A DNA stretch of 64,000 nucleotides, taken from positions 62,001 through 126,000 of the forward strand of contig NZ_AXVL01000009.1 of NCBI RefSeq assembly GCF_000482505.1. Direction: 5' to 3'. Numbering within the stretch: position 1 is the first letter of the stretch; every line of letters begins with the position of its first letter. Position numbers and translations under genes: made by a program. The DNA is from Leptotrichia trevisanii DSM 22070 (GTDB lineage: Bacteria > Fusobacteriota > Fusobacteriia > Fusobacteriales > Leptotrichiaceae). Positions 1 through 64,000 of this stretch are shown here, in pieces. The notes below the pieces were generated by a model. The model searched no databases and had not been told where the DNA came from. It saw only the letters and a program-made list of their open reading frames with translations.

Positions 1-2172
1 GTGTGCAAGTGAGTGATTTATCCCTAAGAAGGCATTTGCGAAAGCCATTCCTGCAAGACAAGAGGCATTTGCCATTTTTTCCTTAGCCTTGATTGCTTTT
101 GCACCTAAATCCACTGATTCCGGCAAGTATTTGAATACAAGTCTAGCTGCTTCCTTTGAATATGGTTTTGTATATTCTGTTGCCATAATTGAAACATAAG
201 ACTCAAGAGCATGTGTAAATACGTCAATTCCAGAAGCTACTGTAAGCCCTTTTGGCATTGTAAGCATAAGTTCAGGATCGTTAATTGCTACATGCGGTGT
301 CAATGCGTAATCTGCAAGAGGATATTTGATTCCAGTTTCATCATCTGTAATTACTGAGAACGGTGTTACTTCCGAACCAGTTCCAGCTGATGTCGCAACT
401 GCTATAAATTTAGCCTTTTTACCCATTTCAGGAAATTCAACGATTCTCTTTCTAATATCCATAAATCTCATTGCCAAATCTCTAAATCTTAATTCAGGAT
501 GTTCGTACAATACCCACATAATTTTAGCGGCATCCATTGCAGATCCTCCACCAAGAGCGATAACAACATCAGGATTATATTCAAGCATTGCTTTTGCCCC
601 AGCCTGAGCTGAACTCAATGTTGGATCTTCTTTTACTTCCGAGAATATTCTATAATCAATATTTATCTCATCCAATACTTTTGTAATGTGTTCTGCATAT
701 CCTAATTCTGCCAATACTTTATCTGTTACGATAAATGCTTTTTTGTGGCTTCCTTTTAACTCTTCTAAAGCTGTCGGAAGTGATCCGTATTTGAAATAAA
801 TTTTTTCAGGAACTTTGAACCATAACATATTTTCTCTTCTTTCTGCAATTGTTTTTACATTTAATAAATGTTTTACTCCTACGTTTTCTGACACAGAATT
901 TCCTCCCCATGAACCACATCCAAGTGTTAATGATGGCTCCAATTTAAAGTTAAATACATCTCCGATTGCTCCAAGTGATGCTGGCATATTAATTAATGTA
1001 CGTCCTGTTTTCATCAGTCTTCCAAATTTATCTATTTTTTCTTTTTCTGCTAAATTAATGTATAGTGATGAAGTATGTCCCAATCCTCCAAGTCTTACTA
1101 ACTCATCAGCTATCTTAAGTCCATCTTCAAAATCTTCCGATTTATACATTGCAAGCACTGGTGATAATTTTTCATGTGCAAAAGGTTCTTCCATTCCAGT
1201 AGATTCCACTTCTCCAATTAACACTTTTGAACTTTTTGGAATTTCAAATCCTGCCATACCTGCGATAACATATGCACTTTTTCCAACTACTTCAGCATTC
1301 AAGTTTCCATTTATAAATAATATTTCTCTTACTTTATTTAATTCTTCTTCGTTAAGGATATAAGCTCCTCTGTTTAAAAATTCACTTCTAACTCTGTCAT
1401 AAATTTCCTTATCTATAATTACAGACTGCTCTGTTGCACAGATTACCCCATTGTCAAATGTTTTTGACATCAAAATGTAGTTTGCAGTCATTTTTATATC
1501 TGCCGATTTATCAATTACAACTGGCGTATTTCCAGCTCCAACTCCAATTGCAGGAGTTCCTGATGAATAAGCAGCCTTAACCATTCCTGGCCCACCTGTC
1601 GCAAGTATCAAGTCAGCACTTGCCATAAGTTCTCTCGATAACTCCACGCTTGGCTCGTCAATCCATCCAATTATATCTTTTGGTGCTCCATATTTTACCG
1701 CTGTTTCCAATGCAATTTTAGCTGTTTCAATTGTTGCCTGTTTTGCTCTTGGGTGTGGTGAAAATATTATTGCGTTTCTTGTTTTTAATGATATTAATGT
1801 TTTGAACATTGCTGTTGAAGTTGGATTTGTTGTTGGTACAATCCCTGCGATAATCCCTATTGGAGTTGCAATTTTTTTGACTCCGTAGGATCTGTCGTCT
1901 TCCAGCACGCCACAAGTTTTTTCGTCTTTGTATTTATTGTAAATGTATTCAGAAGCAAAGTGATTTTTTATAACCTTGTCTTCCACAATCCCCATTCCAG
2001 TTTCTGCTACTGCCAGATTTGCCAGTGTAATTCTTTCATCATTCATTTTTTGAGCTACTTTTCTAAAAATCTTGTCGACTCTTTCCTGATCAAATGTTGC
2101 AAATTCTTCCTGAGCCTTTCTAACTCTTTGAATAAGTTCCTTCAAACTTTCCAAATCTTTAACTACTGCCAT
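1..2172 (-). CDS. adhE: Bifunctional acetaldehyde/alcohol dehydrogenase AdhE, 3' end cut by window edge
   Basis: The ATG at 2172 opens a frame that stays open to base 1 (724 residues), so the C-terminus (usual total about 870) lies outside. The N-terminal half is a CoA-acylating aldehyde dehydrogenase. The catalytic Cys is at residue 245 in NGVICATEQS, close to Cys246 of E. coli AdhE, and GCGSWGGNSVSENV sits at the domain linker. The second half is an iron-dependent alcohol dehydrogenase with the nucleotide-binding GGGSAMDAAK. It ends in NHSLAH, the first part of the iron-ligand histidine cluster. The enzyme converts acetyl-CoA to ethanol with two NADH during fermentation. No frameshift is seen. 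A consensus promoter lies just upstream, so it is probably transcribed alone. Confidence 0.95.
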   Translation of the reverse strand, partial: MAVVKDLESLKELIQRVRKAQEEFATFDQERVDKIFRKVAQKMNDERITLANLAVAETGMGIVEDKVIKNHFASEYIYNKYKDEKTCGVLEDDRSYGVKKIATPIGIIAGIVPTTNPTSTAMFKTLISLKTRNAIIFSPHPRAKQATIETAKIALETAVKYGAPKDIIGWIDEPSVELSRELMASADLILATGGPGMVKAAYSSGTPAIGVGAGNTPVVIDKSADIKMTANYILMSKTFDNGVICATEQSVIIDKEIYDRVRSEFLNRGAYILNEEELNKVREILFINGNLNAEVVGKSAYVIAGMAGFEIPKSSKVLIGEVESTGMEEPFAHEKLSPVLAMYKSEDFEDGLKIADELVRLGGLGHTSSLYINLAEKEKIDKFGRLMKTGRTLINMPASLGAIGDVFNFKLEPSLTLGCGSWGGNSVSENVGVKHLLNVKTIAERRENMLWFKVPEKIYFKYGSLPTALEELKGSHKKAFIVTDKVLAELGYAEHITKVLDEINIDYRIFSEVKEDPTLSSAQAGAKAMLEYNPDVVIALGGGSAMDAAKIMWVLYEHPELRFRDLAMRFMDIRKRIVEFPEMGKKAKFIAVATSAGTGSEVTPFSVITDDETGIKYPLADYALTPHVAINDPELMLTMPKGLTVASGIDVFTHALESYVSIMATEYTKPYSKEAARLVFKYLPESVDLGAKAIKAKEKMANASCLAGMAFANAFLGINHSLAH

Positions 2173-2222
2173 TTTTCCTCCTATAAATAAAGCATAATTT
2201 TGTTACATTCCTTACAAATTAT

Positions 2223-2251
2223 ATAATACTCTATTTTGTTAAAAAACTCAA
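2223..2251 (-). promoter_or_regulatory. Probable promoter of adhE
   Basis: On the minus strand TTGAGT (2246-2251) and TATTAT (2223-2228) are separated by 17 bp. The start codon of adhE is about 50 bp downstream. This is read from the sequence only. Confidence 0.55.
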
Positions 2252-2310
2252 GTTTTTTTTTTCACTTTCTCATTTTAATTTATATTTGTATAACAAAGTA
2301 AGATAATTTT

Positions 2311-3756
2311 TTATTTTAATTTCCATGCTGTTGGGGAAAATAATATTAACATCGGGAAAATTTCCAGCCTTCCTGCAAGCATCCCAAAGCTAAGAATTAC
2401 TTTTGAAAAATTATTCAGTTCAGCAAAGCTAAATGTCGGGCCTACTTTTCCTAGTCCTGGGCCGATATTATTGAATGTGGCTGCAACAGCACTGAATGCT
2501 GTCATAAAATCGTCCACTGAATAGGAAATCATTAGTAAAATTCCTCCAAAAACGAGAGCGTATACCAGAAAATACACTGCGATACTTTTCTGCATTTTCA
2601 CATTTACTGCCTTGTCGTCGTATTTTACTGTAACTACACGGTTTGGGCTTATCATTTGGACTATTTCTGCAAAATAGATTTTTAACATCAGCACTACTCT
2701 TGATATTTTCAGCCCTCCAGCTGTAGAACCTGCACAACCTCCAAAAAACATTAAAATTAACAGTATAACTTGTGAAAATAATGGCCATTTCCCAAAATCG
2801 GCTGTGGAATATCCCGTTGTTGTTATAACTGATGAAACAGAAAAAAATACATCTCTTATACAGTTCCAGATTGAACCGTATGTCTGATATATATTGAAAA
2901 CTATTAATGCGATTGCTCCAAAAACTATTAGCAAATAATATTTTAATTCCTCATTTTTAAAGACATCTTTTACTTTCCCAATTAAAATAAAATAATAAAT
3001 ATTGAAGTTTACTCCAAAAACAAGCATTCCAATTCCTAAAACAATTTCAACATATGGATTATTGTATGGCAATATGCTTCCGTTTCTTACTCCAAAGCCA
3101 CCTGTTCCAGCCGTACCAAATGCAAGAAGCGAAGATTCAAATAAATTTACTCCTCCTAGCATCAATAAAATTATTACAGCTATTGTCATGACAATATAAA
3201 TTTTATAAAGCATTCTCGCCGTTGTTGACAATTTTGAAACCAGTTTCCCAAATGTCGGCCCTGGGACTTCGGCTTTCATTACATGGACTGAAGTTGCAGA
3301 ACTTGGAAAAATCGCAAGTGCCAGAACCAATACCCCCATTCCCCCCACAAAATGGGTAAAACTTCGCCAAAATAAATTAGAATGGCTAATTTTGCCAAGA
3401 TCTGTTATTATACTTGAACCTGTTGTCGTAAAACCGCTCACAATCTCAAAAAAGGCATCTACAAATGAAGGTATTTCCTTTGTAATTACAAATGGCAATG
3501 CTCCAAACATGGACATCAGAATCCAGGACAATGAAACGATGATATAGCCTTCTCTCCCCTGAATACGTTCGTCTCTGGGAAGTTTCATTGAAAGCAGAAA
3601 ACCAGTTGCCAAAAGAAGTAATATTACAGAACCATAAGCAATTTTATATTTTGTACTTTCATTGTATAAAAAACTTATGATTAGGGGTAAAACCATTAAT
3701 CCAGCTTCAAGTATAAGTATTTTTCCAATTATGTAACCTATCATTTTTTTATTCAT
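2311..3756 (-). CDS. trkH: TrkH-type potassium uptake protein, membrane subunit
   Basis: A 481-residue, highly hydrophobic protein of the Trk/Ktr/HKT family, the ion-conducting subunit in the inner membrane. The TTTGSS segment around residues 110-115 and later TTTGY and GGCAGSTAGG segments are selectivity-filter and pore-loop signatures. The protein begins MNKKMIGYIIGKILILEAG, as many fusobacterial and clostridial TrkH proteins do. It starts 9 bp after the stop of the upstream trkA gene, so the regulatory and membrane subunits are one operon. KtrB is an alternative name for the same family, but the pairing with a double-domain TrkA favours TrkH. Confidence 0.93.
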   Translation of the reverse strand: MNKKMIGYIIGKILILEAGLMVLPLIISFLYNESTKYKIAYGSVILLLLATGFLLSMKLPRDERIQGREGYIIVSLSWILMSMFGALPFVITKEIPSFVDAFFEIVSGFTTTGSSIITDLGKISHSNLFWRSFTHFVGGMGVLVLALAIFPSSATSVHVMKAEVPGPTFGKLVSKLSTTARMLYKIYIVMTIAVIILLMLGGVNLFESSLLAFGTAGTGGFGVRNGSILPYNNPYVEIVLGIGMLVFGVNFNIYYFILIGKVKDVFKNEELKYYLLIVFGAIALIVFNIYQTYGSIWNCIRDVFFSVSSVITTTGYSTADFGKWPLFSQVILLILMFFGGCAGSTAGGLKISRVVLMLKIYFAEIVQMISPNRVVTVKYDDKAVNVKMQKSIAVYFLVYALVFGGILLMISYSVDDFMTAFSAVAATFNNIGPGLGKVGPTFSFAELNNFSKVILSFGMLAGRLEIFPMLILFSPTAWKLK

Positions 3757-3765
3757 TTTTACTCC

Positions 3766-5124
3766 TTAAACTCGCTCAAGTATGTCGTCAAAATCTTCTA
3801 TTGAAGGAATTGTTGAAACTATCATTACACTATCGTTATTTTTTATCATATCATTTCCACCTGGGAAAATCATTTTCCCATCTCTTAATATACTTGCAAT
3901 CAATGTCCCTTTTCTTATCTTCAATTCCTTTAACGGTACATCAATGGCAGTGCTGTTTTCATTAATTTCAAAAGTGATAAATTCCACCTGATTTTCAAGT
4001 CTATATAACAAACTCATTGTAGAGCCCCGCATATCAGTCCTTGTTCTTACAACGCTGATTATCATATCAGAAATAACTTTTTTCGGTACAACAGTTGATG
4101 TACCGGTGCTGTTTTCCAATATTGGAAGCAGTAATGTCCTGTTCATTTTCGTAATTAACTTGGCATTTGTTATAGAATTTGCAAACATTGAAATAACAGC
4201 ATTTTCCTCATCACTGTCTGTAAGAATTACAACAGCATCATAATTTTTTATACCTTCCTGAATCAAAAATTCCTGATCAGCTTCATCTCCTCGTATTACA
4301 ATGGCCTTTGAATATGCTTCACTTAATTTTTCGGCCCGTTCCCGTTCATTTTCAATAACCTTGACTTTATTTTTATTTTCCAGTAATTTTCCAATCAGAT
4401 AATGAGTAATTGTCCCGCCACCAATAAGCATCGTCGAGTTTATCTTCAAGTTGCTCTGCTCAATTCTATCATAAAATTTACGCACCGAATCTATGGAACC
4501 AGCAATATAGATAATATCATTTTCCAAAATTGTAAAATCTCCACTTGGTATGAAAATTTCCTCTCCTCTTTTTACAGTGCAAATTATTACCTTGTCTTTC
4601 GGATCAAATTCCAGCTTCTTTAACTGTATTCCATTTAAAAAGCTATGTTTTTCCACTCTTATTGAAATAAAGCTGGCTTTCTGCCCAAAAAAATTCTCCA
4701 CACTCAATGCCACTGGAAATAGCAGCTTATTTGCAATATTTTTTGCAGACTCCATTTCAGGATTTAGCATAAGCGATATTCCTAAATTTTCCCTTACAAA
4801 CTGCATATTTGAACTGTACTCAGGATTTCTTACCCTTGCTATTGTAAATTTTGCTCCAATTTTTTTGGCAATAATTGAAGAAATTATATTTAATTCATCC
4901 GATTCTGTTGCCGCAATAAAAATATCGGCACTGTCTGTTCCAGCTTCAAGCAAAGTTTCGTACGAAGCTCCATTCCCAACCATTCCCGTTATATCATAAT
5001 TTTCCACAAGTTTATTTAATACTTTTTCCTCTTTTTCTATTAAAATTACGTCGTTTCCCACTTCGGATAATTCGCTACAAAGTGATTCCCCAACGACACC
5101 AGCTCCCGCTATAACTATTTTCAT
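3766..5124 (-). CDS. trkA: TrkA, NAD-binding regulatory subunit of potassium uptake
   Basis: A 452-residue cytosolic protein with two tandem RCK units. The first Rossmann motif (IVIAGAGVVGESLC) is at the N-terminus and the second (MLIGGGTITHYLIGKLL) near residue 230. Each is followed by a TrkA-C-like domain, the last ending near residue 450. It gates the TrkH pore in response to NAD(H) or ATP. First gene of a two-gene operon with trkH, 9 bp apart. The length matches the double-domain TrkA class rather than single-domain KtrA. Confidence 0.94.
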   Translation of the reverse strand: MKIVIAGAGVVGESLCSELSEVGNDVILIEKEEKVLNKLVENYDITGMVGNGASYETLLEAGTDSADIFIAATESDELNIISSIIAKKIGAKFTIARVRNPEYSSNMQFVRENLGISLMLNPEMESAKNIANKLLFPVALSVENFFGQKASFISIRVEKHSFLNGIQLKKLEFDPKDKVIICTVKRGEEIFIPSGDFTILENDIIYIAGSIDSVRKFYDRIEQSNLKINSTMLIGGGTITHYLIGKLLENKNKVKVIENERERAEKLSEAYSKAIVIRGDEADQEFLIQEGIKNYDAVVILTDSDEENAVISMFANSITNAKLITKMNRTLLLPILENSTGTSTVVPKKVISDMIISVVRTRTDMRGSTMSLLYRLENQVEFITFEINENSTAIDVPLKELKIRKGTLIASILRDGKMIFPGGNDMIKNNDSVMIVSTIPSIEDFDDILERV

Positions 5125-5151
5125 ACTCTATACTCTCTCTTTTTTTATTTT

Positions 5152-6120
5152 TTATTTTTCCAGATATTTTGCAACTTCTTTTGCATAATAAGTAATAATG
5201 GCATTTGCTCCAGCCCTTTTCATCGCATATATCTGCTCCATCACGATTTTCATTTCATCAATCCAGCCATTTTGAGCCGCCGCCTTTACCATCGAATACT
5301 CGCCCGAAACACTATAAGCCACAATTGGAACTTCAAATTTATCACTTACCTTTTTTATTACATCAAGATATGCCATCGCAGGCTTTACAATTATAATATC
5401 CGCCCCCTGCCGTAAATCTTCGGCAACTTCATCTATTGCATCCTTTGAATACTGAAAATTCATCTGATAAGATTTTCTGTCGCCAAATTGAGGAGCCGAA
5501 TCCGCTGCATCTCTGAAAGGCCCGTAAAATGCTGACGAATACTTTACCGAATACGCCATTACCGGAACAGTTTCAAAATTATTTTCAGCCAGAACTTCAC
5601 AAATTTTTTCCACACGTCCGTCCATCATATCAGAAGGTGCCACAATGTCAGCTCCCGCTTCTGCATATGAAAGTGCTATTTTTGCCAAGACTTCCAATGT
5701 TTCATCATTTTTTACATATCCATTCCCGTCAAGTATTCCGCAGTGTCCATGATTTGTGTACTCACAACAGCAAATATCGCAAATTACAAGGAAATTATCA
5801 TATTTTTCCTTTATAAATCGAATTGCATTCTGAATCACACCATTCTCATTATACGCCTCTGTCGCACAAGCATCCTTATTTTTCGGAATCCCAAAAAGTA
5901 AAATCGAATTTATTCCCAATTTTACCAGCTCATCCAGCTCCTCAGAAATTCTGTCAATCGAATATCTAAAGATCCCTGGCATTGAAGGAATCTCACTTTT
6001 AATATTTTCTCCTTCCTCAATAAAAATCGGATAAATCAAGTCCTCCTTTGCAACATACACATCTTTCACAAGATTTCTTATAACTTCATTTCTTCGTAAT
6101 TTCCTGTGTCTTTTAAACAT
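5152..6120 (-). CDS. hemB: Delta-aminolevulinic acid dehydratase (porphobilinogen synthase)
   Basis: Condenses two 5-aminolevulinate molecules to porphobilinogen in tetrapyrrole synthesis. Visible signatures are the zinc-site segment DICCCEYTNHGHCG and the two Schiff-base lysine segments MAYSVKYSSAFYGPFRDAA and IIVKPAMAYLD. I place the start at the ATG at 6120 (MFKRHRKLRRNE) because AAGGTG lies 8 bp upstream. An in-frame ATG at 6141 would add seven residues and lacks a good SD. It lies just downstream of the sirC-like gene, so both probably serve siroheme or cobalamin synthesis. cobS and the phosphatase gene diverge on the other side. Confidence 0.95.
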   Translation of the reverse strand: MFKRHRKLRRNEVIRNLVKDVYVAKEDLIYPIFIEEGENIKSEIPSMPGIFRYSIDRISEELDELVKLGINSILLFGIPKNKDACATEAYNENGVIQNAIRFIKEKYDNFLVICDICCCEYTNHGHCGILDGNGYVKNDETLEVLAKIALSYAEAGADIVAPSDMMDGRVEKICEVLAENNFETVPVMAYSVKYSSAFYGPFRDAADSAPQFGDRKSYQMNFQYSKDAIDEVAEDLRQGADIIIVKPAMAYLDVIKKVSDKFEVPIVAYSVSGEYSMVKAAAQNGWIDEMKIVMEQIYAMKRAGANAIITYYAKEVAKYLEK

Positions 6121-6165
6121 TTCCACTTCACCTTTTTTCATTTTATTATTTCCAAATTTGAATAC

Positions 6166-6636
6166 TTATTTTTCTATTTTATCAAGAATTTTCTGAATCT
6201 CACTTTTCATGGCACGTGAACGCCTACAATTTTTCCCGCCTGTAGAAACTGCAATCTGAAACTCATCATTTTTCACAATTCCTCCAAACATTGCATTCAT
6301 CTTAATCTTTGAAGATACATTATTAATCAGTATCCCATTGGAATCACAGATTCTTGCCACATTTTCGTTCAATTCTTCATCGTCCGTAGCCGCAATCACC
6401 AAAAAATACCCCTTTACAAGTTTTTCAATTTCACTTTTATCATTTTCGATTTTCCTATTACTTTCAATTTTAATATTTTCCAGCTGTAACAGCCCCTTTT
6501 CCGCAACATCCTCAGTCACAACCGTAATATCCGCTCCATATTCTAAAATTTTCCTGATTTTCTTGGCTGCAATTTTCCCTCCGCCAATTACAAGAACTTT
6601 TTTATTCTTGAAATGTATAAACAATGGAAACCACAT
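6166..6636 (-). CDS. Precorrin-2 dehydrogenase / siroheme synthase N-terminal domain protein
   Basis: A 156-residue protein with an N-terminal NAD-binding segment KVLVIGGGKIAAKKI, typical of the SirC/CysG N-terminal domain. This domain oxidises precorrin-2 to sirohydrochlorin. A conserved STGGKNCRRSRAMKSEIQ segment near the end replaces the usual STxGxSP-like stretch. The start at 6636 has AAAGGAGC seven bases upstream. The longer GTG reading at 6654 would place that SD inside the coding sequence. It is the first gene before hemB on the same strand (46-bp gap). It lacks the C-terminal methyltransferase part of CysG. Confidence 0.85.
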   Translation of the reverse strand: MWFPLFIHFKNKKVLVIGGGKIAAKKIRKILEYGADITVVTEDVAEKGLLQLENIKIESNRKIENDKSEIEKLVKGYFLVIAATDDEELNENVARICDSNGILINNVSSKIKMNAMFGGIVKNDEFQIAVSTGGKNCRRSRAMKSEIQKILDKIEK

Positions 6637-6814
6637 TTTTAATGCTCCTTTCACTTTCTGTCTGATGACAATAGAATACCATATTATAACTATAAAAACA
6701 AGAGATTTAAAACATAATATTTTTTTCGCTAAAAATATAGAAATTGCGTGATTTTTTTTTACAAAAATGATAAAATATAGAAAATTTTATAAAAAACAAA
6801 AAATGGAGATCCTT

Positions 6815-7582
6815 ATGAAATACATAAAAAATTTTTTTGAACAATTTATTATTCTAATCCAATTTATGACTCGTATCCCAACCCCGCTAAAAGTCAGCTA
6901 CAGCGAGAAAAAACTGGGAAAATCAATCAAATTTTTCCCTTTAGTTGGATTAATTATTGGATTAATTCTATATTTTACAAATTTTTTAATTATAACTTAT
7001 TTAAAAAACATTTTTTGTAGCAAAATAATAATCGCTATATTCTTAATAATTGTAGAAATTCTAATTGTCGGAATAATTCATATTGACGGGCTTGCTGACA
7101 CTTTTGACGGACTTTTCAGCTATGGCAGGAAAGAAAGAATGCTGGAAATTATGAAAGATTCAAGAATCGGGACAAATGGAACTGTTGTATTAATTTTATA
7201 TTTTATCACAAAAATTACCATAATTTCCGAAATAATCACAACAAATCCAAAATATCTAATAATTTTCCCAATTGTTGCAAGGCTTTCAACATCAGTAAAC
7301 GCTGGACTTTCCGACTATGCCAGAAAATCTGGGATGAGCAACGCCATAATCTCTGAAAATGGTATTTTTGAAGCAGTTTTTTCACTTGTTTTAACAAATA
7401 TCCTAGTATTTCTTATAATTGGGACAAATGGAACTGTTACTGTATTTATCGCACTTTTGTTTATAATTCTGCTTATGTTAGACGTACGAAAAAAAATCGG
7501 AGGGATAACTGGCGACACAATGGGAGCCTCTCTCGAATTAACTTCAATTTTAGTGTTATTTCTAGGAATTATTCTGAGATAA
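6815..7582 (+). CDS. cobS: Adenosylcobinamide-GDP ribazoletransferase (cobalamin synthase)
   Basis: An integral membrane enzyme that joins alpha-ribazole to adenosylcobinamide-GDP in the last steps of cobalamin assembly. Family hallmarks are QFMTRIPTP near the N-terminus, HIDGLADTFDGLFS (acidic Mg-binding motif), and RKEKMLEIMKDSRIGTNG-like spacing, here seen as RMLEIMKDSRIGTNG. The C-terminus is GGITGDTMGASLELTSI. The ATG at 6815 is chosen because GGAG lies six bases upstream; an upstream in-frame ATG at 6767 has none. The neighbour downstream is an alpha-ribazole phosphatase-like gene, which fits nucleotide-loop assembly. No cobalamin riboswitch was recognised upstream. Confidence 0.93.
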   Translation: MKYIKNFFEQFIILIQFMTRIPTPLKVSYSEKKLGKSIKFFPLVGLIIGLILYFTNFLIITYLKNIFCSKIIIAIFLIIVEILIVGIIHIDGLADTFDGLFSYGRKERMLEIMKDSRIGTNGTVVLILYFITKITIISEIITTNPKYLIIFPIVARLSTSVNAGLSDYARKSGMSNAIISENGIFEAVFSLVLTNILVFLIIGTNGTVTVFIALLFIILLMLDVRKKIGGITGDTMGASLELTSILVLFLGIILR

Positions 7583-7626
7583 CTAAATAAAATAAGATTT
7601 GGAATAAAAAGGAAAGAGAAAATAAA

Positions 7627-8226
7627 ATGACAGAAATATTATTTATAAGACACGGTGAAACAGACTACAACAAAAAACATTTATATTATGGACATTCAAA
7701 CCCAAGTTTGAATGAAACTGGAATAAATCAGCTAAAAGATACGAAAAAAAAACTGGAAAAAATGAATGAAAAAATTGACATAGTATTTTCGAGCGACTTA
7801 AAAAGATGCCGTGAAAGTCTGGAATTACTAAAAATTAATAAAAATATAAAAACATATTTTTCAGAGGAACTAAGAGAGTTGAACTTTGGAAATATTGAAG
7901 GCAAAACTTATAAGGAAATTGAAAATGAATTCCCGCATTACGTATATGAAATGAAGAATAACTGGCGGCATTTCAAGACAGAAGGGGGAGAAAGCCTTTC
8001 TGATTTGCAAAAACGAAGTGTAACAGAAATTAATAAAATAAAGAATGAACATAAAAATAAAAAAATACTTGTCGTAGCTCATGCTGGTGTTATTCAATCC
8101 TTAATCAGCTATTATTTATTCAATAATCTTGACGGCTATTGGCAATTCAAGCTGGATAATGGGAGCATTACGAAGATGACGGTTATGAATGATGGATTTG
8201 TTTATTTTAATTATATTAATAAATAA
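7627..8226 (+). CDS. cobC: Histidine phosphatase, probable alpha-ribazole phosphatase
   Basis: A 199-residue phosphoglycerate-mutase-like phosphatase. The phosphohistidine motif is LFIRHGETDYN (RHG), the second arginine is in FSSDLKRCRESLELL, and the second histidine is in VVAHAGVIQSLISYY. Its position 44 bp after cobS suggests it dephosphorylates alpha-ribazole-5'-phosphate (CobC). On sequence alone a generic broad-specificity phosphatase is also possible. A GGAAAGAG ribosome binding site precedes the ATG. Confidence 0.82.
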   Translation: MTEILFIRHGETDYNKKHLYYGHSNPSLNETGINQLKDTKKKLEKMNEKIDIVFSSDLKRCRESLELLKINKNIKTYFSEELRELNFGNIEGKTYKEIENEFPHYVYEMKNNWRHFKTEGGESLSDLQKRSVTEINKIKNEHKNKKILVVAHAGVIQSLISYYLFNNLDGYWQFKLDNGSITKMTVMNDGFVYFNYINK

Positions 8227-8283
8227 AATATTAATTTTTTTATATCTTTATTTTTATGTTTATCTGAATTTATTAAAAAATAA

Positions 8284-8312
8284 TTTTAATCAATTAAAAT
8301 TTATGTTATAAT
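8284..8312 (+). promoter_or_regulatory. Promoter of the small toxin-like ORF
   Basis: TATAAT at 8307-8312 is preceded by a weak -35 (TTTTAA at 8284-8289). The predicted transcript begins near 8319-8320, exactly at the 13-nt element complementary to the convergent small RNA. Confidence 0.5.
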
Positions 8313-8345
8313 ATATTAACTCCGAATGTTAGGAGGTGAATAAAG

Positions 8346-8426
8346 ATGAGAGTAAAAGAAACTATCAAAATTCTTTTACTAATTTTACTGGAAGTATTGA
8401 GATACTTAATTGAAAAATTCCTGTAA
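8346..8426 (+). CDS. 26-residue amphipathic/hydrophobic peptide, candidate type I toxin
   Basis: ATG at 8346 and TAA at 8424 enclose 26 codons. The peptide starts MRVKETIKILLLILLEVL and ends RYLIEKFL. Its single Leu/Ile-rich helix with charged ends resembles membrane-acting small toxins. AGGAGGTGA (8331-8339) is a near-perfect Shine-Dalgarno seven bases before the ATG. The ORF has its own -10 box and an intrinsic terminator, giving a predicted transcript of about 140 nt. A convergent promoter gives a short RNA whose 5' part can pair with the SD leader. I do not recognise the family, so function is inferred from architecture. Confidence 0.65.
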   Translation: MRVKETIKILLLILLEVLRYLIEKFL

Positions 8427-8430
8427 AAGG

Positions 8431-8460
8431 AAAAGAGAGTGTTGCACCACTCTCTTTTTT
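8431..8460 (+). terminator. Bidirectional terminator shared by toxin mRNA and convergent RNA
   Basis: GAGAGTG and CACTCTC form a stem around the loop TTGCAC, followed by a T-run on the plus strand. The mirror-image RNA has the same stem followed by TTTTCC, so both convergent transcripts can end here. Confidence 0.8.
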
Positions 8461-8486
8461 TATCTCCAAATGTTAGTTAGTTTTAC
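8431..8486 (-). ncRNA. Candidate antitoxin RNA convergent to the small ORF
   Basis: A minus-strand promoter with TTGATT (8516-8521), a 17-bp spacer and TATAAT (8493-8498) should start an RNA near 8486. It would run about 56 nt to the shared hairpin. The RNA contains CUAACAUUUGGAG (complement of 8464-8476). This pairs along 13 nt, with one G-U wobble, with the 5' end of the toxin-like mRNA (8320-8332), up to the start of its SD. Confidence 0.65.
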
Positions 8487-8535
8487 GGAATTATTATATC
8501 ACATAACTTACTTTAAATCAACTAAGTTTTTTTAA

Positions 8536-10932
8536 TTAAAAAGTATGTTTAAATCCAATTGTTCCTCTATATCCAGAACGTCTTGAATTACCAAACGACT
8601 GTTCATATCTTGTGTCAATGTATAAATTACTTTTTTGTCCTAATGGTGCTTGTGCTCCTAAACCTACTTCTCCCCAAGTTGTGCCAAGTTTCTCAGTTAC
8701 TTTGTCAGAACCTATGTTTGTGTATTTATTTTCATATTTTGTAAAATCATGCCAGACATTTGCTACAACATAATATGTATTCGTTCGCCCTTCATCCGAA
8801 TTTCCGTTATAAGAAAGTTTAATCCCTGTTCTTCCACGCAACCCATTTCTGTTATCCTGACTTACCTTTCTCAACCCGTCATTAAATGATTTTGTGTTCA
8901 AATATTGATATATTAACTGTGCCTGCGGCTCAATTGCCCATGTCCCATCTTTCCCAATTCCAAATGATTTTCCAATTTCTCCTGAAAATAATAGTCCATA
9001 TCCTCTCTGTTTTGCATCGTAATCATCTCTTGATTTATATTTATTTTGTAAATATGAAACTTGTCCCACCAAATCATAATATGAACCATTTTCTGTATAT
9101 TTTGTTTTTGTGATTCCCAATGAGATGCTTTCCGCCTTTCCTTTCCCTGTATATTTATCATCGGAAATTCTTCCATTTTCTGCACGGTATCTGTCAAAAA
9201 AATCTGAACTTGCCCTGTTATATGAAATATATCCGCCTAATAAGTGATTATTTCCATTTTTATCCTTATTTATTTTAAAGTCATGCCCCAGCTGCACTCC
9301 ATAAAGATTACTTTCATGCTCAAATCTTTCCTTACCTTTTTCACTCACACCGCTACCGTAAACTCTTGTCCACAACTGTCCTTTACCAGCCGTCATATTT
9401 TCCAGATCTAATATTCGATTCTCTCCTCTTCTTTCATGTAAAGTTCCAACAGAAGAATACCCCATTTCCATATTCACTTTCGGCATTAACACATAAGCTG
9501 ACACCGGCTGTGCCATAATATAGATTGGATGACTCGAACCTGAACCACCAGCACTTATAGCACTTCCAGCTCCACCAACCACTCCAGTAGTGGCTCCAGA
9601 TCTACCAAGAGGTGCAATAGTCCAATAATATTCCCAGATACCATTGACTTGTCTGCTGGTAAGTTGAGCCTCTGCCGCTCCAGCTGTTTTTGCAGTTCCA
9701 GTAAATGCAGTTGGTGTAGAATTTCCAGCTACTTTTACAACTGGGACACTATTTATCCGTTGTGATAGTTGCTGAACATTTCCGTCTAAAATATTTTGTT
9801 TTGCTTCATCATCATAAGAAGCTGGAATAACTTTAGTATTTCCTGTTGCATTTCCAGTTATATACATTAAATCTGATTCAGAATTCCCACCATTTTCATC
9901 TCCTGGAGCATTCCAAATAGTATTCATTATTATATTTCCATTATTTCCACGATAATTTCCTTCAATTGTCAAAACATCTTTATAAGAACCGTTATAAAAA
10001 TTTATTTCTCCAGCATTCATTAATGTTCCATCATTATTAATTCCATCAGAAGTTAATTTTATAGTATACTTACCAGTTTCATTATCTGCTTCTGTTGGAT
10101 AAAAAGTTGCATCTAAGATACCCTCATTTCCAATATTTAATGAATTAATCGTTGTTGTTGTTGAACCATTTGTGTAATTTTTGGTTAGTGACCATCTAGC
10201 TTCATTTTCTAAATTTACATTTATGATGGATTTTCCTTCTTTATGCATTAATCCAGTTATAGCTGTATTTCCTGTTGCATTGATTGTTAATTCAGAATAC
10301 TTATTATTAACTGTATCTCCTTCAACTTCTACTACCCAATTATCATTTGCAGTGATTCCAGAATTTTCATCATCTCCTGTCGTTCCTATCAAATTAAGTT
10401 CTGCCCCTCTTACGTTATATCCATTCTTAGCTTCTACTTTTATTACTGATACTCCTGAACCGTTTAAAGCAGGAATTTTTATATCTTTAAATGTTACTTT
10501 CTGATTTGTACCATTAATATAAGTTCCTGTTGTATCTGTTACTGAATACAAAACGATGTTATCTTCACTCAAAAACTCCGCCTTATTTGTTATACCAGTT
10601 CCAGAAAACTCTGTATTTGAACCAGAAATTGTTATTAATGGCCTCGCTGTGTAAGGTGTTGTCATAGTTGTAGACTGTACTTCTCCATTTCCAGTATAAG
10701 TAAGTTTTTTTCCATCATCTATTTTAAAAATTCGCCTAGCATTACCATTTATATTAATTTCCCCATCTCCTGTGCCTGAATTTACAATGTATTCTCCATT
10801 TGCATTTGGGGTTATTGGCACTGCCATCCCCAGTCCACCTGTCATTAAAAATGTTATTAACAGCATTTTTGTATATTTGTATTTTTTCTTTAAAATTCTT
10901 TTTAAAAATCTTTCCGTTTCTTTAAACAGCAT
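8536..10932 (-). CDS. Autotransporter (type Va) surface protein
   Basis: A 798-residue secreted protein. The N-terminus (about 40 residues, RFLKRILKKKYKYTKMLLITF then a Gly-rich cleavage region) is the long basic-plus-hydrophobic signal typical of fusobacterial autotransporters. Residues about 45-480 are a repetitive Asn/Gly/Thr-rich passenger expected to fold as a beta-helix, followed by an Ala/Gly linker. From about residue 510 the sequence is a 12-stranded beta-barrel translocator ending in the canonical aromatic GTIGFKHTF. The passenger likely acts on the cell surface as an adhesin, but no enzymatic motif is visible. AAGGAGAG precedes the ATG. The stop lies 15 bp from the convergent RNA promoter. 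Confidence 0.9.
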   Translation of the reverse strand: MLFKETERFLKRILKKKYKYTKMLLITFLMTGGLGMAVPITPNANGEYIVNSGTGDGEININGNARRIFKIDDGKKLTYTGNGEVQSTTMTTPYTARPLITISGSNTEFSGTGITNKAEFLSEDNIVLYSVTDTTGTYINGTNQKVTFKDIKIPALNGSGVSVIKVEAKNGYNVRGAELNLIGTTGDDENSGITANDNWVVEVEGDTVNNKYSELTINATGNTAITGLMHKEGKSIINVNLENEARWSLTKNYTNGSTTTTINSLNIGNEGILDATFYPTEADNETGKYTIKLTSDGINNDGTLMNAGEINFYNGSYKDVLTIEGNYRGNNGNIIMNTIWNAPGDENGGNSESDLMYITGNATGNTKVIPASYDDEAKQNILDGNVQQLSQRINSVPVVKVAGNSTPTAFTGTAKTAGAAEAQLTSRQVNGIWEYYWTIAPLGRSGATTGVVGGAGSAISAGGSGSSHPIYIMAQPVSAYVLMPKVNMEMGYSSVGTLHERRGENRILDLENMTAGKGQLWTRVYGSGVSEKGKERFEHESNLYGVQLGHDFKINKDKNGNNHLLGGYISYNRASSDFFDRYRAENGRISDDKYTGKGKAESISLGITKTKYTENGSYYDLVGQVSYLQNKYKSRDDYDAKQRGYGLLFSGEIGKSFGIGKDGTWAIEPQAQLIYQYLNTKSFNDGLRKVSQDNRNGLRGRTGIKLSYNGNSDEGRTNTYYVVANVWHDFTKYENKYTNIGSDKVTEKLGTTWGEVGLGAQAPLGQKSNLYIDTRYEQSFGNSRRSGYRGTIGFKHTF

Positions 10933-11235
10933 ACTCTCTCTCCTTGTCTATTTTTTCTCAAAACATTAAATTTATATATAAAACTCGTAATATGATAACA
11001 CTTTTTATTTTTTATGTCAAATTTTCATTTTAATAATATGTTAAAATTACTAACATATATTTTATAGTTTTTGTTTGAATATAGTTAATAAACAGCTATC
11101 GAACACAAAAAAATAAAATTAGTCAATTTAAAAATTTTAATATTTTTTATTTACCCAAATAATAAATAAATACTTCAAATTTTATTAAATTTATTATATA
11201 ATATGCAAGGAAATATTTTTTAGAAAAAAAGGATT
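10933..11235. other. AT-rich intergenic region between divergent autotransporter and argS
   Basis: About 300 bp of very AT-rich sequence separating two divergent genes. It should hold both promoters, for example TATAAT-like boxes near 11195-11205 for argS. No ORF, repeat or stable hairpin stands out. Confidence 0.5.
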
Positions 11236-11295
11236 ATGCGTTATCCCTTAATTAACGTAAATTTTGTGAAAGGAAAGGATAAAGATTTTAAAATA

Positions 11296-13020
11296 ATGGA
11301 ATTATTGACAATTAAATTAAAAAAATTGTTTTCAGAAAATATAAATAATATTTTTGGTGCTGATTATACAGAAAAAGTCGATATTCAAAATTCCACGAAA
11401 AAGGAATTTGGGGATTTTCAGACGAATTTTGCGATGGTTAGTTCAAAATTAATTGGAAAAAATCCACGAGAGATTGCAAATACACTTGTAGATAATTTTG
11501 CAGAAAATGATATTATCGAAAAGCTGGAAATTGCGGGGCCGGGATTTATCAATATTTATTTGAAAAATAGCTTTTTAAATGAAGAAATAAAAAAAGTGGA
11601 AAATGAAAAATATGATTTTTCCTTCTTAAATACAGACAAAACTGTAATTATCGACTATTCCTCTCCCAATATTGCCAAGAGAATGCACATCGGACATTTG
11701 AGGAGCACGATTATTGGGGATTCCATAAAAAGAATTTTACAGTTTTTGGGATTTCATACGCTTGCTGATAACCATATTGGTGATTGGGGGACGCAGTTTG
11801 GAAAGCTTATTGTGGCCTATAAGAATTGGCTGGACAGAAAAGCTTATGCAAAAGATCCGATTGGAGAACTGGAAAGAATTTATGTGCTGTTTTCTGAAGA
11901 ATCAAAAAAAAATCCTGTTTTGGAGGACGAAGCACGTGAAGAGCTGAAAAAGTTGCAGCTTGGAGATGAGGATAATCAGAAATTGTGGAAGGAATTTATT
12001 GATATTTCACTAAAGGAATACAACAAAGTTTATGACAGGCTTGATGTAAATTTTGACTATTATTATGGTGAATCATTTTATAACGATATGATGCCCTCTG
12101 TTCTTGATGAATTAAAGAAAAAAGGTATCGCAAGGGAAGATCAGGGAGCATTAGTCGTATTTTTTGAAAATGACAAACTGCCACCTGCGATTGTCCAAAA
12201 AAAAGACGGAAGTTTCTTGTACACGACTTCTGATTTAGCTACAATGAAATTTAGAAAAGATGAATTAAATGTAGATGAGGCTGTTTATCTGACTGATGAC
12301 AGACAACAGAATCACTTTAAGCAAGTTTTTGAAATTGGAGAATTGCTGGGTGAACCTTATAATTACAAAAAAACTCATGTCGTGTTTGGAATTATGAGAT
12401 TTGGTGACGGAATGATTTTTTCTTCCAGAAGTGGAAACATAATAAGGCTTGTTGACTTGCTGGATGAGGCAAAAACTCAAGTTAAAAAGATAATTGATGA
12501 AAAAAATCCTAATATTCCAGAAGATGAAAAAGAGAAAATTGCTGAAATTGTGGGAAGCGGAGCTATAAAATACTTTGATTTGAGCCAGAACAGAACTTCT
12601 GATATAACATTCACCTGGGACAAGGTACTTAGCTTCGAAGGTAACACAGGGCCTTATCTGCAATATACTTACGTACGGATTATGTCTATTTTCAGAAAAT
12701 TGAAGGAAGAAAATATTAGTGTGGAAAATAAAGATATTATTTTGGAAAATATGAGCGGCATTGAGCGTGAACTGGCAGTTGAGCTGCTGAGATTCCCGCA
12801 GACAGTAGTAAAATCTTATGAAAGCTATCGTCCAAACATAATTGCCGATTATTTATTTGACACAGCCAAGTTATTTAATAACTTCTATAATTCAAGCTCT
12901 ATTTTGAAGGAAGAAGATAAAAAAGTTATGGACGCACGAATTTTACTGGCGGAAAAAACGGCATTTGTATTAAAGGAAGGGCTTAGCCTTCTTGGAATAA
13001 ATACAGTAAACAGGATGTAA
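11296..13020 (+). CDS. argS: Arginyl-tRNA synthetase
   Basis: A class I aminoacyl-tRNA synthetase charging tRNA-Arg. The HIGH signature is present in AKRMHIGHLRST, the KMSKS loop is replaced by FSSRSGNIIRL as in many ArgS, and the C-terminus ends in NTVNRM, the family's typical Met end. An N-terminal Add1-like domain and a C-terminal anticodon-binding all-alpha domain (from about residue 450) are present. I favour the ATG at 11296 (MELLTIKLKKLF), which gives the family's usual N-terminus. An in-frame ATG at 11236 has an adjacent AAGGA and would add 20 residues, so the start is uncertain. Monocistronic as far as visible. Confidence 0.95.
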   Translation: MELLTIKLKKLFSENINNIFGADYTEKVDIQNSTKKEFGDFQTNFAMVSSKLIGKNPREIANTLVDNFAENDIIEKLEIAGPGFINIYLKNSFLNEEIKKVENEKYDFSFLNTDKTVIIDYSSPNIAKRMHIGHLRSTIIGDSIKRILQFLGFHTLADNHIGDWGTQFGKLIVAYKNWLDRKAYAKDPIGELERIYVLFSEESKKNPVLEDEAREELKKLQLGDEDNQKLWKEFIDISLKEYNKVYDRLDVNFDYYYGESFYNDMMPSVLDELKKKGIAREDQGALVVFFENDKLPPAIVQKKDGSFLYTTSDLATMKFRKDELNVDEAVYLTDDRQQNHFKQVFEIGELLGEPYNYKKTHVVFGIMRFGDGMIFSSRSGNIIRLVDLLDEAKTQVKKIIDEKNPNIPEDEKEKIAEIVGSGAIKYFDLSQNRTSDITFTWDKVLSFEGNTGPYLQYTYVRIMSIFRKLKEENISVENKDIILENMSGIERELAVELLRFPQTVVKSYESYRPNIIADYLFDTAKLFNNFYNSSSILKEEDKKVMDARILLAEKTAFVLKEGLSLLGINTVNRM

Positions 13021-13144
13021 AATTTATAGTTTTAACCCTTTATAAAATAGCAATAAAGCTATCTTAACTAAAAAAGAGAAACAAATTAATCAAAAAACAA
13101 TTTTGATTTAATGGTGGTTTAATGATTATAGTGTATACTATATT

Positions 13145-13220
13145 CAGATCGATTAAAAGATCTGAAACCTCAATTAACCCCCCCTTTTATGGCCCTCTTT
13201 TTTAAGAGGGCTTTTGTCTT
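13145..13220 (+). ncRNA. Candidate small RNA with C-rich single-stranded region
   Basis: TATACT at 13134-13139 can start an RNA near 13145. It would contain a 5' hairpin (TTCAGATC 13143-13150 with GATCTGAA 13159-13166, perfect 8 bp), an unpaired stretch with seven consecutive C residues (13178-13184), and an intrinsic terminator (GCCCTC 13192-13197 with GAGGGC 13206-13211, then T-run). The -35 box is weak. C-rich unpaired seeds in other sRNAs target G-rich Shine-Dalgarno sequences. It could instead be only the argS 3' region. Confidence 0.5.
13192..13216 (+). terminator. Intrinsic terminator after argS / candidate sRNA
   Basis: A 6-bp GC-rich stem (GCCCTC/GAGGGC) with a T/A loop is followed by TTTTGTCTTTT. 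Confidence 0.8.
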
Positions 13221-13300
13221 TTGTAACTTTTTAGATTTAAAAAGACAAATAAAATAAGTTAGTAAATTTAAAAAAATAAATTATAGAAAAGAGGAGAACA

Positions 13301-13594
13301 ATGGCAAAGAAACAACAACAACAATTTCTTTATGATTATAGAAATGATCATAGTGATGAAAGTAGCAAAAAATTAGCAAAAACTGCACTTATTTTGTTTA
13401 TTATTTCAGCATTGCTTGTGGCACTTTCACATTTTGTCCTAATTGAAAAAAAGGCAGAATTTGAAAAAAATATACCTGCACTTAAGGAAAATAAACAAAA
13501 GCTGGAAAAGGAAGTGAACGCCCTTAATAACAGTATTAAACACAGCGAGGACACTTACAAGAAAACAGAAGCATTAGTAAACAAATACAAATAA
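13301..13594 (+). CDS. Small membrane protein with coiled coil, unknown function
   Basis: A 97-residue protein with a charged, Gln-rich cytoplasmic N-terminus (residues 1-24), one transmembrane helix (about 26-48) and a Lys/Glu/Asn-rich coiled-coil tail (about 52-92). The topology resembles FtsL/DivIC-type division proteins, but no family signature is certain. GAGGAGAAC precedes the ATG. It lies 21 bp ahead of the polysaccharide deacetylase gene, whose product also has an N-terminal membrane anchor and coiled coil. The two are likely co-transcribed and may work together in the envelope. Confidence 0.75.
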   Translation: MAKKQQQQFLYDYRNDHSDESSKKLAKTALILFIISALLVALSHFVLIEKKAEFEKNIPALKENKQKLEKEVNALNNSIKHSEDTYKKTEALVNKYK

Positions 13595-13615
13595 TAATAA
13601 ATGAGAGGTAAAAAA

Positions 13616-14470
13616 ATGAAAAAAGTATTATCAATTGTTGGTATATTACTTGCTATGGCAGGATTTTTATACTCAGGAATAAAAATTTTTGGAACAACTG
13701 CAAAATTTATGGAACATCACAACTTAAAATCAAGTGTAAAAAAATTAACTGATGAAAAAACAAAAAAAGCTGAAGAACTTACTGCTCTTACGAAAAAAAA
13801 TACAGATATGAAAGCTCAATATGAAAAACTTAAAGCTGACAAAAAAATAAAAACCGTTTATTTGACATTCGATGACGGTCCTTCAGGACACACTGATCAA
13901 ATACTTGAAATTTTGAAAAAAAATAATATAAAAGCGACATTCTTTATAATTGGAATCGGAAAAAATTATAATGATTATAAAAAAATAATTGATCATGGAC
14001 ATGTACTTGGGTTGCATACTTATTCACATGAATATAAGGAAGTTTATGCAAATGAGGAAAGTTTCTTTAAAGATCTTTATAAAATAAGAGATGCTGTAAA
14101 ATCAACAACAGGATTAGATGTAAAAATCACAAGATTCCCAGGTGGTTCAAGTAATGCAAAAGCATCTAAAGCTCTAAAAACGGCTATAATTAACAGAATG
14201 ACAAGAGAAGGATATGTATATTTTGACTGGAACTGTGATTCAACAGATGCTTCTGGAAACAATGTCCCTGTAGAAAAACTGGTTAAATACGGTGTCTGCA
14301 CAAATCATCCTGACATAAATGTCCTAATGCACGATACAAATGCCAAGAAAACTACTGTTCAAGCTCTGCAACGAATTATTGACGGATATAGAAAAGCAGG
14401 ATATACATTTGAAACTTTAGACGTAAACAGTCCTAAAATTCAACACGTAAAACAGCCTGAACTAAAATAA
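13616..14470 (+). CDS. Membrane-anchored polysaccharide deacetylase (NodB/CE4 family)
   Basis: A 284-residue protein with an N-terminal membrane helix, a short coiled coil (about residues 45-75) and a NodB homology domain. All five CE4 motifs are visible: TFDDGPSG (motif 1, catalytic Asp and metal Asp), HTYSHEY (H-x3-H metal ligands), RFPGGSS, DWNCDSTDAS and LMHDTNAK. The likely substrate is N-acetylglucosamine in peptidoglycan or a surface glycan, acting outside the inner membrane. The start at 13616 is preceded by GAGAGGT. An in-frame ATG at 13601 would overlap that SD. Confidence 0.9.
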   Translation: MKKVLSIVGILLAMAGFLYSGIKIFGTTAKFMEHHNLKSSVKKLTDEKTKKAEELTALTKKNTDMKAQYEKLKADKKIKTVYLTFDDGPSGHTDQILEILKKNNIKATFFIIGIGKNYNDYKKIIDHGHVLGLHTYSHEYKEVYANEESFFKDLYKIRDAVKSTTGLDVKITRFPGGSSNAKASKALKTAIINRMTREGYVYFDWNCDSTDASGNNVPVEKLVKYGVCTNHPDINVLMHDTNAKKTTVQALQRIIDGYRKAGYTFETLDVNSPKIQHVKQPELK

Positions 14471-14619
14471 CTAAGTAAAAAATAAGTAATTAAACATTAA
14501 AAATATGCTATAATGTAGAAGTGTTTAGCTTTCAAAATTAATCTTTTTAAGTGTAAACACCATAACAAGACTATTCAGTTTCAATGTTATGAAAATTTTA
14601 TTATTTAAGGAGAAAATTA

Positions 14620-15114
14620 ATGAAAAAAATAGTTACTATGCTTACAGGTTTAGTAGTATCACTATCATTAGTTGCTGAAACAAATACTAATACCAATATA
14701 ATTTACATAAAAAATGAAATGATAAAAGCTGTTGATAATGGTGCTGGCTTATACGTTGCAAAACCAAACCAAACTTCTACAAAAGAAAAAACTTCAAATT
14801 CAGGACATTCTAAACATTCACAAACTGGAGTTGCTTCATACTATGGCAAAGGATTACATGGAAGCAGAACAGCTAGCGGTGAAAGACATAACAGACACGA
14901 AATGGTGGCAGCACACAGATCTCTTCCATTTGGTACAAAAGTAAAAGTTACAAATTTGAACAATGGAAAAGAAGTTATTGTAAAAATTAACGATAGAGGC
15001 CCTTTTACAAAAGGACGTGTAATTGATTTAAGTTATGGGGCTTTTTCAAAAATCGAAAATCCTGGAAAGGGAATTACAAAAGTAAAACTTGAAGTTTTAA
15101 ATTCTTTAAAATAA
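14620..15114 (+). CDS. rlpA: RlpA-like septal ring lytic transglycosylase / double-psi beta-barrel protein
   Basis: A 164-residue secreted protein with an N-terminal signal peptide (about 1-19). A Ser/Lys-rich linker leads into the RlpA double-psi beta-barrel. Its signatures are [33 protein letters not shown] and [19 protein letters not shown]. RlpA proteins cleave denuded glycan strands of peptidoglycan at the division site. There is no lipobox Cys and no SPOR domain, so it is a short soluble or periplasmic form. AAGGAG precedes the ATG, and it follows the deacetylase gene after a 150-bp gap that probably holds its promoter. Confidence 0.9.
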
Positions 15115-15179
15115 TTATTTAATTATTTTGGAATTATAATTATAAATTTTGAAATAAAAGACGAAAGGTGGAAAATATA

Positions 15180-15890
15180 GTGTTAAATGGTAAAATTGCA
15201 TTAATTACAGGTGGTTCAAGAGGTATCGGGAAGGAAATTGCACTAAAATTTGCAGAAAATGGGGCTACTGTTATTTCTGGAGATTTGATTGATCCCGATT
15301 ATAGCCACGAAAATATTTCACACGTAAAATTAAACGTTACTGACAGGGAAAACATAAAGGAAATTGCAAGTGAAATCAAGGAAAAATATGGAAAATTGGA
15401 CATTCTTGTAAATAATGCAGGAATTACAAGAGATGCATTACTTCAAAGAATGAAGGAAGCTGACTGGGATTTAGTAATTGATATTAACTTAAAAGGTGTC
15501 TACAATGTAATGCAGGGATTCGTTTCACTACTGTTAAAAAGTAAAGCCTCAAGTGTAATCAATATGGCTTCTGTTGTAGGAGTTGATGGGAATGCAGGAC
15601 AAACTAACTATGCTGCTACAAAAGGTGGAGTTATCGCCATGGCAAAAACTTGGGCAAAGGAATTTGGTAGAAAAAATCTTAGATCAAATGCAATTGCACC
15701 AGGATTCATCGAAACAAATATGACTCATGTGTTACCAGAAAAAGTTGTAGAAACTGTACTTGCAAACACACCTCTTAGAAAAATGGGAGATGCTCAGGAC
15801 GTTGCAAATGCTGCATTGTATCTGGCAAGTGATATGTCTAAATTTGTTACGGGACAAGTTTTAAGAGTTGACGGAGGATTAAATTTATAA
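15180..15890 (+). CDS. fabG: 3-oxoacyl-[acyl-carrier-protein] reductase FabG
   Basis: A short-chain dehydrogenase of about 236 residues, reducing 3-oxoacyl-ACP with NADPH in fatty acid elongation. The cofactor motif is ITGGSRGIGKEIA, the structural motif is LVNNAGITRD, and the catalytic Ser-Tyr-Lys are in NMASVVG and NYAATKGG. The C-terminus is VTGQVLRVDGGLNL. I favour the GTG at 15180, with AAAGGTGG seven bases upstream, over the GTG at 15168, which lies in the SD itself. It stands apart from other fab genes, so another SDR role cannot be excluded, but the C-terminal motif is FabG-like. Confidence 0.88.
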   Translation: MLNGKIALITGGSRGIGKEIALKFAENGATVISGDLIDPDYSHENISHVKLNVTDRENIKEIASEIKEKYGKLDILVNNAGITRDALLQRMKEADWDLVIDINLKGVYNVMQGFVSLLLKSKASSVINMASVVGVDGNAGQTNYAATKGGVIAMAKTWAKEFGRKNLRSNAIAPGFIETNMTHVLPEKVVETVLANTPLRKMGDAQDVANAALYLASDMSKFVTGQVLRVDGGLNL

Positions 15891-15910
15891 TTTAATAAAT
15901 TTATTTAAAA

Positions 15911-16543
15911 ATGTCAAAAAATAAAAAATTCTATGCTTATTTCATTTTAGATACAAATGAAAATGGAATACTTGAAAACTGGACAGATTGTCAAAAAAAA
16001 GTAAGCGGTAAAAAAGCCCGTTATAAATCATTTAAAACTCTTTTGGAAGCACAGGAGTGGTTAAATTCTGGAGCAAATTATAAAAAAAAAGAAAAGACTG
16101 ATTTGACAGAACTGTACTCCGAGCTGGAACGTGATGCAATTTACTTTGATGCGGGAACAGGACGTGGTAATGGTGTGGAAGTCAGATTAACTGATTTTGA
16201 CAGTAATTCGCTGCTTTATAAAATTATGAATGAAAAAAATATAAATGAATTTGGAAATTATTATGTCGCTGACACCAGAACAAATAACTTTGGTGAATTA
16301 GTTGGTATTTATACAGCTTTCGTTTATGCAAAAAAATATGATACAAAAATTATTTGTGGAGATAGCTCGCTAGTTATCGACTACTGGACAAAAGGGCGAT
16401 ATAATAGTTCCAATCTGGAAAATGACACAATTGAACTTATAAAAAAAGTTACTTTTATGAGAAATGAATTTGAAAAAAAAGGTGGAACCATAAAAAAAAT
16501 CTCTGGAGATGTTAATCCCGCTGATTTAGGTTTTCACAAATAA
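15911..16543 (+). CDS. Ribonuclease H-like protein with N-terminal hybrid-binding domain
   Basis: A 210-residue protein. Residues 1-60 (KKFYAYFILDTN, then SFKTLLEAQEWL) resemble the viroplasmin/RNase HI N-terminal hybrid-binding domain. The rest is an RNase H fold with acidic active-site candidates: Asp in IYFDAGTGRGNGVEV, Glu in NNFGELVGI, Asp in ICGDSSLVIDYW and the late Asp in VNPADLGFHK. It would remove RNA from RNA-DNA hybrids. The core lacks the standard YTDGS spelling, so it is a divergent type I RNase H. It follows fabG by 20 bp. Confidence 0.8.
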   Translation: MSKNKKFYAYFILDTNENGILENWTDCQKKVSGKKARYKSFKTLLEAQEWLNSGANYKKKEKTDLTELYSELERDAIYFDAGTGRGNGVEVRLTDFDSNSLLYKIMNEKNINEFGNYYVADTRTNNFGELVGIYTAFVYAKKYDTKIICGDSSLVIDYWTKGRYNSSNLENDTIELIKKVTFMRNEFEKKGGTIKKISGDVNPADLGFHK

Positions 16544-16560
16544 TACAAAAGGAGGCTTTA

Positions 16561-17028
16561 ATGAAAAAAATATTATTAGTAATAATGATGTTGACAATAT
16601 CTGTTATTGGATTTTCTAAGTCCAAAATTACAGATAAAACTTACAAAGGCGATTATACGAGGGCAACAAATACATTTACGTATATAAAAGATAATCTAGT
16701 ATTTCCAAACAAAACTCTTACTTTCACAGTAAAAGATAATTCTGGATTAATGGACAGGATTTACGATTTTATGAAACAAAAATATGGTGTAGAGGATTCT
16801 GACATTGTTACTTTTGATGTAAAAGGAACTGTATCTAAAAATGGTGTTTTAACAATAAAAAAAATACTTAATTACCAAATACCTGAATATAAATTACACG
16901 CATCAGATTTTGGTACTACACCATCAAGTACAAGCACAACTCAAGAAAATTCTGAGACAACTACTACTAATGATTCGTCAAATTTAAACAATCCTGGTTC
17001 TTTCTTTAATCAAGAAACTGGAAATTAA
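16561..17028 (+). CDS. Secreted protein of unknown function
   Basis: A 155-residue protein with a clear signal peptide (MKKILLVIMMLTISVIGFSK), a compact middle part (about 25-118) and a low-complexity Ser/Thr/Asn-rich tail. I do not recognise the family. AGGAGGC lies close upstream, and the gene follows the RNase H-like gene by 17 bp, so it is the last gene before a terminator at 17054. Confidence 0.75.
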   Translation: MKKILLVIMMLTISVIGFSKSKITDKTYKGDYTRATNTFTYIKDNLVFPNKTLTFTVKDNSGLMDRIYDFMKQKYGVEDSDIVTFDVKGTVSKNGVLTIKKILNYQIPEYKLHASDFGTTPSSTSTTQENSETTTTNDSSNLNNPGSFFNQETGN

Positions 17029-17053
17029 TTTTTAATAAATTGTAAAAAGTTAA

Positions 17054-17094
17054 AAGCAAGGGGCTAATATTCCAACCTCTTGCTTATTTTTATT
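17054..17094 (+). terminator. Intrinsic terminator of the fabG-RNase H-secreted protein group
   Basis: AAGCAAG (17054-17060) pairs with CTTGCTT (17079-17085), followed by ATTTTTATT. Confidence 0.8.
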
Positions 17095-17155
17095 AAAAAA
17101 ATTTTTTATAACTGCTCCTCAATCTCATTTTTCAATATCTTAAAATTTTTTTTAA

Positions 17156-17236
17156 TCAATCAAATATTTTTTTATTACCACAACATACAAGATAGCCTAA
17201 TATAAAAGAAATTGGTATAAAAAATATTGAAATCAT
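17156..17236 (-). CDS. Possible 26-residue hydrophobic ORF directly after aroC
   Basis: The ATG at 17236 follows the aroC stop by two bases. It opens 26 codons for a peptide beginning MISIFFIPISFILGYLVCCG. It could be translated by coupling to aroC. No separate promoter or strong SD is seen, so it may be chance. Confidence 0.25.
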   Translation of the reverse strand: MISIFFIPISFILGYLVCCGNKKIFD

Positions 17237-17238
17237 TT

Positions 17239-18336
17239 TTACAATTCTCTCTTTTTACCTTCCAAAATCCTATCCAAAATCACAATCGCCGTAGCCGCCT
17301 CCAATACTGGTACCACTCTGGGAACTATTATTGGATCGTGTCTTCCTCGCACTTCTAGAATATCGTTTTGCTTTGTTTCAAGATTTACGGTTTTTTGTGC
17401 TTTTTCAATCGAAGCTGTCGGTTTTATTGCCACTTTAAATGAAATTGGCATTCCAGTTGTTATTCCGCCTATAATTCCACCATTGTTATTTGTAAATGAT
17501 TTTATATCCCCATTTTCATCATAATACATTTCATCATTTGCCTCATATCCTGTCATTTCCGTAATTCCAAAACCTACTCCAAATTCTATTCCTTTTGTAG
17601 CTGGCACCGAAAAAATCATTCTCGAAAGCTCACTTTCCATTGACTCAAAATACGGATCTCCTATTCCCGCCGGAAGTCCTGTAACCATCAGTTCCACGAT
17701 TCCGCCAAGCGAATCCTTATCTTCCCTCGTCTTTTCCATAGCTTCCTCAATTTTTTCCACAATTTCCTCGTTCAAGACAGGCAAAATCATATTTCTAAGT
17801 TTATCAATATTTTCCTCTGTAATATCACTTTCCACAAAATCCCTATCTTCAATATCCTTTACCGATTTGATATGTGCTGCAATTAAAATCCCCTGCTCCT
17901 TCAAAATCTGTTTCGCAATCGCTCCAGCAAATACCAATGAAGCCGTTATTCGTCCTGAAAAATGTCCACTTCCACGAATATCATTAAATCCGCTATATCT
18001 GTTAAATCCGCTCCAATCTGCATGCCCTGGTCTTGGCTTTTTTTTCAATTCACTGTAATCCTTTGAACGCTGATTTGAATTTCGAATAATCATTGCAAGC
18101 GGTGTTCCTGTCGTTTTTCCATCAAAAAATCCGCTCAAAATCTCAAATTCATCCTTTTCCACTCTAGGTGTTGTCAATTTCGATCTTCCAGGTGCTCTTC
18201 TTCTCATTTCCTGTGAGATAAATTCCAAATCCAGTTTTGTTCCTGCGGGAATTCCGTCAATATTTATTCCTAATGCACTACCATGCGATTCACCAAAAAT
18301 TGATATTTTATAGTTTTTTCCAAAATTTGCTCCCAT
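17239..18336 (-). CDS. aroC: Chorismate synthase
   Basis: A 365-residue FMN-dependent enzyme converting 5-enolpyruvylshikimate-3-phosphate to chorismate, the last common step of aromatic synthesis. Signatures include FGESHGSALG at the N-terminus, RRRAPGRSKLTTPR, RPGHADWSGFNRY, RGSGHFSGRITA, GGIIGGITTGMPI and VRGRHDPIIVPRVVPVLEA. Full length. It is the last gene of the leftward aro cluster, 26 bp after aroA. Confidence 0.97.
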   Translation of the reverse strand: MGANFGKNYKISIFGESHGSALGINIDGIPAGTKLDLEFISQEMRRRAPGRSKLTTPRVEKDEFEILSGFFDGKTTGTPLAMIIRNSNQRSKDYSELKKKPRPGHADWSGFNRYSGFNDIRGSGHFSGRITASLVFAGAIAKQILKEQGILIAAHIKSVKDIEDRDFVESDITEENIDKLRNMILPVLNEEIVEKIEEAMEKTREDKDSLGGIVELMVTGLPAGIGDPYFESMESELSRMIFSVPATKGIEFGVGFGITEMTGYEANDEMYYDENGDIKSFTNNNGGIIGGITTGMPISFKVAIKPTASIEKAQKTVNLETKQNDILEVRGRHDPIIVPRVVPVLEAATAIVILDRILEGKKREL

Positions 18337-18362
18337 TTTTCTGCTCCTTATAATTTCTGATT

Positions 18363-19658
18363 CTACTTCTCAATAACCTCAATCTCTCCACCCATTTTCA
18401 CAAAATCATCCCAGAAATGCGGATAAGATTTTCTGACACTTTCAGCCTCTTCCAAAATTATTTCCTTTTCACATCTTGTCGAAGCAATCGCAAGGGACAT
18501 TGCAATTCTATGATCATTCCAAACACTTACAGTCACTCCACCATTAAATCTATCTACACCTTTAATAATCAGGCTATCTCCTTCTTCGGATACATTTGCC
18601 CCCAATTTATTCAGCTCAGTCTTTATCGAAGTTATCCTATCTGACTCCTTTATTCTAAGCCTTTCTCCATTAATAATTCTAGTTTCCCCTTCACTCAAGG
18701 CCCCTAATACTGTCAAAATTGGCCCAATATCAGGACATTGTGAAATATCAATCACAGTTCCTTTCGTTTTAGATGGCTTAACAATCACGTAATCATCAGA
18801 AATCTCAAGTTTTGCTCCCATTCTTTGAACAATCTCAATAATTTCTCTGTCACCTTGCAACGAATTTTTATTCACATGCAGACATTTCACTTCATTATCC
18901 TTATTTGCAGAAATTATTCCAGCCACAATCCAAAACGCCACTTGCGAATAATCCCCCTCAACAGTATAATCAAACGGCCTATAAATCTGATTTCCCTTTA
19001 TATCAAAACTCTTATAGTCATTGTTCACAATCTCAATTCCTGCCAGTTTCAATATTTCCAATGTCAAATCAATATATCCCTTTGACTCCAGATTCTTATT
19101 AATAGTCAGCTTTGAATCTCCGTCCAAGAGTGGCAAGGCATACAAAAGTCCCGTAATAAACTGTGAACTTATATTCCCATCAATTTCATAATTCCCTGCC
19201 TTCAATTTTCCATTTACTGTAAGCGGCAATTTTCCATTCTCATTCTTATAAAAAATTCCCTGCTCACTAAAAATCCTATAATAAGAATCCAGCGGCCTAT
19301 CCACAAGTTTCCCTTTTCCATCGAAAATCAGTTCATTTTCACTTGTAATTCCAACAGGTATTAGAAATCTAATTGTAGATCCCGACTCATTGCATTGCAT
19401 ATACTTATCTTTTGGAACGACTTTTCCGCCATTTCCAATAATTTCAAGAGAACTTTCCTCTCGATTGATTTTCGCTCCCCAGTTTTCCATAATATCCGTT
19501 GTTGTTGTAATGTCTACTGAAAACTTCAAATTATCAATCTTTGACTTCTTCCCGCCTTCAGCTAATGCAGCTGCAATTACCGCTCTGTGTGAATAACTTT
19601 TAGATGGCGGAATTTCTATTGTACCGTTTAATATGCTTGGTTTTATTTTTATTTTCAT
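18363..19658 (-). CDS. aroA: 3-phosphoshikimate 1-carboxyvinyltransferase (EPSP synthase)
   Basis: A 431-residue enzyme transferring enolpyruvyl from PEP to shikimate-3-phosphate. Motifs include PPSKSYSHRAVIAAALAEG (shikimate-3-phosphate binding), NESGSTIRFLIPV (the glyphosate/PEP loop region), DGNISSQFITGLLYALP, SQCPDIGPILTVLG, RIKESDRITSI and DHRIAMSLAIAS. Cytosolic, full length. It lies directly downstream of the DUF1016 nuclease gene (12 bp), so that passenger gene is inside the operon. Confidence 0.97.
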   Translation of the reverse strand: MKIKIKPSILNGTIEIPPSKSYSHRAVIAAALAEGGKKSKIDNLKFSVDITTTTDIMENWGAKINREESSLEIIGNGGKVVPKDKYMQCNESGSTIRFLIPVGITSENELIFDGKGKLVDRPLDSYYRIFSEQGIFYKNENGKLPLTVNGKLKAGNYEIDGNISSQFITGLLYALPLLDGDSKLTINKNLESKGYIDLTLEILKLAGIEIVNNDYKSFDIKGNQIYRPFDYTVEGDYSQVAFWIVAGIISANKDNEVKCLHVNKNSLQGDREIIEIVQRMGAKLEISDDYVIVKPSKTKGTVIDISQCPDIGPILTVLGALSEGETRIINGERLRIKESDRITSIKTELNKLGANVSEEGDSLIIKGVDRFNGGVTVSVWNDHRIAMSLAIASTRCEKEIILEEAESVRKSYPHFWDDFVKMGGEIEVIEK

Positions 19659-19670
19659 AATTTAATCCTC

Positions 19671-20672
19671 CTATTCTTCCTCAAGAATTTTAATCAATTC
19701 CTCTTTACTTGGCAAAACTGTTTTATATGTACTTGCAAAAATTTGCTCATTATCTTCTGGCAACGTGTATTCCACCAAAGATTGATTTTTTTCCTGACAC
19801 AGTACTATTCCAATTGTTTTATTTTCATCATCTAATTTCATTTCTCTGTCATAATAATTTACATACATCTGCATTTGCCCTATATCCTGATGTTTTAATT
19901 TACCAATTTTCAAATCAATTAGGACAAAGCATTTCAAAAGTCTGTTATAAAAAACTAAATCAATGTAAAAATGCTGTTCATCAAAAGATATTCGTTTCTG
20001 TCTACCTACAAATGTAAAGCCATTCCCAAGTTCCAATAAAAAATTTTCTAATTTACTTATTAATTTTTCTTCCAGTTCACTTTCTGAATAACTGGACTGT
20101 TCTGGTAATCCTATAAATTCAAGTATATAAGGATCCTTTATCAAATCCTGTGGCTTTTCTATAATCTGTCCTTTTTGCGAAAGTTCCAAAACTTTCTTCT
20201 TATCTCTACTTAAACTCAACCTCGTATACAACGCACTATCAAACTGTCTTTCTAGTTCTCTTAAACTCCAATTGTTTTTCACAGCCTCAATTTCATAAAA
20301 TTTCCTTTCATCAGGATTTGAAATTCTACTTAATTTCACGTAATGCGACCAGCTCAGTTTGAATTGGTCAGACAGTGTCTGACCTTTTTCAGAATAAACT
20401 AAATAAAAACTCCTTATTTGTTTCAAATTTGTTAATGAAAATCCTTTTTTGTATTTTTCAGTCAACTTTTTAGATAATATTTTCAAAATTTTCTTTCCAT
20501 ATTCTGCCCTATTTTCACCTTTCTGCTCTTCCTCGACTATCATTCTTCCTATCTCAAAATACGTCAAAACCATCGTCTGATTAACAGTTGTAACAACTTT
20601 TTTTCTTGCATTTTCCAACAAATCAATTACATTTTTCACTATTTCCATATTTTCAATTTCTCTCTTTTTCAT
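19671..20672 (-). CDS. DUF1016 / YhcG-family PD-(D/E)XK nuclease domain protein
   Basis: A 333-residue protein. The N-terminal DUF1016 domain (residues about 10-150) contains YFEIGRMIVEEEQKGENRAEYGK and LSWSHYVKL. The C-terminal PD-(D/E)XK nuclease-like domain (about 190-320) contains FIDLVFYNRLLKCFVLIDLKIG-like elements, here YIDLVFYNRLLKCFVLIDLK followed by IGKLKHQDIGQMQMYVNYYD. Members are often linked to restriction, defence or mobile DNA, but a defined reaction is not established. AGGGGGAG precedes the ATG. It sits between aroA and a small membrane protein gene, which is odd for biosynthesis. The coding sequence holds a 19-bp palindrome (20366-20384) related to copies outside the gene. 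Confidence 0.88.
   Translation of the reverse strand: MKKREIENMEIVKNVIDLLENARKKVVTTVNQTMVLTYFEIGRMIVEEEQKGENRAEYGKKILKILSKKLTEKYKKGFSLTNLKQIRSFYLVYSEKGQTLSDQFKLSWSHYVKLSRISNPDERKFYEIEAVKNNWSLRELERQFDSALYTRLSLSRDKKKVLELSQKGQIIEKPQDLIKDPYILEFIGLPEQSSYSESELEEKLISKLENFLLELGNGFTFVGRQKRISFDEQHFYIDLVFYNRLLKCFVLIDLKIGKLKHQDIGQMQMYVNYYDREMKLDDENKTIGIVLCQEKNQSLVEYTLPEDNEQIFASTYKTVLPSKEELIKILEEE
20366..20384. repeat. 19-bp palindrome inside the YhcG-like gene
   Basis: GGTCAGACAGTGTCTGACC is a perfect inverted repeat with a single central base. It encodes the variable stretch just before the conserved LSWSHY motif. Related elements lie at 20711-20723, 20734-20746 and 22128-22140. Confidence 0.8.
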
Positions 20673-20710
20673 TATTTCTCCCCCTTTTATAAATCACTTT
20701 TTAAATTCAT

Positions 20711-20746
20711 CAGACACTGTCTGCTAAATTTCCGAGAAACTGTCTC
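20711..20746. repeat. Two adjacent CAGACACTGTCTG-like palindromes upstream of the YhcG-like gene
   Basis: CAGACACTGTCTG (20711-20723) is a perfect palindrome around a central C. GAGAAACTGTCTC (20734-20746) is a near copy. Both lie in the 92-bp gap ahead of the nuclease gene. Confidence 0.7.
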
Positions 20747-20764
20747 AAAAATCTCGCTTTCTAG

Positions 20765-21301
20765 TTAATTCTCCTTACTCATCTGTTCCTTTTTCTCAGC
20801 CTTTATAAAAGCAACTATAGATACAATCGCAACTAAAATTATCCAAGCCCAATCTTTATATATTTCACTACTTATTTTAAAAACTCCCATCCACGAATAA
20901 GATAAGCCTTCTAAAAATGGTAACTTTTGTTCTTTTTTCAAATAATAAGCTACCAAAACTACATCAACAAAGTATACTGCAATCATGGAAAAAATTGTAA
21001 TTACAGGAATTCCTTTTGTAATATCCCTCATTGGCAAAGTTTCATATTTTGGATTTAGTAAATTTTCATTTTTAGCATTTGCTCCAAATTTACTTTGACG
21101 CATAGGTTTGACAATATTTTTATTCTCTGTCTCTTTCTTTTTTATTTTTATTCCAAATATCCAACCAAAAAAAACTATAAAAAATATAATTATAGAAATT
21201 ATTTTATATCCTAAAAAAATCATCGAAAATCCTAAGCAAATCATAGCTGCAACAATAGAACTTAACCCCGAAAATAAGATTCCATTCAAATATCTCTTCA
21301 T
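20765..21301 (-). CDS. Multi-pass membrane protein, unknown function
   Basis: A 178-residue protein with two N-terminal transmembrane helices (about 5-52), a Lys/Asn-rich cytoplasmic linker (about 53-90) and two further helices (about 97-118 and 150-166). No motif is recognised. AAGGGAT precedes the ATG. It follows the next membrane protein gene by 16 bp, and the pair forms a passenger block between aroB and aroA. Confidence 0.7.
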   Translation of the reverse strand: MKRYLNGILFSGLSSIVAAMICLGFSMIFLGYKIISIIIFFIVFFGWIFGIKIKKKETENKNIVKPMRQSKFGANAKNENLLNPKYETLPMRDITKGIPVITIFSMIAVYFVDVVLVAYYLKKEQKLPFLEGLSYSWMGVFKISSEIYKDWAWIILVAIVSIVAFIKAEKKEQMSKEN

Positions 21302-21317
21302 AAATAATCCCTTTCAT

Positions 21318-22094
21318 CTAATTTTTATTCAGTTTTTCTATTAAAAAGACTAACAGATTTTCACAGAAAATCTCCATTTCGTTTCCAAAAGCTAAAATAA
21401 TAGCATCTTTTAAATCTTTCACATAAATTACACCGTCTGTCACTCCAACCTTATAATTTTCCCATTCATAAACTTCATCATCAAATGTAATATTTTCTTT
21501 CGAAACTTTTATTTTCTTTAAATTATCAAAATTCTCAATTTGCTTCTTATCTGAGAAAAAACTGAAACTTAATTTATGTGATTTTCTAAATGGAAATTCC
21601 TCATTTCTACCATTTTCAATATTTTCTAACGCACTTGGATAATTCTGTTTTACAAAATCTTCTTGAAATAAATCAAAAGCATCTTTTTTATACCCCCCTG
21701 CATTAATTTTTTCCCACTTTCCTTCGTTAGATTTGAAAAAAATGGCTGAAAATGTATTTCCTACCATATACACTTCTTTTGAAAAAAAGTATTTCAAATT
21801 TTTATAATAATTTTTTTCATTTTTTCCTACGCTAAAACCATCATCATAAAAATAAATGTTTGGATATTTCTTTTTATAATATGAAAACACAAAGAAATCT
21901 ACTATAGCCAATATAATTAATAAAACTATAAAAATCATAACAGTAGAAATATAAAAATTTCTGCTAATCTCGACTGTAAATAATAAAACTACTCCTATAT
22001 TTAATACCAGCAAAGAAATTAAAAATTTTGCCGAATTAAAAATTATTTTTAACCAGTTCGCCTTTTCCACTTTTTTGAAATTTTCCTGTAACAT
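21318..22094 (-). CDS. Membrane protein with C-terminal soluble domain, unknown function
   Basis: A 258-residue protein with two transmembrane helices (about 22-42 and 50-72) followed by a soluble region rich in Phe, Lys and Glu. The layout (two N-terminal helices then a beta-rich domain) resembles YcxB-like proteins, but the assignment is weak. GAGGAGTG precedes the ATG. It is paired with the smaller membrane protein gene downstream. A near-palindromic CAGACAGCGTCTG lies 34 bp upstream. Confidence 0.7.
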   Translation of the reverse strand: MLQENFKKVEKANWLKIIFNSAKFLISLLVLNIGVVLLFTVEISRNFYISTVMIFIVLLIILAIVDFFVFSYYKKKYPNIYFYDDGFSVGKNEKNYYKNLKYFFSKEVYMVGNTFSAIFFKSNEGKWEKINAGGYKKDAFDLFQEDFVKQNYPSALENIENGRNEEFPFRKSHKLSFSFFSDKKQIENFDNLKKIKVSKENITFDDEVYEWENYKVGVTDGVIYVKDLKDAIILAFGNEMEIFCENLLVFLIEKLNKN

Positions 22095-22127
22095 ATTTTT
22101 TCACTCCTCTAATATTTCAAATTAAGT

Positions 22128-22140
22128 CAGACAGCGTCTG
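22128..22140. repeat. CAGACAGCGTCTG near-palindrome
   Basis: A fourth member of the CAGACA-N-TGTCTG family seen in and around the YhcG-like gene, here between aroB and the membrane protein gene. Confidence 0.65.
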
Positions 22141-22189
22141 ATCTTTTCAGTTTCTTTACTTAACCACTTTCATTTTCACAACCTAAAAT

Positions 22190-23281
22190 TTACTCAAAAA
22201 TCTCCTTTTCCCCTATCTTTCTAATTTCAACTTCCCCAATTTCCTTCAGAATTACAAAACTAATTCCATCACTCGTACTTTTTTTATCCCTTTTCATAAT
22301 TTCAGAAATCCTGTCTTTCGGATATTCAATCTCAGTCGGTAAATTCAATGCCTTCAACAATTTCTCAATTTTTAAAAATTCATCTTTTTTAGTAAACCCT
22401 TTTTTCTCCCCAATTTTTGTAATGTCCACCATTCCAGCAGAAATTGCTTCCCCATGTGAATATTTCTCATAATTTGTAAACTGCTCTATTGCATGTCCGA
22501 TAGTATGTCCAAAATTCAATATCATTCTCAAATTACTTTCCTTCTCATCTTTTTCCACAACTTCCTTTTTTATCTCACATGAACGGTAAACAATCTCATT
22601 CACATATTTCATCAAATGTTCACGCAATTTCTGTTTATAATTTTCATCATCATAAGAAACTTCAACTGTTTCCACTATTTCCACAAGTCTGTCGAAAAAC
22701 TTCTTATCATAAATACATCCATATTTCACAATTTCTGCAAATCCATCATAAAAATATCTGTCCGTCAATGTATTCAAAAAATAATTATCAATTAAAACAA
22801 GCTTAGGTTGATGAAACGCTCCAACAAGATTTTTTCCCTCCGGCAAGTCAACACCGACTTTTCCGCCAACACTGCTGTCAACCTGTGAAACAATCGTCGT
22901 CGGTATCTGTATAAATCCAATCCCACGCATATAACTGGCAGCCGCAAATCCGGCAATATCTCCAACAACTCCGCCACCAAATGCAACAACCATATCCTTT
23001 CTTGTAAGCCCTGCATTTACCATTGCTGAATAAATTTCAGGCATTATTCCAATATGCTTATTTTTCTCTCCTGCTTCTAGCACATAAATCGTATAGTCAA
23101 ACCCTTTAAACATTTTCTCATATTCATTTTTATAAATCTTATCCACATTAGAATCAGTAATCACAAATAATTTTTTGCCATTATAAATCTTTTCAATATA
23201 TTCAGGAAATTTCTCAAAAAAATTCTTTCCAATTACAATATCATAAGAATTTTCCCCCAATCCAACATTCAATATTTCCAT
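22190..23281 (-). CDS. aroB: 3-dehydroquinate synthase
   Basis: A 363-residue NAD- and metal-dependent enzyme making 3-dehydroquinate from DAHP. Visible motifs are AFGGGVVGDIAGFAAASYMRG, PTTIVSQVDSSVGGKVGVD, KNLVGAFHQP and the metal ligand region LNFGHTIGHAIEQ with HGEAISAGM. The start at 23281 (MEILNVGLGENSYDIVIG) is chosen because GGATGGAG precedes it. Two earlier in-frame starts would extend into the SD. Part of the leftward aro cluster, downstream of a GNAT gene. Confidence 0.97.
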   Translation of the reverse strand: MEILNVGLGENSYDIVIGKNFFEKFPEYIEKIYNGKKLFVITDSNVDKIYKNEYEKMFKGFDYTIYVLEAGEKNKHIGIMPEIYSAMVNAGLTRKDMVVAFGGGVVGDIAGFAAASYMRGIGFIQIPTTIVSQVDSSVGGKVGVDLPEGKNLVGAFHQPKLVLIDNYFLNTLTDRYFYDGFAEIVKYGCIYDKKFFDRLVEIVETVEVSYDDENYKQKLREHLMKYVNEIVYRSCEIKKEVVEKDEKESNLRMILNFGHTIGHAIEQFTNYEKYSHGEAISAGMVDITKIGEKKGFTKKDEFLKIEKLLKALNLPTEIEYPKDRISEIMKRDKKSTSDGISFVILKEIGEVEIRKIGEKEIFE

Positions 23282-23420
23282 AATTTTCTCCATCCTCTCT
23301 TTTGATAAATAATTATTAATCAAAATATGTAAATAAATTCTTAAAACGAATTATTTGTATATTAAAATATAGCAAAACCACTAAATTCAAACATTTAAAA
23401 TGATTTTACTATATAAATTT

Positions 23421-24023
23421 TTATTTTAAATTATATCTTTTTTTAAGTTCCCTTTTTATATAAATCGACTGAAACTCTTCTTTTAACATATCCATTATAA
23501 TTATATCATAAGTTTCATCCAGAATTTCTACAGCTTTTCGAAGCCTTCCTACTTCCTTAAAGCCAATTTTTTTATATAAATTATAAGCAACCTCATTATA
23601 TTCAAATACATTTAACGATATATTTCTCAGATTTAAAAATGAAAAGCCGTAATCAAGTAGCAAGTTTATAGCTTCCATTCCATAACCTTTTCGCTGATAT
23701 TTTGGATTTCCAAGCATAATTCCCATTTCAGCTGTTCTATGTATCTCTCCTACTGATTTAAAACCTACATTTCCCAAAAGTTCATCATTTTCCAATAATC
23801 TGACAGCAAATATTTTCTCTTTTTTGATTGAATTTAATAATTCTTTTTCACTTTCAAAATCCATAATATTTGTATAAACAACACATCCTAGTCCTACTGA
23901 AACTTCTATATTATTTATCATTTCAGTATATTCTTCAACATCATCAAGAGAAATTGGCGAAAGATAAACATTATCACCAACCAATGTTTTTAAATATTTT
24001 TTCTTTTCAGGGTTATTTTCCAT
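23421..24023 (-). CDS. GNAT-family N-acetyltransferase (RimJ/RimL-like)
   Basis: A 200-residue acetyltransferase. The acetyl-CoA loop is visible as NPKYQRKGYGMEAINLLLDYGF, preceded by RTAEMGIMLG. The C-terminal NEVAYNLYKKIGFKEVGRLRKAVEI is typical of RimJ/RimL and ribosomal or small-molecule acetyltransferases. The substrate is unknown. It lies between tyrA (25 bp upstream) and aroB, apparently a passenger in the aro cluster. Confidence 0.85.
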   Translation of the reverse strand: MENNPEKKKYLKTLVGDNVYLSPISLDDVEEYTEMINNIEVSVGLGCVVYTNIMDFESEKELLNSIKKEKIFAVRLLENDELLGNVGFKSVGEIHRTAEMGIMLGNPKYQRKGYGMEAINLLLDYGFSFLNLRNISLNVFEYNEVAYNLYKKIGFKEVGRLRKAVEILDETYDIIIMDMLKEEFQSIYIKRELKKRYNLK

Positions 24024-24048
24024 TTTATTCCTCCCAAATTAAGTTCCC

Positions 24049-24912
24049 TTAATCAATTTTTTCTCTACGCTTCGTAGAAATTATGAATTTTTCCTTTAAA
24101 GTTCCTAAATCATTATTGTTCAAGGCATCTTTTATTACATCCAGCTCCCTTTCAAACTGCTGTATCATTTTCAAAAGATTTTTTTTATTCCCCATAAAAA
24201 GTTCTGCCCACAAATCTTCATTTATCTTTGCAATTCTTGTCAAATCTCGGTAAGAATCCCCAATAAACCGGTTTGTATCGTACTTTTCACTATCGCTGTT
24301 TACGAGCGAAACTGCAATTGCGTGGGTAAGCTGGCTCGTAAATGCAATAATTTCATCATGTTCCTGTGCTGTAAGAAAACTGACTTTTTTAAATCCCATT
24401 CGCTTCACAATTTCTGACAACAGTTCCAGATTTTCCTTTTTATTTTTTTCATCCTTAATAATTATATAATTTGCATCTTTAAACACTCGATTGTCTGCAA
24501 AATCAATCCCGCGTTTCTCACGTCCCGCCATAGGATGTCCAAAAACAAAGTCAATATTTCTTCCACTCTTCTCAATAATTGGATCAATATCCTTGATAAT
24601 TTTCTCTTTAATTCCAACAACATCAGTAATTATCGCATTTTCCTTAAAATAATCAATATTATTCACAAAAAACGACTTCATCAAATTCGGATAAAGAGTA
24701 ATAACTACAAAATCCGACTTTTCCAAAGGCTCCCTAGTTTCCAGAAATCCTTTATTTATCATATTTTTCTCTTCTGCTTTTTTTATCGTTTCCTCATCAA
24801 TATCAATCCCATAAACAGTCTTAATGCCCATTTCCTTAAAACTTTGTGCAAAAGCTGCTCCGATTACTCCGAGTCCGACTATTGTTACTGTTAAATTTTC
24901 TATTTTTTTCAA
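24049..24912 (-). CDS. tyrA: Prephenate (or arogenate) dehydrogenase
   Basis: A protein of about 287 residues with the NAD-binding motif VTIVGLGVIGAAFAQSF at the N-terminus, followed by VFGHPMAGREKRGIDFA and FLTAQEHDEIIAFTSQLTHAIA. These are the standard TyrA motifs, including the catalytic His in QLTHA. It oxidatively decarboxylates prephenate to 4-hydroxyphenylpyruvate for tyrosine. No chorismate mutase or ACT domain is fused. The start is uncertain: TTG at 24912 has AAGGGGTG nine bases upstream, while GTG at 24924 lies within that SD. Confidence 0.92.
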   Translation of the reverse strand: MKKIENLTVTIVGLGVIGAAFAQSFKEMGIKTVYGIDIDEETIKKAEEKNMINKGFLETREPLEKSDFVVITLYPNLMKSFFVNNIDYFKENAIITDVVGIKEKIIKDIDPIIEKSGRNIDFVFGHPMAGREKRGIDFADNRVFKDANYIIIKDEKNKKENLELLSEIVKRMGFKKVSFLTAQEHDEIIAFTSQLTHAIAVSLVNSDSEKYDTNRFIGDSYRDLTRIAKINEDLWAELFMGNKKNLLKMIQQFERELDVIKDALNNNDLGTLKEKFIISTKRREKID

Positions 24913-24991
24913 AATTGTAAACACCCCTTTTTACAAATTTTCTTATAAACAGCTACTTCAATTTAAATATTATATGAAAAATATCAAAATT

Positions 24992-25993
24992 TTAATTATT
25001 CCACCAGCTTTTATTTTGCTTTTCCAATTTTTTCATTTCTTCCGTTCTTCCTTGTGACTTATAAATTTCTATTAACATATTTCGTTCGTATGTTTTACCA
25101 TCAGTTGAATGTTTAAACGCCATAGAGTTTTTATATGCCTTTTCAGCTTCAATAAAATTACCTTGTAAAAAATACATATCTCCTATTCTAATCCAATAAT
25201 CCCGTGCATCAAACTTTTGTTTTTTATTAGATATTTTTTGTATTGCCAATTTATAATACTTTATGGCATTTTCATAATTTTGAGTTTTATAATCATACAT
25301 TTGGGCTAATGAAGCATAATCGGGTTGATAGTCTTCTAATTCGATTAACTGTAAATAAGTTTTTTCTGCTAAGTCATATTTTTTCAAACTCACATAAGAA
25401 TATGCTAATATTCTCAAATCTCTAACATCACCTGTTTCCTTATAATTATTTTCATATTCTTGTAATTTTTGTTCCCCAAAACTTTTATCCTTCTTTTGCC
25501 TTTCTAAAGCTTCTTGAGCTGGCTTATATCCTTTATCAGCAGCTTCTTTCAATAACTTATTTCCTTCTTCATCCTGTTTTATCCAAATATAAAATTCTCC
25601 TAAATCATTCAATGCTTTTACATCATTAGATTTTATTAAGTCATTATACCGTTCAATAATTTTCTCTTCTAATTCTTTAGTTTTCTCTCTATTTACTTTT
25701 AAAACTGAACGCACTATTGAATCTCTCCAATATCTATAGAATGAAATAATTTTTTCTTTTATTTCTCTACTATTTCCTAAGTTATTATTTTCTTTTTCAT
25801 ATTTTAATAATAATTTCTCAGATTCTTCAAATTTTCTATTTCGAAAATAATAATCACTTAATTTTAATAGTGAATCCTTATCTCCTTTTTCAATTTGTTT
25901 TAAATATTGTTTTTCTTCTTTAGTATAAGTTTCTTTAGAAAAAGAATTAATCGAAAAAATTAAAATTAGTAATAATAGCCATTTTCTTTTCAT
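24992..25993 (-). CDS. Secreted TPR/Sel1-like repeat protein
   Basis: A 333-residue protein with a signal peptide (MKRKWLLLLILIFSINSFSK). It is followed by helical repeats resembling Sel1/TPR units: ALNDLGEFYIWIKQDEEGNK, YASLAQMYDYKTQNYENAIKYYK and IRIGDMYFLQGNFIEAEKAY. Likely periplasmic, mediating protein contacts. It lies between aroF and tyrA without obvious metabolic connection. Confidence 0.8.
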   Translation of the reverse strand: MKRKWLLLLILIFSINSFSKETYTKEEKQYLKQIEKGDKDSLLKLSDYYFRNRKFEESEKLLLKYEKENNNLGNSREIKEKIISFYRYWRDSIVRSVLKVNREKTKELEEKIIERYNDLIKSNDVKALNDLGEFYIWIKQDEEGNKLLKEAADKGYKPAQEALERQKKDKSFGEQKLQEYENNYKETGDVRDLRILAYSYVSLKKYDLAEKTYLQLIELEDYQPDYASLAQMYDYKTQNYENAIKYYKLAIQKISNKKQKFDARDYWIRIGDMYFLQGNFIEAEKAYKNSMAFKHSTDGKTYERNMLIEIYKSQGRTEEMKKLEKQNKSWWNN

Positions 25994-26015
25994 TTTTTAC
26001 AACCTTCTAATAAAT

Positions 26016-27038
26016 TTATTTAAAACTTTTCCCCAACACATTCGCAATTTTCTCCACATCCTGCATTAAATCGTCAAACACTTCAAATTTCAATGACTGC
26101 GGCCCATCTGACAATGCCTTGTCCGGTTCAGGATGCACTTCTACCATAAGTCCATCTGCTCCAGCGGCAATTCCTGCCATTGCAAGCGGTTTTACCATCC
26201 AGTATTTTCCAGTTGCATGAGCTGAATCTACAATTATTGGCAAATGTGTCAATTTTTTAATCATAGGTACTGCATTCAAGTCCAATACATTTCTGTACGC
26301 TGTTTCATAAGTCCTGATTCCTCTTTCACAAAGAACTACGTTTTCATTTCCACCAGCCAAAATATATTCTGCCGACATTAACCATTCTTCTATTGTTGCA
26401 CTCAATCCTCTTTTTAACAATACTGGAATATCTGTTTTTCCAACTTCCTTCAACAAATCAAAGTTTTGCATATTTCTCGCACCTAATTGAATCATATCAA
26501 GATGTGGGCCAAATTCGTGCAATTGAGCGATTGACATAACTTCACAAATTATTGGAAGTCCTGTTTCCTCTTTTGCTTTTTTCATAAGTTCAATACCCTC
26601 CATTCCAAGTCCTTGAAACGCATAAGGCGATGTTCTCGGTTTTACAACTCCACCTCTTAAAATATTCGCTCCAGCCGCTTTGACAGCTTTTGCCGTATCA
26701 ATTATCTGTTTTTCATTTTCCACAGAACAAGGCCCTGCCATCATCACAAGATTATTTCCACCAATTTCCACATTTCCTACTTTTACAATAGTGTCCTCAG
26801 GTTTAAATTTTCTACTTGCTCTCTTATACGGCTCTTGAACCCTTTGCACATCCAGCACATAATCTAGCGACTGAATATGTTTTATATCAATTGTACTAAT
26901 ATCCCCAACTAATCCCAAAATCGAATATTCTTTGCCAGCAATCAATTTAACGCTCACATTATTTTCTGTTTCCAATCTATTTATCAATTTTTCCAAGATT
27001 TTCTCATTTATTCCACCATCTACTTTAATAATCATCAT
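26016..27038 (-). CDS. aroF: 3-deoxy-7-phosphoheptulonate synthase (DAHP synthase, type I beta)
   Basis: A 340-residue enzyme condensing PEP and erythrose-4-phosphate, the first step of the shikimate pathway. Residues 1-70 form a ferredoxin-like N-terminal domain, used in this class for allosteric control. The barrel motifs are MMAGPCSVENEKQI, GGVVKPRTSPYAFQGLG, LLKRGLSATIEEWLMSAEYI and DSAHATGKYWMVKPLAMAG. It is the first gene of the leftward aro cluster, so pathway entry and chorismate formation are co-located. Confidence 0.95.
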   Translation of the reverse strand: MMIIKVDGGINEKILEKLINRLETENNVSVKLIAGKEYSILGLVGDISTIDIKHIQSLDYVLDVQRVQEPYKRASRKFKPEDTIVKVGNVEIGGNNLVMMAGPCSVENEKQIIDTAKAVKAAGANILRGGVVKPRTSPYAFQGLGMEGIELMKKAKEETGLPIICEVMSIAQLHEFGPHLDMIQLGARNMQNFDLLKEVGKTDIPVLLKRGLSATIEEWLMSAEYILAGGNENVVLCERGIRTYETAYRNVLDLNAVPMIKKLTHLPIIVDSAHATGKYWMVKPLAMAGIAAGADGLMVEVHPEPDKALSDGPQSLKFEVFDDLMQDVEKIANVLGKSFK

Positions 27039-27279
27039 TTTTTCTCCTGTTCTATTTTTAATTTTTTAGCCATTTGTAAAAGTCTAAAATTCCTAATAAT
27101 CACAATGTTTTTACAGTTCTAATTTCTACCATTTTTCTCCAGTATTTTTACAATGAAATTTTAATATTTTAGATAGCAACACTGCATCTAGTCAGGTTTT
27201 TATATTATTACTTTTCAATCGCCTATATTTTTAATTTTTATCATTTATTACAAAACAATTTTACTGTACAATTTTCAAA

Positions 27280-27600
27280 TTATCCTACAATTACAGCCGT
27301 CCCGCTACAAGTTACCATAAGCATTCCATTATCTGCTCCCAGCACTTCATAGTCCATTTTCACACCAATAATGGCATTTGCTCCCAAAGCCGCAGCCCTA
27401 GTTTTCATTTCCTCCAAAGCATTCGTTCTCGCTGAAAGAAGTTCATCCTCATACCCTTTAGATCTTCCCCCAAAGATATTTCTCAAACTTGCCCCCATAT
27501 CCTTAAACATATTAATTCCTGAAATAACCTCTCCAAAGACAATCCCTTTATATTCCACAACTTTCTTGTCCTGAATTTCATTTGTAGTTGTAATAACCAT
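27280..27600 (-). CDS. YbjQ/UPF0145 family protein
   Basis: A 106-residue small protein. The motif [32 protein letters not shown] and the later [18 protein letters not shown] are the family's signature. It forms oligomers in known structures, but its role is not established. It stands alone between aroF and rpmE2, with AGAGGT before the ATG. Confidence 0.92.
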
Positions 27601-27643
27601 TTTTTCTACCTCTTTTCTTTTTTTTCTTTAGATAAATTTTTGT

Positions 27644-27677
27644 AAAAAAAAACTCTCTTAAAATAACTTTAGGAGAG
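27644..27677 (-). terminator. Intrinsic terminator, minus strand
   Basis: CTCTC and GAGAG arms (27653-27677 on the plus strand) close an AT-rich stem-loop, followed on the minus strand by nine T residues. It lies upstream of the ybjQ-like gene and insulates it from transcripts coming from the right. Confidence 0.7.
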
Positions 27678-28090
27678 GATAATATTTATACACAATATTT
27701 ATTTCTACATTTTACGATACTTTAATAGTTTATTTACACAGCCAAAATTTATAAAACTTACCTAAACAAATTAAAATTACAAAAATTATTTTAAGCAATT
27801 ATTATATTTCAAACCTCTACATCCAGCATTATACTTAATTAATTTCAAAATTACCTAAATTTTTCAAAATATTTTTAAAATCAATTAACTATAAATCTCT
27901 ATTTTTTTGTAAATCCTTCAAATCTTCAACACTACTAATTTTCCTAAACTACTAAATTACGTTTGTATCTTTATTTTTCAATAAAATTAAATTTCCTTCT
28001 ATCCTACTATCCTACTAATTATTTTATATATAATAACAAATATTAAATACATTGTCAACTATTAAAATTTATTAAAAAATAATAATATAA
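27678..28090. other. AT-rich gap without recognisable gene
   Basis: About 410 bp of very AT-rich sequence between two minus-strand terminators. I see no ORF with an SD, no strong promoter pair and no long repeat. Confidence 0.45.
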
Positions 28091-28092
28091 AA

Positions 28093-28127
28093 TAAAAAAC
28101 AGAGAATAATAATAACTCATCCCTGTT
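28093..28127 (-). terminator. Probable terminator of rpmE2
   Basis: On the minus strand an AACAGGGA...TTCTCTGTT stem-loop is followed by TTTTTTATTTT. The stem contains internal mismatches. Confidence 0.5.
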
Positions 28128-28143
28128 TCCAATATCTTTAAAA

Positions 28144-28383
28144 TTATAAGTTGTATTTTTTCTTAAATTTATCAACTCTTCCAGTTTCATCAACAAATTT
28201 AGATTTTCCAGTATAGAATGGGTGAGAAGTTGAACTTGTTGCAACTTTTATTACTGGGTATTCCTGCCCTTCAAAAGTTGTTGTTTCTTTAGAAGTTTTA
28301 GTTGATTTTCCTAAGAATTTTTCTCCGTTACTTGTATCTTCAAATACTACAAATCCGTATGATGGATGTAAATCTTTTTTCAT
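28144..28383 (-). CDS. rpmE2: 50S ribosomal protein L31 type B (zinc-independent)
   Basis: A 79-residue ribosomal protein. Starting at the ATG at 28383 it begins [16 protein letters not shown] and contains the [20 protein letters not shown] signature. It has no cysteine at all, so it is the zinc-free (C-minus) paralogue class. That class commonly replaces the CxxC form under zinc limitation. AGGAG lies upstream of 28383; an upstream in-frame extension to 28446 is not supported. Monocistronic with a terminator downstream. Confidence 0.95.
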
Positions 28384-28517
28384 GTATCTATGCTCCTTTC
28401 TATTTATAACTATGATTATTTTCAATATTTCATATAATAATACCATATTTTTTCTTAATTTTCAAGTATCTAAAATTGGATTTTTTTACTCCAACCGCTT
28501 ATTAATAAAAAATTTTT

Positions 28518-29216
28518 CTACTTTGACATCTCCGCCAATATTATTCCCCCAGCCACAGATACATTCAGCGAGTTTATTTCCCCCTTCAAGTGTATTTTTA
28601 CAATTTTGTCACAATGTTCCTTCACTTTTTTCCGCATTCCATTCCCTTCGCTTCCAAGCACAAGGCATGCTTTTTCTGGATAATTTTCCTCATAGTAATG
28701 ATTCTGTCCATCAGCTTCTGCACCATAAACTGTATATCCATATTTTTTCAATTTGTCAATCGTATCAGAAATATTTGTAACTTTTACAATATCCACATGC
28801 TCGATCGCTCCTGTCGATGATTTTACAACTGTTTCCGTAACTTTCACGCTGTTTCTGTCCTGAATAATAATCCCATCCACTCCAAAACACTCCGCACTTC
28901 TTATAATCGCTCCAAAATTTCTCGGATCCTGAACCTGATCCAGCACAACAACTATAGATTTTTCCTTTTTCAAAAGTTTTTCCAAAAATGCAGTAAAATC
29001 AACATAATAATCGAATTCTGAAACAAGTGCCACAACTCCCTGTGAATTTTCAGTCCGTCTATCTGTATAAAAAATCTTTATATTCCTTCTACATGCCAGA
29101 TTCAATATTTCCTTAATTGTTTCCTTTTTTATTTTCTTATAAACCTCCAGTTTCTCAATATTTTTATCCGATTTCAACACTTCAATCACTGGATTTATCC
29201 CTATTATCTTCTCCAT
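28518..29216 (-). CDS. rlmB: 23S rRNA (guanosine-2'-O-)-methyltransferase RlmB / TrmH family
   Basis: A 232-residue SPOUT methyltransferase using S-adenosylmethionine. The N-terminal substrate-binding domain begins MEKIIGINPVIEVLKSDKNI. The knot motifs are VVLDQVQDPRNFGAIIRSAECFG (motif 1), LVLGSEGNGMRKKVKEHCD (motif 2) and LNVSVAGGIILAEM (motif 3). It methylates ribosomal RNA; RlmB is the best fit, though related TrmH-family targets are possible. Confidence 0.9.
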   Translation of the reverse strand: MEKIIGINPVIEVLKSDKNIEKLEVYKKIKKETIKEILNLACRRNIKIFYTDRRTENSQGVVALVSEFDYYVDFTAFLEKLLKKEKSIVVVLDQVQDPRNFGAIIRSAECFGVDGIIIQDRNSVKVTETVVKSSTGAIEHVDIVKVTNISDTIDKLKKYGYTVYGAEADGQNHYYEENYPEKACLVLGSEGNGMRKKVKEHCDKIVKIHLKGEINSLNVSVAGGIILAEMSK

Positions 29217-29859
29217 TCTTTTTTCTCCCTCTTTCTATTATTAATATTAAAATAAATGATTTTTTCTAATACTGTTTTTCTATTTATTACTTTTTTATTT
29301 CAAAATTATTTTGATTAACAATTATTTTTCTTATTTGTATTTATATGTTTTTTCTTTAACGAAATTTTGTTTGATTTTTTGTACTTTTCAAAATACATTC
29401 TAATTTCATAAAACCGCTGTAAATTATAAAACTTAAAAAATTTGTCGTGATTTTTTTGGAATGAAAACTACTGTCTGAGCTTTTTCAAAATATTGAAATT
29501 GCTATTATTTAAAGAGTTGATAAAAACTCTTATTAAAAAGCGAGTTTAGTTTTTATTTCAAAAAAATGCTTAGACGAGCCAGGATTGTAAAGGGGATGGC
29601 GACTGATCCCCTTTACGTTAAAAAAAAAGAAAAAACATTTAAAATAAATAAAAAACAATTATTAACTAAAATAACCTAAGTAAATTTAAATAAAATAATT
29701 TAGATAAATATTTAAACTTTTGAATATATTTTATAATAATTTTCATTTAAAAGCAACAAACAAAAAATATTTATCAATTTAATTAATATTAAAAAGGAAT
29801 GTTCTTATAAAAATTATAAAAAACACTCCTCAAATTATATTAATTTTTATTATTTTAAA
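29217..29859. other. Long AT-rich intergenic region with hairpins
   Basis: About 640 bp between rlmB and the GH57 gene, both on the minus strand. It contains a perfect 11-bp hairpin (29587-29616) and a weaker stem AAGAGTT/AACTCTT near 29510-29530. No SD-led ORF was found. It should hold the rlmB promoter and the 3' end of the GH57 transcript. Confidence 0.5.
29587..29616. repeat. Perfect 11-bp hairpin with loop GGCGACTG
   Basis: GTAAAGGGGAT and ATCCCCTTTAC pair perfectly around an 8-nt loop. No T-run follows on the plus strand. Bases 40340-40360 carry a related sequence (GGGCATGGTGTCTGATACCC), so this may be a dispersed element. Confidence 0.6.
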
Positions 29860-31449
29860 TTATAACCAATCACTTCTATACATTCTATATTCAATTTCAG
29901 GAAAGATATTATCTCTGCTTTCGATTTCATTTATCCATCCTTCATCTAATCTTCCGTTTTTAAAATCTTCGTAAATTTTGAATAATCTATGAACGTGATC
30001 ACTTATTTTTTTGTGAGCATAACCAACCATTGTTCCCGTGTACATTATAAATTCCCAGCAGGAAGTCTGTGCCATTAATAATTCTCTTGCGGCTTGATTT
30101 AATGCTCTGTATTCTAATTCATTGTATGGTTCTCTTCCGTTTGCTAGTTCTATCATTTTTTGTGCGGCTTTATGTAAATGTCTGTAGGCATAGTCATTTG
30201 AGCCATCTATCCAAACATCATAATAACCATTTGCTCCCCAGCTTGACATGCTTACGTCAACTATTTGATTTGTCGGATATAGTTCTAAATATTTGTATGG
30301 TGTTATTGTAGAAAAATTAGATTCTGCTGTTGCTCTGAATACCCACTCTAGGAATATTGGCCCTTCATACCACCAGTGTCCGTATAATTCAGCATCATAT
30401 GGCGATACTACAATTGGTTTTCTGTATTTCATTTTTGAAGCCAAAAATTCTATTTGTTTTGAACGGTTGAAGACAAAGTTGTAAGCGTGTTCTTTAGCTC
30501 TGGCTGCTGCTGCTTCTGGATTGTAAACTGCTTTATAAGTTCCTTTTTTGTCAGTTATTGCGTGATATTTTACTCCGATATTTCTTCGTACTCCATCACT
30601 ATGTAAATATGGTTTTACAAGCTCATAATCCAGCTCATATCCAGCATCCTTGTGAAACTCACGATAAAGTCCGTCTCCCGGATAACCAGACTCAGAACTC
30701 CAAACTTGTTCAGAAGATTCCAGATCTCTGGCAAATGCCGCTACATAGTTTTTTGTATAGACTGGCGAATAAATACCATAAACTGGACGTGGATCACTGT
30801 GCATAATTCCATGTGCATCAACTAAAAAGTATCTTATCCCATGTTTTTCCAAATATTTATCTTGTCCTGGATAATAAGCACATTCTGCTAGCCAGATTCC
30901 TTTTGGTTCTCTTCCAAAGTTTTTGATGTAATCTTTTTTAGCCATAAAGACTTGAGCATTTACTGCTTCTGGATAATCTTTCATAACTGGCAGAAATCCG
31001 TGTGTCGCAGTAACTGGAATAATTTCCAAATTCCCCTGATCTTGGAATTTTCTAAATGCCCCCACTAAATCTCTGTTGTATTTTTCTTCAAATACTTGTT
31101 TTGCTCTTGTGTTGAACCATAAGTTATGTTTTGCAACATTTAACATATCAGGATATGGACTAAGTCTTTCCACTTCTTTCTCACAAAATTCAATCAATTT
31201 ATCTATATGATGAATATATCTTTCACGTAATAAACTGTCATTCATCATATTCACAAGTGTCCCAGACATTGTGATTGTCATATTCCAAGGAATGTTATCC
31301 CTTGTCAGATTTTCAAACATTTCTAGTAGAGGAACATACGTTTCTGTAATCGCTTCATATAACCAATCTTCTTCTAAAAATTCTTTATATTCTGGGTGTC
31401 TCACATATGGTAAATGTGCATGCAAGACAAGACTCAAATATCCATTCAT
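29860..31449 (-). CDS. GH57-family 1,4-alpha-glucan branching enzyme (DUF1957)
   Basis: A 529-residue protein. The family's N-terminal YLSLVLHAHLPYVRHPE is present, together with the catalytic Glu region GIWLAECAYYPG and the Asp region VSPYDAELYGHWWYEGP. A C-terminal helical DUF1957 domain contains ALNQAARELLMAQTSCWEFIMYTGT. It forms alpha-1,6 branches in glycogen-like polymers. No other glycogen genes are adjacent, so it is a stand-alone gene here. Confidence 0.92.
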   Translation of the reverse strand: MNGYLSLVLHAHLPYVRHPEYKEFLEEDWLYEAITETYVPLLEMFENLTRDNIPWNMTITMSGTLVNMMNDSLLRERYIHHIDKLIEFCEKEVERLSPYPDMLNVAKHNLWFNTRAKQVFEEKYNRDLVGAFRKFQDQGNLEIIPVTATHGFLPVMKDYPEAVNAQVFMAKKDYIKNFGREPKGIWLAECAYYPGQDKYLEKHGIRYFLVDAHGIMHSDPRPVYGIYSPVYTKNYVAAFARDLESSEQVWSSESGYPGDGLYREFHKDAGYELDYELVKPYLHSDGVRRNIGVKYHAITDKKGTYKAVYNPEAAAARAKEHAYNFVFNRSKQIEFLASKMKYRKPIVVSPYDAELYGHWWYEGPIFLEWVFRATAESNFSTITPYKYLELYPTNQIVDVSMSSWGANGYYDVWIDGSNDYAYRHLHKAAQKMIELANGREPYNELEYRALNQAARELLMAQTSCWEFIMYTGTMVGYAHKKISDHVHRLFKIYEDFKNGRLDEGWINEIESRDNIFPEIEYRMYRSDWL

Positions 31450-31661
31450 AATTCTTCCTCCATACTTTATAAATTTTTATATATTATATTTATACCACAT
31501 TTTCCCAGAAATTCAAAATTTTTTTAGAGAAAGTTTACTGAAATTTTAAACTATCTTTTTTTATTATAACCTGACATTTCACATTTTAATTTTTAACCTT
31601 GTAACAAAATTTTCTAATATCAATCTATTTTATTTCATTAGCAACATAATTTTAAAATTAT

Positions 31662-31693
31662 AAAAAACCTGCCAGCTAAATTCAACTGGCAGG
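31662..31693 (-). terminator. Terminator of the second small toxin-like transcript
   Basis: CCTGCCAG (31668-31675) and CTGGCAGG (31686-31693) form an 8-bp GC-rich stem followed by TTTTTT on the minus strand. Confidence 0.85.
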
Positions 31694-31728
31694 CAAAAGG
31701 TGAGGACAATAAGACAAGAATTCAACTG

Positions 31729-31800
31729 CTATTTTTGACTGCTAAAAATCAAAAACAATGTGATTATAACTGCCAAAACAGTCAAATCCCAATTTGCCAT
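31729..31800 (-). CDS. 23-residue hydrophobic peptide, candidate type I toxin
   Basis: The ATG at 31800 and TAG at 31729-31731 enclose 23 codons. The peptide begins MANWDLTVLAVIITLFLIF and ends SSQK: one transmembrane helix with a short polar C-terminus, similar in style to Fst and holin-like type I toxins. GGGGGTGG lies five bases upstream, a very strong SD. It has its own promoter (TTGAAT 31879-31884, 17 bp, TATAAT 31856-31861), a 5' hairpin TCAAGG/CCTTGA and a terminator, giving a predicted 188-nt mRNA. A short RNA encoded immediately upstream on the same strand can pair with the leader. Confidence 0.68.
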   Translation of the reverse strand: MANWDLTVLAVIITLFLIFSSQK

Positions 31801-31855
31801 TATTACCACCCCCTGTTCAAGAAAGTGTAATCAAGGTTGCGTTCCTTGACAGACA

Positions 31856-31884
31856 ATTATATCACAAAAAAAAGCCCTATTCAA
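31856..31884 (-). promoter_or_regulatory. Promoter of the second toxin-like gene
   Basis: TTGAAT-17 bp-TATAAT on the minus strand, preceded by TGTGA next to the -10 box. The -35 box lies within the terminator hairpin of the upstream small RNA. Confidence 0.75.
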
Positions 31885-31948
31885 CAAAGAATAAAGCCTT
31901 TTTTTCACATTTTTAATTTTACACTAACCTGAACAGGTTTTTTCATTC
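31866..31948 (-). ncRNA. Candidate antitoxin RNA upstream of the second toxin-like gene
   Basis: Promoter TTGAAT (31978-31983), 17 bp, TATAAT (31955-31960) should start an RNA near 31948. The RNA ends at a hairpin (31872-31899) with eight T residues, about 83 nt. It contains a hairpin AACCU-GUUC-AGGUU. Its segments CCTGTTCA and GTGTAA (complement of 31930-31937 and 31919-31924) match the toxin leader at 31812-31819 and 31825-31830, separated by a 5-nt internal loop. This reaches the edge of the SD. Confidence 0.65.
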
Positions 31949-32034
31949 AAGATTATTATATCATTTTTTTGTTAAAAATTCAATCCTCAAATTTTCAAAA
32001 AACAAAAAGAAAGCAAAATCCCCAAAATCACACA

Positions 32035-32207
32035 TTAGTAAGTTCGATTTCCATATCTATCCCAACATTGATAATACCCATTCTCTCTATAACATCTCAC
32101 ACCTCTTTCAGCACTTCTCGATTTATTCTTTCCCATCTTTTTTTATCAAAAAGTTCACAACTCACTACTATCATTCCAAGTATTACAATCAAAATCAATT
32201 TCTTCAC
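32035..32207 (-). pseudogene. Small lipoprotein gene with a frameshift
   Basis: A GTG at 32207 with AGGAG nine bases upstream opens a 36-codon frame (32097-32207). It encodes a lipoprotein signal, MKKLILIVILGMIVVSC, then a charged stretch. The frame stops at 32097. An overlapping frame continues GVRCYRENGYYQCWDRYGNR and ends at 32035. A single inserted base near 32110 would join them into a 57-residue lipoprotein, with the junction reading REVAERGVRCY. It is either a real 1-base deletion or a sequencing error. Confidence 0.6.
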
Positions 32208-32320
32208 AAAAACCAACTCCTATACAATTTTTCATTTATTATATTATACCTTTATAATTCCCAAATTTCAATTGATTGTTTTATTTTTTTTAGTAAAGTT
32301 CACTTATATTGCAAATTTTT

Positions 32321-33220
32321 TTAACAAAAAACTTTTAATTTTCCACTAATAAATTCAATTGTTACATCCACATTTTCCCCTTCTTCTCCATCAATGCTTA
32401 CGTCAATTTCTTCTGTAACTTTTTTTATTTTGCATTTTTTGGCTTGTAAAGTTCGGATGTAATCGTTGTTTGTTAGGTTGCTGTTCATTAAGTCGATTAG
32501 GATTTTTGGAATATCCAGCGGGTTGTCAATGTTTTTTACAATTAGAATATCCATAAATCCATCATTCATACTGGCTTCATCAATTACATTTTCAAATCCA
32601 CCGACACTTTTTCCATTCAGAATTGCATACAAAATAGCCTTTTCCTTCACTTTCTCATTTCCATCCAGCACAATATCCAAGTCAAAAGTCTTTATATTTG
32701 TAAGTTCTCCAAGTCCATTTATGTAATAGGCAACTTTCCCAAATGTCTTTTTCAGTGTCTTGTCTGTATTGTAGGAAATTTTGGTAAATAATCCGCCAGC
32801 ATACGAAGACAAGAACACAGTTTTTCCATTGATTATTCCAAAATCAATGTTTTTAGCAGTTTTTTTAGTAATTTTCTCTATCCAGTTTTCGATATTTTCT
32901 TCTATTTTCAATGCTTTTGCAAAGTCGTTTGATGTTCCTGTCGGAAATATTGCAACTTCTGGAAATTCGATATTTTTACAATAAAGTTCGCTTAAACAAC
33001 GGCTTAACGTTCCATCTCCGCCTGATAAAATCAAAATGTCATATTTTTCATTTTGTAAAATTTTCGTAAATAAGTCATAATCTTCATTTATGCTGTAAAG
33101 TGTCAAAGTAATCTCTTTTTCCAGCAATTTTGTCGTAATTAAGTCAAAATTATTTAAAATTGTATTGGCATTACCAGATTTTGGATTGTAAACCAAAATA
33201 GCCTTTTTTAATTTTTTCAT
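32321..33220 (-). CDS. Diacylglycerol kinase-like lipid kinase (YegS/DgkB family)
   Basis: A 299-residue cytosolic kinase. It opens with AILVYNPKSGNA, carries the ATP-binding ILSGGDGTLSRCLSEL, FPTGTSNDFAKAL and YAGGLFTKISY, and has a C-terminal beta-rich domain ending in IDGEEGENVDVTIEF. The family phosphorylates diacylglycerol or other lipid alcohols. The exact substrate is not deducible here. Stand-alone gene upstream of the recJ transcription unit's end. Confidence 0.88.
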   Translation of the reverse strand: MKKLKKAILVYNPKSGNANTILNNFDLITTKLLEKEITLTLYSINEDYDLFTKILQNEKYDILILSGGDGTLSRCLSELYCKNIEFPEVAIFPTGTSNDFAKALKIEENIENWIEKITKKTAKNIDFGIINGKTVFLSSYAGGLFTKISYNTDKTLKKTFGKVAYYINGLGELTNIKTFDLDIVLDGNEKVKEKAILYAILNGKSVGGFENVIDEASMNDGFMDILIVKNIDNPLDIPKILIDLMNSNLTNNDYIRTLQAKKCKIKKVTEEIDVSIDGEEGENVDVTIEFISGKLKVFC

Positions 33221-33415
33221 ACATTCTCCTATTTTTTTAAAATATATTGTTTGAAAAAGTTTATAAAATCTTATTCATATTATGTTTCTTGATTTTATCT
33301 TTTCTTTTTTGTATATTCTTGTCATATATGTCTTATCTTACAATACTTTTTTTATCCGATTTTTGATAAGAAATCAAGATTTCCTGCTACTTAAATATTT
33401 ATGTCATCTTTATTT

Positions 33416-36406
33416 TTACAAAATCTCATTAACCGAATAATCAGAGTAAATCTTTTCCCCATTCAAAAGCAACTTTTTCAACTTAATTTTTTCCTCAATT
33501 GGCAAATATCCCACAAAAATATTTTTTGCATTTTTTCTTTCCTTTTTCGTAGAATTTTCCAAAAATGTTATATTTTGCGGTACTTCAATTTGAGAATTTA
33601 TTTCCTCAATATTATTTTTGCCTAAATTATCCGTTTTTATCATAAAATCATCAGAATTTACAATTATGCAAAATCTTTTTTCTACTTCCTGCTTTTCAAT
33701 TTGACTTGAATTTTCAAGTTTTTCCTGCTGATTTTCCACAATATTTTCTGAGTTTTCCACATTCTCATTATTTTTAAACTCTATTTTTTCAACTTTCTTG
33801 TATTCCAGCTGTTTTGGCTCTTCATTAACTTCAAGATTTTGGCTATTTTCCTCAATTTCATAATTGATTTCATTTTGCATTGAAAAATCAGTTTTTATAA
33901 TATTTTTCAGCTCTTCTATATCTTTGTAATTATAAAACAATGTAAACGGATAGTCATTTTCAGAATATTCTTCATTTATATCAAAATATGATTTTATAAA
34001 ATTGTTAAAAATTGGCTTTTTATCTGAACTTATTACAATTTGACTTTTTTTATCAGTCATTTTTTTATAATAAATTCCAACTGTCAGTAAAAAGTTTTCA
34101 AAATTTGACATTTTGTATTTATATTTTTCATTTTCGTCAAAAATATTTTTTATAATCAAGTTTTTATTTTGCTTAAAAAACTGTGCCAGCAATCCTTTAG
34201 TCTGTGAATTATACTCCATTTTTCCAATAAGAAATTCTTTTATTTTCTTAAAAACGCCAATTTGCGTGTGATCATAACACTTGAAATTATAATCCCTTTT
34301 TATCAATATATTTACGATATTATGGTTTGAAACCTGCTTCACATCCTCAATTTTTACACTAAAATTCCAGTTATAATAACGACTTAACAGAATTAACAAG
34401 TTGGAAACACTGTAATCAAGCCGTCCAACGAACTTTCTTCCTTGAAAAAGTGAAACCTGATCAAATTCCATTTTCATTGTAATTTTCTTTTCCATTTCCA
34501 GCTCAATATTTGTGTAAAATACTGACTTCATCGGAAAAGATGTGTTAAAAAGCGAATGATAATAAGACAAAGTGTCATCCTTCAACTGCGATACTTTCAC
34601 ATCCTCAACATACACTTTTGTGTAATATCTGTCTTGAAACATTTCTGTCTTTAATTTATAAACAATATCGTAAAACAAATTCTCGTTCAGCTCTTTAAAA
34701 TATTCGCCAGAATTAAACCAGACAGCATTTTTATTAAAAAATCCTTTTTGCTTTATGTCAAACATTATATGATTTTTATTTTCTCCAATGAACTTTATAT
34801 TTTCAAAAAGTACGTTATTTGTCCTAAAAGTCGGCATTGGATTTCCAAAACCAAATGGCTTTAACAGTTCTATTATTTGGAAAAATTCGTAGGAAACCTT
34901 TTGAATTGGGATTTGCTTGTCAATTTCTATTATTTTTACAAAATCCTCTTCCCTTAATTTTGTTTTTGCAAATTTATTTATTTTTTTCTTAAATAATTCC
35001 AAATTTTTTATTCCAATCGTAAATCCAGCCGCTCCAGAATGTCCCCCAAACTTTACAAAAAGTTCAGGCATTGACTGCAATGCTTCCAAAATATTAAAGT
35101 TCCCAATGCTTCGGCACGATCCAACCGCTATTCCTTCATCTTCCTTCACTTCAATGATAATCGCAGGCTTGTAATATTTATCCACAATTTTGGAAGCCGC
35201 TATACCAATTACACCGTGATGATATTCAGGCGAATAGTCTACTATCACATAATCTTCCTTCAAATCACTTTCTTCAATGTGTTTTTCTACTTTTTCCACG
35301 ATTTCATTCTGTAACTCTTTACGCTCAAAATTTTTATTAATCAATTCCTTTACGATTATCTCAATTTCCCTGTCATTATCCGAAATTAGCAATTTTACCA
35401 CCATTTTTGCATCTTTAAGCCTTCCAGCCGCATTAAAGACAGGTGCTATGATAAAACCCACATCATACGAATTATACTCAGTTTTCTCATTAAAATCTGA
35501 ATTTTGCATACTAAATAATTTATACAGTAAAAATCTAAGCCCCTTATTTTTAGAACGGCTAAGCTGCTCCAGCCCAAATTTTGTCAAAATCCTGTTTTCT
35601 TCCACCAGCGGCACAATATCGGCAACTGTACCAATTGCTACTAAATCTAGATATTTATATGCTTTTGCCTTTTTCCCAATTCTTTCATAAAAACAAAGAA
35701 TTACCATAAAAATAGTCCCAACTCCCGCTAGAAATTCAAAGGAAAATTCATTTTCAGGACGTTTTGGATTCACAACCGTAATAGCGTCTGGAACTTTATC
35801 CCCATGTAAATTGTGATGATCCGTAATAATTATCGGCAAGTTTATAGAATTTGCAAACTCCACTTCAGGAAACGCCGTGATTCCACAATCCACAGTAATT
35901 ACCAAGTCCGCCCCAGATTCCTTTATTTTCTTCAATGCCTCATTATTCAGCCCATACCCTTCATCCCGAATCGGAATATAATAATTCACATTTTCCGCCC
36001 CAAGCTCCTTTAACGCCATATACAAAATAGATGTCGAAGTAATCCCATCCACATCATAATCCCCGTATATCCAAATATTTTTCTGTTCCTTTATTGCCTT
36101 TTCAATTTCCAAAATTGTCTTTTCCATATCCTGCAATCCATAAGGATTCTGAATATTTTCAAGTTTCGGATTTAAGAACTCCCTTACTTCCTTTTCTGTC
36201 GTTATCCCCCTTGAATAAAGTATTTTCAAAATATCATTATCAATTACCGAACTCAAATTTGTATTTTCAAAGTTCTGTTTTTTAGTCTTAGTTTTTTTCA
36301 ATTTTTTTGTTTTTTCATCACTTTTTTGATTGTTGTCCTTTTCAATGTATTCCCTCTCCTGTCGTGGATTAGGAATAGTTTTTGTTGCCCATTTAGTATT
36401 TCTCAT
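33416..36406 (-). CDS. recJ: Single-stranded-DNA-specific exonuclease RecJ, unusually long
   Basis: A 996-residue protein. The DHH-family core occupies about residues 50-570: IYGDYDVDGITSTSILY (DHH motif I), VITVDCGI, IITDHHNLHGD (DHH), GTVADIVPL, and the DHHA1 end KFGGHSGAAGFTIG. An OB-like domain follows (about 520-640). The remaining 350 residues are an extension rich in Lys, Asn and Glu, with a Glu/Asn-rich low-complexity segment near 860-910. Standard RecJ is 550-800 residues. It degrades single-stranded DNA 5' to 3' in recombination and mismatch repair. GAGGAGAAAAC precedes the ATG. Confidence 0.92.
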   Translation of the reverse strand: MRNTKWATKTIPNPRQEREYIEKDNNQKSDEKTKKLKKTKTKKQNFENTNLSSVIDNDILKILYSRGITTEKEVREFLNPKLENIQNPYGLQDMEKTILEIEKAIKEQKNIWIYGDYDVDGITSTSILYMALKELGAENVNYYIPIRDEGYGLNNEALKKIKESGADLVITVDCGITAFPEVEFANSINLPIIITDHHNLHGDKVPDAITVVNPKRPENEFSFEFLAGVGTIFMVILCFYERIGKKAKAYKYLDLVAIGTVADIVPLVEENRILTKFGLEQLSRSKNKGLRFLLYKLFSMQNSDFNEKTEYNSYDVGFIIAPVFNAAGRLKDAKMVVKLLISDNDREIEIIVKELINKNFERKELQNEIVEKVEKHIEESDLKEDYVIVDYSPEYHHGVIGIAASKIVDKYYKPAIIIEVKEDEGIAVGSCRSIGNFNILEALQSMPELFVKFGGHSGAAGFTIGIKNLELFKKKINKFAKTKLREEDFVKIIEIDKQIPIQKVSYEFFQIIELLKPFGFGNPMPTFRTNNVLFENIKFIGENKNHIMFDIKQKGFFNKNAVWFNSGEYFKELNENLFYDIVYKLKTEMFQDRYYTKVYVEDVKVSQLKDDTLSYYHSLFNTSFPMKSVFYTNIELEMEKKITMKMEFDQVSLFQGRKFVGRLDYSVSNLLILLSRYYNWNFSVKIEDVKQVSNHNIVNILIKRDYNFKCYDHTQIGVFKKIKEFLIGKMEYNSQTKGLLAQFFKQNKNLIIKNIFDENEKYKYKMSNFENFLLTVGIYYKKMTDKKSQIVISSDKKPIFNNFIKSYFDINEEYSENDYPFTLFYNYKDIEELKNIIKTDFSMQNEINYEIEENSQNLEVNEEPKQLEYKKVEKIEFKNNENVENSENIVENQQEKLENSSQIEKQEVEKRFCIIVNSDDFMIKTDNLGKNNIEEINSQIEVPQNITFLENSTKKERKNAKNIFVGYLPIEEKIKLKKLLLNGEKIYSDYSVNEIL

Positions 36407-36516
36407 AGTTTTCTCCTCTTTTATATTTTCCCCTTTTTATTTTTTATACTTAATAATTTTACCACATTTTTTTACCAAAATAAATGCTAGTTATTTCAAT
36501 TTTTTCCAAAAAATAA

Positions 36517-36540
36517 GAAAAACCCCTAAAATAAAGGGGA
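36517..36540 (-). terminator. Intrinsic terminator of nifJ
   Basis: CCCCT and AGGGG arms (36523-36539) are followed by TTTTTC on the minus strand, between nifJ and recJ. Confidence 0.8.
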
Positions 36541-36588
36541 ATTTCTTTTTATAAAAATTAAATTTTATTTTAATTGTAAATTATAATT

Positions 36589-39500
36589 TTATTCTTCTAC
36601 TGAATAATCCATTGCTGCCATTCGTTTGTAGTAATTCCAGTTGTCTTTGGCATTCTTTAGGTTTGCTTCCAGTAATTCTTTTGCTTTTTCAGGGAACTCT
36701 GCGGCTAGGGTTGCATATCTTCGTTCTCCCAGCAGGAAATCTTCGTACTTGTCCCAAGCGGGATTTCGTGTATCTAACTGCAGCGGATTTTTCCCTTTTT
36801 CAGCGAGTCTTGGATCGTATCTGAAAATTGGCCAATATCCTACTTCTGTTGCCAATTTTTCTTCCGTCTGGAATTTACCCATGCCAGCTTTTATTCCATG
36901 CTCTATACAAGGTGAATAAGCAATTATTATTGATGGCCCTGGATAAGCCTCGGCTTCTCTTATTGCTTTTAGTGTCTGGTTCTGATTTGCACCCATTGAC
37001 ACTTTGGCAACATAGATATTTCCGTAAGTCATCAGTATTGCGGCTAAGTCTTTTTTCTTTGCTGGTTTTCCTGATGCTGCAAATTTTGCAACTGCTCCTG
37101 CTCTTGAAGATTTTGAAGCCTGTCCTCCTGTATTTGAGTAAACTTCAGTATCAAGTACAAGAATATTAACATCATCTCCAGAAGCCAGCACGTGATCAAG
37201 CCCGCCAAATCCAATGTCGTAAGCCCAACCATCTCCACCAAACATCCAGATAGATTTTTTGATTAGATACTGTTTCAATTCCAATATTTCAGCTATATTA
37301 CTTTTTACTTTTTCGTTTGTATTCCCAGAATTTTCCTTTTCCATTAAAGCTACCAGTTCATCACGTATTTCTGTTGTTTTGTCCCCATCATCAAAGTTTT
37401 CTGCAAATAAAATGAACAAATCAGAAAGTTCCGTTGAAACATCAGCCTTTATTTCATCCATTCTTTTTAAAATTCTGTGCCGAATTGTGTTTACAGCCTG
37501 AAACATCCCGTATCCATATTCAGCATTGTCTTCAAACAATGAAGAAGCCCATGCAGGCCCGCAGCCGCTTTCAGCAGTTGTATAAGGTGTTGACGGTGCA
37601 GACGCTCCATAAATTGAAGAACATCCTGTCGCATTTGCCACAATCATACGTTCTCCGAATAACTGTGTTACCAATTTAATATAAGGTGTTTCTCCACAGC
37701 CTGCACACGCTCCCGAAAATTCAAACAGTGGTTTTGCAAATTGTGAGCCTTTTACAGTATTTTTCCCTAAAATTTTATCTTTGTATGAAACATTGTTAAA
37801 TAAGTAATCTGTGTATTCAATTTCGTTTCTTTCAATTTGAGATTGAATTGGTTTCATAATGATGGCTTTTCCACGAGGAGCAGGACATACATCTACACAG
37901 GCACTACATCCTGTACAGTCCAGTGGTGATACTTGAATTTTATAGTTCAAGTCGTTCATTCCACGTCCCAATGCCTTTATTGTCGGCATTCCTTCTGGAG
38001 CTTTTGCCATTTCTTCCTCGTCAATCAAGAAAGGACGAATTACAGCGTGTGGGCACACATAAGCACATTGGTTACACTGAATACACATATCGGGCTGCCA
38101 TTCTGGCACTTCATCAGCAATCCCCCTTTTTTCATAATGTGTAGTTCCATGTTCAAATGTTCCGTCTTCACGTCCTAAAAATGTTGAAACTGGCAATTCT
38201 TCACCTTTCATATGGTTAATCGGATCAGCAACCTTTTTTACAAATTCAGGCTTTGCATCGTCAATGATTTTTTCATCAACTTCAAGATCTGCCCATTCTG
38301 GTAATACTTCAACTTCGTCCAGCCCTTCAATTCCCCTGTCAATCGCATCCCAGTTTTTCTGCACAATATCCTGTCCTTTTCTTCCATAACTTTTTTCAGC
38401 ATATTCTTTCATATATTCCTTTGCCTCATCATGAGGAATTACCTCAGACAAATAGAAAAAGGCAGACTGCATAATAGTGTTTGTTCTATTTCCAAGCCCA
38501 ATTTCCTTTGCGATTTCTGTTGCATTTATAAGATAAAATTTAGCTTTTTTACGTGCCAGTTCCCTTTTTATCTCATTCGGAACATATTTTATTAATTTTT
38601 CCTTATCCCATATTGTATTCAGTAAAAATATTCCACCTTCCCGCAAGCCTGAAATCATATCGTACTTTCCCAGATACGCAGGCACTGAACAGGCAACAAA
38701 ATTAGGTTTTTTTACCAGATAAGTCGAACGTATCGGCTTTTTGCTAAATCTCAAATGCGAACGTGTTACTCCCCCTGATTTTTTAGAATCGTATGCGAAA
38801 TAACCTTGTGCATACAAGTCTGTCTTATCTCCAATAATTTTTATCGAATTTTTATTTGCCCCAACTGTCCCATCCGAACCAAGTCCAAAAAACAGGCAAC
38901 CTTTCACATCCTCATTTCCAGTAAACACTTCATCTTCCAGTGCCAGAGATGTAAATGTAACATCATCAATAATTCCGATTGTAAAGTTGTTTTTAGGTTC
39001 CTTTTGTGCAAGATTTTTAAATACTGCCACAATTTGTTCAGGAGATGTATCCTTTGATGACAATCCATATCTTCCACCAACAATTTCAGGTGCATTTTCC
39101 CTTCCATAGTAAAGTGCCTTTACATCCATATATAATGGCTCTCCCAATGCTCCAGGCTCCTTTGTCCTGTCAAGCACAGCAATCTTTTTAACGCTTTTCG
39201 GCATTGCATCAAAAAAATACTTGCTAGAAAATGGACGATATAAATGAACATTCAATGCTCCCACATTTTCGCCATTTTTATTAAGATAATCCACAACCTC
39301 CTTGATTGTTTCATTTACAGAACCCATTGCAATAATAACTCTTTCAGCAGTCTCTGAGCCATAATAAACAAAAGGTGCATAATTCCGTCCAGTCTTTTCA
39401 CTAATCTTTTTCATATAGTCATTTACAATATCAGGTACAGCTTCATAAAATTTATTTTGGGCTTCTCTTGCCTGAAAATAAATATCATCATTTTGAGCTG

Positions 39501-40152
39501 TTCCTCTTGTTACAGGATTTTCTGGATTTAAGGCTCTTTCTCTAAATTCCTGCACAGCTTTTTTATCAAGCAGACTCTCCAAAAATTCATAATCCATAAC
39601 TTCTATCTTATTTATCTCATGCGAAGTCCTAAATCCATCAAAAAAGTGCATAATAGGTACTCTCGACTTAATTGCCGCCAAATGTGCAATTCCAGCCAGA
39701 TCCATAACTTCCTGAACCGAACTTGTCGAAAGCATAGCCCATCCTGTCATTCTAGCCGCATAAATATCCTGATGATCTCCAAATATTGATAACGCCTGTG
39801 TAGAAATTGCCCTTGCCGCAACATGCATTACCCCTGGCAGCAATTCCCCAGATATTTTATACATATTAGGTATTTTTAATAACAATCCTTGAGAAGCAGT
39901 AAACGTCGTAGTCAAAGCCCCTGTCTGAAGCGATCCGTGTACAATCCCTGCAGCTCCAGCTTCTGATTGCATTTCCACAACCTTTACCGGCATTCCAAAT
40001 AAATTTTCCTTTCCGTATGATGCCCATTGATCTACAAGCTCTGACATAGTTGACGACGGAGTAATCGGATAAATTCCCGCAACCTCTGTAAACGCATATG
40101 CTATATGAGCAGCAGCCTGGTTACCATCCATTGTTTTCATATTTTTTGTCAT
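36589..40152 (-). CDS. nifJ: Pyruvate:ferredoxin (flavodoxin) oxidoreductase
   Basis: A protein of about 1187 residues converting pyruvate and CoA to acetyl-CoA, CO2 and reduced ferredoxin, central to anaerobic energy metabolism. Domains run as in single-chain PFOR. The N-terminal pyruvate-binding region has GNQAAAHIAYAFTEVAGIYPITPSS. Two [4Fe-4S] ferredoxin-like clusters are at CIQCNQCAYVCPHAVIRP and CTGCSACVDVCP. A third cluster Cys pair is in GACAGCGETPY, and the C-terminal TPP region has FGGDGWAYDIGFGGLDHVLASG. The ATG at 40152 has GGAGGG four bases upstream; a longer frame to 40215 lacks one. Flanked by its own terminator. Confidence 0.96.
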   Translation of the reverse strand: MTKNMKTMDGNQAAAHIAYAFTEVAGIYPITPSSTMSELVDQWASYGKENLFGMPVKVVEMQSEAGAAGIVHGSLQTGALTTTFTASQGLLLKIPNMYKISGELLPGVMHVAARAISTQALSIFGDHQDIYAARMTGWAMLSTSSVQEVMDLAGIAHLAAIKSRVPIMHFFDGFRTSHEINKIEVMDYEFLESLLDKKAVQEFRERALNPENPVTRGTAQNDDIYFQAREAQNKFYEAVPDIVNDYMKKISEKTGRNYAPFVYYGSETAERVIIAMGSVNETIKEVVDYLNKNGENVGALNVHLYRPFSSKYFFDAMPKSVKKIAVLDRTKEPGALGEPLYMDVKALYYGRENAPEIVGGRYGLSSKDTSPEQIVAVFKNLAQKEPKNNFTIGIIDDVTFTSLALEDEVFTGNEDVKGCLFFGLGSDGTVGANKNSIKIIGDKTDLYAQGYFAYDSKKSGGVTRSHLRFSKKPIRSTYLVKKPNFVACSVPAYLGKYDMISGLREGGIFLLNTIWDKEKLIKYVPNEIKRELARKKAKFYLINATEIAKEIGLGNRTNTIMQSAFFYLSEVIPHDEAKEYMKEYAEKSYGRKGQDIVQKNWDAIDRGIEGLDEVEVLPEWADLEVDEKIIDDAKPEFVKKVADPINHMKGEELPVSTFLGREDGTFEHGTTHYEKRGIADEVPEWQPDMCIQCNQCAYVCPHAVIRPFLIDEEEMAKAPEGMPTIKALGRGMNDLNYKIQVSPLDCTGCSACVDVCPAPRGKAIIMKPIQSQIERNEIEYTDYLFNNVSYKDKILGKNTVKGSQFAKPLFEFSGACAGCGETPYIKLVTQLFGERMIVANATGCSSIYGASAPSTPYTTAESGCGPAWASSLFEDNAEYGYGMFQAVNTIRHRILKRMDEIKADVSTELSDLFILFAENFDDGDKTTEIRDELVALMEKENSGNTNEKVKSNIAEILELKQYLIKKSIWMFGGDGWAYDIGFGGLDHVLASGDDVNILVLDTEVYSNTGGQASKSSRAGAVAKFAASGKPAKKKDLAAILMTYGNIYVAKVSMGANQNQTLKAIREAEAYPGPSIIIAYSPCIEHGIKAGMGKFQTEEKLATEVGYWPIFRYDPRLAEKGKNPLQLDTRNPAWDKYEDFLLGERRYATLAAEFPEKAKELLEANLKNAKDNWNYYKRMAAMDYSVEE

Positions 40153-40215
40153 TTTTCCCTCCAAATTAAGAAATCTTATAATTTTTTCATTTTTTGCTTC
40201 ATTATAAAATTTCAA

Positions 40216-40516
40216 TTACATATATATAATTATATATTTTCTAGTACAATTTTGCAATTCTTTTTTAACTTTTCTTTCTATTATTTTTTATTTTTATAAA
40301 ACAAATTGCTATTAATAAATGTTTCCTCTATAATTTTAAGGGCATGGTGTCTGATACCCCTGCGTCAGAAAAATCAAAATATATGGTGAAAAAAGTTTGC
40401 TTATTTATCAAATATAGTATATAATATATTAAAATAACTTCAAAATTGAGATTAGAAATAAAATTCAATTTTTTAGTGAAAAAATAAAAAACAAAATTTC
40501 TGAGGTGATTATAAAA
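40216..40516. other. Divergent intergenic region between nifJ and the DUF3298 gene
   Basis: About 300 bp, very AT-rich, expected to hold both promoters. It contains GGGCATGGTGTCTGATACCC at 40340-40359, similar to the hairpin at 29587-29616. AGTATATAATATATT near 40425 may be the -10 region of the plus-strand gene. Confidence 0.45.
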
Positions 40517-41167
40517 ATGAGAAAATTAACATTGCTCTTTATGACATTGGTTTTATTTAATCTGTCATTTGCAAAAGAAAAAATTGACACAACTTTTACA
40601 TTCCAAGGATTTTCCCCAACATCTAAAAGTATTGTGAAAACTGCCCAAAGAACAAAAGTTTTAGGAAAATCAAGAATTTCCTATCCAACATTTTTAGGTG
40701 GAAATTCAGATGTCATTAAAAATATGAACGCAACTATGAACAAGTTTATTTCAGGCTATAAATCTACAAAACACATTAGTTATACTGGTACTTATGAAGT
40801 TACAGCCAGCAACAGCACATATTTAAGTGTCTTATTCACAATTAATCTTATAGACACTGATACAGGGCAAAAAACAAAACTTTATAATGCAATTTCATAT
40901 AACTTAAAAAATGGAAGACCATTACAGCTTAAAGATTTGTTCACAAACGGATTTAATGAAGAGTTAAAAGGAGTTATTAATAACAGATTCAAACAATTCG
41001 GATTGCCGCAAATAGATAACTTTGATGCAATTGCAAAAAATCAGAACTTCTATCTACAAAATGACTCTTTAGTATTATTCTACAATAAAGGTGAGGCTTC
41101 AAATTTTGCTGATGGTGAAGTATTTATTCCATTCCTGTTGACAGATTTAATTGGAATCTTAAAATAA
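40517..41167 (+). CDS. Secreted DUF3298-type protein
   Basis: A 216-residue protein with a signal peptide (MRKLTLLFMTLVLFNLSFA). The domain has the order seen in DUF3298/DUF4163 proteins: an early SYPTFLGG segment, then YNAISYNLKNGRPLQLKDLFTNGF and NFYLQNDSLVLFYNKGEA, ending in a VFIPFLLTDLIGILK helix. Likely periplasmic or cell-surface; function unknown. The ATG at 40517 has GAGGTG nine bases upstream. Confidence 0.85.
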   Translation: MRKLTLLFMTLVLFNLSFAKEKIDTTFTFQGFSPTSKSIVKTAQRTKVLGKSRISYPTFLGGNSDVIKNMNATMNKFISGYKSTKHISYTGTYEVTASNSTYLSVLFTINLIDTDTGQKTKLYNAISYNLKNGRPLQLKDLFTNGFNEELKGVINNRFKQFGLPQIDNFDAIAKNQNFYLQNDSLVLFYNKGEASNFADGEVFIPFLLTDLIGILK

Positions 41168-41194
41168 TCTAAATCAAAAAAATAATAATAAAAA

Positions 41195-41234
41195 ATACAC
41201 TAAAAAATAAATTTTGCTTTATTAGATAGTGTAT
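41195..41234. terminator. Bidirectional terminator between convergent genes
   Basis: ATACACTA and TAGTGTAT arms close an AT-rich loop. T-runs follow on both strands, serving the DUF3298 gene and the LD-carboxypeptidase gene. Confidence 0.75.
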
Positions 41235-41245
41235 TTTTATTTGTT

Positions 41246-42367
41246 CTATTTTGTAGCCTTTTCTATCATAATCTCACGCTTGTAAGTATCCATTACTGCC
41301 TTTGCTCCAATTGGTATAGCAATAAATGGACGCACGTGCCCAGATTTGAAATTTTTTACAATCGGAACATTTAATTTTCCAAAATTATCATAAAAAACTT
41401 CATCAATCGTCATATCTGTCGGATCTGACTGTTTTGGATTCTTAAAATCCCCCAGTATGATTCCCTGTAATTTATCAAATTTTCCAGCCAGCTTTAATTG
41501 CTTTAACATTCTGTCCACACGATAACTTGCTTCGTTTGTTTCTTCAAGAAATAATATTTTTCCATCTGTGTTAATCTCGTGATCCGTTCCAAGTGTCGCA
41601 ACTACCAATGATAAATTTCCACCAGTAATTTTCCCGCTCCCACGCCCACTTTTCATAATTGTATATGTATCATCAAATCCTAACAGATTATAGGATTCAT
41701 TACTTGTAAAGGCTTTATTAAAAGCATTTTCCGTAACTGGAGGAATATTTTTCAAATTATCTGCCATAGGCCCGTGAAATGTTACAAGCCCTGTTTTTTC
41801 ATTGATTGCCAATAATAATGTCGTATTATCACTAAATCCTGAAATAATTTTTGGATTTTTTTTGATTATATCATAATTTAATTTATCTACAATTCTGATT
41901 CCACCATATCCACCACGCACAGCGAAAATTGCATTGATATTTGGATTTGCAAACATATCATTTATATCTTTTGCCCTGACACTGTCAGTCCCTCCAAATC
42001 CATACCATCTCGAATAAAACGACTGCCCATATACAACATTAAAACCACGACTCGTTAAATACTCAACTTCCGCATTGCTATTTTCATTAGTATAATTTGC
42101 AGGTGCAATCAAACCGATTGTATCTCCCGGCTTCAAACCTTTTGGAATGATAACTTCATTTGCCGTGTTATTTTTTGTGTTTTGATTATTTGTTGATTTT
42201 GTAGCAGCGTTCGTTTTTACAGCTTCTCTTACTGTTCTATAATTTGTCGCATTTAATGCCAAACTACTTATTATTAAACCTAACAATACTATTTTTTTAT
42301 TTATTGTCCTCACTTCCTTTTTTATAGATTTAAAATTTTTTAGTAAAAATTTCAAAAAAATAGGCAA
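41246..42367 (-). CDS. LD-carboxypeptidase (peptidase family S66)
   Basis: A 373-residue protein (or about 355 from a GTG at 42313). The N-terminus includes a signal-like helix (IVLLGLIISSLALNA), so it is exported. S66 hallmarks are GDTIGLIAPAN, FAVRGGYGGIRIVDKL, the nucleophile elbow IISGFSDNTTLL (Ser), LFLEETNEASYRVDRML (Glu) and a late His in FKSGHVRPFIAIPIG. The family removes D-alanine from murein tetrapeptides during recycling. Export is unusual for LdcA, which is cytosolic in E. coli, so this acts on the wall or periplasmic fragments. The start is uncertain. Confidence 0.87.
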   Translation of the reverse strand: MPIFLKFLLKNFKSIKKEVRTINKKIVLLGLIISSLALNATNYRTVREAVKTNAATKSTNNQNTKNNTANEVIIPKGLKPGDTIGLIAPANYTNENSNAEVEYLTSRGFNVVYGQSFYSRWYGFGGTDSVRAKDINDMFANPNINAIFAVRGGYGGIRIVDKLNYDIIKKNPKIISGFSDNTTLLLAINEKTGLVTFHGPMADNLKNIPPVTENAFNKAFTSNESYNLLGFDDTYTIMKSGRGSGKITGGNLSLVVATLGTDHEINTDGKILFLEETNEASYRVDRMLKQLKLAGKFDKLQGIILGDFKNPKQSDPTDMTIDEVFYDNFGKLNVPIVKNFKSGHVRPFIAIPIGAKAVMDTYKREIMIEKATK

Positions 42368-42445
42368 TTTACCTCAACATTAAAAGTTAAGATTCCTTGC
42401 CTAATTATATCAGATAATTTTGTAGTTTACAATTTTTTATTTTAT

Positions 42446-43588
42446 TTATTTCATTGCTTGAACTTGTTTCAAGACTTCTGCTGCTCCGTTTACTTTGTTA
42501 TTTACAGCTTCTTGTAAAATTTTAACTGCTTCAGCTTTTTTACCTTGCCCTGCATAAACCTGTCCTAAAATAACTTTTGCACTGTTATCTTTATCTTCAG
42601 TTATTGCTTTTTGTAAATATTTTTCAGATAATGCTGATGCCCCTACGCTTCCAAAGTAAGTTCCAATTTGTTTGTTAGTAACTTTTGGTGTAGCTGATTT
42701 TAATTGGTTGTAAATTGAGTTTGCCTTTGCAGTGTTGTTTTGTACTTCATAAATTCCTAATAATAAGATTTTTGCACTTGCATTTTTAGGTTCTACAGCT
42801 ACTGTTTTTGCCAAATATTCTTCTGCTTTTGCAGGATTATTTTGTTGCAGGTAGTAAGTCCCTAACATTCCTAAGATTTGTCCATTCTTACCTTTTGCTG
42901 CTGTGTTCATATCCAGTAGATATTTTTCAGCTTGAGCTGGATTTTTTTCATTTACAGCGATTTCAGCTAGTAAAATTCCTGCTCCGTTTACACGATCAGT
43001 TGCTCCAGTGTATGCTTTTTGTAAATATGATTTAGCTTGAGCTGTGTTATTTTTTGTTAAATAATATTGCCCGATGTTGTAATTTACTTCCGCTACGAAA
43101 TCTTTATTTGCAGATTGCACTGCTTTATTATATCTTGCAGTTCCTTTTGATTGTTCGTTGTTATCAAAGTAGAAAATAATTAGACTTGATACGATGTCTG
43201 CATTTGTTCCACCTGATTTTTGATCTGTCCAAAGGATGTATTTTTCAGCCTCTGTCTTGTTTTTTTGCTGGATTCCTACTAAATATAGTAATCTAGCTGC
43301 TTCCACAGCCTCAGGACTTGTAGATTGTCCATTTCCCCATGCTGCCTGTAAATAAGGTTTTGCTTTTGTTATATTATTATTTTGCAAATAATATGCTCCC
43401 AATTCCAAGTTTGCTTTTTGTGCATATCCGGCATCATTACTTTTTGCAACACCTTCCAACACTTTTACAGCTTCTGTAATTTTTTTTTGCCCTGCTAATT
43501 TTACCGCACTTTCGTAATCTGATTTTGCATCAGCGAATGAAATTGCTCCTGTTACTAAGATTGCTCCTATTAGTAATAATTTCTTCAT
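42446..43588 (-). CDS. Secreted tetratricopeptide-repeat protein
   Basis: A 380-residue protein with a signal peptide (MKKLLLIGAILVTGAISFADA) and about ten TPR-like helical repeats. Examples are ANLELGAYYLQNNNITKAKPYL, NYNIGQYYLTKNNTAQAKSYL and LGMLGTYYLQQNNPAKAEEYL. Probably periplasmic, a protein-interaction scaffold. AGGAGG precedes the ATG. A copy of a dispersed AT-rich motif (43661-43705) lies upstream. Confidence 0.85.
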   Translation of the reverse strand: MKKLLLIGAILVTGAISFADAKSDYESAVKLAGQKKITEAVKVLEGVAKSNDAGYAQKANLELGAYYLQNNNITKAKPYLQAAWGNGQSTSPEAVEAARLLYLVGIQQKNKTEAEKYILWTDQKSGGTNADIVSSLIIFYFDNNEQSKGTARYNKAVQSANKDFVAEVNYNIGQYYLTKNNTAQAKSYLQKAYTGATDRVNGAGILLAEIAVNEKNPAQAEKYLLDMNTAAKGKNGQILGMLGTYYLQQNNPAKAEEYLAKTVAVEPKNASAKILLLGIYEVQNNTAKANSIYNQLKSATPKVTNKQIGTYFGSVGASALSEKYLQKAITEDKDNSAKVILGQVYAGQGKKAEAVKILQEAVNNKVNGAAEVLKQVQAMK

Positions 43589-43660
43589 TTTTCCTCCTAA
43601 ATTATTTTTATATAAACTACATCTAAAACAATAGTAAATTATCTCTAAAGCTGAATATTT

Positions 43661-43705
43661 TTAATTCTAAATTCAATTTTAAAGTTATATTGTAATATTT
43701 ATTAT
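43661..43705. repeat. Dispersed AT-rich motif, copy D
   Basis: The plus-strand core TTCTAAATTCAATTTTAAAG is followed by TTATATTGTAAT. It resembles copies at 49728-49760, 52478-52520 and 53021-53065 (shared core about 25-35 bp). Confidence 0.35.
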
Positions 43706-43804
43706 TTCTGAATTATTGTACCATCATCAAATTTGATTTTGCTTATAAAGTCGTGTAAAAAAATTTAATAAAGTCTTTTTTATTTGCACTTTTCTAAAAA
43801 AATG

Positions 43805-44503
43805 CTAAATATTTCTCAATGCGTCAACTAATTCTGTCTTTGAAGCTGTCTTTGCATCCACACCTTTTATAATTCTGGCAGGTGTTCCAGCCACAACAAC
43901 ACCTTCCGGCACATTTTCCGTAACAACAGCCCCAGCCGCAACAACTGAACCTTTTCCTACTCTCACACCTTCCAGTACAACTGCATTTGCTCCAACAACA
44001 ACGTCATCTTCAATAACCACCGGATCTGCTGAAGGCGGCTCAATAACTCCTGCAAGCACCGCTCCTGCTCCGATGTGGCAATTTTTACCAACTTTTGCAC
44101 GTCCGCCAAGCACAACATTCATATCAATCATTGTTCCTTCACCAATTTCAGCACCAATATTTATAACTGATCCCATCATAATAACGGCTCTGTCCCCAAT
44201 GCTAACTTTATCACGTATAAATACTCCTGGCTCAATTCTGGCATTAATATTTTTAATATCAAGCATAGGCACACCAGAATTTCTTCTGTCATTTTTTAAA
44301 TAATAATTTGACAGATTATTCTCATTAATAATTTTTTCAATTTCTTCCCAGTCGCCGAATACAACTTTTAACCCTTCTTTTCCAATAACTTTACAAGAAT
44401 AGGTATTTTTTATTTCTTCATCTGTGTAAAGTTCCACAGGTGTCGTTTTCTTGGCATCGGCAATATATTGAATAATCTCCTTTGATTTTTCTAATTCTGT
44501 CAT
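43805..44503 (-). CDS. dapH: 2,3,4,5-tetrahydropyridine-2,6-dicarboxylate N-acetyltransferase
   Basis: A 232-residue enzyme of the acetyl branch of diaminopimelate/lysine synthesis. The N-terminal part ([17 protein letters not shown]) and the left-handed beta-helix hexapeptide repeats ([29 protein letters not shown] and following) match DapH. The acyl-CoA site [39 protein letters not shown] is also characteristic. GGAGGAAT precedes the ATG. Diaminopimelate is needed for the wall; neighbours are unrelated. Confidence 0.95.
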
Positions 44504-44640
44504 TCTATTCCTCCATTTTGATTTTAAATTTTATCTTCTGAATTATAAAAATTTCTAAACATTGATATTTTTACTATTTTATCATCTTTTCTCTATTTTT
44601 ACAACTATTAAATAAATTTTGAAAAAGTTTAAGTAGGTAA

Positions 44641-44672
44641 AAAAGAAAAAAGAACTTTCATAATAAAAGCTC
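44641..44672 (-). terminator. Intrinsic terminator of nrdDG
   Basis: GAGCTTT and AAAGTTC pair (one G-U) around TATTATG, followed by a T-rich tract on the minus strand, just downstream of the nrdG stop. Confidence 0.75.
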
Positions 44673-44682
44673 CCTAACAAAA

Positions 44683-45207
44683 TCAAATAAAAAAATCCTC
44701 TTTTTTAATAATTCTCTGATTGCTACTCCCCCTGAACTTCAAGTTTGGATCATACAGCTCCTTCACAAACCGCCCATCCACCAAAACATCCACATACTCA
44801 AGGCACTTTCTTCTAAGTTCATCTTCACGTACCTGTTCAAGTGTGTAACCTGTATAAAGCCAAATATTCTTTTTTGTCTTTTTTTTCAAAAACTTCAGCA
44901 CTTTTAACATATCCACTGGATTAAAAAGTGGATCACCTCCACTTATTGTGATTCCGTCAAGTAATGTATTTTCATTTATTTCCTTGGCAATTTCTTCCAA
45001 TTTTTCATAAGTCAGTACATTTCCGTGCTTCGGATTCCATGAATACTCATTATGGCAACCAGGACAAGCATGAGAGCAGCCGGCAAAATAAAGCGAATAT
45101 CTAAGTCCAACACCATCAACGATTGTTTCCTTATAAGTCATTAAAAGCCTTAATGTAAAATCATTTTTCAAATTTTTTTCTGATGTTTTGACTTTGACTT
45201 TATTCAC
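44683..45207 (-). CDS. nrdG: Anaerobic ribonucleoside-triphosphate reductase activating protein
   Basis: A 174-residue radical SAM enzyme that generates the glycyl radical on NrdD. The [4Fe-4S] motif is FAGCSHACPGCHN (CxxxCxxC), and ITISGGDPLFNP is the SAM-binding Gly-rich motif. The start is a GTG at 45207 with AGAGGT upstream. It lies 32 bp after nrdD in the same transcription unit, with a terminator behind it. Confidence 0.95.
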   Translation of the reverse strand: MNKVKVKTSEKNLKNDFTLRLLMTYKETIVDGVGLRYSLYFAGCSHACPGCHNEYSWNPKHGNVLTYEKLEEIAKEINENTLLDGITISGGDPLFNPVDMLKVLKFLKKKTKKNIWLYTGYTLEQVREDELRRKCLEYVDVLVDGRFVKELYDPNLKFRGSSNQRIIKKEDFFI

Positions 45208-45239
45208 TTTAATTTACCTCTTTCTCACAAATCTCAAAA

Positions 45240-47432
45240 TTATTTTACCCCGTGTTTTACTCTGTCATGCTCTTCAGCCTGTTTTGCACTGTTCCAGCTG
45301 TCCAGATCTCCAGTTAGATAACCTGTTATTCTTCTGATTCTGGAAATATTATGGCTTCCACAAATTGGGCATTTGTCATAAATTATCGCTTCCGTTCCGC
45401 AATCCCTACATCTGTCAACAGGATGGTTTATTGAACCATAGCCTATTCCAGTATCTTTCATCACTTTTACAATTTTTAGCATAACACCCATATTTTTACG
45501 TGCCTCCCCATCCAGTTCCACATAAGTGATATGTCCACCTCTTGTTAATTTATGAAATGGTGCCTCTTTTCTTATTTTATCAAAAAGACTGATTTCCTTT
45601 TTTACGTCAATATGGAACGAGTTTACATAATAATCCCTGTCTGTCACGTTTTTAATTACTCCAAACTCATCTTTATCAATACGTAGGAATCTTCCAGCCA
45701 GACTTTCAGCAGGAGTTGCCAGAATCGAATAGTTCAAATGATATTTGTCCCTGAACTCATCTGCAACAAATCCCATTTTTTCAATCGTATCATAAAGTGT
45801 TTTATAAGCAACTTCACTTGTTCCATGTTCTGCGTCAAACAAGGCATACATCGCATTTGCTCCACCTACAAATCCTATCGAAAGTGAACCTGTATTTATC
45901 GCTTCCCCCACTTCCTCATTTCCATCCTTTACACCAAGCCCCTTCCACAAGTTATTGCTTCTCATAAATGGAAATTGCTTTGCCAGAGCTGTTTTCTGGA
46001 AATTGTAACGCTCGTAAAGCTGTTCTCCTGCAAGATAAGTCAGTTCCAGCACTTTTTCCTGAAATTCCTCTGTCAATAATTCAATTTTTTTATTATTTTT
46101 TTCTTCCTCATTTGCAAATTTGCCAGCCTTTTCCATTTCTGCAATCTCATTTTCCACATTTTTTCTTGTTAAAATTGCAATTCTAGGAAAATTTATGCTC
46201 GTAAACGACAAATTCCCACGTCCAAGACTGCTTTTTTCTCCGTTTATATTTTCAAAGACACGTGTTCGGCAGCCCATTGTAGCAATTTCATATTTATATC
46301 TTTCAGGATCATCCATTCTCCATTTTTCATGCTTATTAAATTCTGAATCCAAAAATACAAAGTTCGGAAACAGTCTTCTGCTCGAAGTTTCACAAGACAA
46401 CAGTAATAAATCAAAATTTGGTGCTTCAAAATTTATTTTTTTATTTTCAAAATCATTCTCATAGGAAATTTTTTGATTTCTTGCACTTTCCAAAGCCGCA
46501 TCAAAATCGCTTTGAGCCAAATTATAGTCATTTTCAGTGTAATTAAGCCCTTCCTTCACTTTAAAAATCTGTATTGGGAAAATTGGAGTTTCATTTTTTC
46601 CAAGCCCGCTGGAAGTTGCCTTCAACAACTCACGAATAACCATCCGTCCTTCCTCAGAAGTATCCGTTCCATAATTTATCGAAGAAAATACAACTTGATT
46701 TCCTCCACGTGAGTGCATTGTGTTCAAATTGTGTAAAAATCCTTCCATTGCCTGATAAGTTTCATTTTTAGTATCATCATATGCTTCTACCAATAATTTT
46801 ATTAAGTCATTTTTATTTATTTTAAAATGTTCTCCAAGCAGTTTTATCTCATTTTCATTACACTTAATTGATGAAATATTTTTTAACAGAAATTCTTTTG
46901 CATTTTTTTCATATTCCTGCGTAATTTCCACTCCATTTCTAATTTCAACAAAGCTCAAAATTCTTCTTCTCAGGTGCCGTCTAAACGATTTTAACACACC
47001 TTTTGCCATATAGAAATCAAATGCGGGTATTGCCTGTCCGCCGTGCTGTTCATTCTGGTTTGTCTGAAAAATAATGGTAGCAAGCGTCGCATAAGTGGAA
47101 ATGCTCTGTGCTTCACGAATATATCCATGCTTTGTATAAAATCCCTTTTCAAACATATCCGCCAAGTCATACTGCAAACAAGTCGTAGTCTTGCTGGAAT
47201 AAAAATCCAAGTCGTGAATATGAATAAGCCCCTTTTCATGAGCTTCCTTAAATCTTGGCGACACCAAATTTTCCAAAGCGTAAATCTTTGACACTTCACT
47301 TGCAAACTTCATCATCTGTCCTGCTGGTGTCATTGAAGACATATTGGCATTCTCATTGCATGTATCATTGCTCTCAACATTCACTATCCCTGCTATTATA
47401 TTTTTTAAATTTTCTGTCAATTGTGGTTGCAT
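45240..47432 (-). CDS. nrdD: Anaerobic ribonucleoside-triphosphate reductase
   Basis: A 730-residue class III reductase making deoxyribonucleotides under anoxia with formate. The N-terminal region has HIHDLDFYSSKTTTCLQ and the active-site segments include GGNQVVFSSINYGTDTS. The C-terminal zinc site is CRDCGTEAIIYDKCPICGS, and the glycyl radical segment is RRITGYLTGDLDSWN (Gly of ITGY). There is no N-terminal ATP-cone visible. Upstream lie two NrdR boxes 32 bp apart. Confidence 0.97.
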   Translation of the reverse strand: MQPQLTENLKNIIAGIVNVESNDTCNENANMSSMTPAGQMMKFASEVSKIYALENLVSPRFKEAHEKGLIHIHDLDFYSSKTTTCLQYDLADMFEKGFYTKHGYIREAQSISTYATLATIIFQTNQNEQHGGQAIPAFDFYMAKGVLKSFRRHLRRRILSFVEIRNGVEITQEYEKNAKEFLLKNISSIKCNENEIKLLGEHFKINKNDLIKLLVEAYDDTKNETYQAMEGFLHNLNTMHSRGGNQVVFSSINYGTDTSEEGRMVIRELLKATSSGLGKNETPIFPIQIFKVKEGLNYTENDYNLAQSDFDAALESARNQKISYENDFENKKINFEAPNFDLLLLSCETSSRRLFPNFVFLDSEFNKHEKWRMDDPERYKYEIATMGCRTRVFENINGEKSSLGRGNLSFTSINFPRIAILTRKNVENEIAEMEKAGKFANEEEKNNKKIELLTEEFQEKVLELTYLAGEQLYERYNFQKTALAKQFPFMRSNNLWKGLGVKDGNEEVGEAINTGSLSIGFVGGANAMYALFDAEHGTSEVAYKTLYDTIEKMGFVADEFRDKYHLNYSILATPAESLAGRFLRIDKDEFGVIKNVTDRDYYVNSFHIDVKKEISLFDKIRKEAPFHKLTRGGHITYVELDGEARKNMGVMLKIVKVMKDTGIGYGSINHPVDRCRDCGTEAIIYDKCPICGSHNISRIRRITGYLTGDLDSWNSAKQAEEHDRVKHGVK

Positions 47433-47546
47433 TTCTATTCCTCCCTCATTTTCTACACTTGTTCTCTCATCCTTAAAAATTCACAAACCATCAATTCCCA
47501 GTCCCCTTCTAATTATCAATAACCCAATCATCATTTTAACAAAAAA

Positions 47547-47594
47547 ACACTATATATAGTTTTGATAACATAATGATAACACAATATTTTGTGT
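47547..47594 (-). promoter_or_regulatory. Pair of NrdR boxes upstream of nrdD
   Basis: ACACTATATATAGTTT (47547-47562, one mismatch) and ACACAATATTTTGTGT (47579-47594, no mismatch) match the NrdR consensus ACACWATATNTNGTGT. Their centres are 32 bp apart, the usual three-turn spacing. They lie 115-162 bp upstream of the nrdD start. Confidence 0.85.
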
Positions 47595-47965
47595 TTTTCA
47601 AGTTTCATAAAAAATATATATAATTCCATAAAAAGCCAATCTTGTAAAATTTTTTCATTTCTTACCCCATTATTTTTGATAAAAAAAATTTATTTATTTT
47701 CCTTTAATCATATATTTTGTAAATTTTTCAACTCAACTTTTCCACATTTTCAAATACAATCTAATACTATTCCCCATTTAAACAGCAAATGTTTAATTAG
47801 CAAAGAATTACAACTTCTTGTCCTTAACATAGTTTCTATTTTTTAATGGAATTTAGTATTAGATTTTTGGGTTAATAAATTTCATTTAAAACAGTTAAAT
47901 AACTAAATTAAAAAATAATTATTTTAATAGTTTTAAAATATATTCTTAGCAAGGTAAATCATCAA

Positions 47966-48020
47966 ATAAAAAATGTACCTCAAAACTTTCCAATTGTTAT
48001 TATCCAGTTTGTTGGTACAT
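47966..48020 (-). terminator. Terminator of trxB
   Basis: ATGTACC (47973-47979) and GGTACAT (48014-48020) form the base of a long stem with inner CAAAACT/AGTTTG pairing. TTTTTTATTT follows on the minus strand. Confidence 0.7.
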
Positions 48021-48051
48021 ATTTAATATTTTACTTTTTAAAATTTTAGAA

Positions 48052-48987
48052 TTATAAGTTATTTTCCCTTAAATATTCTTCTACATCAAGTCCTGCAATG
48101 GCACCACTTCCTGCTGCAATTATTGCCTGCTGGTATCTGTTGTCCTGAACATCACCCGCTGCGAAAATTCCGTTAGTGCTTGTTTTTGAGGATTTTCCTT
48201 TTGTTACAATGTAGCCTCTGTCGTCAATTTCGATTTTTCCTTCAAGAAATTTTGTATTTGGAGTTCTTCCGATTGCTACAAAAATTCCATCTGTTGATAA
48301 AGTCTCAGTTTCACCTGTCTTGTTGTTTATAAGCTCTATTCCTGTAACTTTTTCATCAGCTAGCACTTTTTTGGGGGTGTAGTCTAATTTCCACTCGATT
48401 TTTTCATTATCTCTTGCTCTTTGCTGCATAATAGCAGAAGCACGTAATGTATCTCTTCTGTTAATGATTGTAACTTTGTTCACAAATTTTGTTAGAAATA
48501 CAGCTTCTTCCATCGCAGTATCTCCACCACCGATTACAACAACATCTTTCCCACGATAGAAAAATCCGTCACAAGTGGCACATGCACTGACTCCTTTTCC
48601 TATACTTTCCTTTTCATTTTCAATTCCAAGATATTTTGCACTTGCTCCTGTTGATAAGATTACTGTTTTTGTTTCTATGATATTTCCGTTATCCAAATGT
48701 AATTTAAATGTTTTTTTGCCATTATTTTCAACATCTTCAATATCTTTTACAACTGCCTGCAGAAATTCAGTTCCAAAATTTTTAGATTGAGCCTTTATGT
48801 CCTCTACTAGCTGTGGGCCTGAAATTCCTTGTGGAAATCCTGGAAAGTTTTCAACTTCTGTTGTAGTTGTAAGCTGTCCTCCAGGTTCCATTCCATTTAT
48901 TACTATGTTTTTTAGTCCTGCACGGCTTAGATAGATTGCGGCTGTCAGTCCTGCGGGCCCTGATCCTATAATTACTGAATCATACAT
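48052..48987 (-). CDS. trxB: Thioredoxin-disulfide reductase
   Basis: A protein of about 311 residues reducing thioredoxin with NADPH. The FAD motif is VIIGSGPAGLTAAIYLSRAG, the redox-active disulfide is SACATCDGFF (CATC), the NADPH motif is VVVIGGGDTAMEEAVFL, and the C-terminal FAD motif is GIFAAGDVQDNRYQQA. The ATG at 48987 is preferred; the ATG at 48999 has its SD directly adjacent. It lies downstream of trxA on the same strand, with a hairpin between. Confidence 0.96.
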   Translation of the reverse strand: MYDSVIIGSGPAGLTAAIYLSRAGLKNIVINGMEPGGQLTTTTEVENFPGFPQGISGPQLVEDIKAQSKNFGTEFLQAVVKDIEDVENNGKKTFKLHLDNGNIIETKTVILSTGASAKYLGIENEKESIGKGVSACATCDGFFYRGKDVVVIGGGDTAMEEAVFLTKFVNKVTIINRRDTLRASAIMQQRARDNEKIEWKLDYTPKKVLADEKVTGIELINNKTGETETLSTDGIFVAIGRTPNTKFLEGKIEIDDRGYIVTKGKSSKTSTNGIFAAGDVQDNRYQQAIIAAGSGAIAGLDVEEYLRENNL

Positions 48988-49105
48988 ATTTTTCACCATT
49001 CCTTTTTTGCAATTTTTCGTTTTATAAATTATGACTGAATCTCACTAAAATTAAAAAAATTTATTGACTGAGTAAAATCATAATTAAATTTATTTTTTAA
49101 TATTA

Positions 49106-49142
49106 AAGCCTAGCAAAATTGAAAAACAACTGCTAGACTTTT
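49106..49142. terminator. Hairpin between trxA and trxB
   Basis: AAAGCCTAGCA and TGCTAGACTTT pair with one mismatch. The T-run is better on the plus strand, so termination of trxA may be partial. Confidence 0.5.
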
Positions 49143-49182
49143 TCTATAAATATTTCTTTAAGTAATATATTTTATTTAACTT

Positions 49183-49494
49183 TTATAATACTTGGTTTAC
49201 TTCTTCATAAAGTGCTTCTTTTGAGTGTAATCCAACTAATTTTTTAACAGGTTTTCCATCCTTGAATAAAATTAATGTAGGTATGCTTTGGATTCCAAAA
49301 GATTGTGCCAGTTCCAATTGTTCATCCACGTTTACTTTTCCAACTGTAGCTTTTCCTTCCATTTCCCCTGAAAATTCTTCAATAATAGGAAGCTGCATTT
49401 TACAAGGGCCGCACCATTCTGCCCAGAAATCTACTAAAGCCACTCCATTTGCAATACTTTTTTCAAAATTATCTTTGTTTAAACTTAATGCCAT
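49183..49494 (-). CDS. trxA: Thioredoxin
   Basis: A 103-residue thioredoxin with the active site AEWCGPCKMQLP and the cis-proline segment SFGIQSIPTLILFKDGKPV. It donates electrons to reductases and reduces protein disulfides. It faces an ArsR-rhodanese regulator across an intergenic region that contains a palindromic operator overlapping its probable promoter. Confidence 0.97.
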   Translation of the reverse strand: MALSLNKDNFEKSIANGVALVDFWAEWCGPCKMQLPIIEEFSGEMEGKATVGKVNVDEQLELAQSFGIQSIPTLILFKDGKPVKKLVGLHSKEALYEEVNQVL

Positions 49495-49590
49495 TTTACA
49501 TCAACCTCTTTCTTTAATTATTTTTACTAAGTTTGTAATTTACAGTTTATTTTTTAAAAAAATTATGTTATACTATTTTTATAAAATCAA

Positions 49591-49614
49591 CTATTCAATT
49601 AATCAATTGAATAG
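49591..49614. promoter_or_regulatory. Palindromic operator, probably for the ArsR-rhodanese regulator
   Basis: CTATTCAATT (49591-49600) and AATTGAATAG (49605-49614) form a perfect 10-bp inverted repeat with a 4-bp spacer. Each arm contains TTGAAT. Read leftward this is a -35 box 17 bp from TAGTAT for trxA; read rightward it can serve the regulator. ArsR-family operators are typically such AT-rich inverted repeats. Confidence 0.65.
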
Positions 49615-49727
49615 TATCATATTTAAAATAAATTGTCAATATTTTTATTACAAAATTTTAAAAATGTGCTCAAACTGCTTCAATATTAAATTGGTTAAGA
49701 TTAAATGAACGTGGGGCTTAAAATAAT

Positions 49728-49760
49728 CGTAACTTTCGAATCTAATTTTAAAGAAATTTG
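49728..49760. repeat. Dispersed AT-rich motif, copy C
   Basis: CGTAACTTTCGAATCTAATT followed by TTAAAG resembles copies at 52478-52520 and 53021-53065. It lies 36 bp before the ArsR-rhodanese start. Confidence 0.35.
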
Positions 49761-49795
49761 GTGTAAATACGGAAAGTAAAAAGGAGCTGAATTAA

Positions 49796-50452
49796 ATGGA
49801 TAAAATATGTGAAAATTATAAAAATAGCCTGTATTCCGGATTGTCAAAAATTGGGAAATGCCTGTCCAGCGAGAAAAGAATTGAAATACTGGATTTGCTT
49901 GTGCAGGGAGCAAAAACTGTGGAAAGTATTTCAAATGAAACAGGAATGAGTATTGCTAATACTTCAAGACACTTGCAGGTTTTAAAGGATGGTAATCTGG
50001 TTGTTTGTGAAAAAAAGGGGAATTATGTTGTTTATGAGATTGCAAATACGCAGATAATTGACTTGGTGTATCTTCTGATTGGGGTAGGGGAGCAGCAGCT
50101 TTCGGATATTCAGCGAATACACAGTGAATTTAATGACAGTTGTATGAAAATTCGTCCAATTACACTGGAACAGGCTTATGAAATGGCAAAAAATAAAGAA
50201 ACATTGATAATTGACTTACGTCCAGCAGATGAATTTAATTCAAGCCATATAGAGAATGCGATAAATATTCCAATGAAAAATCTTGAAGAAAATCTAAAAA
50301 AATTACCAAAAAATAAGGAAATAATCGTTTATTGCAGAGGAAGAAACTGTGCCTATGCAAATCTTGCTTCCAAACTTTTGAATGATAACGGATTTCATGC
50401 TTATAGCCTGAATCAGAGTTATTATGATTGGCAGAAGTATAGTGACTTCTAA
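49796..50452 (+). CDS. ArsR-family transcriptional regulator with C-terminal rhodanese domain
   Basis: A 218-residue protein. Residues 15-95 are a winged helix with recognition region ISNETGMSIANTSRHLQVLKDG. Residues about 118-215 are a rhodanese domain with IDLRPADEFNSSHIENAINIP and the active loop VYCRGRNCAYA. The loop carries the catalytic Cys of CRGRNC and a second Cys five residues later. Such fusions can couple sulfur or redox chemistry to DNA binding. It diverges from trxA, so control of thioredoxin by persulfide or disulfide state is an inference. AAGGAGCTG precedes the ATG. Confidence 0.88.
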   Translation: MDKICENYKNSLYSGLSKIGKCLSSEKRIEILDLLVQGAKTVESISNETGMSIANTSRHLQVLKDGNLVVCEKKGNYVVYEIANTQIIDLVYLLIGVGEQQLSDIQRIHSEFNDSCMKIRPITLEQAYEMAKNKETLIIDLRPADEFNSSHIENAINIPMKNLEENLKKLPKNKEIIVYCRGRNCAYANLASKLLNDNGFHAYSLNQSYYDWQKYSDF

Positions 50453-50496
50453 TTTCTAATGGGGTTTAGTATAAAATAGAGCTATTATAATAAAAA

Positions 50497-50525
50497 GACT
50501 ATTTCAAAAAAATTTTTGAGATAGC
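50497..50525. terminator. Bidirectional terminator between convergent genes
   Basis: GACTATTTCAAAA pairs with the TTTTTGAGATAGCC arm; T-rich tracts flank both sides. It serves the ArsR-rhodanese gene and the 5'-nucleotidase gene. Confidence 0.7.
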
Positions 50526-50535
50526 CTCTATTTTT

Positions 50536-52329
50536 TTAATATTTAAATTTTACATTTGAAGATTCAGGCCTTCCAACTGTTTTTTTCTCCTTGACATAGT
50601 TTATAAATGAAGTTTCAACACCTAAATGTGTATTTGTCCCTTCTCTTCCTGGAGTTGAGGTGATTTTACCAAAAGTTGTATATCCATCTTTTCCTGCAGC
50701 AATATATGAATTTGTTCCTACAGTATAAGTTTTTTTGGCATCAATTGGAACCCATTTATTTGTTTTTGCGTCTAGCACTTCAATTTTTTTAACTCTTGTC
50801 CCTAAAGTTCCTTCCCTAGTTGCTTCAAATCTTATTCCTGCTCCATAAGGGAATGCTCCTGAAGATCCTCCGTCAAGTGCAAAGTTCAATGAATCTTCTA
50901 TGACTTGTTTTATTTCTGCACCATTCATTTTTAAAATGTAAATAGTATTTGAAGTAAATGGAAGTAATGTATAAGCATCATCATAGGAAATTTTTCCCGG
51001 AGTTAAAGATATTCTTACCCCTCCTGAATTTAATATTACCATGTCAATATTACCCGTTCCCATATTTTTAAGCGTGTGTAGAACTGTTTCAGATACAAGT
51101 GTTGTAGCTAAAGATCCTTCCGGATTTTTATCATTAGGTATTCTGTTTGCAGATCCACCAGGGATTTCCTGTGTTATATTTCCTATTTCCTTTTTACCCA
51201 GCTCATTTTTTTCTGCTTTATATCTTGCGAGCACTTTTTGGGCAGCAGGATCTTCTTTGACAAATTTTATATCTTTACGGCTGTTTACATATTTGATAAT
51301 ATCTTCTTTTTCTTTTCCTTGAAGCTGACTTTTTTCACCTTTGTCATTTTTAACTTCAAACAAGTTATCTCCAATAACTATTGTAGGTTCCGCCTTTAAT
51401 TCAGTAACTACACCCTTATCGTTGAATTTAATTTTCATATTTCCTACCATATGTGAATAACACCATGCTTCTGCAACATATACAGGCTCCCCTGCCGGTG
51501 ACATTATTTTTTTAGGATATTCCGCAACAGGCTTTAATCCATATTCTTTATAGCTTTCTCCCAATAGATAGTGAGTATCTCCTGTAATAATAACATCTAT
51601 TCCCGAAACTTTTTCAGCGATTTCAAGATTTTTTTCATATCCTGCATGTGATAGGAAAATTATCTTGTTGATTCCTTTTGCCTGAAGTTCTGCTACCATT
51701 TTTTTGGCTGTTTCAACTTCATCGTGAAATTTTATATCTTTTCCAGGACTTGAAGATTCAATGGTTTTTCCTACTACATCTAATCCCACAATGGCAACAT
51801 CCTGTCCATCTATTTTTTTAATTACGTAAGGAGTCCATTTTCCCTCCAAAATACTTCCCTTATCAGGAATAACATTAGCTGAAACTACAGGTATCTTTAA
51901 TTCATCAAGGAAATTTTTTAAGACAGTATTACCATCATCAAATTCATGATTTCCTAAAGTGAACAAGTCAAAATGTCCTACATTCATAAGTGCCGCATCA
52001 GCTTTTCCTTTAAACAAAGTGTAATACAATGTTCCAGAAAGAGCATCTCCTGCATGCAATACCAGATTATTTTTACTAGATTTTTTTAAATCTGTTATTC
52101 TTTGAATCATTCTTGGCATTCCACCAACGTTGACAGTGACTTTTTTCCCATTAAGAACTAAGTCCATTTTTTCTTCTTCAAGATGTGAATGGTGATCGTT
52201 AATGTGGATTAAATTTAATTCCAGTGTTTTAGCTGAAAGTCTGTTTTTTGAAGCCGTTTTTTTTCTAGTTGCTCCCATAGCTGATATGCTTATAGCCGCC
52301 GCTAACCCTAATAAAATTAATTTTTTCAT
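50536..52329 (-). CDS. Secreted 5'-nucleotidase / UshA-like metallophosphatase
   Basis: A 597-residue exported protein with a signal peptide (MKKLILLGLAAAISISAMGA). The N-terminal metallophosphatase domain has LIHINDHHSHLE, VLHAGDALSGTLYYTLFKG, FTLGNHEFDDG and IDVIITGDTHYLLG. The C-terminal 5'-nucleotidase domain has VILNSGGVRISLTPGKISYDDAYTLLPF and AAGKDGYTTF. It releases phosphate from nucleotides outside the inner membrane for salvage. No LPXTG or membrane anchor is seen. AGGAGG precedes the ATG. Confidence 0.92.
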   Translation of the reverse strand: MKKLILLGLAAAISISAMGATRKKTASKNRLSAKTLELNLIHINDHHSHLEEEKMDLVLNGKKVTVNVGGMPRMIQRITDLKKSSKNNLVLHAGDALSGTLYYTLFKGKADAALMNVGHFDLFTLGNHEFDDGNTVLKNFLDELKIPVVSANVIPDKGSILEGKWTPYVIKKIDGQDVAIVGLDVVGKTIESSSPGKDIKFHDEVETAKKMVAELQAKGINKIIFLSHAGYEKNLEIAEKVSGIDVIITGDTHYLLGESYKEYGLKPVAEYPKKIMSPAGEPVYVAEAWCYSHMVGNMKIKFNDKGVVTELKAEPTIVIGDNLFEVKNDKGEKSQLQGKEKEDIIKYVNSRKDIKFVKEDPAAQKVLARYKAEKNELGKKEIGNITQEIPGGSANRIPNDKNPEGSLATTLVSETVLHTLKNMGTGNIDMVILNSGGVRISLTPGKISYDDAYTLLPFTSNTIYILKMNGAEIKQVIEDSLNFALDGGSSGAFPYGAGIRFEATREGTLGTRVKKIEVLDAKTNKWVPIDAKKTYTVGTNSYIAAGKDGYTTFGKITSTPGREGTNTHLGVETSFINYVKEKKTVGRPESSNVKFKY

Positions 52330-52477
52330 GTTTCCTCCTTATAAGTTTTTATTTTTTCAATATGATTATATCCTAACTTTTTTAAAAATCAAGAATAATT
52401 TAATATTTTTCAAATATACTTAAACTTCTTTAAAATCAAATCATTAAAAATTAAAGAGACTTAAAATTTGAGTAAAT

Positions 52478-52520
52478 CATAACTTTTAAATTCTGTTTTA
52501 AAGTAGTTTTATTGTAATTT
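52478..52520. repeat. Dispersed AT-rich motif, copy A
   Basis: CATAACTTTTAAATTCTGTT continues TTAAAGTAGTTTTATTGTAA. It resembles the copies at 53021-53065 and 49728-49760. Confidence 0.35.
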
Positions 52521-52929
52521 ATTTATCCAAACGATTTTCTTTTATTAAATCAAAATATTTATTTAATGACGGGGAACCAAAGTTATTTAACCATTCCTGT
52601 TTTGGAATTGTGCAGTATTTGGAATAATATTTTGTGGTAACATTTACGGGATTTTTTTCATTCCCGAATAATCCTTCCTCCTGTATTATTCTTCCATAAG
52701 TGCTTAAAGAAGAATTAAATGTATCTATCATTTCCATATTTTTGTTATCTTCGTGAAATGAACGGAGTAAAACCTGCTTTATAATAAATCTGCATCGAAA
52801 GTCTCCCGGGAATATTTCCTGCACGTTTTTAAAAGTATCATCAAATTTCTTATCTTTAAAGGGATCTTTTATATTTCCAAACGAAATTATATTCATCATC
52901 AAAAATAAATATATTGCCACTTTTTTCAT
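52519..52929 (-). CDS. Small secreted protein of unknown function
   Basis: A 136-residue protein with a signal peptide (MKKVAIYLFLMMNIISFGNI) and one Cys near position 45 in FRCRFIIKQ plus one in YCTIPKQEW. No family recognised. The ATG at 52929 has AAGGATGG upstream; an earlier in-frame ATG at 52965 would read through that SD. Stand-alone gene. Confidence 0.65.
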   Translation of the reverse strand: MKKVAIYLFLMMNIISFGNIKDPFKDKKFDDTFKNVQEIFPGDFRCRFIIKQVLLRSFHEDNKNMEMIDTFNSSLSTYGRIIQEEGLFGNEKNPVNVTTKYYSKYCTIPKQEWLNNFGSPSLNKYFDLIKENRLDK

Positions 52930-53020
52930 AATAACCATCCTTTCTTTTTTTCTATCATCCCACATTTATTCTAAAAACTATACTCAAATCGTCTAAAAAT
53001 AAAATTTTATATAACATATT

Positions 53021-53065
53021 CATAACTTTTGAGTTTGATTTTAAAATGATATCACTATATTATAA
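53021..53065. repeat. Dispersed AT-rich motif, copy B
   Basis: CATAACTTTTGAGTTTGATT continues TTAAAATGATATCACTATAT. It is the best match to copy A. Confidence 0.4.
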
Positions 53066-53265
53066 CCTGATTTTAAAAAAATGCACATTAATTTTTTTAA
53101 ATTTTAAAACTATATTTAAAATATAATTTAAAGTATACGTTTCAAAGCAGGAATGTTTTTTTAGTTTAATAATTTTAAAATGGCAAAAAACAGCATAAAA
53201 TAATTTAAAATTTAAAATATTTTATTATTTTTATGAAATATTTGCAAAAAAATGCAAAAAAACGC

Positions 53266-53293
53266 TTGACTTTATAAAAATTAAAGTTATAAT
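53266..53293 (+). promoter_or_regulatory. Promoter of the PTS gene
   Basis: TTGACT (53266-53271), a 16-bp spacer and TATAAT (53288-53293). The start codon is more than 300 bp downstream, so the transcript has a long leader. Confidence 0.75.
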
Positions 53294-53301
53294 ATTAAAG
53301 A

Positions 53302-53325
53302 GGAACAATATGAAACTAAGTGAAA
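53302..53325 (+). promoter_or_regulatory. Tandem 10-bp repeats, probable DeoR operator at the PTS promoter
   Basis: GGAA, GAAA and GAAA blocks begin at 53302, 53312 and 53322, exactly 10 bp apart, immediately downstream of the -10 box. Decamers TGAAACTAAG and TGAAATCAAA match those at the activase and aldolase promoters. Confidence 0.65.
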
Positions 53326-53608
53326 TCAAAAATAATACTTAGTTAGAAAATAAAGATTAAATTAGAAATAAAATCAAATTGTTTTAAAATATAGCAATTC
53401 CAGTTTAAAATGAGAGTAGAAGGTTAGGCTGTATCTGTAATCAATCCATTGATTTTTACATATTTTTACTCCAATTTTTTAGTGGATTGACTATAAATAT
53501 AAAATTTTAATTGTGCAGCTCAAAATACAGGAGTTGACTAATTTTTAAAAATTGAATTTTAGGACAGTTTGAAAAAATTTAATATTATAATTTTATTTGG
53601 AGGATGTT
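53326..53608 (+). other. Long untranslated leader of the PTS gene
   Basis: About 280 bp without a convincing ORF. It contains the inverted repeat TCAATCCA (53441-53448) and TGGATTGA (53483-53490), enclosing 34 nt. This could form a leader stem. No PRD-type antiterminator protein is encoded nearby. Confidence 0.4.
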
Positions 53609-55816
53609 ATGAAAAAAAACAAAAAAGAAAATCAGATTTTTCTTACATTGCAGACAATAGGAAGGGCGTTCTTCCTGCCAGTTTCGATTTTACCAGTTGC
53701 CGGATTGTTATTAGGTTTAGGGGCTTCGTTTACAAATCCTAAGACAATAGCGTTTTATCATTTAGATGGATTGCTTGCACAAGGGACACCTATGAATTAT
53801 GTCCTTACTGTAATGAATAACGTTGGACTTGCAGTATTTGCCAATTTGCCTTTGATATTTGCGATGGCAGTAGCGTTGGGAATGGCGAAAAAGGAAAAAG
53901 GGGTTGCGGTGCTGTCCTCTGGACTTTCATTTATAATAATGCACACAACTATTAAAACATTATTGGTATTTAGCGGAAAAATTTTACCTGACGGGACTGT
54001 TTCGGAAAAAGTGCTGGATGGTGCGATAAGTTCCGTGCTTGGGATACAAACGCTTGAGATGGGAGTGTTTGGGGGAATTGTAGTAGGACTTGGAGTTGCA
54101 TTTTTGCATAATAGATTTTATAAGACAAAACTTCCTGCAGCAATATCATTTTTTTCAGGAGTTAGATTTGTACCAATTATATGTACGTTTGCTTATATTG
54201 TTGTAGGATTCATTTCCTTTGCAATTTGGCCAGTTATTCAACAGGGAATATTCTCAATTGGAAGAGTTGTAACAGGTTCGGGGGATATTGGAATATTTAT
54301 TTTTGGATTTATGGAAAGAATATTGATACCTTTTGGACTTCATCACATCTGGTACATTCCATTCTGGCAAACAGGACTGGGTGGAAGTGCAATGATAGAT
54401 GGAACAATGGTTTCAGGGGCACAAAACATATTCTTTGCAGAATTAGTATCGCCAAACACTACACGTTTTAGCATAGATGCGGCTAAATTTATGACAGGGA
54501 AATATTCATTTATGATGGGTGGACTTCCAGGAGCAGCTCTTGCAATGTATCATTGTGCAAAACCAAATAAAAAGAAAATAGTTGGAGGATTGTTACTTTC
54601 AGCGGCTTTAACAAGTTTTCTTACAGGGATTACAGAGCCTATTGAATTTACATTCTTATTCGTAGCACCTTTCGTATTTGTTGTTCACTGTATTTTTGCA
54701 GGAATTTCATTTGCACTTATGAGAATACTTGATATAGCAATAGGAACAACGTTTTCATGCGGATTAATAGACTTCACATTATATGGAATTTTGCCGGGAA
54801 GTTCAAAAACACACTGGGTTAGATTATTGCCGATATTTGTAATATATTTTGTACTTTACTATTTCTTCTTTAAATTTGTTATACAAAAATGGAATTTAAA
54901 AACTCCAGGAAGAGAAGACGATGATGAAGATACGAAATTATATACAAAAGATGACTATAACACTATGAGAGATAGTAGAAAACAAGGAGCAATAACAGAA
55001 GATACAGTTTCACAGGCAATTATAGATGGACTTGGAGGACTTGATAATTTTGGTGATGTTACGTGCTGTGCAACTAGACTTAGAATGCGTGTAAATAATA
55101 TGGATTTAGTAAATGAGGCAGCATTAAAACGTACAGGAGCAATGGGAGTTATCAAAAAAGGAAGTGGAATTCAAGTTGTATACGGGCCTACTGTGTCAGT
55201 TATTAAAAGTAACTTGACAGAATATATCGAAAAAATAAAAGAACACGGCATGGAAGCCTCATTTGCAGAAGAAAAACCAGGAAGAAATATAGATTTGAAT
55301 GTTTTGAACTTGAGTGAAGAGGGCGTAAATGAAAATTATGAGTCCCTTGAGGCAATAAATCAGATAATTGCTCCGTATAAAGGTAAAATTTACGATATTG
55401 AAAACATTGGTGACAAAATATTTAATACAAAGGTTCTTGGAGATGGTTTTGCAATAGAAATTGAAGGCGATAAAATAATCGCTCCAACTGATGGAACAGT
55501 AGTAAATGTTTATACAACAGAACATGCCTTTATTATTCAGGACAAGTTTGGACATAATATTCTGATACACGTTGGACTTGGAACAGCGGGATTAAATGGA
55601 GAAGGTATAAAATTGTTTAAGAAAATAGGTGATACAGTCAGAAAAGGTGAAAAAATTGGAACATTGGACAGAAATGCAATAACAAAAGCAGGAATTTCGT
55701 TAATTTCACCTGTAACTTTCTTAAATGTAGACAAGGCAAAATATGGTATAAAAGTTGAAAAAACTGGAAATGTGGAAGCTGGGGAAGAAACAATTATATT
55801 TATAACAAAAAAATAA
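53609..55816 (+). CDS. PTS sugar transporter, IICBA fusion of the glucose family
   Basis: A 735-residue permease that imports and phosphorylates a hexose-like substrate. The order is IIC (about 10-430; ten or so membrane helices, with FGLHHIWYIPFWQTG and GALAMYH near the substrate site), IIB (about 465-550; Cys487 in DVTCCATRLRM) and IIA-Glc type (about 590-735; His654 in ILIHVGLGTAGLNGEG). Start at 53609 because GGAGG lies five bases before it. The substrate is not readable from the motifs; glucose, maltose-type sugars or an anhydrohexitol are possible. The last fits the nearby glycyl-radical enzyme and aldolase. Ends at a terminator. Confidence 0.9.
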   Translation: MKKNKKENQIFLTLQTIGRAFFLPVSILPVAGLLLGLGASFTNPKTIAFYHLDGLLAQGTPMNYVLTVMNNVGLAVFANLPLIFAMAVALGMAKKEKGVAVLSSGLSFIIMHTTIKTLLVFSGKILPDGTVSEKVLDGAISSVLGIQTLEMGVFGGIVVGLGVAFLHNRFYKTKLPAAISFFSGVRFVPIICTFAYIVVGFISFAIWPVIQQGIFSIGRVVTGSGDIGIFIFGFMERILIPFGLHHIWYIPFWQTGLGGSAMIDGTMVSGAQNIFFAELVSPNTTRFSIDAAKFMTGKYSFMMGGLPGAALAMYHCAKPNKKKIVGGLLLSAALTSFLTGITEPIEFTFLFVAPFVFVVHCIFAGISFALMRILDIAIGTTFSCGLIDFTLYGILPGSSKTHWVRLLPIFVIYFVLYYFFFKFVIQKWNLKTPGREDDDEDTKLYTKDDYNTMRDSRKQGAITEDTVSQAIIDGLGGLDNFGDVTCCATRLRMRVNNMDLVNEAALKRTGAMGVIKKGSGIQVVYGPTVSVIKSNLTEYIEKIKEHGMEASFAEEKPGRNIDLNVLNLSEEGVNENYESLEAINQIIAPYKGKIYDIENIGDKIFNTKVLGDGFAIEIEGDKIIAPTDGTVVNVYTTEHAFIIQDKFGHNILIHVGLGTAGLNGEGIKLFKKIGDTVRKGEKIGTLDRNAITKAGISLISPVTFLNVDKAKYGIKVEKTGNVEAGEETIIFITKK

Positions 55817-55830
55817 TTAACATAATAAAG

Positions 55831-55855
55831 CCTCTATAATTATATAGGGGTTTTT
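55831..55855 (+). terminator. Terminator of the PTS gene
   Basis: CCTCTATA and TATAGGGG pair (one G-U) around ATTA, followed by TTTTT. Confidence 0.85.
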
Positions 55856-55925
55856 ATATACATTATTAAATTAAAATATATAATAATTTTAATAGATATT
55901 AATTAGAATTTATAAAAAGTTTTTC

Positions 55926-55954
55926 TTGAAAATTTTTCTAATATTCGATAGAAT
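55926..55954 (+). promoter_or_regulatory. Promoter of the first DeoR regulator gene
   Basis: TTGAAA (55926-55931), 17 bp, TAGAAT (55949-55954). No 10-bp GAAA repeats follow, unlike the PTS, activase and aldolase promoters. Confidence 0.6.
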
Positions 55955-55978
55955 AAAAAAATAATATAAAGATTGGAT

Positions 55979-56737
55979 ATGATAAAAATGCTTAAAAATG
56001 AAAGACAGGATATAATTTTAATGAAACTTAATAATAAAGGTAAAGTTGTAGTCGGAGAACTTGCGATTGATTTGTCCGTTTCTGAAGATACGATAAGAAG
56101 AGATCTCGCTGAAATGGATACAAAGGGACTTCTAAAAAGAGTTTTTGGTGGGGCATTGCCTTTAAACAGATATGCTTTAAATTATACGGAAAGACAGAAT
56201 TTTGAGCCTGAACTAAAATACGAACTGGCATTAAAAGGTGTAAATTTACTAAAGGATGGGCAGTTAGTTGCGATAGACGGAAGTACAACAAATCTTCAAT
56301 TAGCAAAAGCTATTCCAGTTAATTTGTCACTAACAGTAATTACAAATAGCCTAGCTATAGCAAGTGAGCTTTGTAATCACAAAAATATAGAAATAATAAT
56401 GGTTGGTGGAAATCTGTTTCAAAAAATTATGACTAATGTGGGAAATTTGGCAGTAGAGCAAGTAAAAGAATATTATCCAGATATTTGTTTTATGGGAGCT
56501 TATGCAATTCATCCGTTAATGGGGATAACAAGCCCTTATGAAAAGGAAGTAAGTGTAAAACGTCAGTTTATAAAGTCTTCAAGCAGAGTTGTGACGTTAA
56601 TTATACCAAATAAATTTAATGTAATAATGCCTTATAAAGTGTGTGATATGACAGATGTTACAACTATTATAACAGATAAGAGTGTATCAGCGGAGATACT
56701 GGAAGAGTATGAAAAAATAGGAATTGAATGTATTTGA
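55979..56737 (+). CDS. DeoR-family transcriptional regulator (sugar metabolism)
   Basis: A regulator of about 252 residues. The N-terminal winged helix has ERQDIILMKLNNKGKVVVGELAIDLSVSEDTIRRDLAEMD, the DeoR signature. The C-terminal sugar-phosphate sensing domain (DeoRC) has VAIDGSTTNLQLAKAIP and MVGGNLFQK. It lies between the PTS gene and the glycyl-radical enzyme and is the nearest candidate to bind the tandem GAAA operators. Start uncertain (ATG 55979 or 55988); no strong SD. Confidence 0.92.
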   Translation: MIKMLKNERQDIILMKLNNKGKVVVGELAIDLSVSEDTIRRDLAEMDTKGLLKRVFGGALPLNRYALNYTERQNFEPELKYELALKGVNLLKDGQLVAIDGSTTNLQLAKAIPVNLSLTVITNSLAIASELCNHKNIEIIMVGGNLFQKIMTNVGNLAVEQVKEYYPDICFMGAYAIHPLMGITSPYEKEVSVKRQFIKSSSRVVTLIIPNKFNVIMPYKVCDMTDVTTIITDKSVSAEILEEYEKIGIECI

Positions 56738-56743
56738 GCAAGG

Positions 56744-56767
56744 AAGGGGGCAAATGCCTCTTTTTTT
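56744..56767 (+). terminator. Terminator of the first DeoR gene
   Basis: AAGGGGGC and GCCTCTTT (G-U pairs allowed) around AAAT, followed by TTTT. Confidence 0.8.
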
Positions 56768-56790
56768 GTCTTGAAACTACTGAAAAACTA

Positions 56791-56826
56791 TAAAAATACA
56801 AGGAGCTTAAAATTACCAGCCCCTTG
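56791..56826 (-). terminator. Terminator of the glycyl-radical enzyme operon
   Basis: CAAGGAGC (56799-56806) pairs with GCCCCTTG (56819-56826) with one mismatch; TATTTTTA follows on the minus strand. Confidence 0.7.
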
Positions 56827-56874
56827 CAGTAAAGAGAAAATTTATTTTAGAAGTTTATCTAAAAGGATAAATAT

Positions 56875-59277
56875 TTATATTCTTTGTTCCGTTCTTGAAA
56901 TAATATCATTTTGTGTAGTTCTGTCAAGTGTAACAAATTGTGCACAGTATCCAGCCACTCTTACGATAATATCTCTATGTTTTTCAGGTTCAACCTGTGC
57001 CTGTTTCAATGTTTTTCCTGAAATAATGTTAAATTGGATATGCCATCCTTTTGAACTTATAAATGATTTTATTACATTTACAAATTTTTCAAACTGTTCT
57101 GGAGTATTTACCAGTTCAGGTGAATATTTTTGATTCAATAATTGTCCACCTGTAATCATTAAAGTTGGCAATTTGTTTACAGAATTTAATACTGCTGTAG
57201 GGCCGTTTGTGTCAGTTCCCTGAGTTGGAGAACCACCTTCGGCTGCAGGTGTATAGGCGTATCTTCCGTCTGGAGTTGCACCGCTTACTGTTCCCATTGG
57301 TACATTTGAAGAAATTCCAGATGTTGAAACTCCATAACCGCCATTAATTGGTCCTCTTCCGTATCTTGTATTGTGATATTTTTGAATTTCATCAATGTAT
57401 GTCCAGTAGATATTTGTAGCAAATTCGTCCACTTCATCAATATCATTTCCATATTTAGGCACTTCCAGCAATATTTTTCTGATTCTTTCCCCATTTTCAC
57501 TCGCATAATTTGTCTGAAGAGCATTATAAACCTCTTCTTTTGTTAAAATTTTATTATCAAAAACAGTGGTTTTTAGTGCATACAGTGAGTTTGCAGCATT
57601 TGCGATTCCCACTTGAAGTCCTGAAATAATATCATAAACTGCTCCACCTTCTTTTGCGGAAAGTCCTCTTCCAATACAGTCATCAATTAAACTTGACAAT
57701 AAAATGTCAGGAAATTCTTCTAAATGTGTATCAGCCAATGCATCAAGCGCAACAGATAGTTTTGTATAGTGTTTCATATATTTTTTCCATGCTTCCCATA
57801 AATCCTCATAAGTTTCATAGTCAGTCAGTTTCCCTGCTTTTAGTAATTGAAGTCCAGTTCTGGCATCGTAACCGTCATTTAACACAAGTTCAGTTGCTTT
57901 TACAAAGTTTAAAAAAGTCATTCCTGTACATCTGTAACCCCATTTTCCAGGAACAGCAACTTCCACACATCCAACCATTGAATAATTATAGGCATCTTCA
58001 ATTTTCACTCCTTTATTAAGCAATGCAGGAACTATTATTTCATCTGTATGCATTGCAGGCATTCCATAACCTGTTGCAGCTACTTCGGCACATTTTCTTA
58101 TGAATTTTTCTGGAGAATTTATATGAAATCTTGCAGAAAGATTCGGCTGTGTAAGTTTATTTTCTCCAACACTTTCCAGAATTAAATAGCTTAATTCATT
58201 TGTAGAATCTTTTCCACTTGGAGTTGATCCTCCAATTGTAACATTCTGATAAGTCGGATAACCTGCACCGTAGCCAGAATGTGAAGTTGAACGGACTTTT
58301 ATTACAGAGTAAAGTTTTACCCATAGGCATTGCAGCATTTCCTTTGCAAATTCCCTGTCTAAATTTCCTTCCAAAACATCTTTTTTATAAAGTGGGTATA
58401 AATATTGATCCACTCTTCCAAGCGAAGCTGAATGCCCGTTGCTTTCAATCTGAATTACCAGATGTATGAACCAGATTGCCTGTACACCTTCCCAGAATGT
58501 TTGAGCAGGATTTTCAGGTACATTTAGGCAGTTTTTCTGAATCTGAAGCAATTCTTCTTTTCTTTGAGGATCAGTTTCCTTTTCAGCCAATTCTTTAGCC
58601 AAATTTGCAAATCTATGAGCAAAGTCAATAGTCGCCTGTGCCACAATTTGTACAGCCTTCAAGAAATCAATTTTATTGTATCCGCCATAAACTGTAATAT
58701 CCACTTTTTCCATAGAAGCCTTAGCCTCTTCTATTACTCCCTTTAGTCCTTTTGTTAAAACTTTTTTAAAGTCAGGGACGATGTGTCCGTCACCAGAAGT
58801 CATATTTCCTTCACCATGAATGATTTTTACAGTTCCAGCCTCCTTTATTTCCTGTGGCATTTGAGCATGAGCTTTATCCTTCAATGTTTTTCCACGCCAC
58901 CATTCACAAATTTCAAGTAATTCAGGAATTTCTTCTTCAGGAATTCTGAATTTATCTCCATCCCTATGATCAAAGTTTCCTTTCGCCTTAATTTCATCTA
59001 CAATCCAGTCTACTGCATATTCAGGAAAAAGCGGAGCTGTTCTTTCGTCAACAGACTGATTTCCCACAATAAGTTCTCCATCTTTTATGTAAATTGTCAT
59101 ATTTTCCAGAATTTCCTTGACTGCATAGGCACGAACAATATATTTTGATTTCCCCTCATGTTCTTTATATGCTTTAGTCAAAAGTCTACCTCTTTCAACA
59201 CTTACTCCTGGAAATTTTGATAAAGCCGATTCTCTTAATTTTTTTACTCTTTCACTTTTCAAAACAAATTCTCTCAT
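56875..59277 (-). CDS. Glycyl-radical enzyme of the YbiW/PflD (PFL2) group
   Basis: An 800-residue glycyl-radical enzyme. The thiyl Cys437 is in MVGCVEVAVPGKWGYRCTG, with Glu439 in the Cys-Val-Glu order. This is the dehydratase/lyase type and not the Cys-Cys pair of pyruvate formate-lyase. Gly776 is in RVAGYCAQF, followed by LDRTTQNDIISRTEQ. Length and motifs match E. coli YbiW (810) more than PflB. The published reactions of YbiW and PflD are ring-opening of 1,5-anhydroglucitol-6-phosphate or anhydromannitol-6-phosphate to 1-deoxyfructose-6-phosphate. Choline or glycerol chemistry is less likely. Start 59277 has GGAGG eight bases upstream. Paired with the activase 56 bp upstream. Confidence 0.88.
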   Translation of the reverse strand: MREFVLKSERVKKLRESALSKFPGVSVERGRLLTKAYKEHEGKSKYIVRAYAVKEILENMTIYIKDGELIVGNQSVDERTAPLFPEYAVDWIVDEIKAKGNFDHRDGDKFRIPEEEIPELLEICEWWRGKTLKDKAHAQMPQEIKEAGTVKIIHGEGNMTSGDGHIVPDFKKVLTKGLKGVIEEAKASMEKVDITVYGGYNKIDFLKAVQIVAQATIDFAHRFANLAKELAEKETDPQRKEELLQIQKNCLNVPENPAQTFWEGVQAIWFIHLVIQIESNGHSASLGRVDQYLYPLYKKDVLEGNLDREFAKEMLQCLWVKLYSVIKVRSTSHSGYGAGYPTYQNVTIGGSTPSGKDSTNELSYLILESVGENKLTQPNLSARFHINSPEKFIRKCAEVAATGYGMPAMHTDEIIVPALLNKGVKIEDAYNYSMVGCVEVAVPGKWGYRCTGMTFLNFVKATELVLNDGYDARTGLQLLKAGKLTDYETYEDLWEAWKKYMKHYTKLSVALDALADTHLEEFPDILLSSLIDDCIGRGLSAKEGGAVYDIISGLQVGIANAANSLYALKTTVFDNKILTKEEVYNALQTNYASENGERIRKILLEVPKYGNDIDEVDEFATNIYWTYIDEIQKYHNTRYGRGPINGGYGVSTSGISSNVPMGTVSGATPDGRYAYTPAAEGGSPTQGTDTNGPTAVLNSVNKLPTLMITGGQLLNQKYSPELVNTPEQFEKFVNVIKSFISSKGWHIQFNIISGKTLKQAQVEPEKHRDIIVRVAGYCAQFVTLDRTTQNDIISRTEQRI

Positions 59278-59333
59278 TGCCTTTTCCTCCATTTTTTATT
59301 TTAATATCTTGTCTTTATTTTTTATTAATTTTT

Positions 59334-60152
59334 TTATCCATTCAATTTTGCCTGTAAACCATAACTTTTCATTATATTTAAAGCATTATTTAGTTCATCT
59401 TGTGTATGTTTTTCAAGTGTCTTCATTGGATATTCTCTTCCTAATTTTTTATATTTTTCAAGTCCCATTGTGTGATAGGGCAGTATGTTCACTTCCAGCA
59501 AATTCAGCTTTTTTAAAAATTTTGCCGTTTCGTGAATGTTTTTTTCATCATCGTTAATTCCTTTTATAAATGGAAATCTCATAATGATTCTTTTATGCCA
59601 TTCTGAAAGTTTTGTAAGATTTTTCAAGATTATTTCATTTGAAACAGCGGTATATTTTTTATGTTTTTCGTTGTCCATATGTTTTATGTCAAATAAAATT
59701 GTATCCGTCAATTTTGCCAATTTTTCAAAATCCTTGTAATTTCCATATCCTGTTGTTTCTATAGCAGTGTTGATATACTCTTCTTTTAACTTTTCAAAAA
59801 GTTCTATTGCAAAAGCTGAATTTACAAGTATTTCTCCACCGCTTAACGTAACCCCTCCGCCAGAATTTCTATAAAAGTTTTCATCTTTCATCACAATTGC
59901 AAACACTTCTTCCAGCGTCATATCTTTTGCAACTTGTTTTAGTGTATTTGCAGCAGGACAGCCAGAACATGAAGTTTTATTTCCTTTATAAAGAGAGCCG
60001 TCGTAATCCCAAAATTCGTTTTCCAGCTTTTGTGTTTCAGGATTGGAACACCACAGACATCTAAGTGGACATCCTTTAAAATACACGACTGTTCTAATTC
60101 CTGGCCCATCAAATGTGGCTCCCCTTTCAATATCTGTAACTAAAGCTCTCAT
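59334..60152 (-). CDS. Radical SAM glycyl-radical-enzyme activating protein
   Basis: A 272-residue activase that abstracts hydrogen from the glycyl residue. The [4Fe-4S] motif is FKGCPLRCLWCSNPE (CxxxCxxC), the SAM motif is SGGGVTLSGGE, and TYDGPGIRT appears here as TFDGPGIRT. The region after the cluster has only CSGC in place of the two extra ferredoxin-type clusters of longer activases, so this is a short variant. AAAGGAT precedes the ATG. It is the first gene of the GRE operon. Confidence 0.9.
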   Translation of the reverse strand: MRALVTDIERGATFDGPGIRTVVYFKGCPLRCLWCSNPETQKLENEFWDYDGSLYKGNKTSCSGCPAANTLKQVAKDMTLEEVFAIVMKDENFYRNSGGGVTLSGGEILVNSAFAIELFEKLKEEYINTAIETTGYGNYKDFEKLAKLTDTILFDIKHMDNEKHKKYTAVSNEIILKNLTKLSEWHKRIIMRFPFIKGINDDEKNIHETAKFLKKLNLLEVNILPYHTMGLEKYKKLGREYPMKTLEKHTQDELNNALNIMKSYGLQAKLNG

Positions 60153-60192
60153 ATCCTTTACACCTCTTTTCCTTTTGAAAATATCTCTTAAG

Positions 60193-60216
60193 TTTCATTT
60201 TGTTTCTTTATATTTC
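60193..60216 (-). promoter_or_regulatory. Tandem 10-bp repeats, probable DeoR operator at the activase promoter
   Basis: On the plus strand TTTC blocks begin at 60193, 60203 and 60213, exactly 10 bp apart. On the coding strand they read CGAAATATAA, AGAAACAAAA and TGAAACTTAA just after the -10 box. Confidence 0.7.
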
Positions 60217-60217
60217 G

Positions 60218-60246
60218 ATTTTACATTATTTTTGAAAATTTGTCAA
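60218..60246 (-). promoter_or_regulatory. Promoter of the activase-GRE operon
   Basis: TTGACA (60241-60246), 17 bp, TAAAAT (60218-60223) on the minus strand: a perfect -35 box. Confidence 0.8.
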
Positions 60247-60277
60247 GAGTTTTATTTAATTTTGTAAAAAAATTTAT

Positions 60278-60308
60278 AAAAAAACCTGCAATAAATAATA
60301 ATTGCAGG
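60278..60308 (-). terminator. Terminator of the third toxin-like transcript
   Basis: CCTGCAAT and ATTGCAGG form an 8-bp stem followed by a T-run on the minus strand. Confidence 0.85.
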
Positions 60309-60336
60309 GAAAAAATTATTTTTTCATTTTGGGGTG

Positions 60337-60412
60337 TTATCTTCTACTTAGGATGTAGTAAATAACCACAAGTTGAACTAATATAAAACTATATCCCGTT
60401 CTATTTGGACAT
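60337..60412 (-). pseudogene. Hydrophobic small toxin-like ORF with a +1 frameshift
   Basis: An ATG at 60412 directly follows a strong GGGGGTG SD but reads only three codons before TAG. Removing one A from the AAA at the fourth codon restores 24 codons. They would read MSNRTGYSFILVQLVVIYY and end ILSRR at the TAA at 60337. The restored peptide has the size and helix of the peptide at 31729-31800. It is either decayed, read by slippage on the A-run, or started elsewhere. It has its own extended -10 promoter and terminator. Confidence 0.5.
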
Positions 60413-60454
60413 CACCCCCAATCATAATATGAATTAGGCAACGAACCCAAAAAT

Positions 60455-60463
60455 ATTATAGCA
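60455..60463 (-). promoter_or_regulatory. Extended -10 promoter of the third toxin-like transcript
   Basis: TGCTATAAT on the minus strand (TATAAT at 60455-60460). The predicted mRNA starts near 60448 and ends near 60278, about 171 nt. Confidence 0.6.
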
Positions 60464-60474
60464 AAACTTAATAC

Positions 60475-60540
60475 AAAAAGCTAGTTCAAATTGAACTAGC
60501 CCTTGTCGTTGTTTTTTTCATATTATGATTGTTTCTTTAC
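60475..60540 (-). ncRNA. Candidate antitoxin RNA of the third module
   Basis: Promoter TTGAAT (60570-60575), 17 bp, TATAAT (60547-60552). The RNA (about 66 nt) ends at the perfect hairpin GCTAGTTC/GAACTAGC (60480-60500) with a T-run. It contains CAATCATAATATGAA (complement of 60517-60531), which pairs perfectly over 15 nt with the toxin leader (TTCATATTATGATTG, complement of 60419-60433), ending at the SD. Confidence 0.68.
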
Positions 60541-60606
60541 ATGTTAATTATAACATAAAGAAAGTAATTATTCAATCAAAATTTTTATAAAAATTGAAAA
60601 AAGACA

Positions 60607-60635
60607 TTGACATTTTTTAAATTATATATTAAAAT
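60607..60635 (+). promoter_or_regulatory. Promoter of the aldolase gene
   Basis: TTGACA (60607-60612), 17 bp, TAAAAT (60630-60635), the same boxes and spacing as the activase promoter. Confidence 0.8.
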
Positions 60636-60640
60636 AATAT

Positions 60641-60665
60641 CGAAATTAAACGAAACTAATTAAAA
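60641..60665 (+). promoter_or_regulatory. Tandem 10-bp repeats, probable DeoR operator at the aldolase promoter
   Basis: CGAAATTAAA and CGAAACTAAT are adjacent decamers with GAAA at 60642 and 60652. A degenerate AAAA follows at 60662. The arrangement equals that of the activase and PTS promoters. Confidence 0.65.
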
Positions 60666-60711
60666 TATGGAATTATTATTTCAAAAAATAAAAAAAGAAA
60701 GGATGATAAGA

Positions 60712-61428
60712 ATGCAATATTTTATTGATACGGCGAATTTGGAGAGTATAAAAAAAATTAGCGATATTTTTCCAATAGCGGGGGTTACTACAAATCCTAC
60801 TATTATTGCGAAGGAAAAAAGAGATTTTAAAGAGATTATAAATGATATTTTTGATATTATTGGAAAAGATAAGATTGTGCATGCTCAGGCTGTTGGGAGT
60901 ACATCTGAAATAATGGTAAAAGAAGTGCAGCTTTTGCGTGACACTTTTGGAGAAAATTTTTATACAAAAATTCCTGTAACGCCTGAAGGTATAAAAGCCA
61001 TAAAAATTTTGGCAAAAGATGGGCATAAAATAACTGCAACAGGTATTTTATCACCACAGCAGATAATTATGGCAGCAGAGGCAGGGGCAGAATATATGGC
61101 TCCATACATTAATCGTTCTGACAATATTGGCGAAAATGGAATTGAAATTGTAAAGGATGCTTATAAAATCCTTGAAATGACTAAAAAGACTGATGAGGAA
61201 AAATTGACACAGTACAAAAGAATCTTTGAGCCAAAAATATTAGGTGCTTCGTTTAAGAATGTAAGACAGATTCACGAAACAATTCTGGCTGGATCAAAAT
61301 CTGTAACAGTAGCTCCAGATGTATTTGAAAAATTAATTTATCATCCTTACACAGACTGGAGCATGGATACGTTTAATTCTGACTGGGAAAAGATTTATGG
61401 CAAAAAAACACTGCTTGACTTGTTATAA
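60712..61428 (+). CDS. Fructose-6-phosphate aldolase-type transaldolase (FSA/TalC family)
   Basis: A 238-residue TIM-barrel class I aldolase. The N-terminal MQYFIDTANLESIKKISDIF and GVTTNPTII, the Schiff-base Lys86 in YTKIPVTPEG (E. coli FsaA Lys85) and YMAPYINRSDNIGENG match FsaA/FsaB. In E. coli, FsaA/FsaB cleave 1-deoxyfructose-6-phosphate to hydroxyacetone and glyceraldehyde-3-phosphate downstream of YbiW/PflD. Location beside the GRE supports the same role. Start 60712 has AAGGAT upstream. No GldA-type dehydrogenase is in the window. Confidence 0.92.
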   Translation: MQYFIDTANLESIKKISDIFPIAGVTTNPTIIAKEKRDFKEIINDIFDIIGKDKIVHAQAVGSTSEIMVKEVQLLRDTFGENFYTKIPVTPEGIKAIKILAKDGHKITATGILSPQQIIMAAEAGAEYMAPYINRSDNIGENGIEIVKDAYKILEMTKKTDEEKLTQYKRIFEPKILGASFKNVRQIHETILAGSKSVTVAPDVFEKLIYHPYTDWSMDTFNSDWEKIYGKKTLLDLL

Positions 61429-61457
61429 TTTTTATTCTTTCAATTTTTTATAAAATT

Positions 61458-61486
61458 TTGAAATATTAAATGAATTTTGGTATAAT
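61458..61486 (+). promoter_or_regulatory. Promoter of the second DeoR gene
   Basis: TTGAAA (61458-61463), 17 bp, TATAAT (61481-61486), preceded by TGG at the -10 box. Confidence 0.7.
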
Positions 61487-61520
61487 CTAGGTAACTATAA
61501 AAAAGCATTGGAGATTTGAT

Positions 61521-62291
61521 ATGTTTTTGGATGAAAGACTGGAAAAAATACTGGAAATTCTGAAAAATGAGAAAAAAGTAAAAGTTACTGATTTGGCGGA
61601 AAAATTTAATGTTTCGGAAGTTATTATAAGAAAAAACCTAAAAAGGCTGGAGCAGGAAGGAAAGCTGAAAAGAACCCATGGAGGTGCAATCTTGCTAAAA
61701 GAACTCGCACATTTCAGCACACTTGAAGAAAGAGTCATAAATAGAACAAAACCAAAGGAAATTATTGCAAGAAAAATCATAGAAAATATCGAAAGTGGAG
61801 AAACAATATTTTTTGATATTACAAGTATAAACTACATCGCAGCAGAATATCTTGCAAATTCTCAAAAGGAAATAACCCTTATCACGAATATGCCTAGCAT
61901 AACAACACATTTTAATAAAAATTCAAAAATAGACATCATTATGATAGGTGGCGAATATAACAAGGAAATTGGTGGAAATGTTGGAATAGAAGCTATTAAC
62001 TATATAAAAAAATACAATGTGGATAAGAGCTTTATCGGAAGTGCCGGAATAGACTTGGAAGCTGGAAAAGTGATGAACTTTGAAGCAAATGATGGAAATA
62101 CAAAAAAAGAAATTATGAATATTTCAAAAAAAATATTTTTAGCAACTGAATACAGAAAATTAGGTATTCTTGGAAATTATAAGTTTAGTAATTTATCAGA
62201 TTTTGATGTATTTATTTGTGAAAAAGATAAAAAAGATTTTTTAGAAAGTTATAAAAAAATTTTTGATAAATTTGAAGTGAAAATTATATAG
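61521..62291 (+). CDS. DeoR-family transcriptional regulator, second copy
   Basis: A 256-residue regulator. The winged-helix DeoR signature is ERLEKILEILKNEKKVKVTDLAEKFNVSEVIIRKNLKRLEQEG; this paralogue has IIRKNL where most have TIRRDL. The sensing domain has GETIFFDITSINYIAAEYL and MIGGEYNKEIGGN. Together with the first DeoR it brackets the sugar locus, and either could bind the tandem GAAA sites. GGAG lies seven bases before the ATG. Confidence 0.92.
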   Translation: MFLDERLEKILEILKNEKKVKVTDLAEKFNVSEVIIRKNLKRLEQEGKLKRTHGGAILLKELAHFSTLEERVINRTKPKEIIARKIIENIESGETIFFDITSINYIAAEYLANSQKEITLITNMPSITTHFNKNSKIDIIMIGGEYNKEIGGNVGIEAINYIKKYNVDKSFIGSAGIDLEAGKVMNFEANDGNTKKEIMNISKKIFLATEYRKLGILGNYKFSNLSDFDVFICEKDKKDFLESYKKIFDKFEVKII

Positions 62292-62398
62292 ATTTCCTCA
62301 AATTTTTGAGACTAACTGTAATTTTGTTATATATTCAAATCTTTTCAGTATTAAAGAGTAATTTTACTATGCATTATAAATTTTATATATTTGTGAAA

Positions 62399-62427
62399 AG
62401 CCAGATTTATTAATTTGGCTTTTTTTG
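62399..62427 (+). terminator. Terminator of the second DeoR gene
   Basis: AGCCA and TGGCT arms are followed by TTTTTTT. Confidence 0.75.
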
Positions 62428-62522
62428 TCTTATGTTATAACATTCAATTCAATCTCCTTTTTGCTAAACCCCGTTTAAAAATAAGAATAAATTTTTATAA
62501 TAATTAATTTGATAGCTTTGTT

Positions 62523-62555
62523 AAAAAAACTATCTCAAAAAATATTTCAAGATAG
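62523..62555 (-). terminator. Terminator of the acyltransferase gene
   Basis: CTATCT...AGATAG arms (62530-62555) are followed by seven T residues on the minus strand. Confidence 0.75.
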
Positions 62556-62566
62556 CTTTTGTTAAA

Positions 62567-64000
62567 TTATTTATTTGTATCTGCATTGGTATTTGAATTT
62601 AGAATGTCTTTACTTAGTACAGAATACAGCAGGTTAATGTACCTTTTGGCTGCATGAGGTTTTGGATGTGTTCCGTCCTTGTAGAAATATTCCTGTTTAC
62701 CTTTGGAATATGAATACCAGTCGATTACCTTTATATTTGGGTTTTCGGCACTTGCCTTCCTGATTTCCGCATTGACACTGTCTTGCCACGGATCAGGCAT
62801 AACTGTATTTATAAAGTAAATATCGTGTCCTTTCAATGTTTCCAAAACAGATTTCATATCCTTTTCGTAAATTGTTCCATTTGTTCCAAGTGCAATTACA
62901 ATGATTTTTCTTAATTTCCCGTCCTGAGCATAATTTTTTAACATATTTGGCAATTCATAAAATTGACGTCCAACTTTTGTTTCAATGATGGAATTTGGAT
63001 ATTTTTTCTTCAAGTCAATTTTTGTCATATCTAGCACAGAATCTCCGATAAATAAAATATTTCGTTCATCATTTGGGTATTTTTTCAGAATTTCATTTTG
63101 AATTTTTGTTTCCTCTTCTATTCCTTTAGATGGGGTATTTATCGCCGTGAGAAGTTCATCCATTGTTAAGTTTCCATTTGGTGTATTTGTTGTTGGAGTA
63201 GTGGTAGGAGCAGGTTCAGGTTCCTCTGTAGTTGCGTTAGCTGCCGCTGCCTGTGCTGCCTTCATTTCCTCCAAATCTTTATTTTCATAAATTGGTGAAT
63301 ATATTAAAATTGCAAAAATAGAAATTAAAACAGGATAACTTATGTATTTTATACTTTTTTTCTCAAATAAAAGGTAACTTAATTCTGAAATTGTCACTAA
63401 GACAATAATTTGGATAAAAAATTGCTGAGCGTTTGAAAGTTTTGCCCATTTAAAATATTCACGAGCAAATATCATAATTGGATATTGCCACAAATAGTAT
63501 TGATACTGATGTTGTCCTAATCTTATTATTGGATTAAAGATTTTAGGATATTTTGAAAGATCGAATTTTTTTAATTCAGGTTTTGAGAATAGAACAATTG
63601 TAAATCCAATCAAAATACTTGATAAGAACATCAGCCCATAATAATTGTAGGCACTTCTGTAATCTATTCCAAAACAAAAGAAAATTAAAGAAAATAGCCC
63701 TAAAATCCCTAAAACATATATAATTTTTTTCTCGGTATCTTTTTTTATTTCTCTATTTGCATAAAAACACGCTATTGCAGCTGGACAAAAAAATGCAAAG
63801 GCTCTTGTGTCAGTTCCATAATATATTCTGGAAAAATCCGCTCCTTCTGGAGATTTTGAAGTTATATAGAATACACAAGCCATTATTAATGCAGAGATTA
63901 TCCCAATTCCCAAAAATATAATTCCGATGGTATTGTTTTTTAATTTCAGTTTTTTAAGCCCCTGTAATAAAAGTGGGAAAAATACATACATCTGTATCAG
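62567..64000 (-). CDS. Membrane acyltransferase (OafA/OatA type) with C-terminal SGNH domain, 5' end outside the window
   Basis: The frame is open through base 64000 with sense codons upstream of the first internal ATG (63991), so the N-terminal helices of the acyltransferase-3 domain are missing. Residues visible first are seven or so transmembrane helices with RIYYGTDTRAFAFF and LGQHQYQYYLWQYPIM. An Ala/Glu/Pro/Thr-rich linker follows, then an exported SGNH domain with ILFIGDSVLDMTKID (GDS, catalytic Ser), IIVIALGTNGT and the DGTHPKPHAAKRY His block. Such proteins O-acetylate peptidoglycan or surface glycans. It is the last gene of the window. Confidence 0.9.
   Translation of the reverse strand: MIQMYVFFPLLLQGLKKLKLKNNTIGIIFLGIGIISALIMACVFYITSKSPEGADFSRIYYGTDTRAFAFFCPAAIACFYANREIKKDTEKKIIYVLGILGLFSLIFFCFGIDYRSAYNYYGLMFLSSILIGFTIVLFSKPELKKFDLSKYPKIFNPIIRLGQHQYQYYLWQYPIMIFAREYFKWAKLSNAQQFFIQIIVLVTISELSYLLFEKKSIKYISYPVLISIFAILIYSPIYENKDLEEMKAAQAAAANATTEEPEPAPTTTPTTNTPNGNLTMDELLTAINTPSKGIEEETKIQNEILKKYPNDERNILFIGDSVLDMTKIDLKKKYPNSIIETKVGRQFYELPNMLKNYAQDGKLRKIIVIALGTNGTIYEKDMKSVLETLKGHDIYFINTVMPDPWQDSVNAEIRKASAENPNIKVIDWYSYSKGKQEYFYKDGTHPKPHAAKRYINLLYSVLSKDILNSNTNADTNK

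What the first reader, a model, noticed from the sequence alone, without database searches (positions are those of the whole stretch)
13134..13220. Candidate C-rich small RNA after argS
A promoter-like TATACT, a perfect 8-bp 5' hairpin, seven unpaired C residues and a clean terminator make a compact RNA of about 75 nt in the argS-downstream gap. The C-tract is complementary to G-rich SDs, including the GGGGGTG of the toxin-like mRNAs in this window. It could be a trans-acting regulator.
Basis: partly seen in the sequence, partly recalled or inferred. Interest (0 to 1): 0.5.

Follow-up and report, generated by a model that had tools for sequence, protein, structure and literature searches.

The report
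Conserved C-rich small RNA in Leptotrichiaceae
A short, strongly conserved RNA gene in Leptotrichia and its relatives carries an almost unchanging stretch of about 20 letters that, by sequence, pairs with and probably shuts off the translation start of a gene for a DNA-cutting surface enzyme.

Summary
Window 13134-13217 has a -10 box, a 5' hairpin, an unpaired linker AACCTCAATTAACCCCCCCTTT and a terminator. One exact copy of the linker core lies in each of 27 of 33 Leptotrichiaceae genomes (8 of 11 genera), none in 65 other Fusobacteriota genomes. The helices covary (16 of 17 pairs with changes on both sides) while the linker stays fixed. It is not an argS 3' UTR: argS is inverted or not adjacent in other genera. 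Best explanation: a trans-acting repressor covering the translation start of a DNase-I-like lipoprotein mRNA. Outside the RNA gene, a 13-nt complement occurs 9 times in 33 genomes, always at this gene's start. In two genera with different site sequences the gene ranks 2 of 376 and 1 of 363 sampled starts. Pairing is weak in Streptobacillus and weaker in the 5 genomes without the RNA. Seed design resembles FoxI of Fusobacterium, but the promoter is not sigmaE-type. No expression data.

The parts
13107..13123 (+). TTTAAT-N5-TTTAAT direct repeat (11-bp period) in the -35 region, possible response-regulator site
   Evidence: Exact repeat plus -10 in the own genome: 2 places, one is this. TTAAT-N6-TTAAT-N10-TATAMT in 13 same-genus genomes: the RNA promoter in all 13, plus 4 other places in 3 genomes. 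Not seen by eye in g9 and g11, imperfect in g3.
13134..13139 (+). -10 box TATACT (mostly TATAAT in other genera)
   Evidence: Read directly; same position relative to the RNA in the other loci.
13143..13166 (+). 5' hairpin, 8 bp, loop 8
   Evidence: 6 of 7 modelled pairs show changes on both sides, 97.5% of cells paired; wholly different hairpin sequence in g11.
13166..13187 (+). conserved single-stranded linker AACCTCAATTAACCCCCCCTTT, the seed: CCTC 13168-13171, AATTAA 13172-13177, C7 13178-13184
   Evidence: predicted pairing with the nuclease mRNA.
13191..13217 (+). intrinsic terminator (stem 13191-13212, loop 4) and T-rich tail
   Evidence: 10 of 10 modelled pairs with changes on both sides, 99.6% of cells paired.

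Best explanation
It is the gene of a roughly 70-nt base-pairing small RNA made from its own promoter. The 5' hairpin and the terminator protect the ends and hold the 22-nt linker open. The linker pairs with the translation start of a mRNA for a DNase-I-like lipoprotein: the C run covers the G-rich Shine-Dalgarno sequence, and AAUUAA/CCUC covers the spacer and the start-codon region, so ribosomes cannot load and the nuclease is not made. Shown by sequence: the gene, its conservation, the covarying helices, the fixed linker, the conserved complementarity. Inferred: that it is transcribed, that pairing happens in cells, that the effect is repression, and that a response regulator drives it in Leptotrichia. 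The linker stays fixed even where this target's site has changed or weakened, which implies further targets or a protein partner.
For: Exact linker core once per genome in 27 of 33 family genomes, 0 of 65 others in the phylum at up to 2 mismatches. Covariation over 23 distinct rows: 98.7% of cells paired, 16 of 17 pairs with double changes, 0 of 500 shuffles reach the covariation score; slid controls 27-51% paired (the alignment was fitted to the model). argS inverted or not adjacent in 7 of the 8 genera. Target: strongest duplex of 316, then of 705, sampled own-genome starts with the 26-nt linker; rank 2 of 705 with the 22-nt core; then rank 2 of 376 in G020 (g8) and 1 of 363 in G026 (g9), with different site sequences (the ortholog energies had been seen before these genomes were sampled). 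Among 226 ortholog groups of the samples its combined rank p is 2.9e-6, next best 0.023 (includes the own-genome rank by which it was chosen). The 13-mer GGGGTTRRTTGRG, modelled on the own-genome site and split over two calls: 27 RNA genes themselves plus 9 others, all 9 at this gene's start (8 in the genus, 1 in g4); the reversed control pattern gave 4 hits in all. Core pairing of -18 kcal/mol or stronger in 20 of 26 genomes with RNA and gene, in 0 of 5 without the RNA. The protein matches NCBIfam MnuA membrane nuclease (2.9e-21, under its cut-off) and DNase gamma (8.1e-9).
Against: No transcript data. In the own genome 6 of 40 shuffled linkers found a top hit as strong, and the 5th, 10th and 20th best hits are not above controls (25, 21 and 37 of 40 as strong), so single-genome prediction alone proves little. 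In g11 (Streptobacillus) pairing is -13.3 to -17.0 and not clearly better than shuffles (25-68 of 200 as strong); Leptotrichia G005 has only -11.8 and g6 -17.1. G004 has the RNA but no detected nuclease gene (88% complete). Two-strand folding that counts target self-structure is weak in G026 (-5.7), G023 (-8.6) and g11 (-0.3 to -9.5), while G027, which lacks the RNA, gets -11.7 with the own-genome RNA. The with/without contrast (Mann-Whitney p 3.7e-4) is not corrected for kinship, and G022 may lack the RNA only because it is 82% complete. G003 has ACG where other orthologs have a start codon. The screens used ORFs of at least 80 or 90 aa; a later scan of small ORFs found a candidate of similar strength in the window (-19.4).
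Confidence: 0.75

Rival explanations
1. It is a broad anti-Shine-Dalgarno regulator with many targets, chosen mainly by the C run, as reported for FoxI/FoxJ; the nuclease is only one of many, and small toxin-like peptide mRNAs could be others.
For: Linker unchanged in g8, g9 and g11 where the nuclease site differs or is weak. A 23-aa hydrophobic peptide start in the window pairs at -19.4. C-stretch seeds with several envelope targets are described for F. nucleatum (PMC11005410, sections read). Sampled genes cover only 764 of 2853 kb of the own genome. I raised this from 0.35 to 0.40; it does not exclude the best explanation.
Against: Apart from the nuclease, hits in 705 sampled starts are at control level and no other of 226 ortholog groups stands out. 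In 14 of the 15 g1/g3/g4 sites (all but G005) the non-C half of the linker matters: at most 2 of 200 half-shuffles do as well.
Confidence: 0.4
2. The conserved linker is a landing site for a protein (for example a KH-domain protein such as KhpA/KhpB, named from recall), and the complementarity to the nuclease is secondary or a sponge effect.
For: Conservation over about 20 nt exceeds what one drifting target would demand. C-rich single strands are typical KH-domain ligands (recalled).
Against: Does not explain why all 9 non-self occurrences of the 13-nt complement in 33 genomes sit on one start codon, nor the weaker sites in genomes without the RNA.
Confidence: 0.12
3. It is only the terminator and 3' UTR of argS, or a leader of the next gene.
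For: In Leptotrichia it begins about 120 nt behind argS on the same strand, and the next two genes look alike in g1, g3, g4, g6 and g8.
Against: In g3, g4, g6 and g8 argS runs the other way; in g5 another gene lies between; in g9 and g11 other genes flank it; the next genes differ in g5, g9 and g11 (by eye). A terminator separates it from the next gene and its own -10 box is conserved.
Confidence: 0.03
4. The RNA activates rather than represses the nuclease, or controls transcript decay in its operon.
For: FoxJ activates some targets (PMC11005410, abstract and discussion read). In the own genome the nuclease start follows another ORF by about 21 nt.
Against: The predicted duplex covers the Shine-Dalgarno sequence, spacer and start region, the classical blocking position.
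Confidence: 0.1

Closest known systems
FoxI of Fusobacterium nucleatum (PMC11005410, sections read)
   Same: Same phylum; C stretch in a long linear region as the seed; blocks translation of envelope-associated mRNAs; F. nucleatum is said there to lack Hfq and ProQ.
   Different: FoxI is sigmaE-dependent. Here the promoter has a standard -10 box and no ECF-type elements by eye, and among the 20 family genomes no short ECF-type hit exceeds 46 bits (G013 has two at 45.3), whereas all 13 genomes of other families there have one of 70 bits or more. The linker core, at up to 2 mismatches, is absent from all 65 genomes outside the family.
FoxJ of F. nucleatum (PMC11005410, sections read)
   Same: C stretch as seed.
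   Different: About 156 nt, C stretch in a hairpin loop, upstream of ylmH, sigmaE-dependent.
Firmicute C-rich sRNAs such as RoxS and LhrC (papers listed, not read) and RsaE (recall)
   Same: C-rich unpaired segments pairing with Shine-Dalgarno sequences (recall).
   Different: No sequence relation found; no Rfam family reaches its threshold here.

Membership tests
trans-acting base-pairing small RNA | own promoter and intrinsic terminator | tested here: met
   Conserved -10 box and covarying terminator; start site not mapped.
trans-acting base-pairing small RNA | gene placed away from its target, free-standing | tested here: met
   Own genome: RNA on C4, target on C69; flanking genes not constant between genera.
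trans-acting base-pairing small RNA | conserved unpaired seed with conserved target complementarity | tested here: met
   weak in g11 and G005.
trans-acting base-pairing small RNA | transcribed and regulates the target in cells | not testable with these tools
   No RNA-seq or genetics available.
FoxI/FoxJ sigmaE-dependent sRNAs | sigmaE (ECF) promoter | tested here: not met
   Promoters show -10 boxes with TTTAAT repeats, or TTGCAA-N17-TATAAT in g11 (by inspection); no short ECF-type hit above 46 bits listed for the 20 family genomes (list cut near E 7e-7).
FoxI/FoxJ sigmaE-dependent sRNAs | C-stretch seed in a linear region (FoxI) | tested here: met
FoxI/FoxJ sigmaE-dependent sRNAs | sequence homology to FoxI | tested here: inconclusive
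   Model R1 finds C-stretch RNAs in f2/g13 at E 2.7e-5 to 8.4e-5, aligned mainly on the C run and terminator; 24 of 65 genomes outside the family have some match at E 0.1 or better, mostly weak. FoxI itself was not identified.
any of 4227 Rfam 15 families | match at the gathering score | tested here: not met
   (only manA-II elsewhere in the window); sub-threshold hits of 13050-13300 lie far below their cut-offs.

The most novel reading that the evidence does not exclude
A family-wide RNA switch for extracellular DNA: in the Leptotrichiaceae, which seem to lack the sigmaE factor behind FoxI, a C-stretch RNA under a different (response-regulator-like) promoter has been kept with a fixed bipartite seed mainly to gate one surface DNase, and so DNA scavenging, biofilm DNA or DNA uptake. 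RNA and target site rise and decay together through the family.
Probability: 0.2. Interest if true: 0.65.

Novelty: new member of a known kind. Interest (0 to 1): 0.5.

Why it matters
To my knowledge small-RNA regulation in Fusobacteriota is known almost only from F. nucleatum. This gives a second family a conserved RNA with one named, testable target, a bipartite seed (Shine-Dalgarno plus start codon) and up to five natural genomes without it, and it suggests that C-stretch RNAs occur in the phylum independently of sigmaE. The target, a DNase-like lipoprotein, ties it to extracellular DNA in oral and animal-associated bacteria.

Tried and rejected
Phosphate (Pho) regulation of the promoter: suggested by the 11-bp direct repeats, but none of the 13 same-genus genomes examined has a PstS-family match, so dropped; the regulator is unknown. 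Regulon of the repeat: apart from the RNA promoter, 4 other places in 3 of 13 genomes and one AT-rich place in the own genome, not followed further. GGGGGG-N-ATG starts in the own genome: 15 matches, reversed control 10, no theme seen. Exact linker core outside the family in genome contigs: 5 of 12 loci are in unrelated organisms; by my own estimate a 17-mer falls about 30 times by chance in that collection, so they were set aside. First alignments A1 and A2 misaligned the hairpin in some rows; the model was built from 10 clean rows (A3) and the other loci served as a test. Six further matches (E 0.005 to 0.07), all on the strand opposite to the RNA, were dropped before counting pairs by tightening the threshold. 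In one search the G011 and G019 rows were cut wrongly; they were redone with start codons set by hand, where G003 was anchored at an ACG and G014 at a TTG.

Literature: the listings (14 of 16 papers listed; 12 of 1,362 listed) show no paper on a small RNA of Leptotrichia, Sebaldella or Streptobacillus. One caution: PMC11109978 (passages seen) reports 10 sRNA candidates over 50 genomes, Leptotrichia buccalis among them; its supplement was not open to me, so this RNA could be one of those.

Full report
By the same comparison g11 holds Streptobacillus notomytis (G031) and g9 a Sebaldella record (G023).

Observation. BLASTN over 33 family genomes gives a match of E 1.2e-4 or better at the element in 27; the other six have only short matches of E 0.003 to 0.17. 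The 17-mer ACCTCAATTAACCCCCC occurs without mismatch exactly once in each of the same 27 genomes (8 of 11 genera) and, at up to 2 mismatches, not at all in 65 further Fusobacteriota genomes; the missing ones are G001, G018, G019, G022 (82% complete), G027 and G028. The linker AACCTCAATTAACCCCCCCTTT is the same in all 27 copies except one C fewer in L023, while hairpin and terminator change. In g11 the hairpin is entirely different in sequence yet still a 9-10 bp hairpin next to the same linker. A covariance model from 10 rows recovers all 27 loci, g11 included, and pair counting gives 98.7% paired cells and 16 of 17 pairs with double changes; slid controls give at most 51%. The alignment for that count was fitted to the model, which favours it.

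Free-standing gene. In Leptotrichia the upstream gene is argS on the same strand. In g3, g4, g6 and g8 an argS-like gene is next but on the opposite strand; in g5 another gene lies between; in g9 and g11 other genes flank the RNA (identified by eye). The next two genes downstream look alike in g1, g3, g4, g6 and g8 and differ in g5, g9 and g11. No Rfam family matches and ARAGORN finds no tRNA or tmRNA in the window.

Promoter. A TATACT/TATAAT-like box is conserved. In Leptotrichia and most related genera a TTTAAT-N5-TTTAAT-like repeat takes the place of a -35 box; g11 has TTGCAA-N17-TATAAT instead, and g9 has neither clearly (by eye). The pattern finds the RNA promoter in 13 of 13 genus genomes and only 4 other places. 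This looks like a class II site of an OmpR-type regulator (inference). Phosphate control is unlikely, as the 13 genus genomes have no PstS match.

Target. Duplex energies of the 26-nt linker were computed for 316 and then 705 gene starts called in 764 kb of the own genome, window included, ORFs of at least 90 and 80 aa. The strongest is a gene on C69 (P0001; AAGGGGTTGATTGAG|ATG, -23.8 kcal/mol). Taken alone this is weak: 6 of 40 shuffled linkers did as well and the rest of the ranking is at control level. Further tests followed once the gene was chosen. (1) The 13-mer GGGGTTRRTTGRG was searched in 33 genomes in two complementary patterns. Apart from the 27 RNA genes it occurs 9 times (8, 1), and by coordinates every one is the start of this gene's ortholog: 8 in the genus, which share the site by descent, and one in g4. 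The reversed control pattern gave 2 hits in each call. (2) In G020 and G026, whose sites read GCGGGGGTTTTT|ATGAG and CAGGGGGTGTGTT|ATGAGG, the ortholog ranks 2 of 376 and 1 of 363 sampled starts; in G030 (g11) 15 of 336; in G028 and G018, which lack the RNA, 50 of 149 and 16 of 107. The ortholog energies had already been seen when these genomes were picked for sampling, and the stretches were placed to include the gene. (3) Over 226 ortholog groups of the samples its combined rank p is 2.9e-6, the next 0.023; the p includes the own-genome rank that singled it out.

With starts set by hand, core pairing is -18 or stronger in 20 of 26 genomes that have RNA and gene; the exceptions are G005 (-11.8), G017 (-17.1) and the four g11 genomes (-13.3 to -17.0). 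The five genomes without the RNA give -13.8 (G022), -11.3, -8.5, -7.6 and -3.4. Shuffling only the AACCTCAATTAA half while keeping the C run destroys the fit in 14 of 15 g1, g3 and g4 sites (at most 2 of 200 as good, G005 excepted); in g9 1 to 13, in g8 12 and 35, in g11 10 to 47 and in g6 82 of 200 do as well, so the C run carries more of the fit there. In g8 and g9 the CCUC side of the linker meets UGAG or UGAGG at the start codon in most printed duplexes. Two-strand folding with target self-structure gives -18.6 to -24.1 in 10 of 13 Leptotrichia rows (the others: G005 -11.8, G014 -11.9, G011 cut wrongly) and little in G026, G023 and g11.

The target protein has a lipoprotein-like signal in Leptotrichia (by eye; in g9 and g11 a signal without the cysteine). 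It matches Exo_endo_phos (4.3e-4, below cut-off), MnuA membrane nuclease (2.9e-21, below cut-off) and DNase gamma and DNase I structures (8.1e-9 and weaker). It is found in 31 of 33 family genomes. Activity was not tested.

Of three GGGGGTG in the window, one (31813, minus strand) is the Shine-Dalgarno sequence of a 23-aa hydrophobic peptide, MANWDLTVLAVIITLFLIFSSQK, with a TATAAT-like box upstream and a terminator-like hairpin downstream (by eye). It pairs with the linker core at -19.4, weaker than the nuclease (-22.3) but near the top of what the own genome offers, and 5th of 160 small-ORF starts scanned. Its exact start sequence occurs once in the window and in none of 314 loci held. Conservation could not be tested, so it stays a candidate.

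Comparison. F. nucleatum FoxI and FoxJ use C stretches to block translation of envelope mRNAs, FoxI's lying in a linear stretch, and both depend on sigmaE (PMC11005410: abstract, introduction, two results sections and the first part of the discussion read, passages elsewhere). The present RNA works like FoxI in seed design. It fails the sigmaE feature: no such promoter by eye, and no short ECF-type hit above 46 bits among 20 family genomes (two of 45.3 bits in G013), against one of 70 bits or more in 13 of 13 genomes of other families. R1 also finds C-run-plus-terminator RNAs in f2/g13 (E 2.7e-5 to 8.4e-5) whose upstream sequence looks ECF-like to me (AACTTT...GTCTAAA, consensus recalled). They may be FoxI relatives; shared descent with the Leptotrichiaceae RNA is open.

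Verdict. A genuine small-RNA family of the Leptotrichiaceae, not in Rfam 15, with a strongly supported predicted target and probably others. The kind is known; I found no description of this RNA, with the caution about PMC11109978 given under Tried and rejected.

Noticed in passing
31729-31800 (-), Shine-Dalgarno at 31813: 23-aa hydrophobic peptide ORF (MANWDLTVLAVIITLFLIFSSQK) with AGGGGGTGG Shine-Dalgarno, own -10-like box and terminator; looks like a small type I toxin-like gene and pairs with the RNA linker at -19.4 kcal/mol.
   Followed up: partly
60278-60426 (-): manA-II candidate riboswitch (RF04315, 152.6 bits); one GGGGGTG of the window lies inside it.
   Followed up: no
L120, L121 (about 1501-1576, -) and L123 (219-295 and 434-476, +): C-run plus terminator RNAs in genomes of another family (f2/g13), with ECF-like upstream sequence by eye; two lie close together in L123. 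Possible FoxI relatives.
   Followed up: partly
L182 (G003) near 1482 and L179 (G014) near 1455: Nuclease start codon position reads ACG in G003 and TTG with an inserted repeat in G014; the RNA-complementary block is kept in both. The G014 gene also appears interrupted near its 3' end (two matches with stops).
   Followed up: partly
19674-20672 (-): 333-aa ORF with an AAAAGGGGGAG Shine-Dalgarno; G-rich sites also precede an integrase-like ORF (L080).
   Followed up: no
L001, L009-L016, upstream of the TTTAAT repeats: AT-rich block AAATTAATCAAAAAACAATTTT strongly conserved upstream of the promoter in these nine Leptotrichia loci.
   Followed up: no
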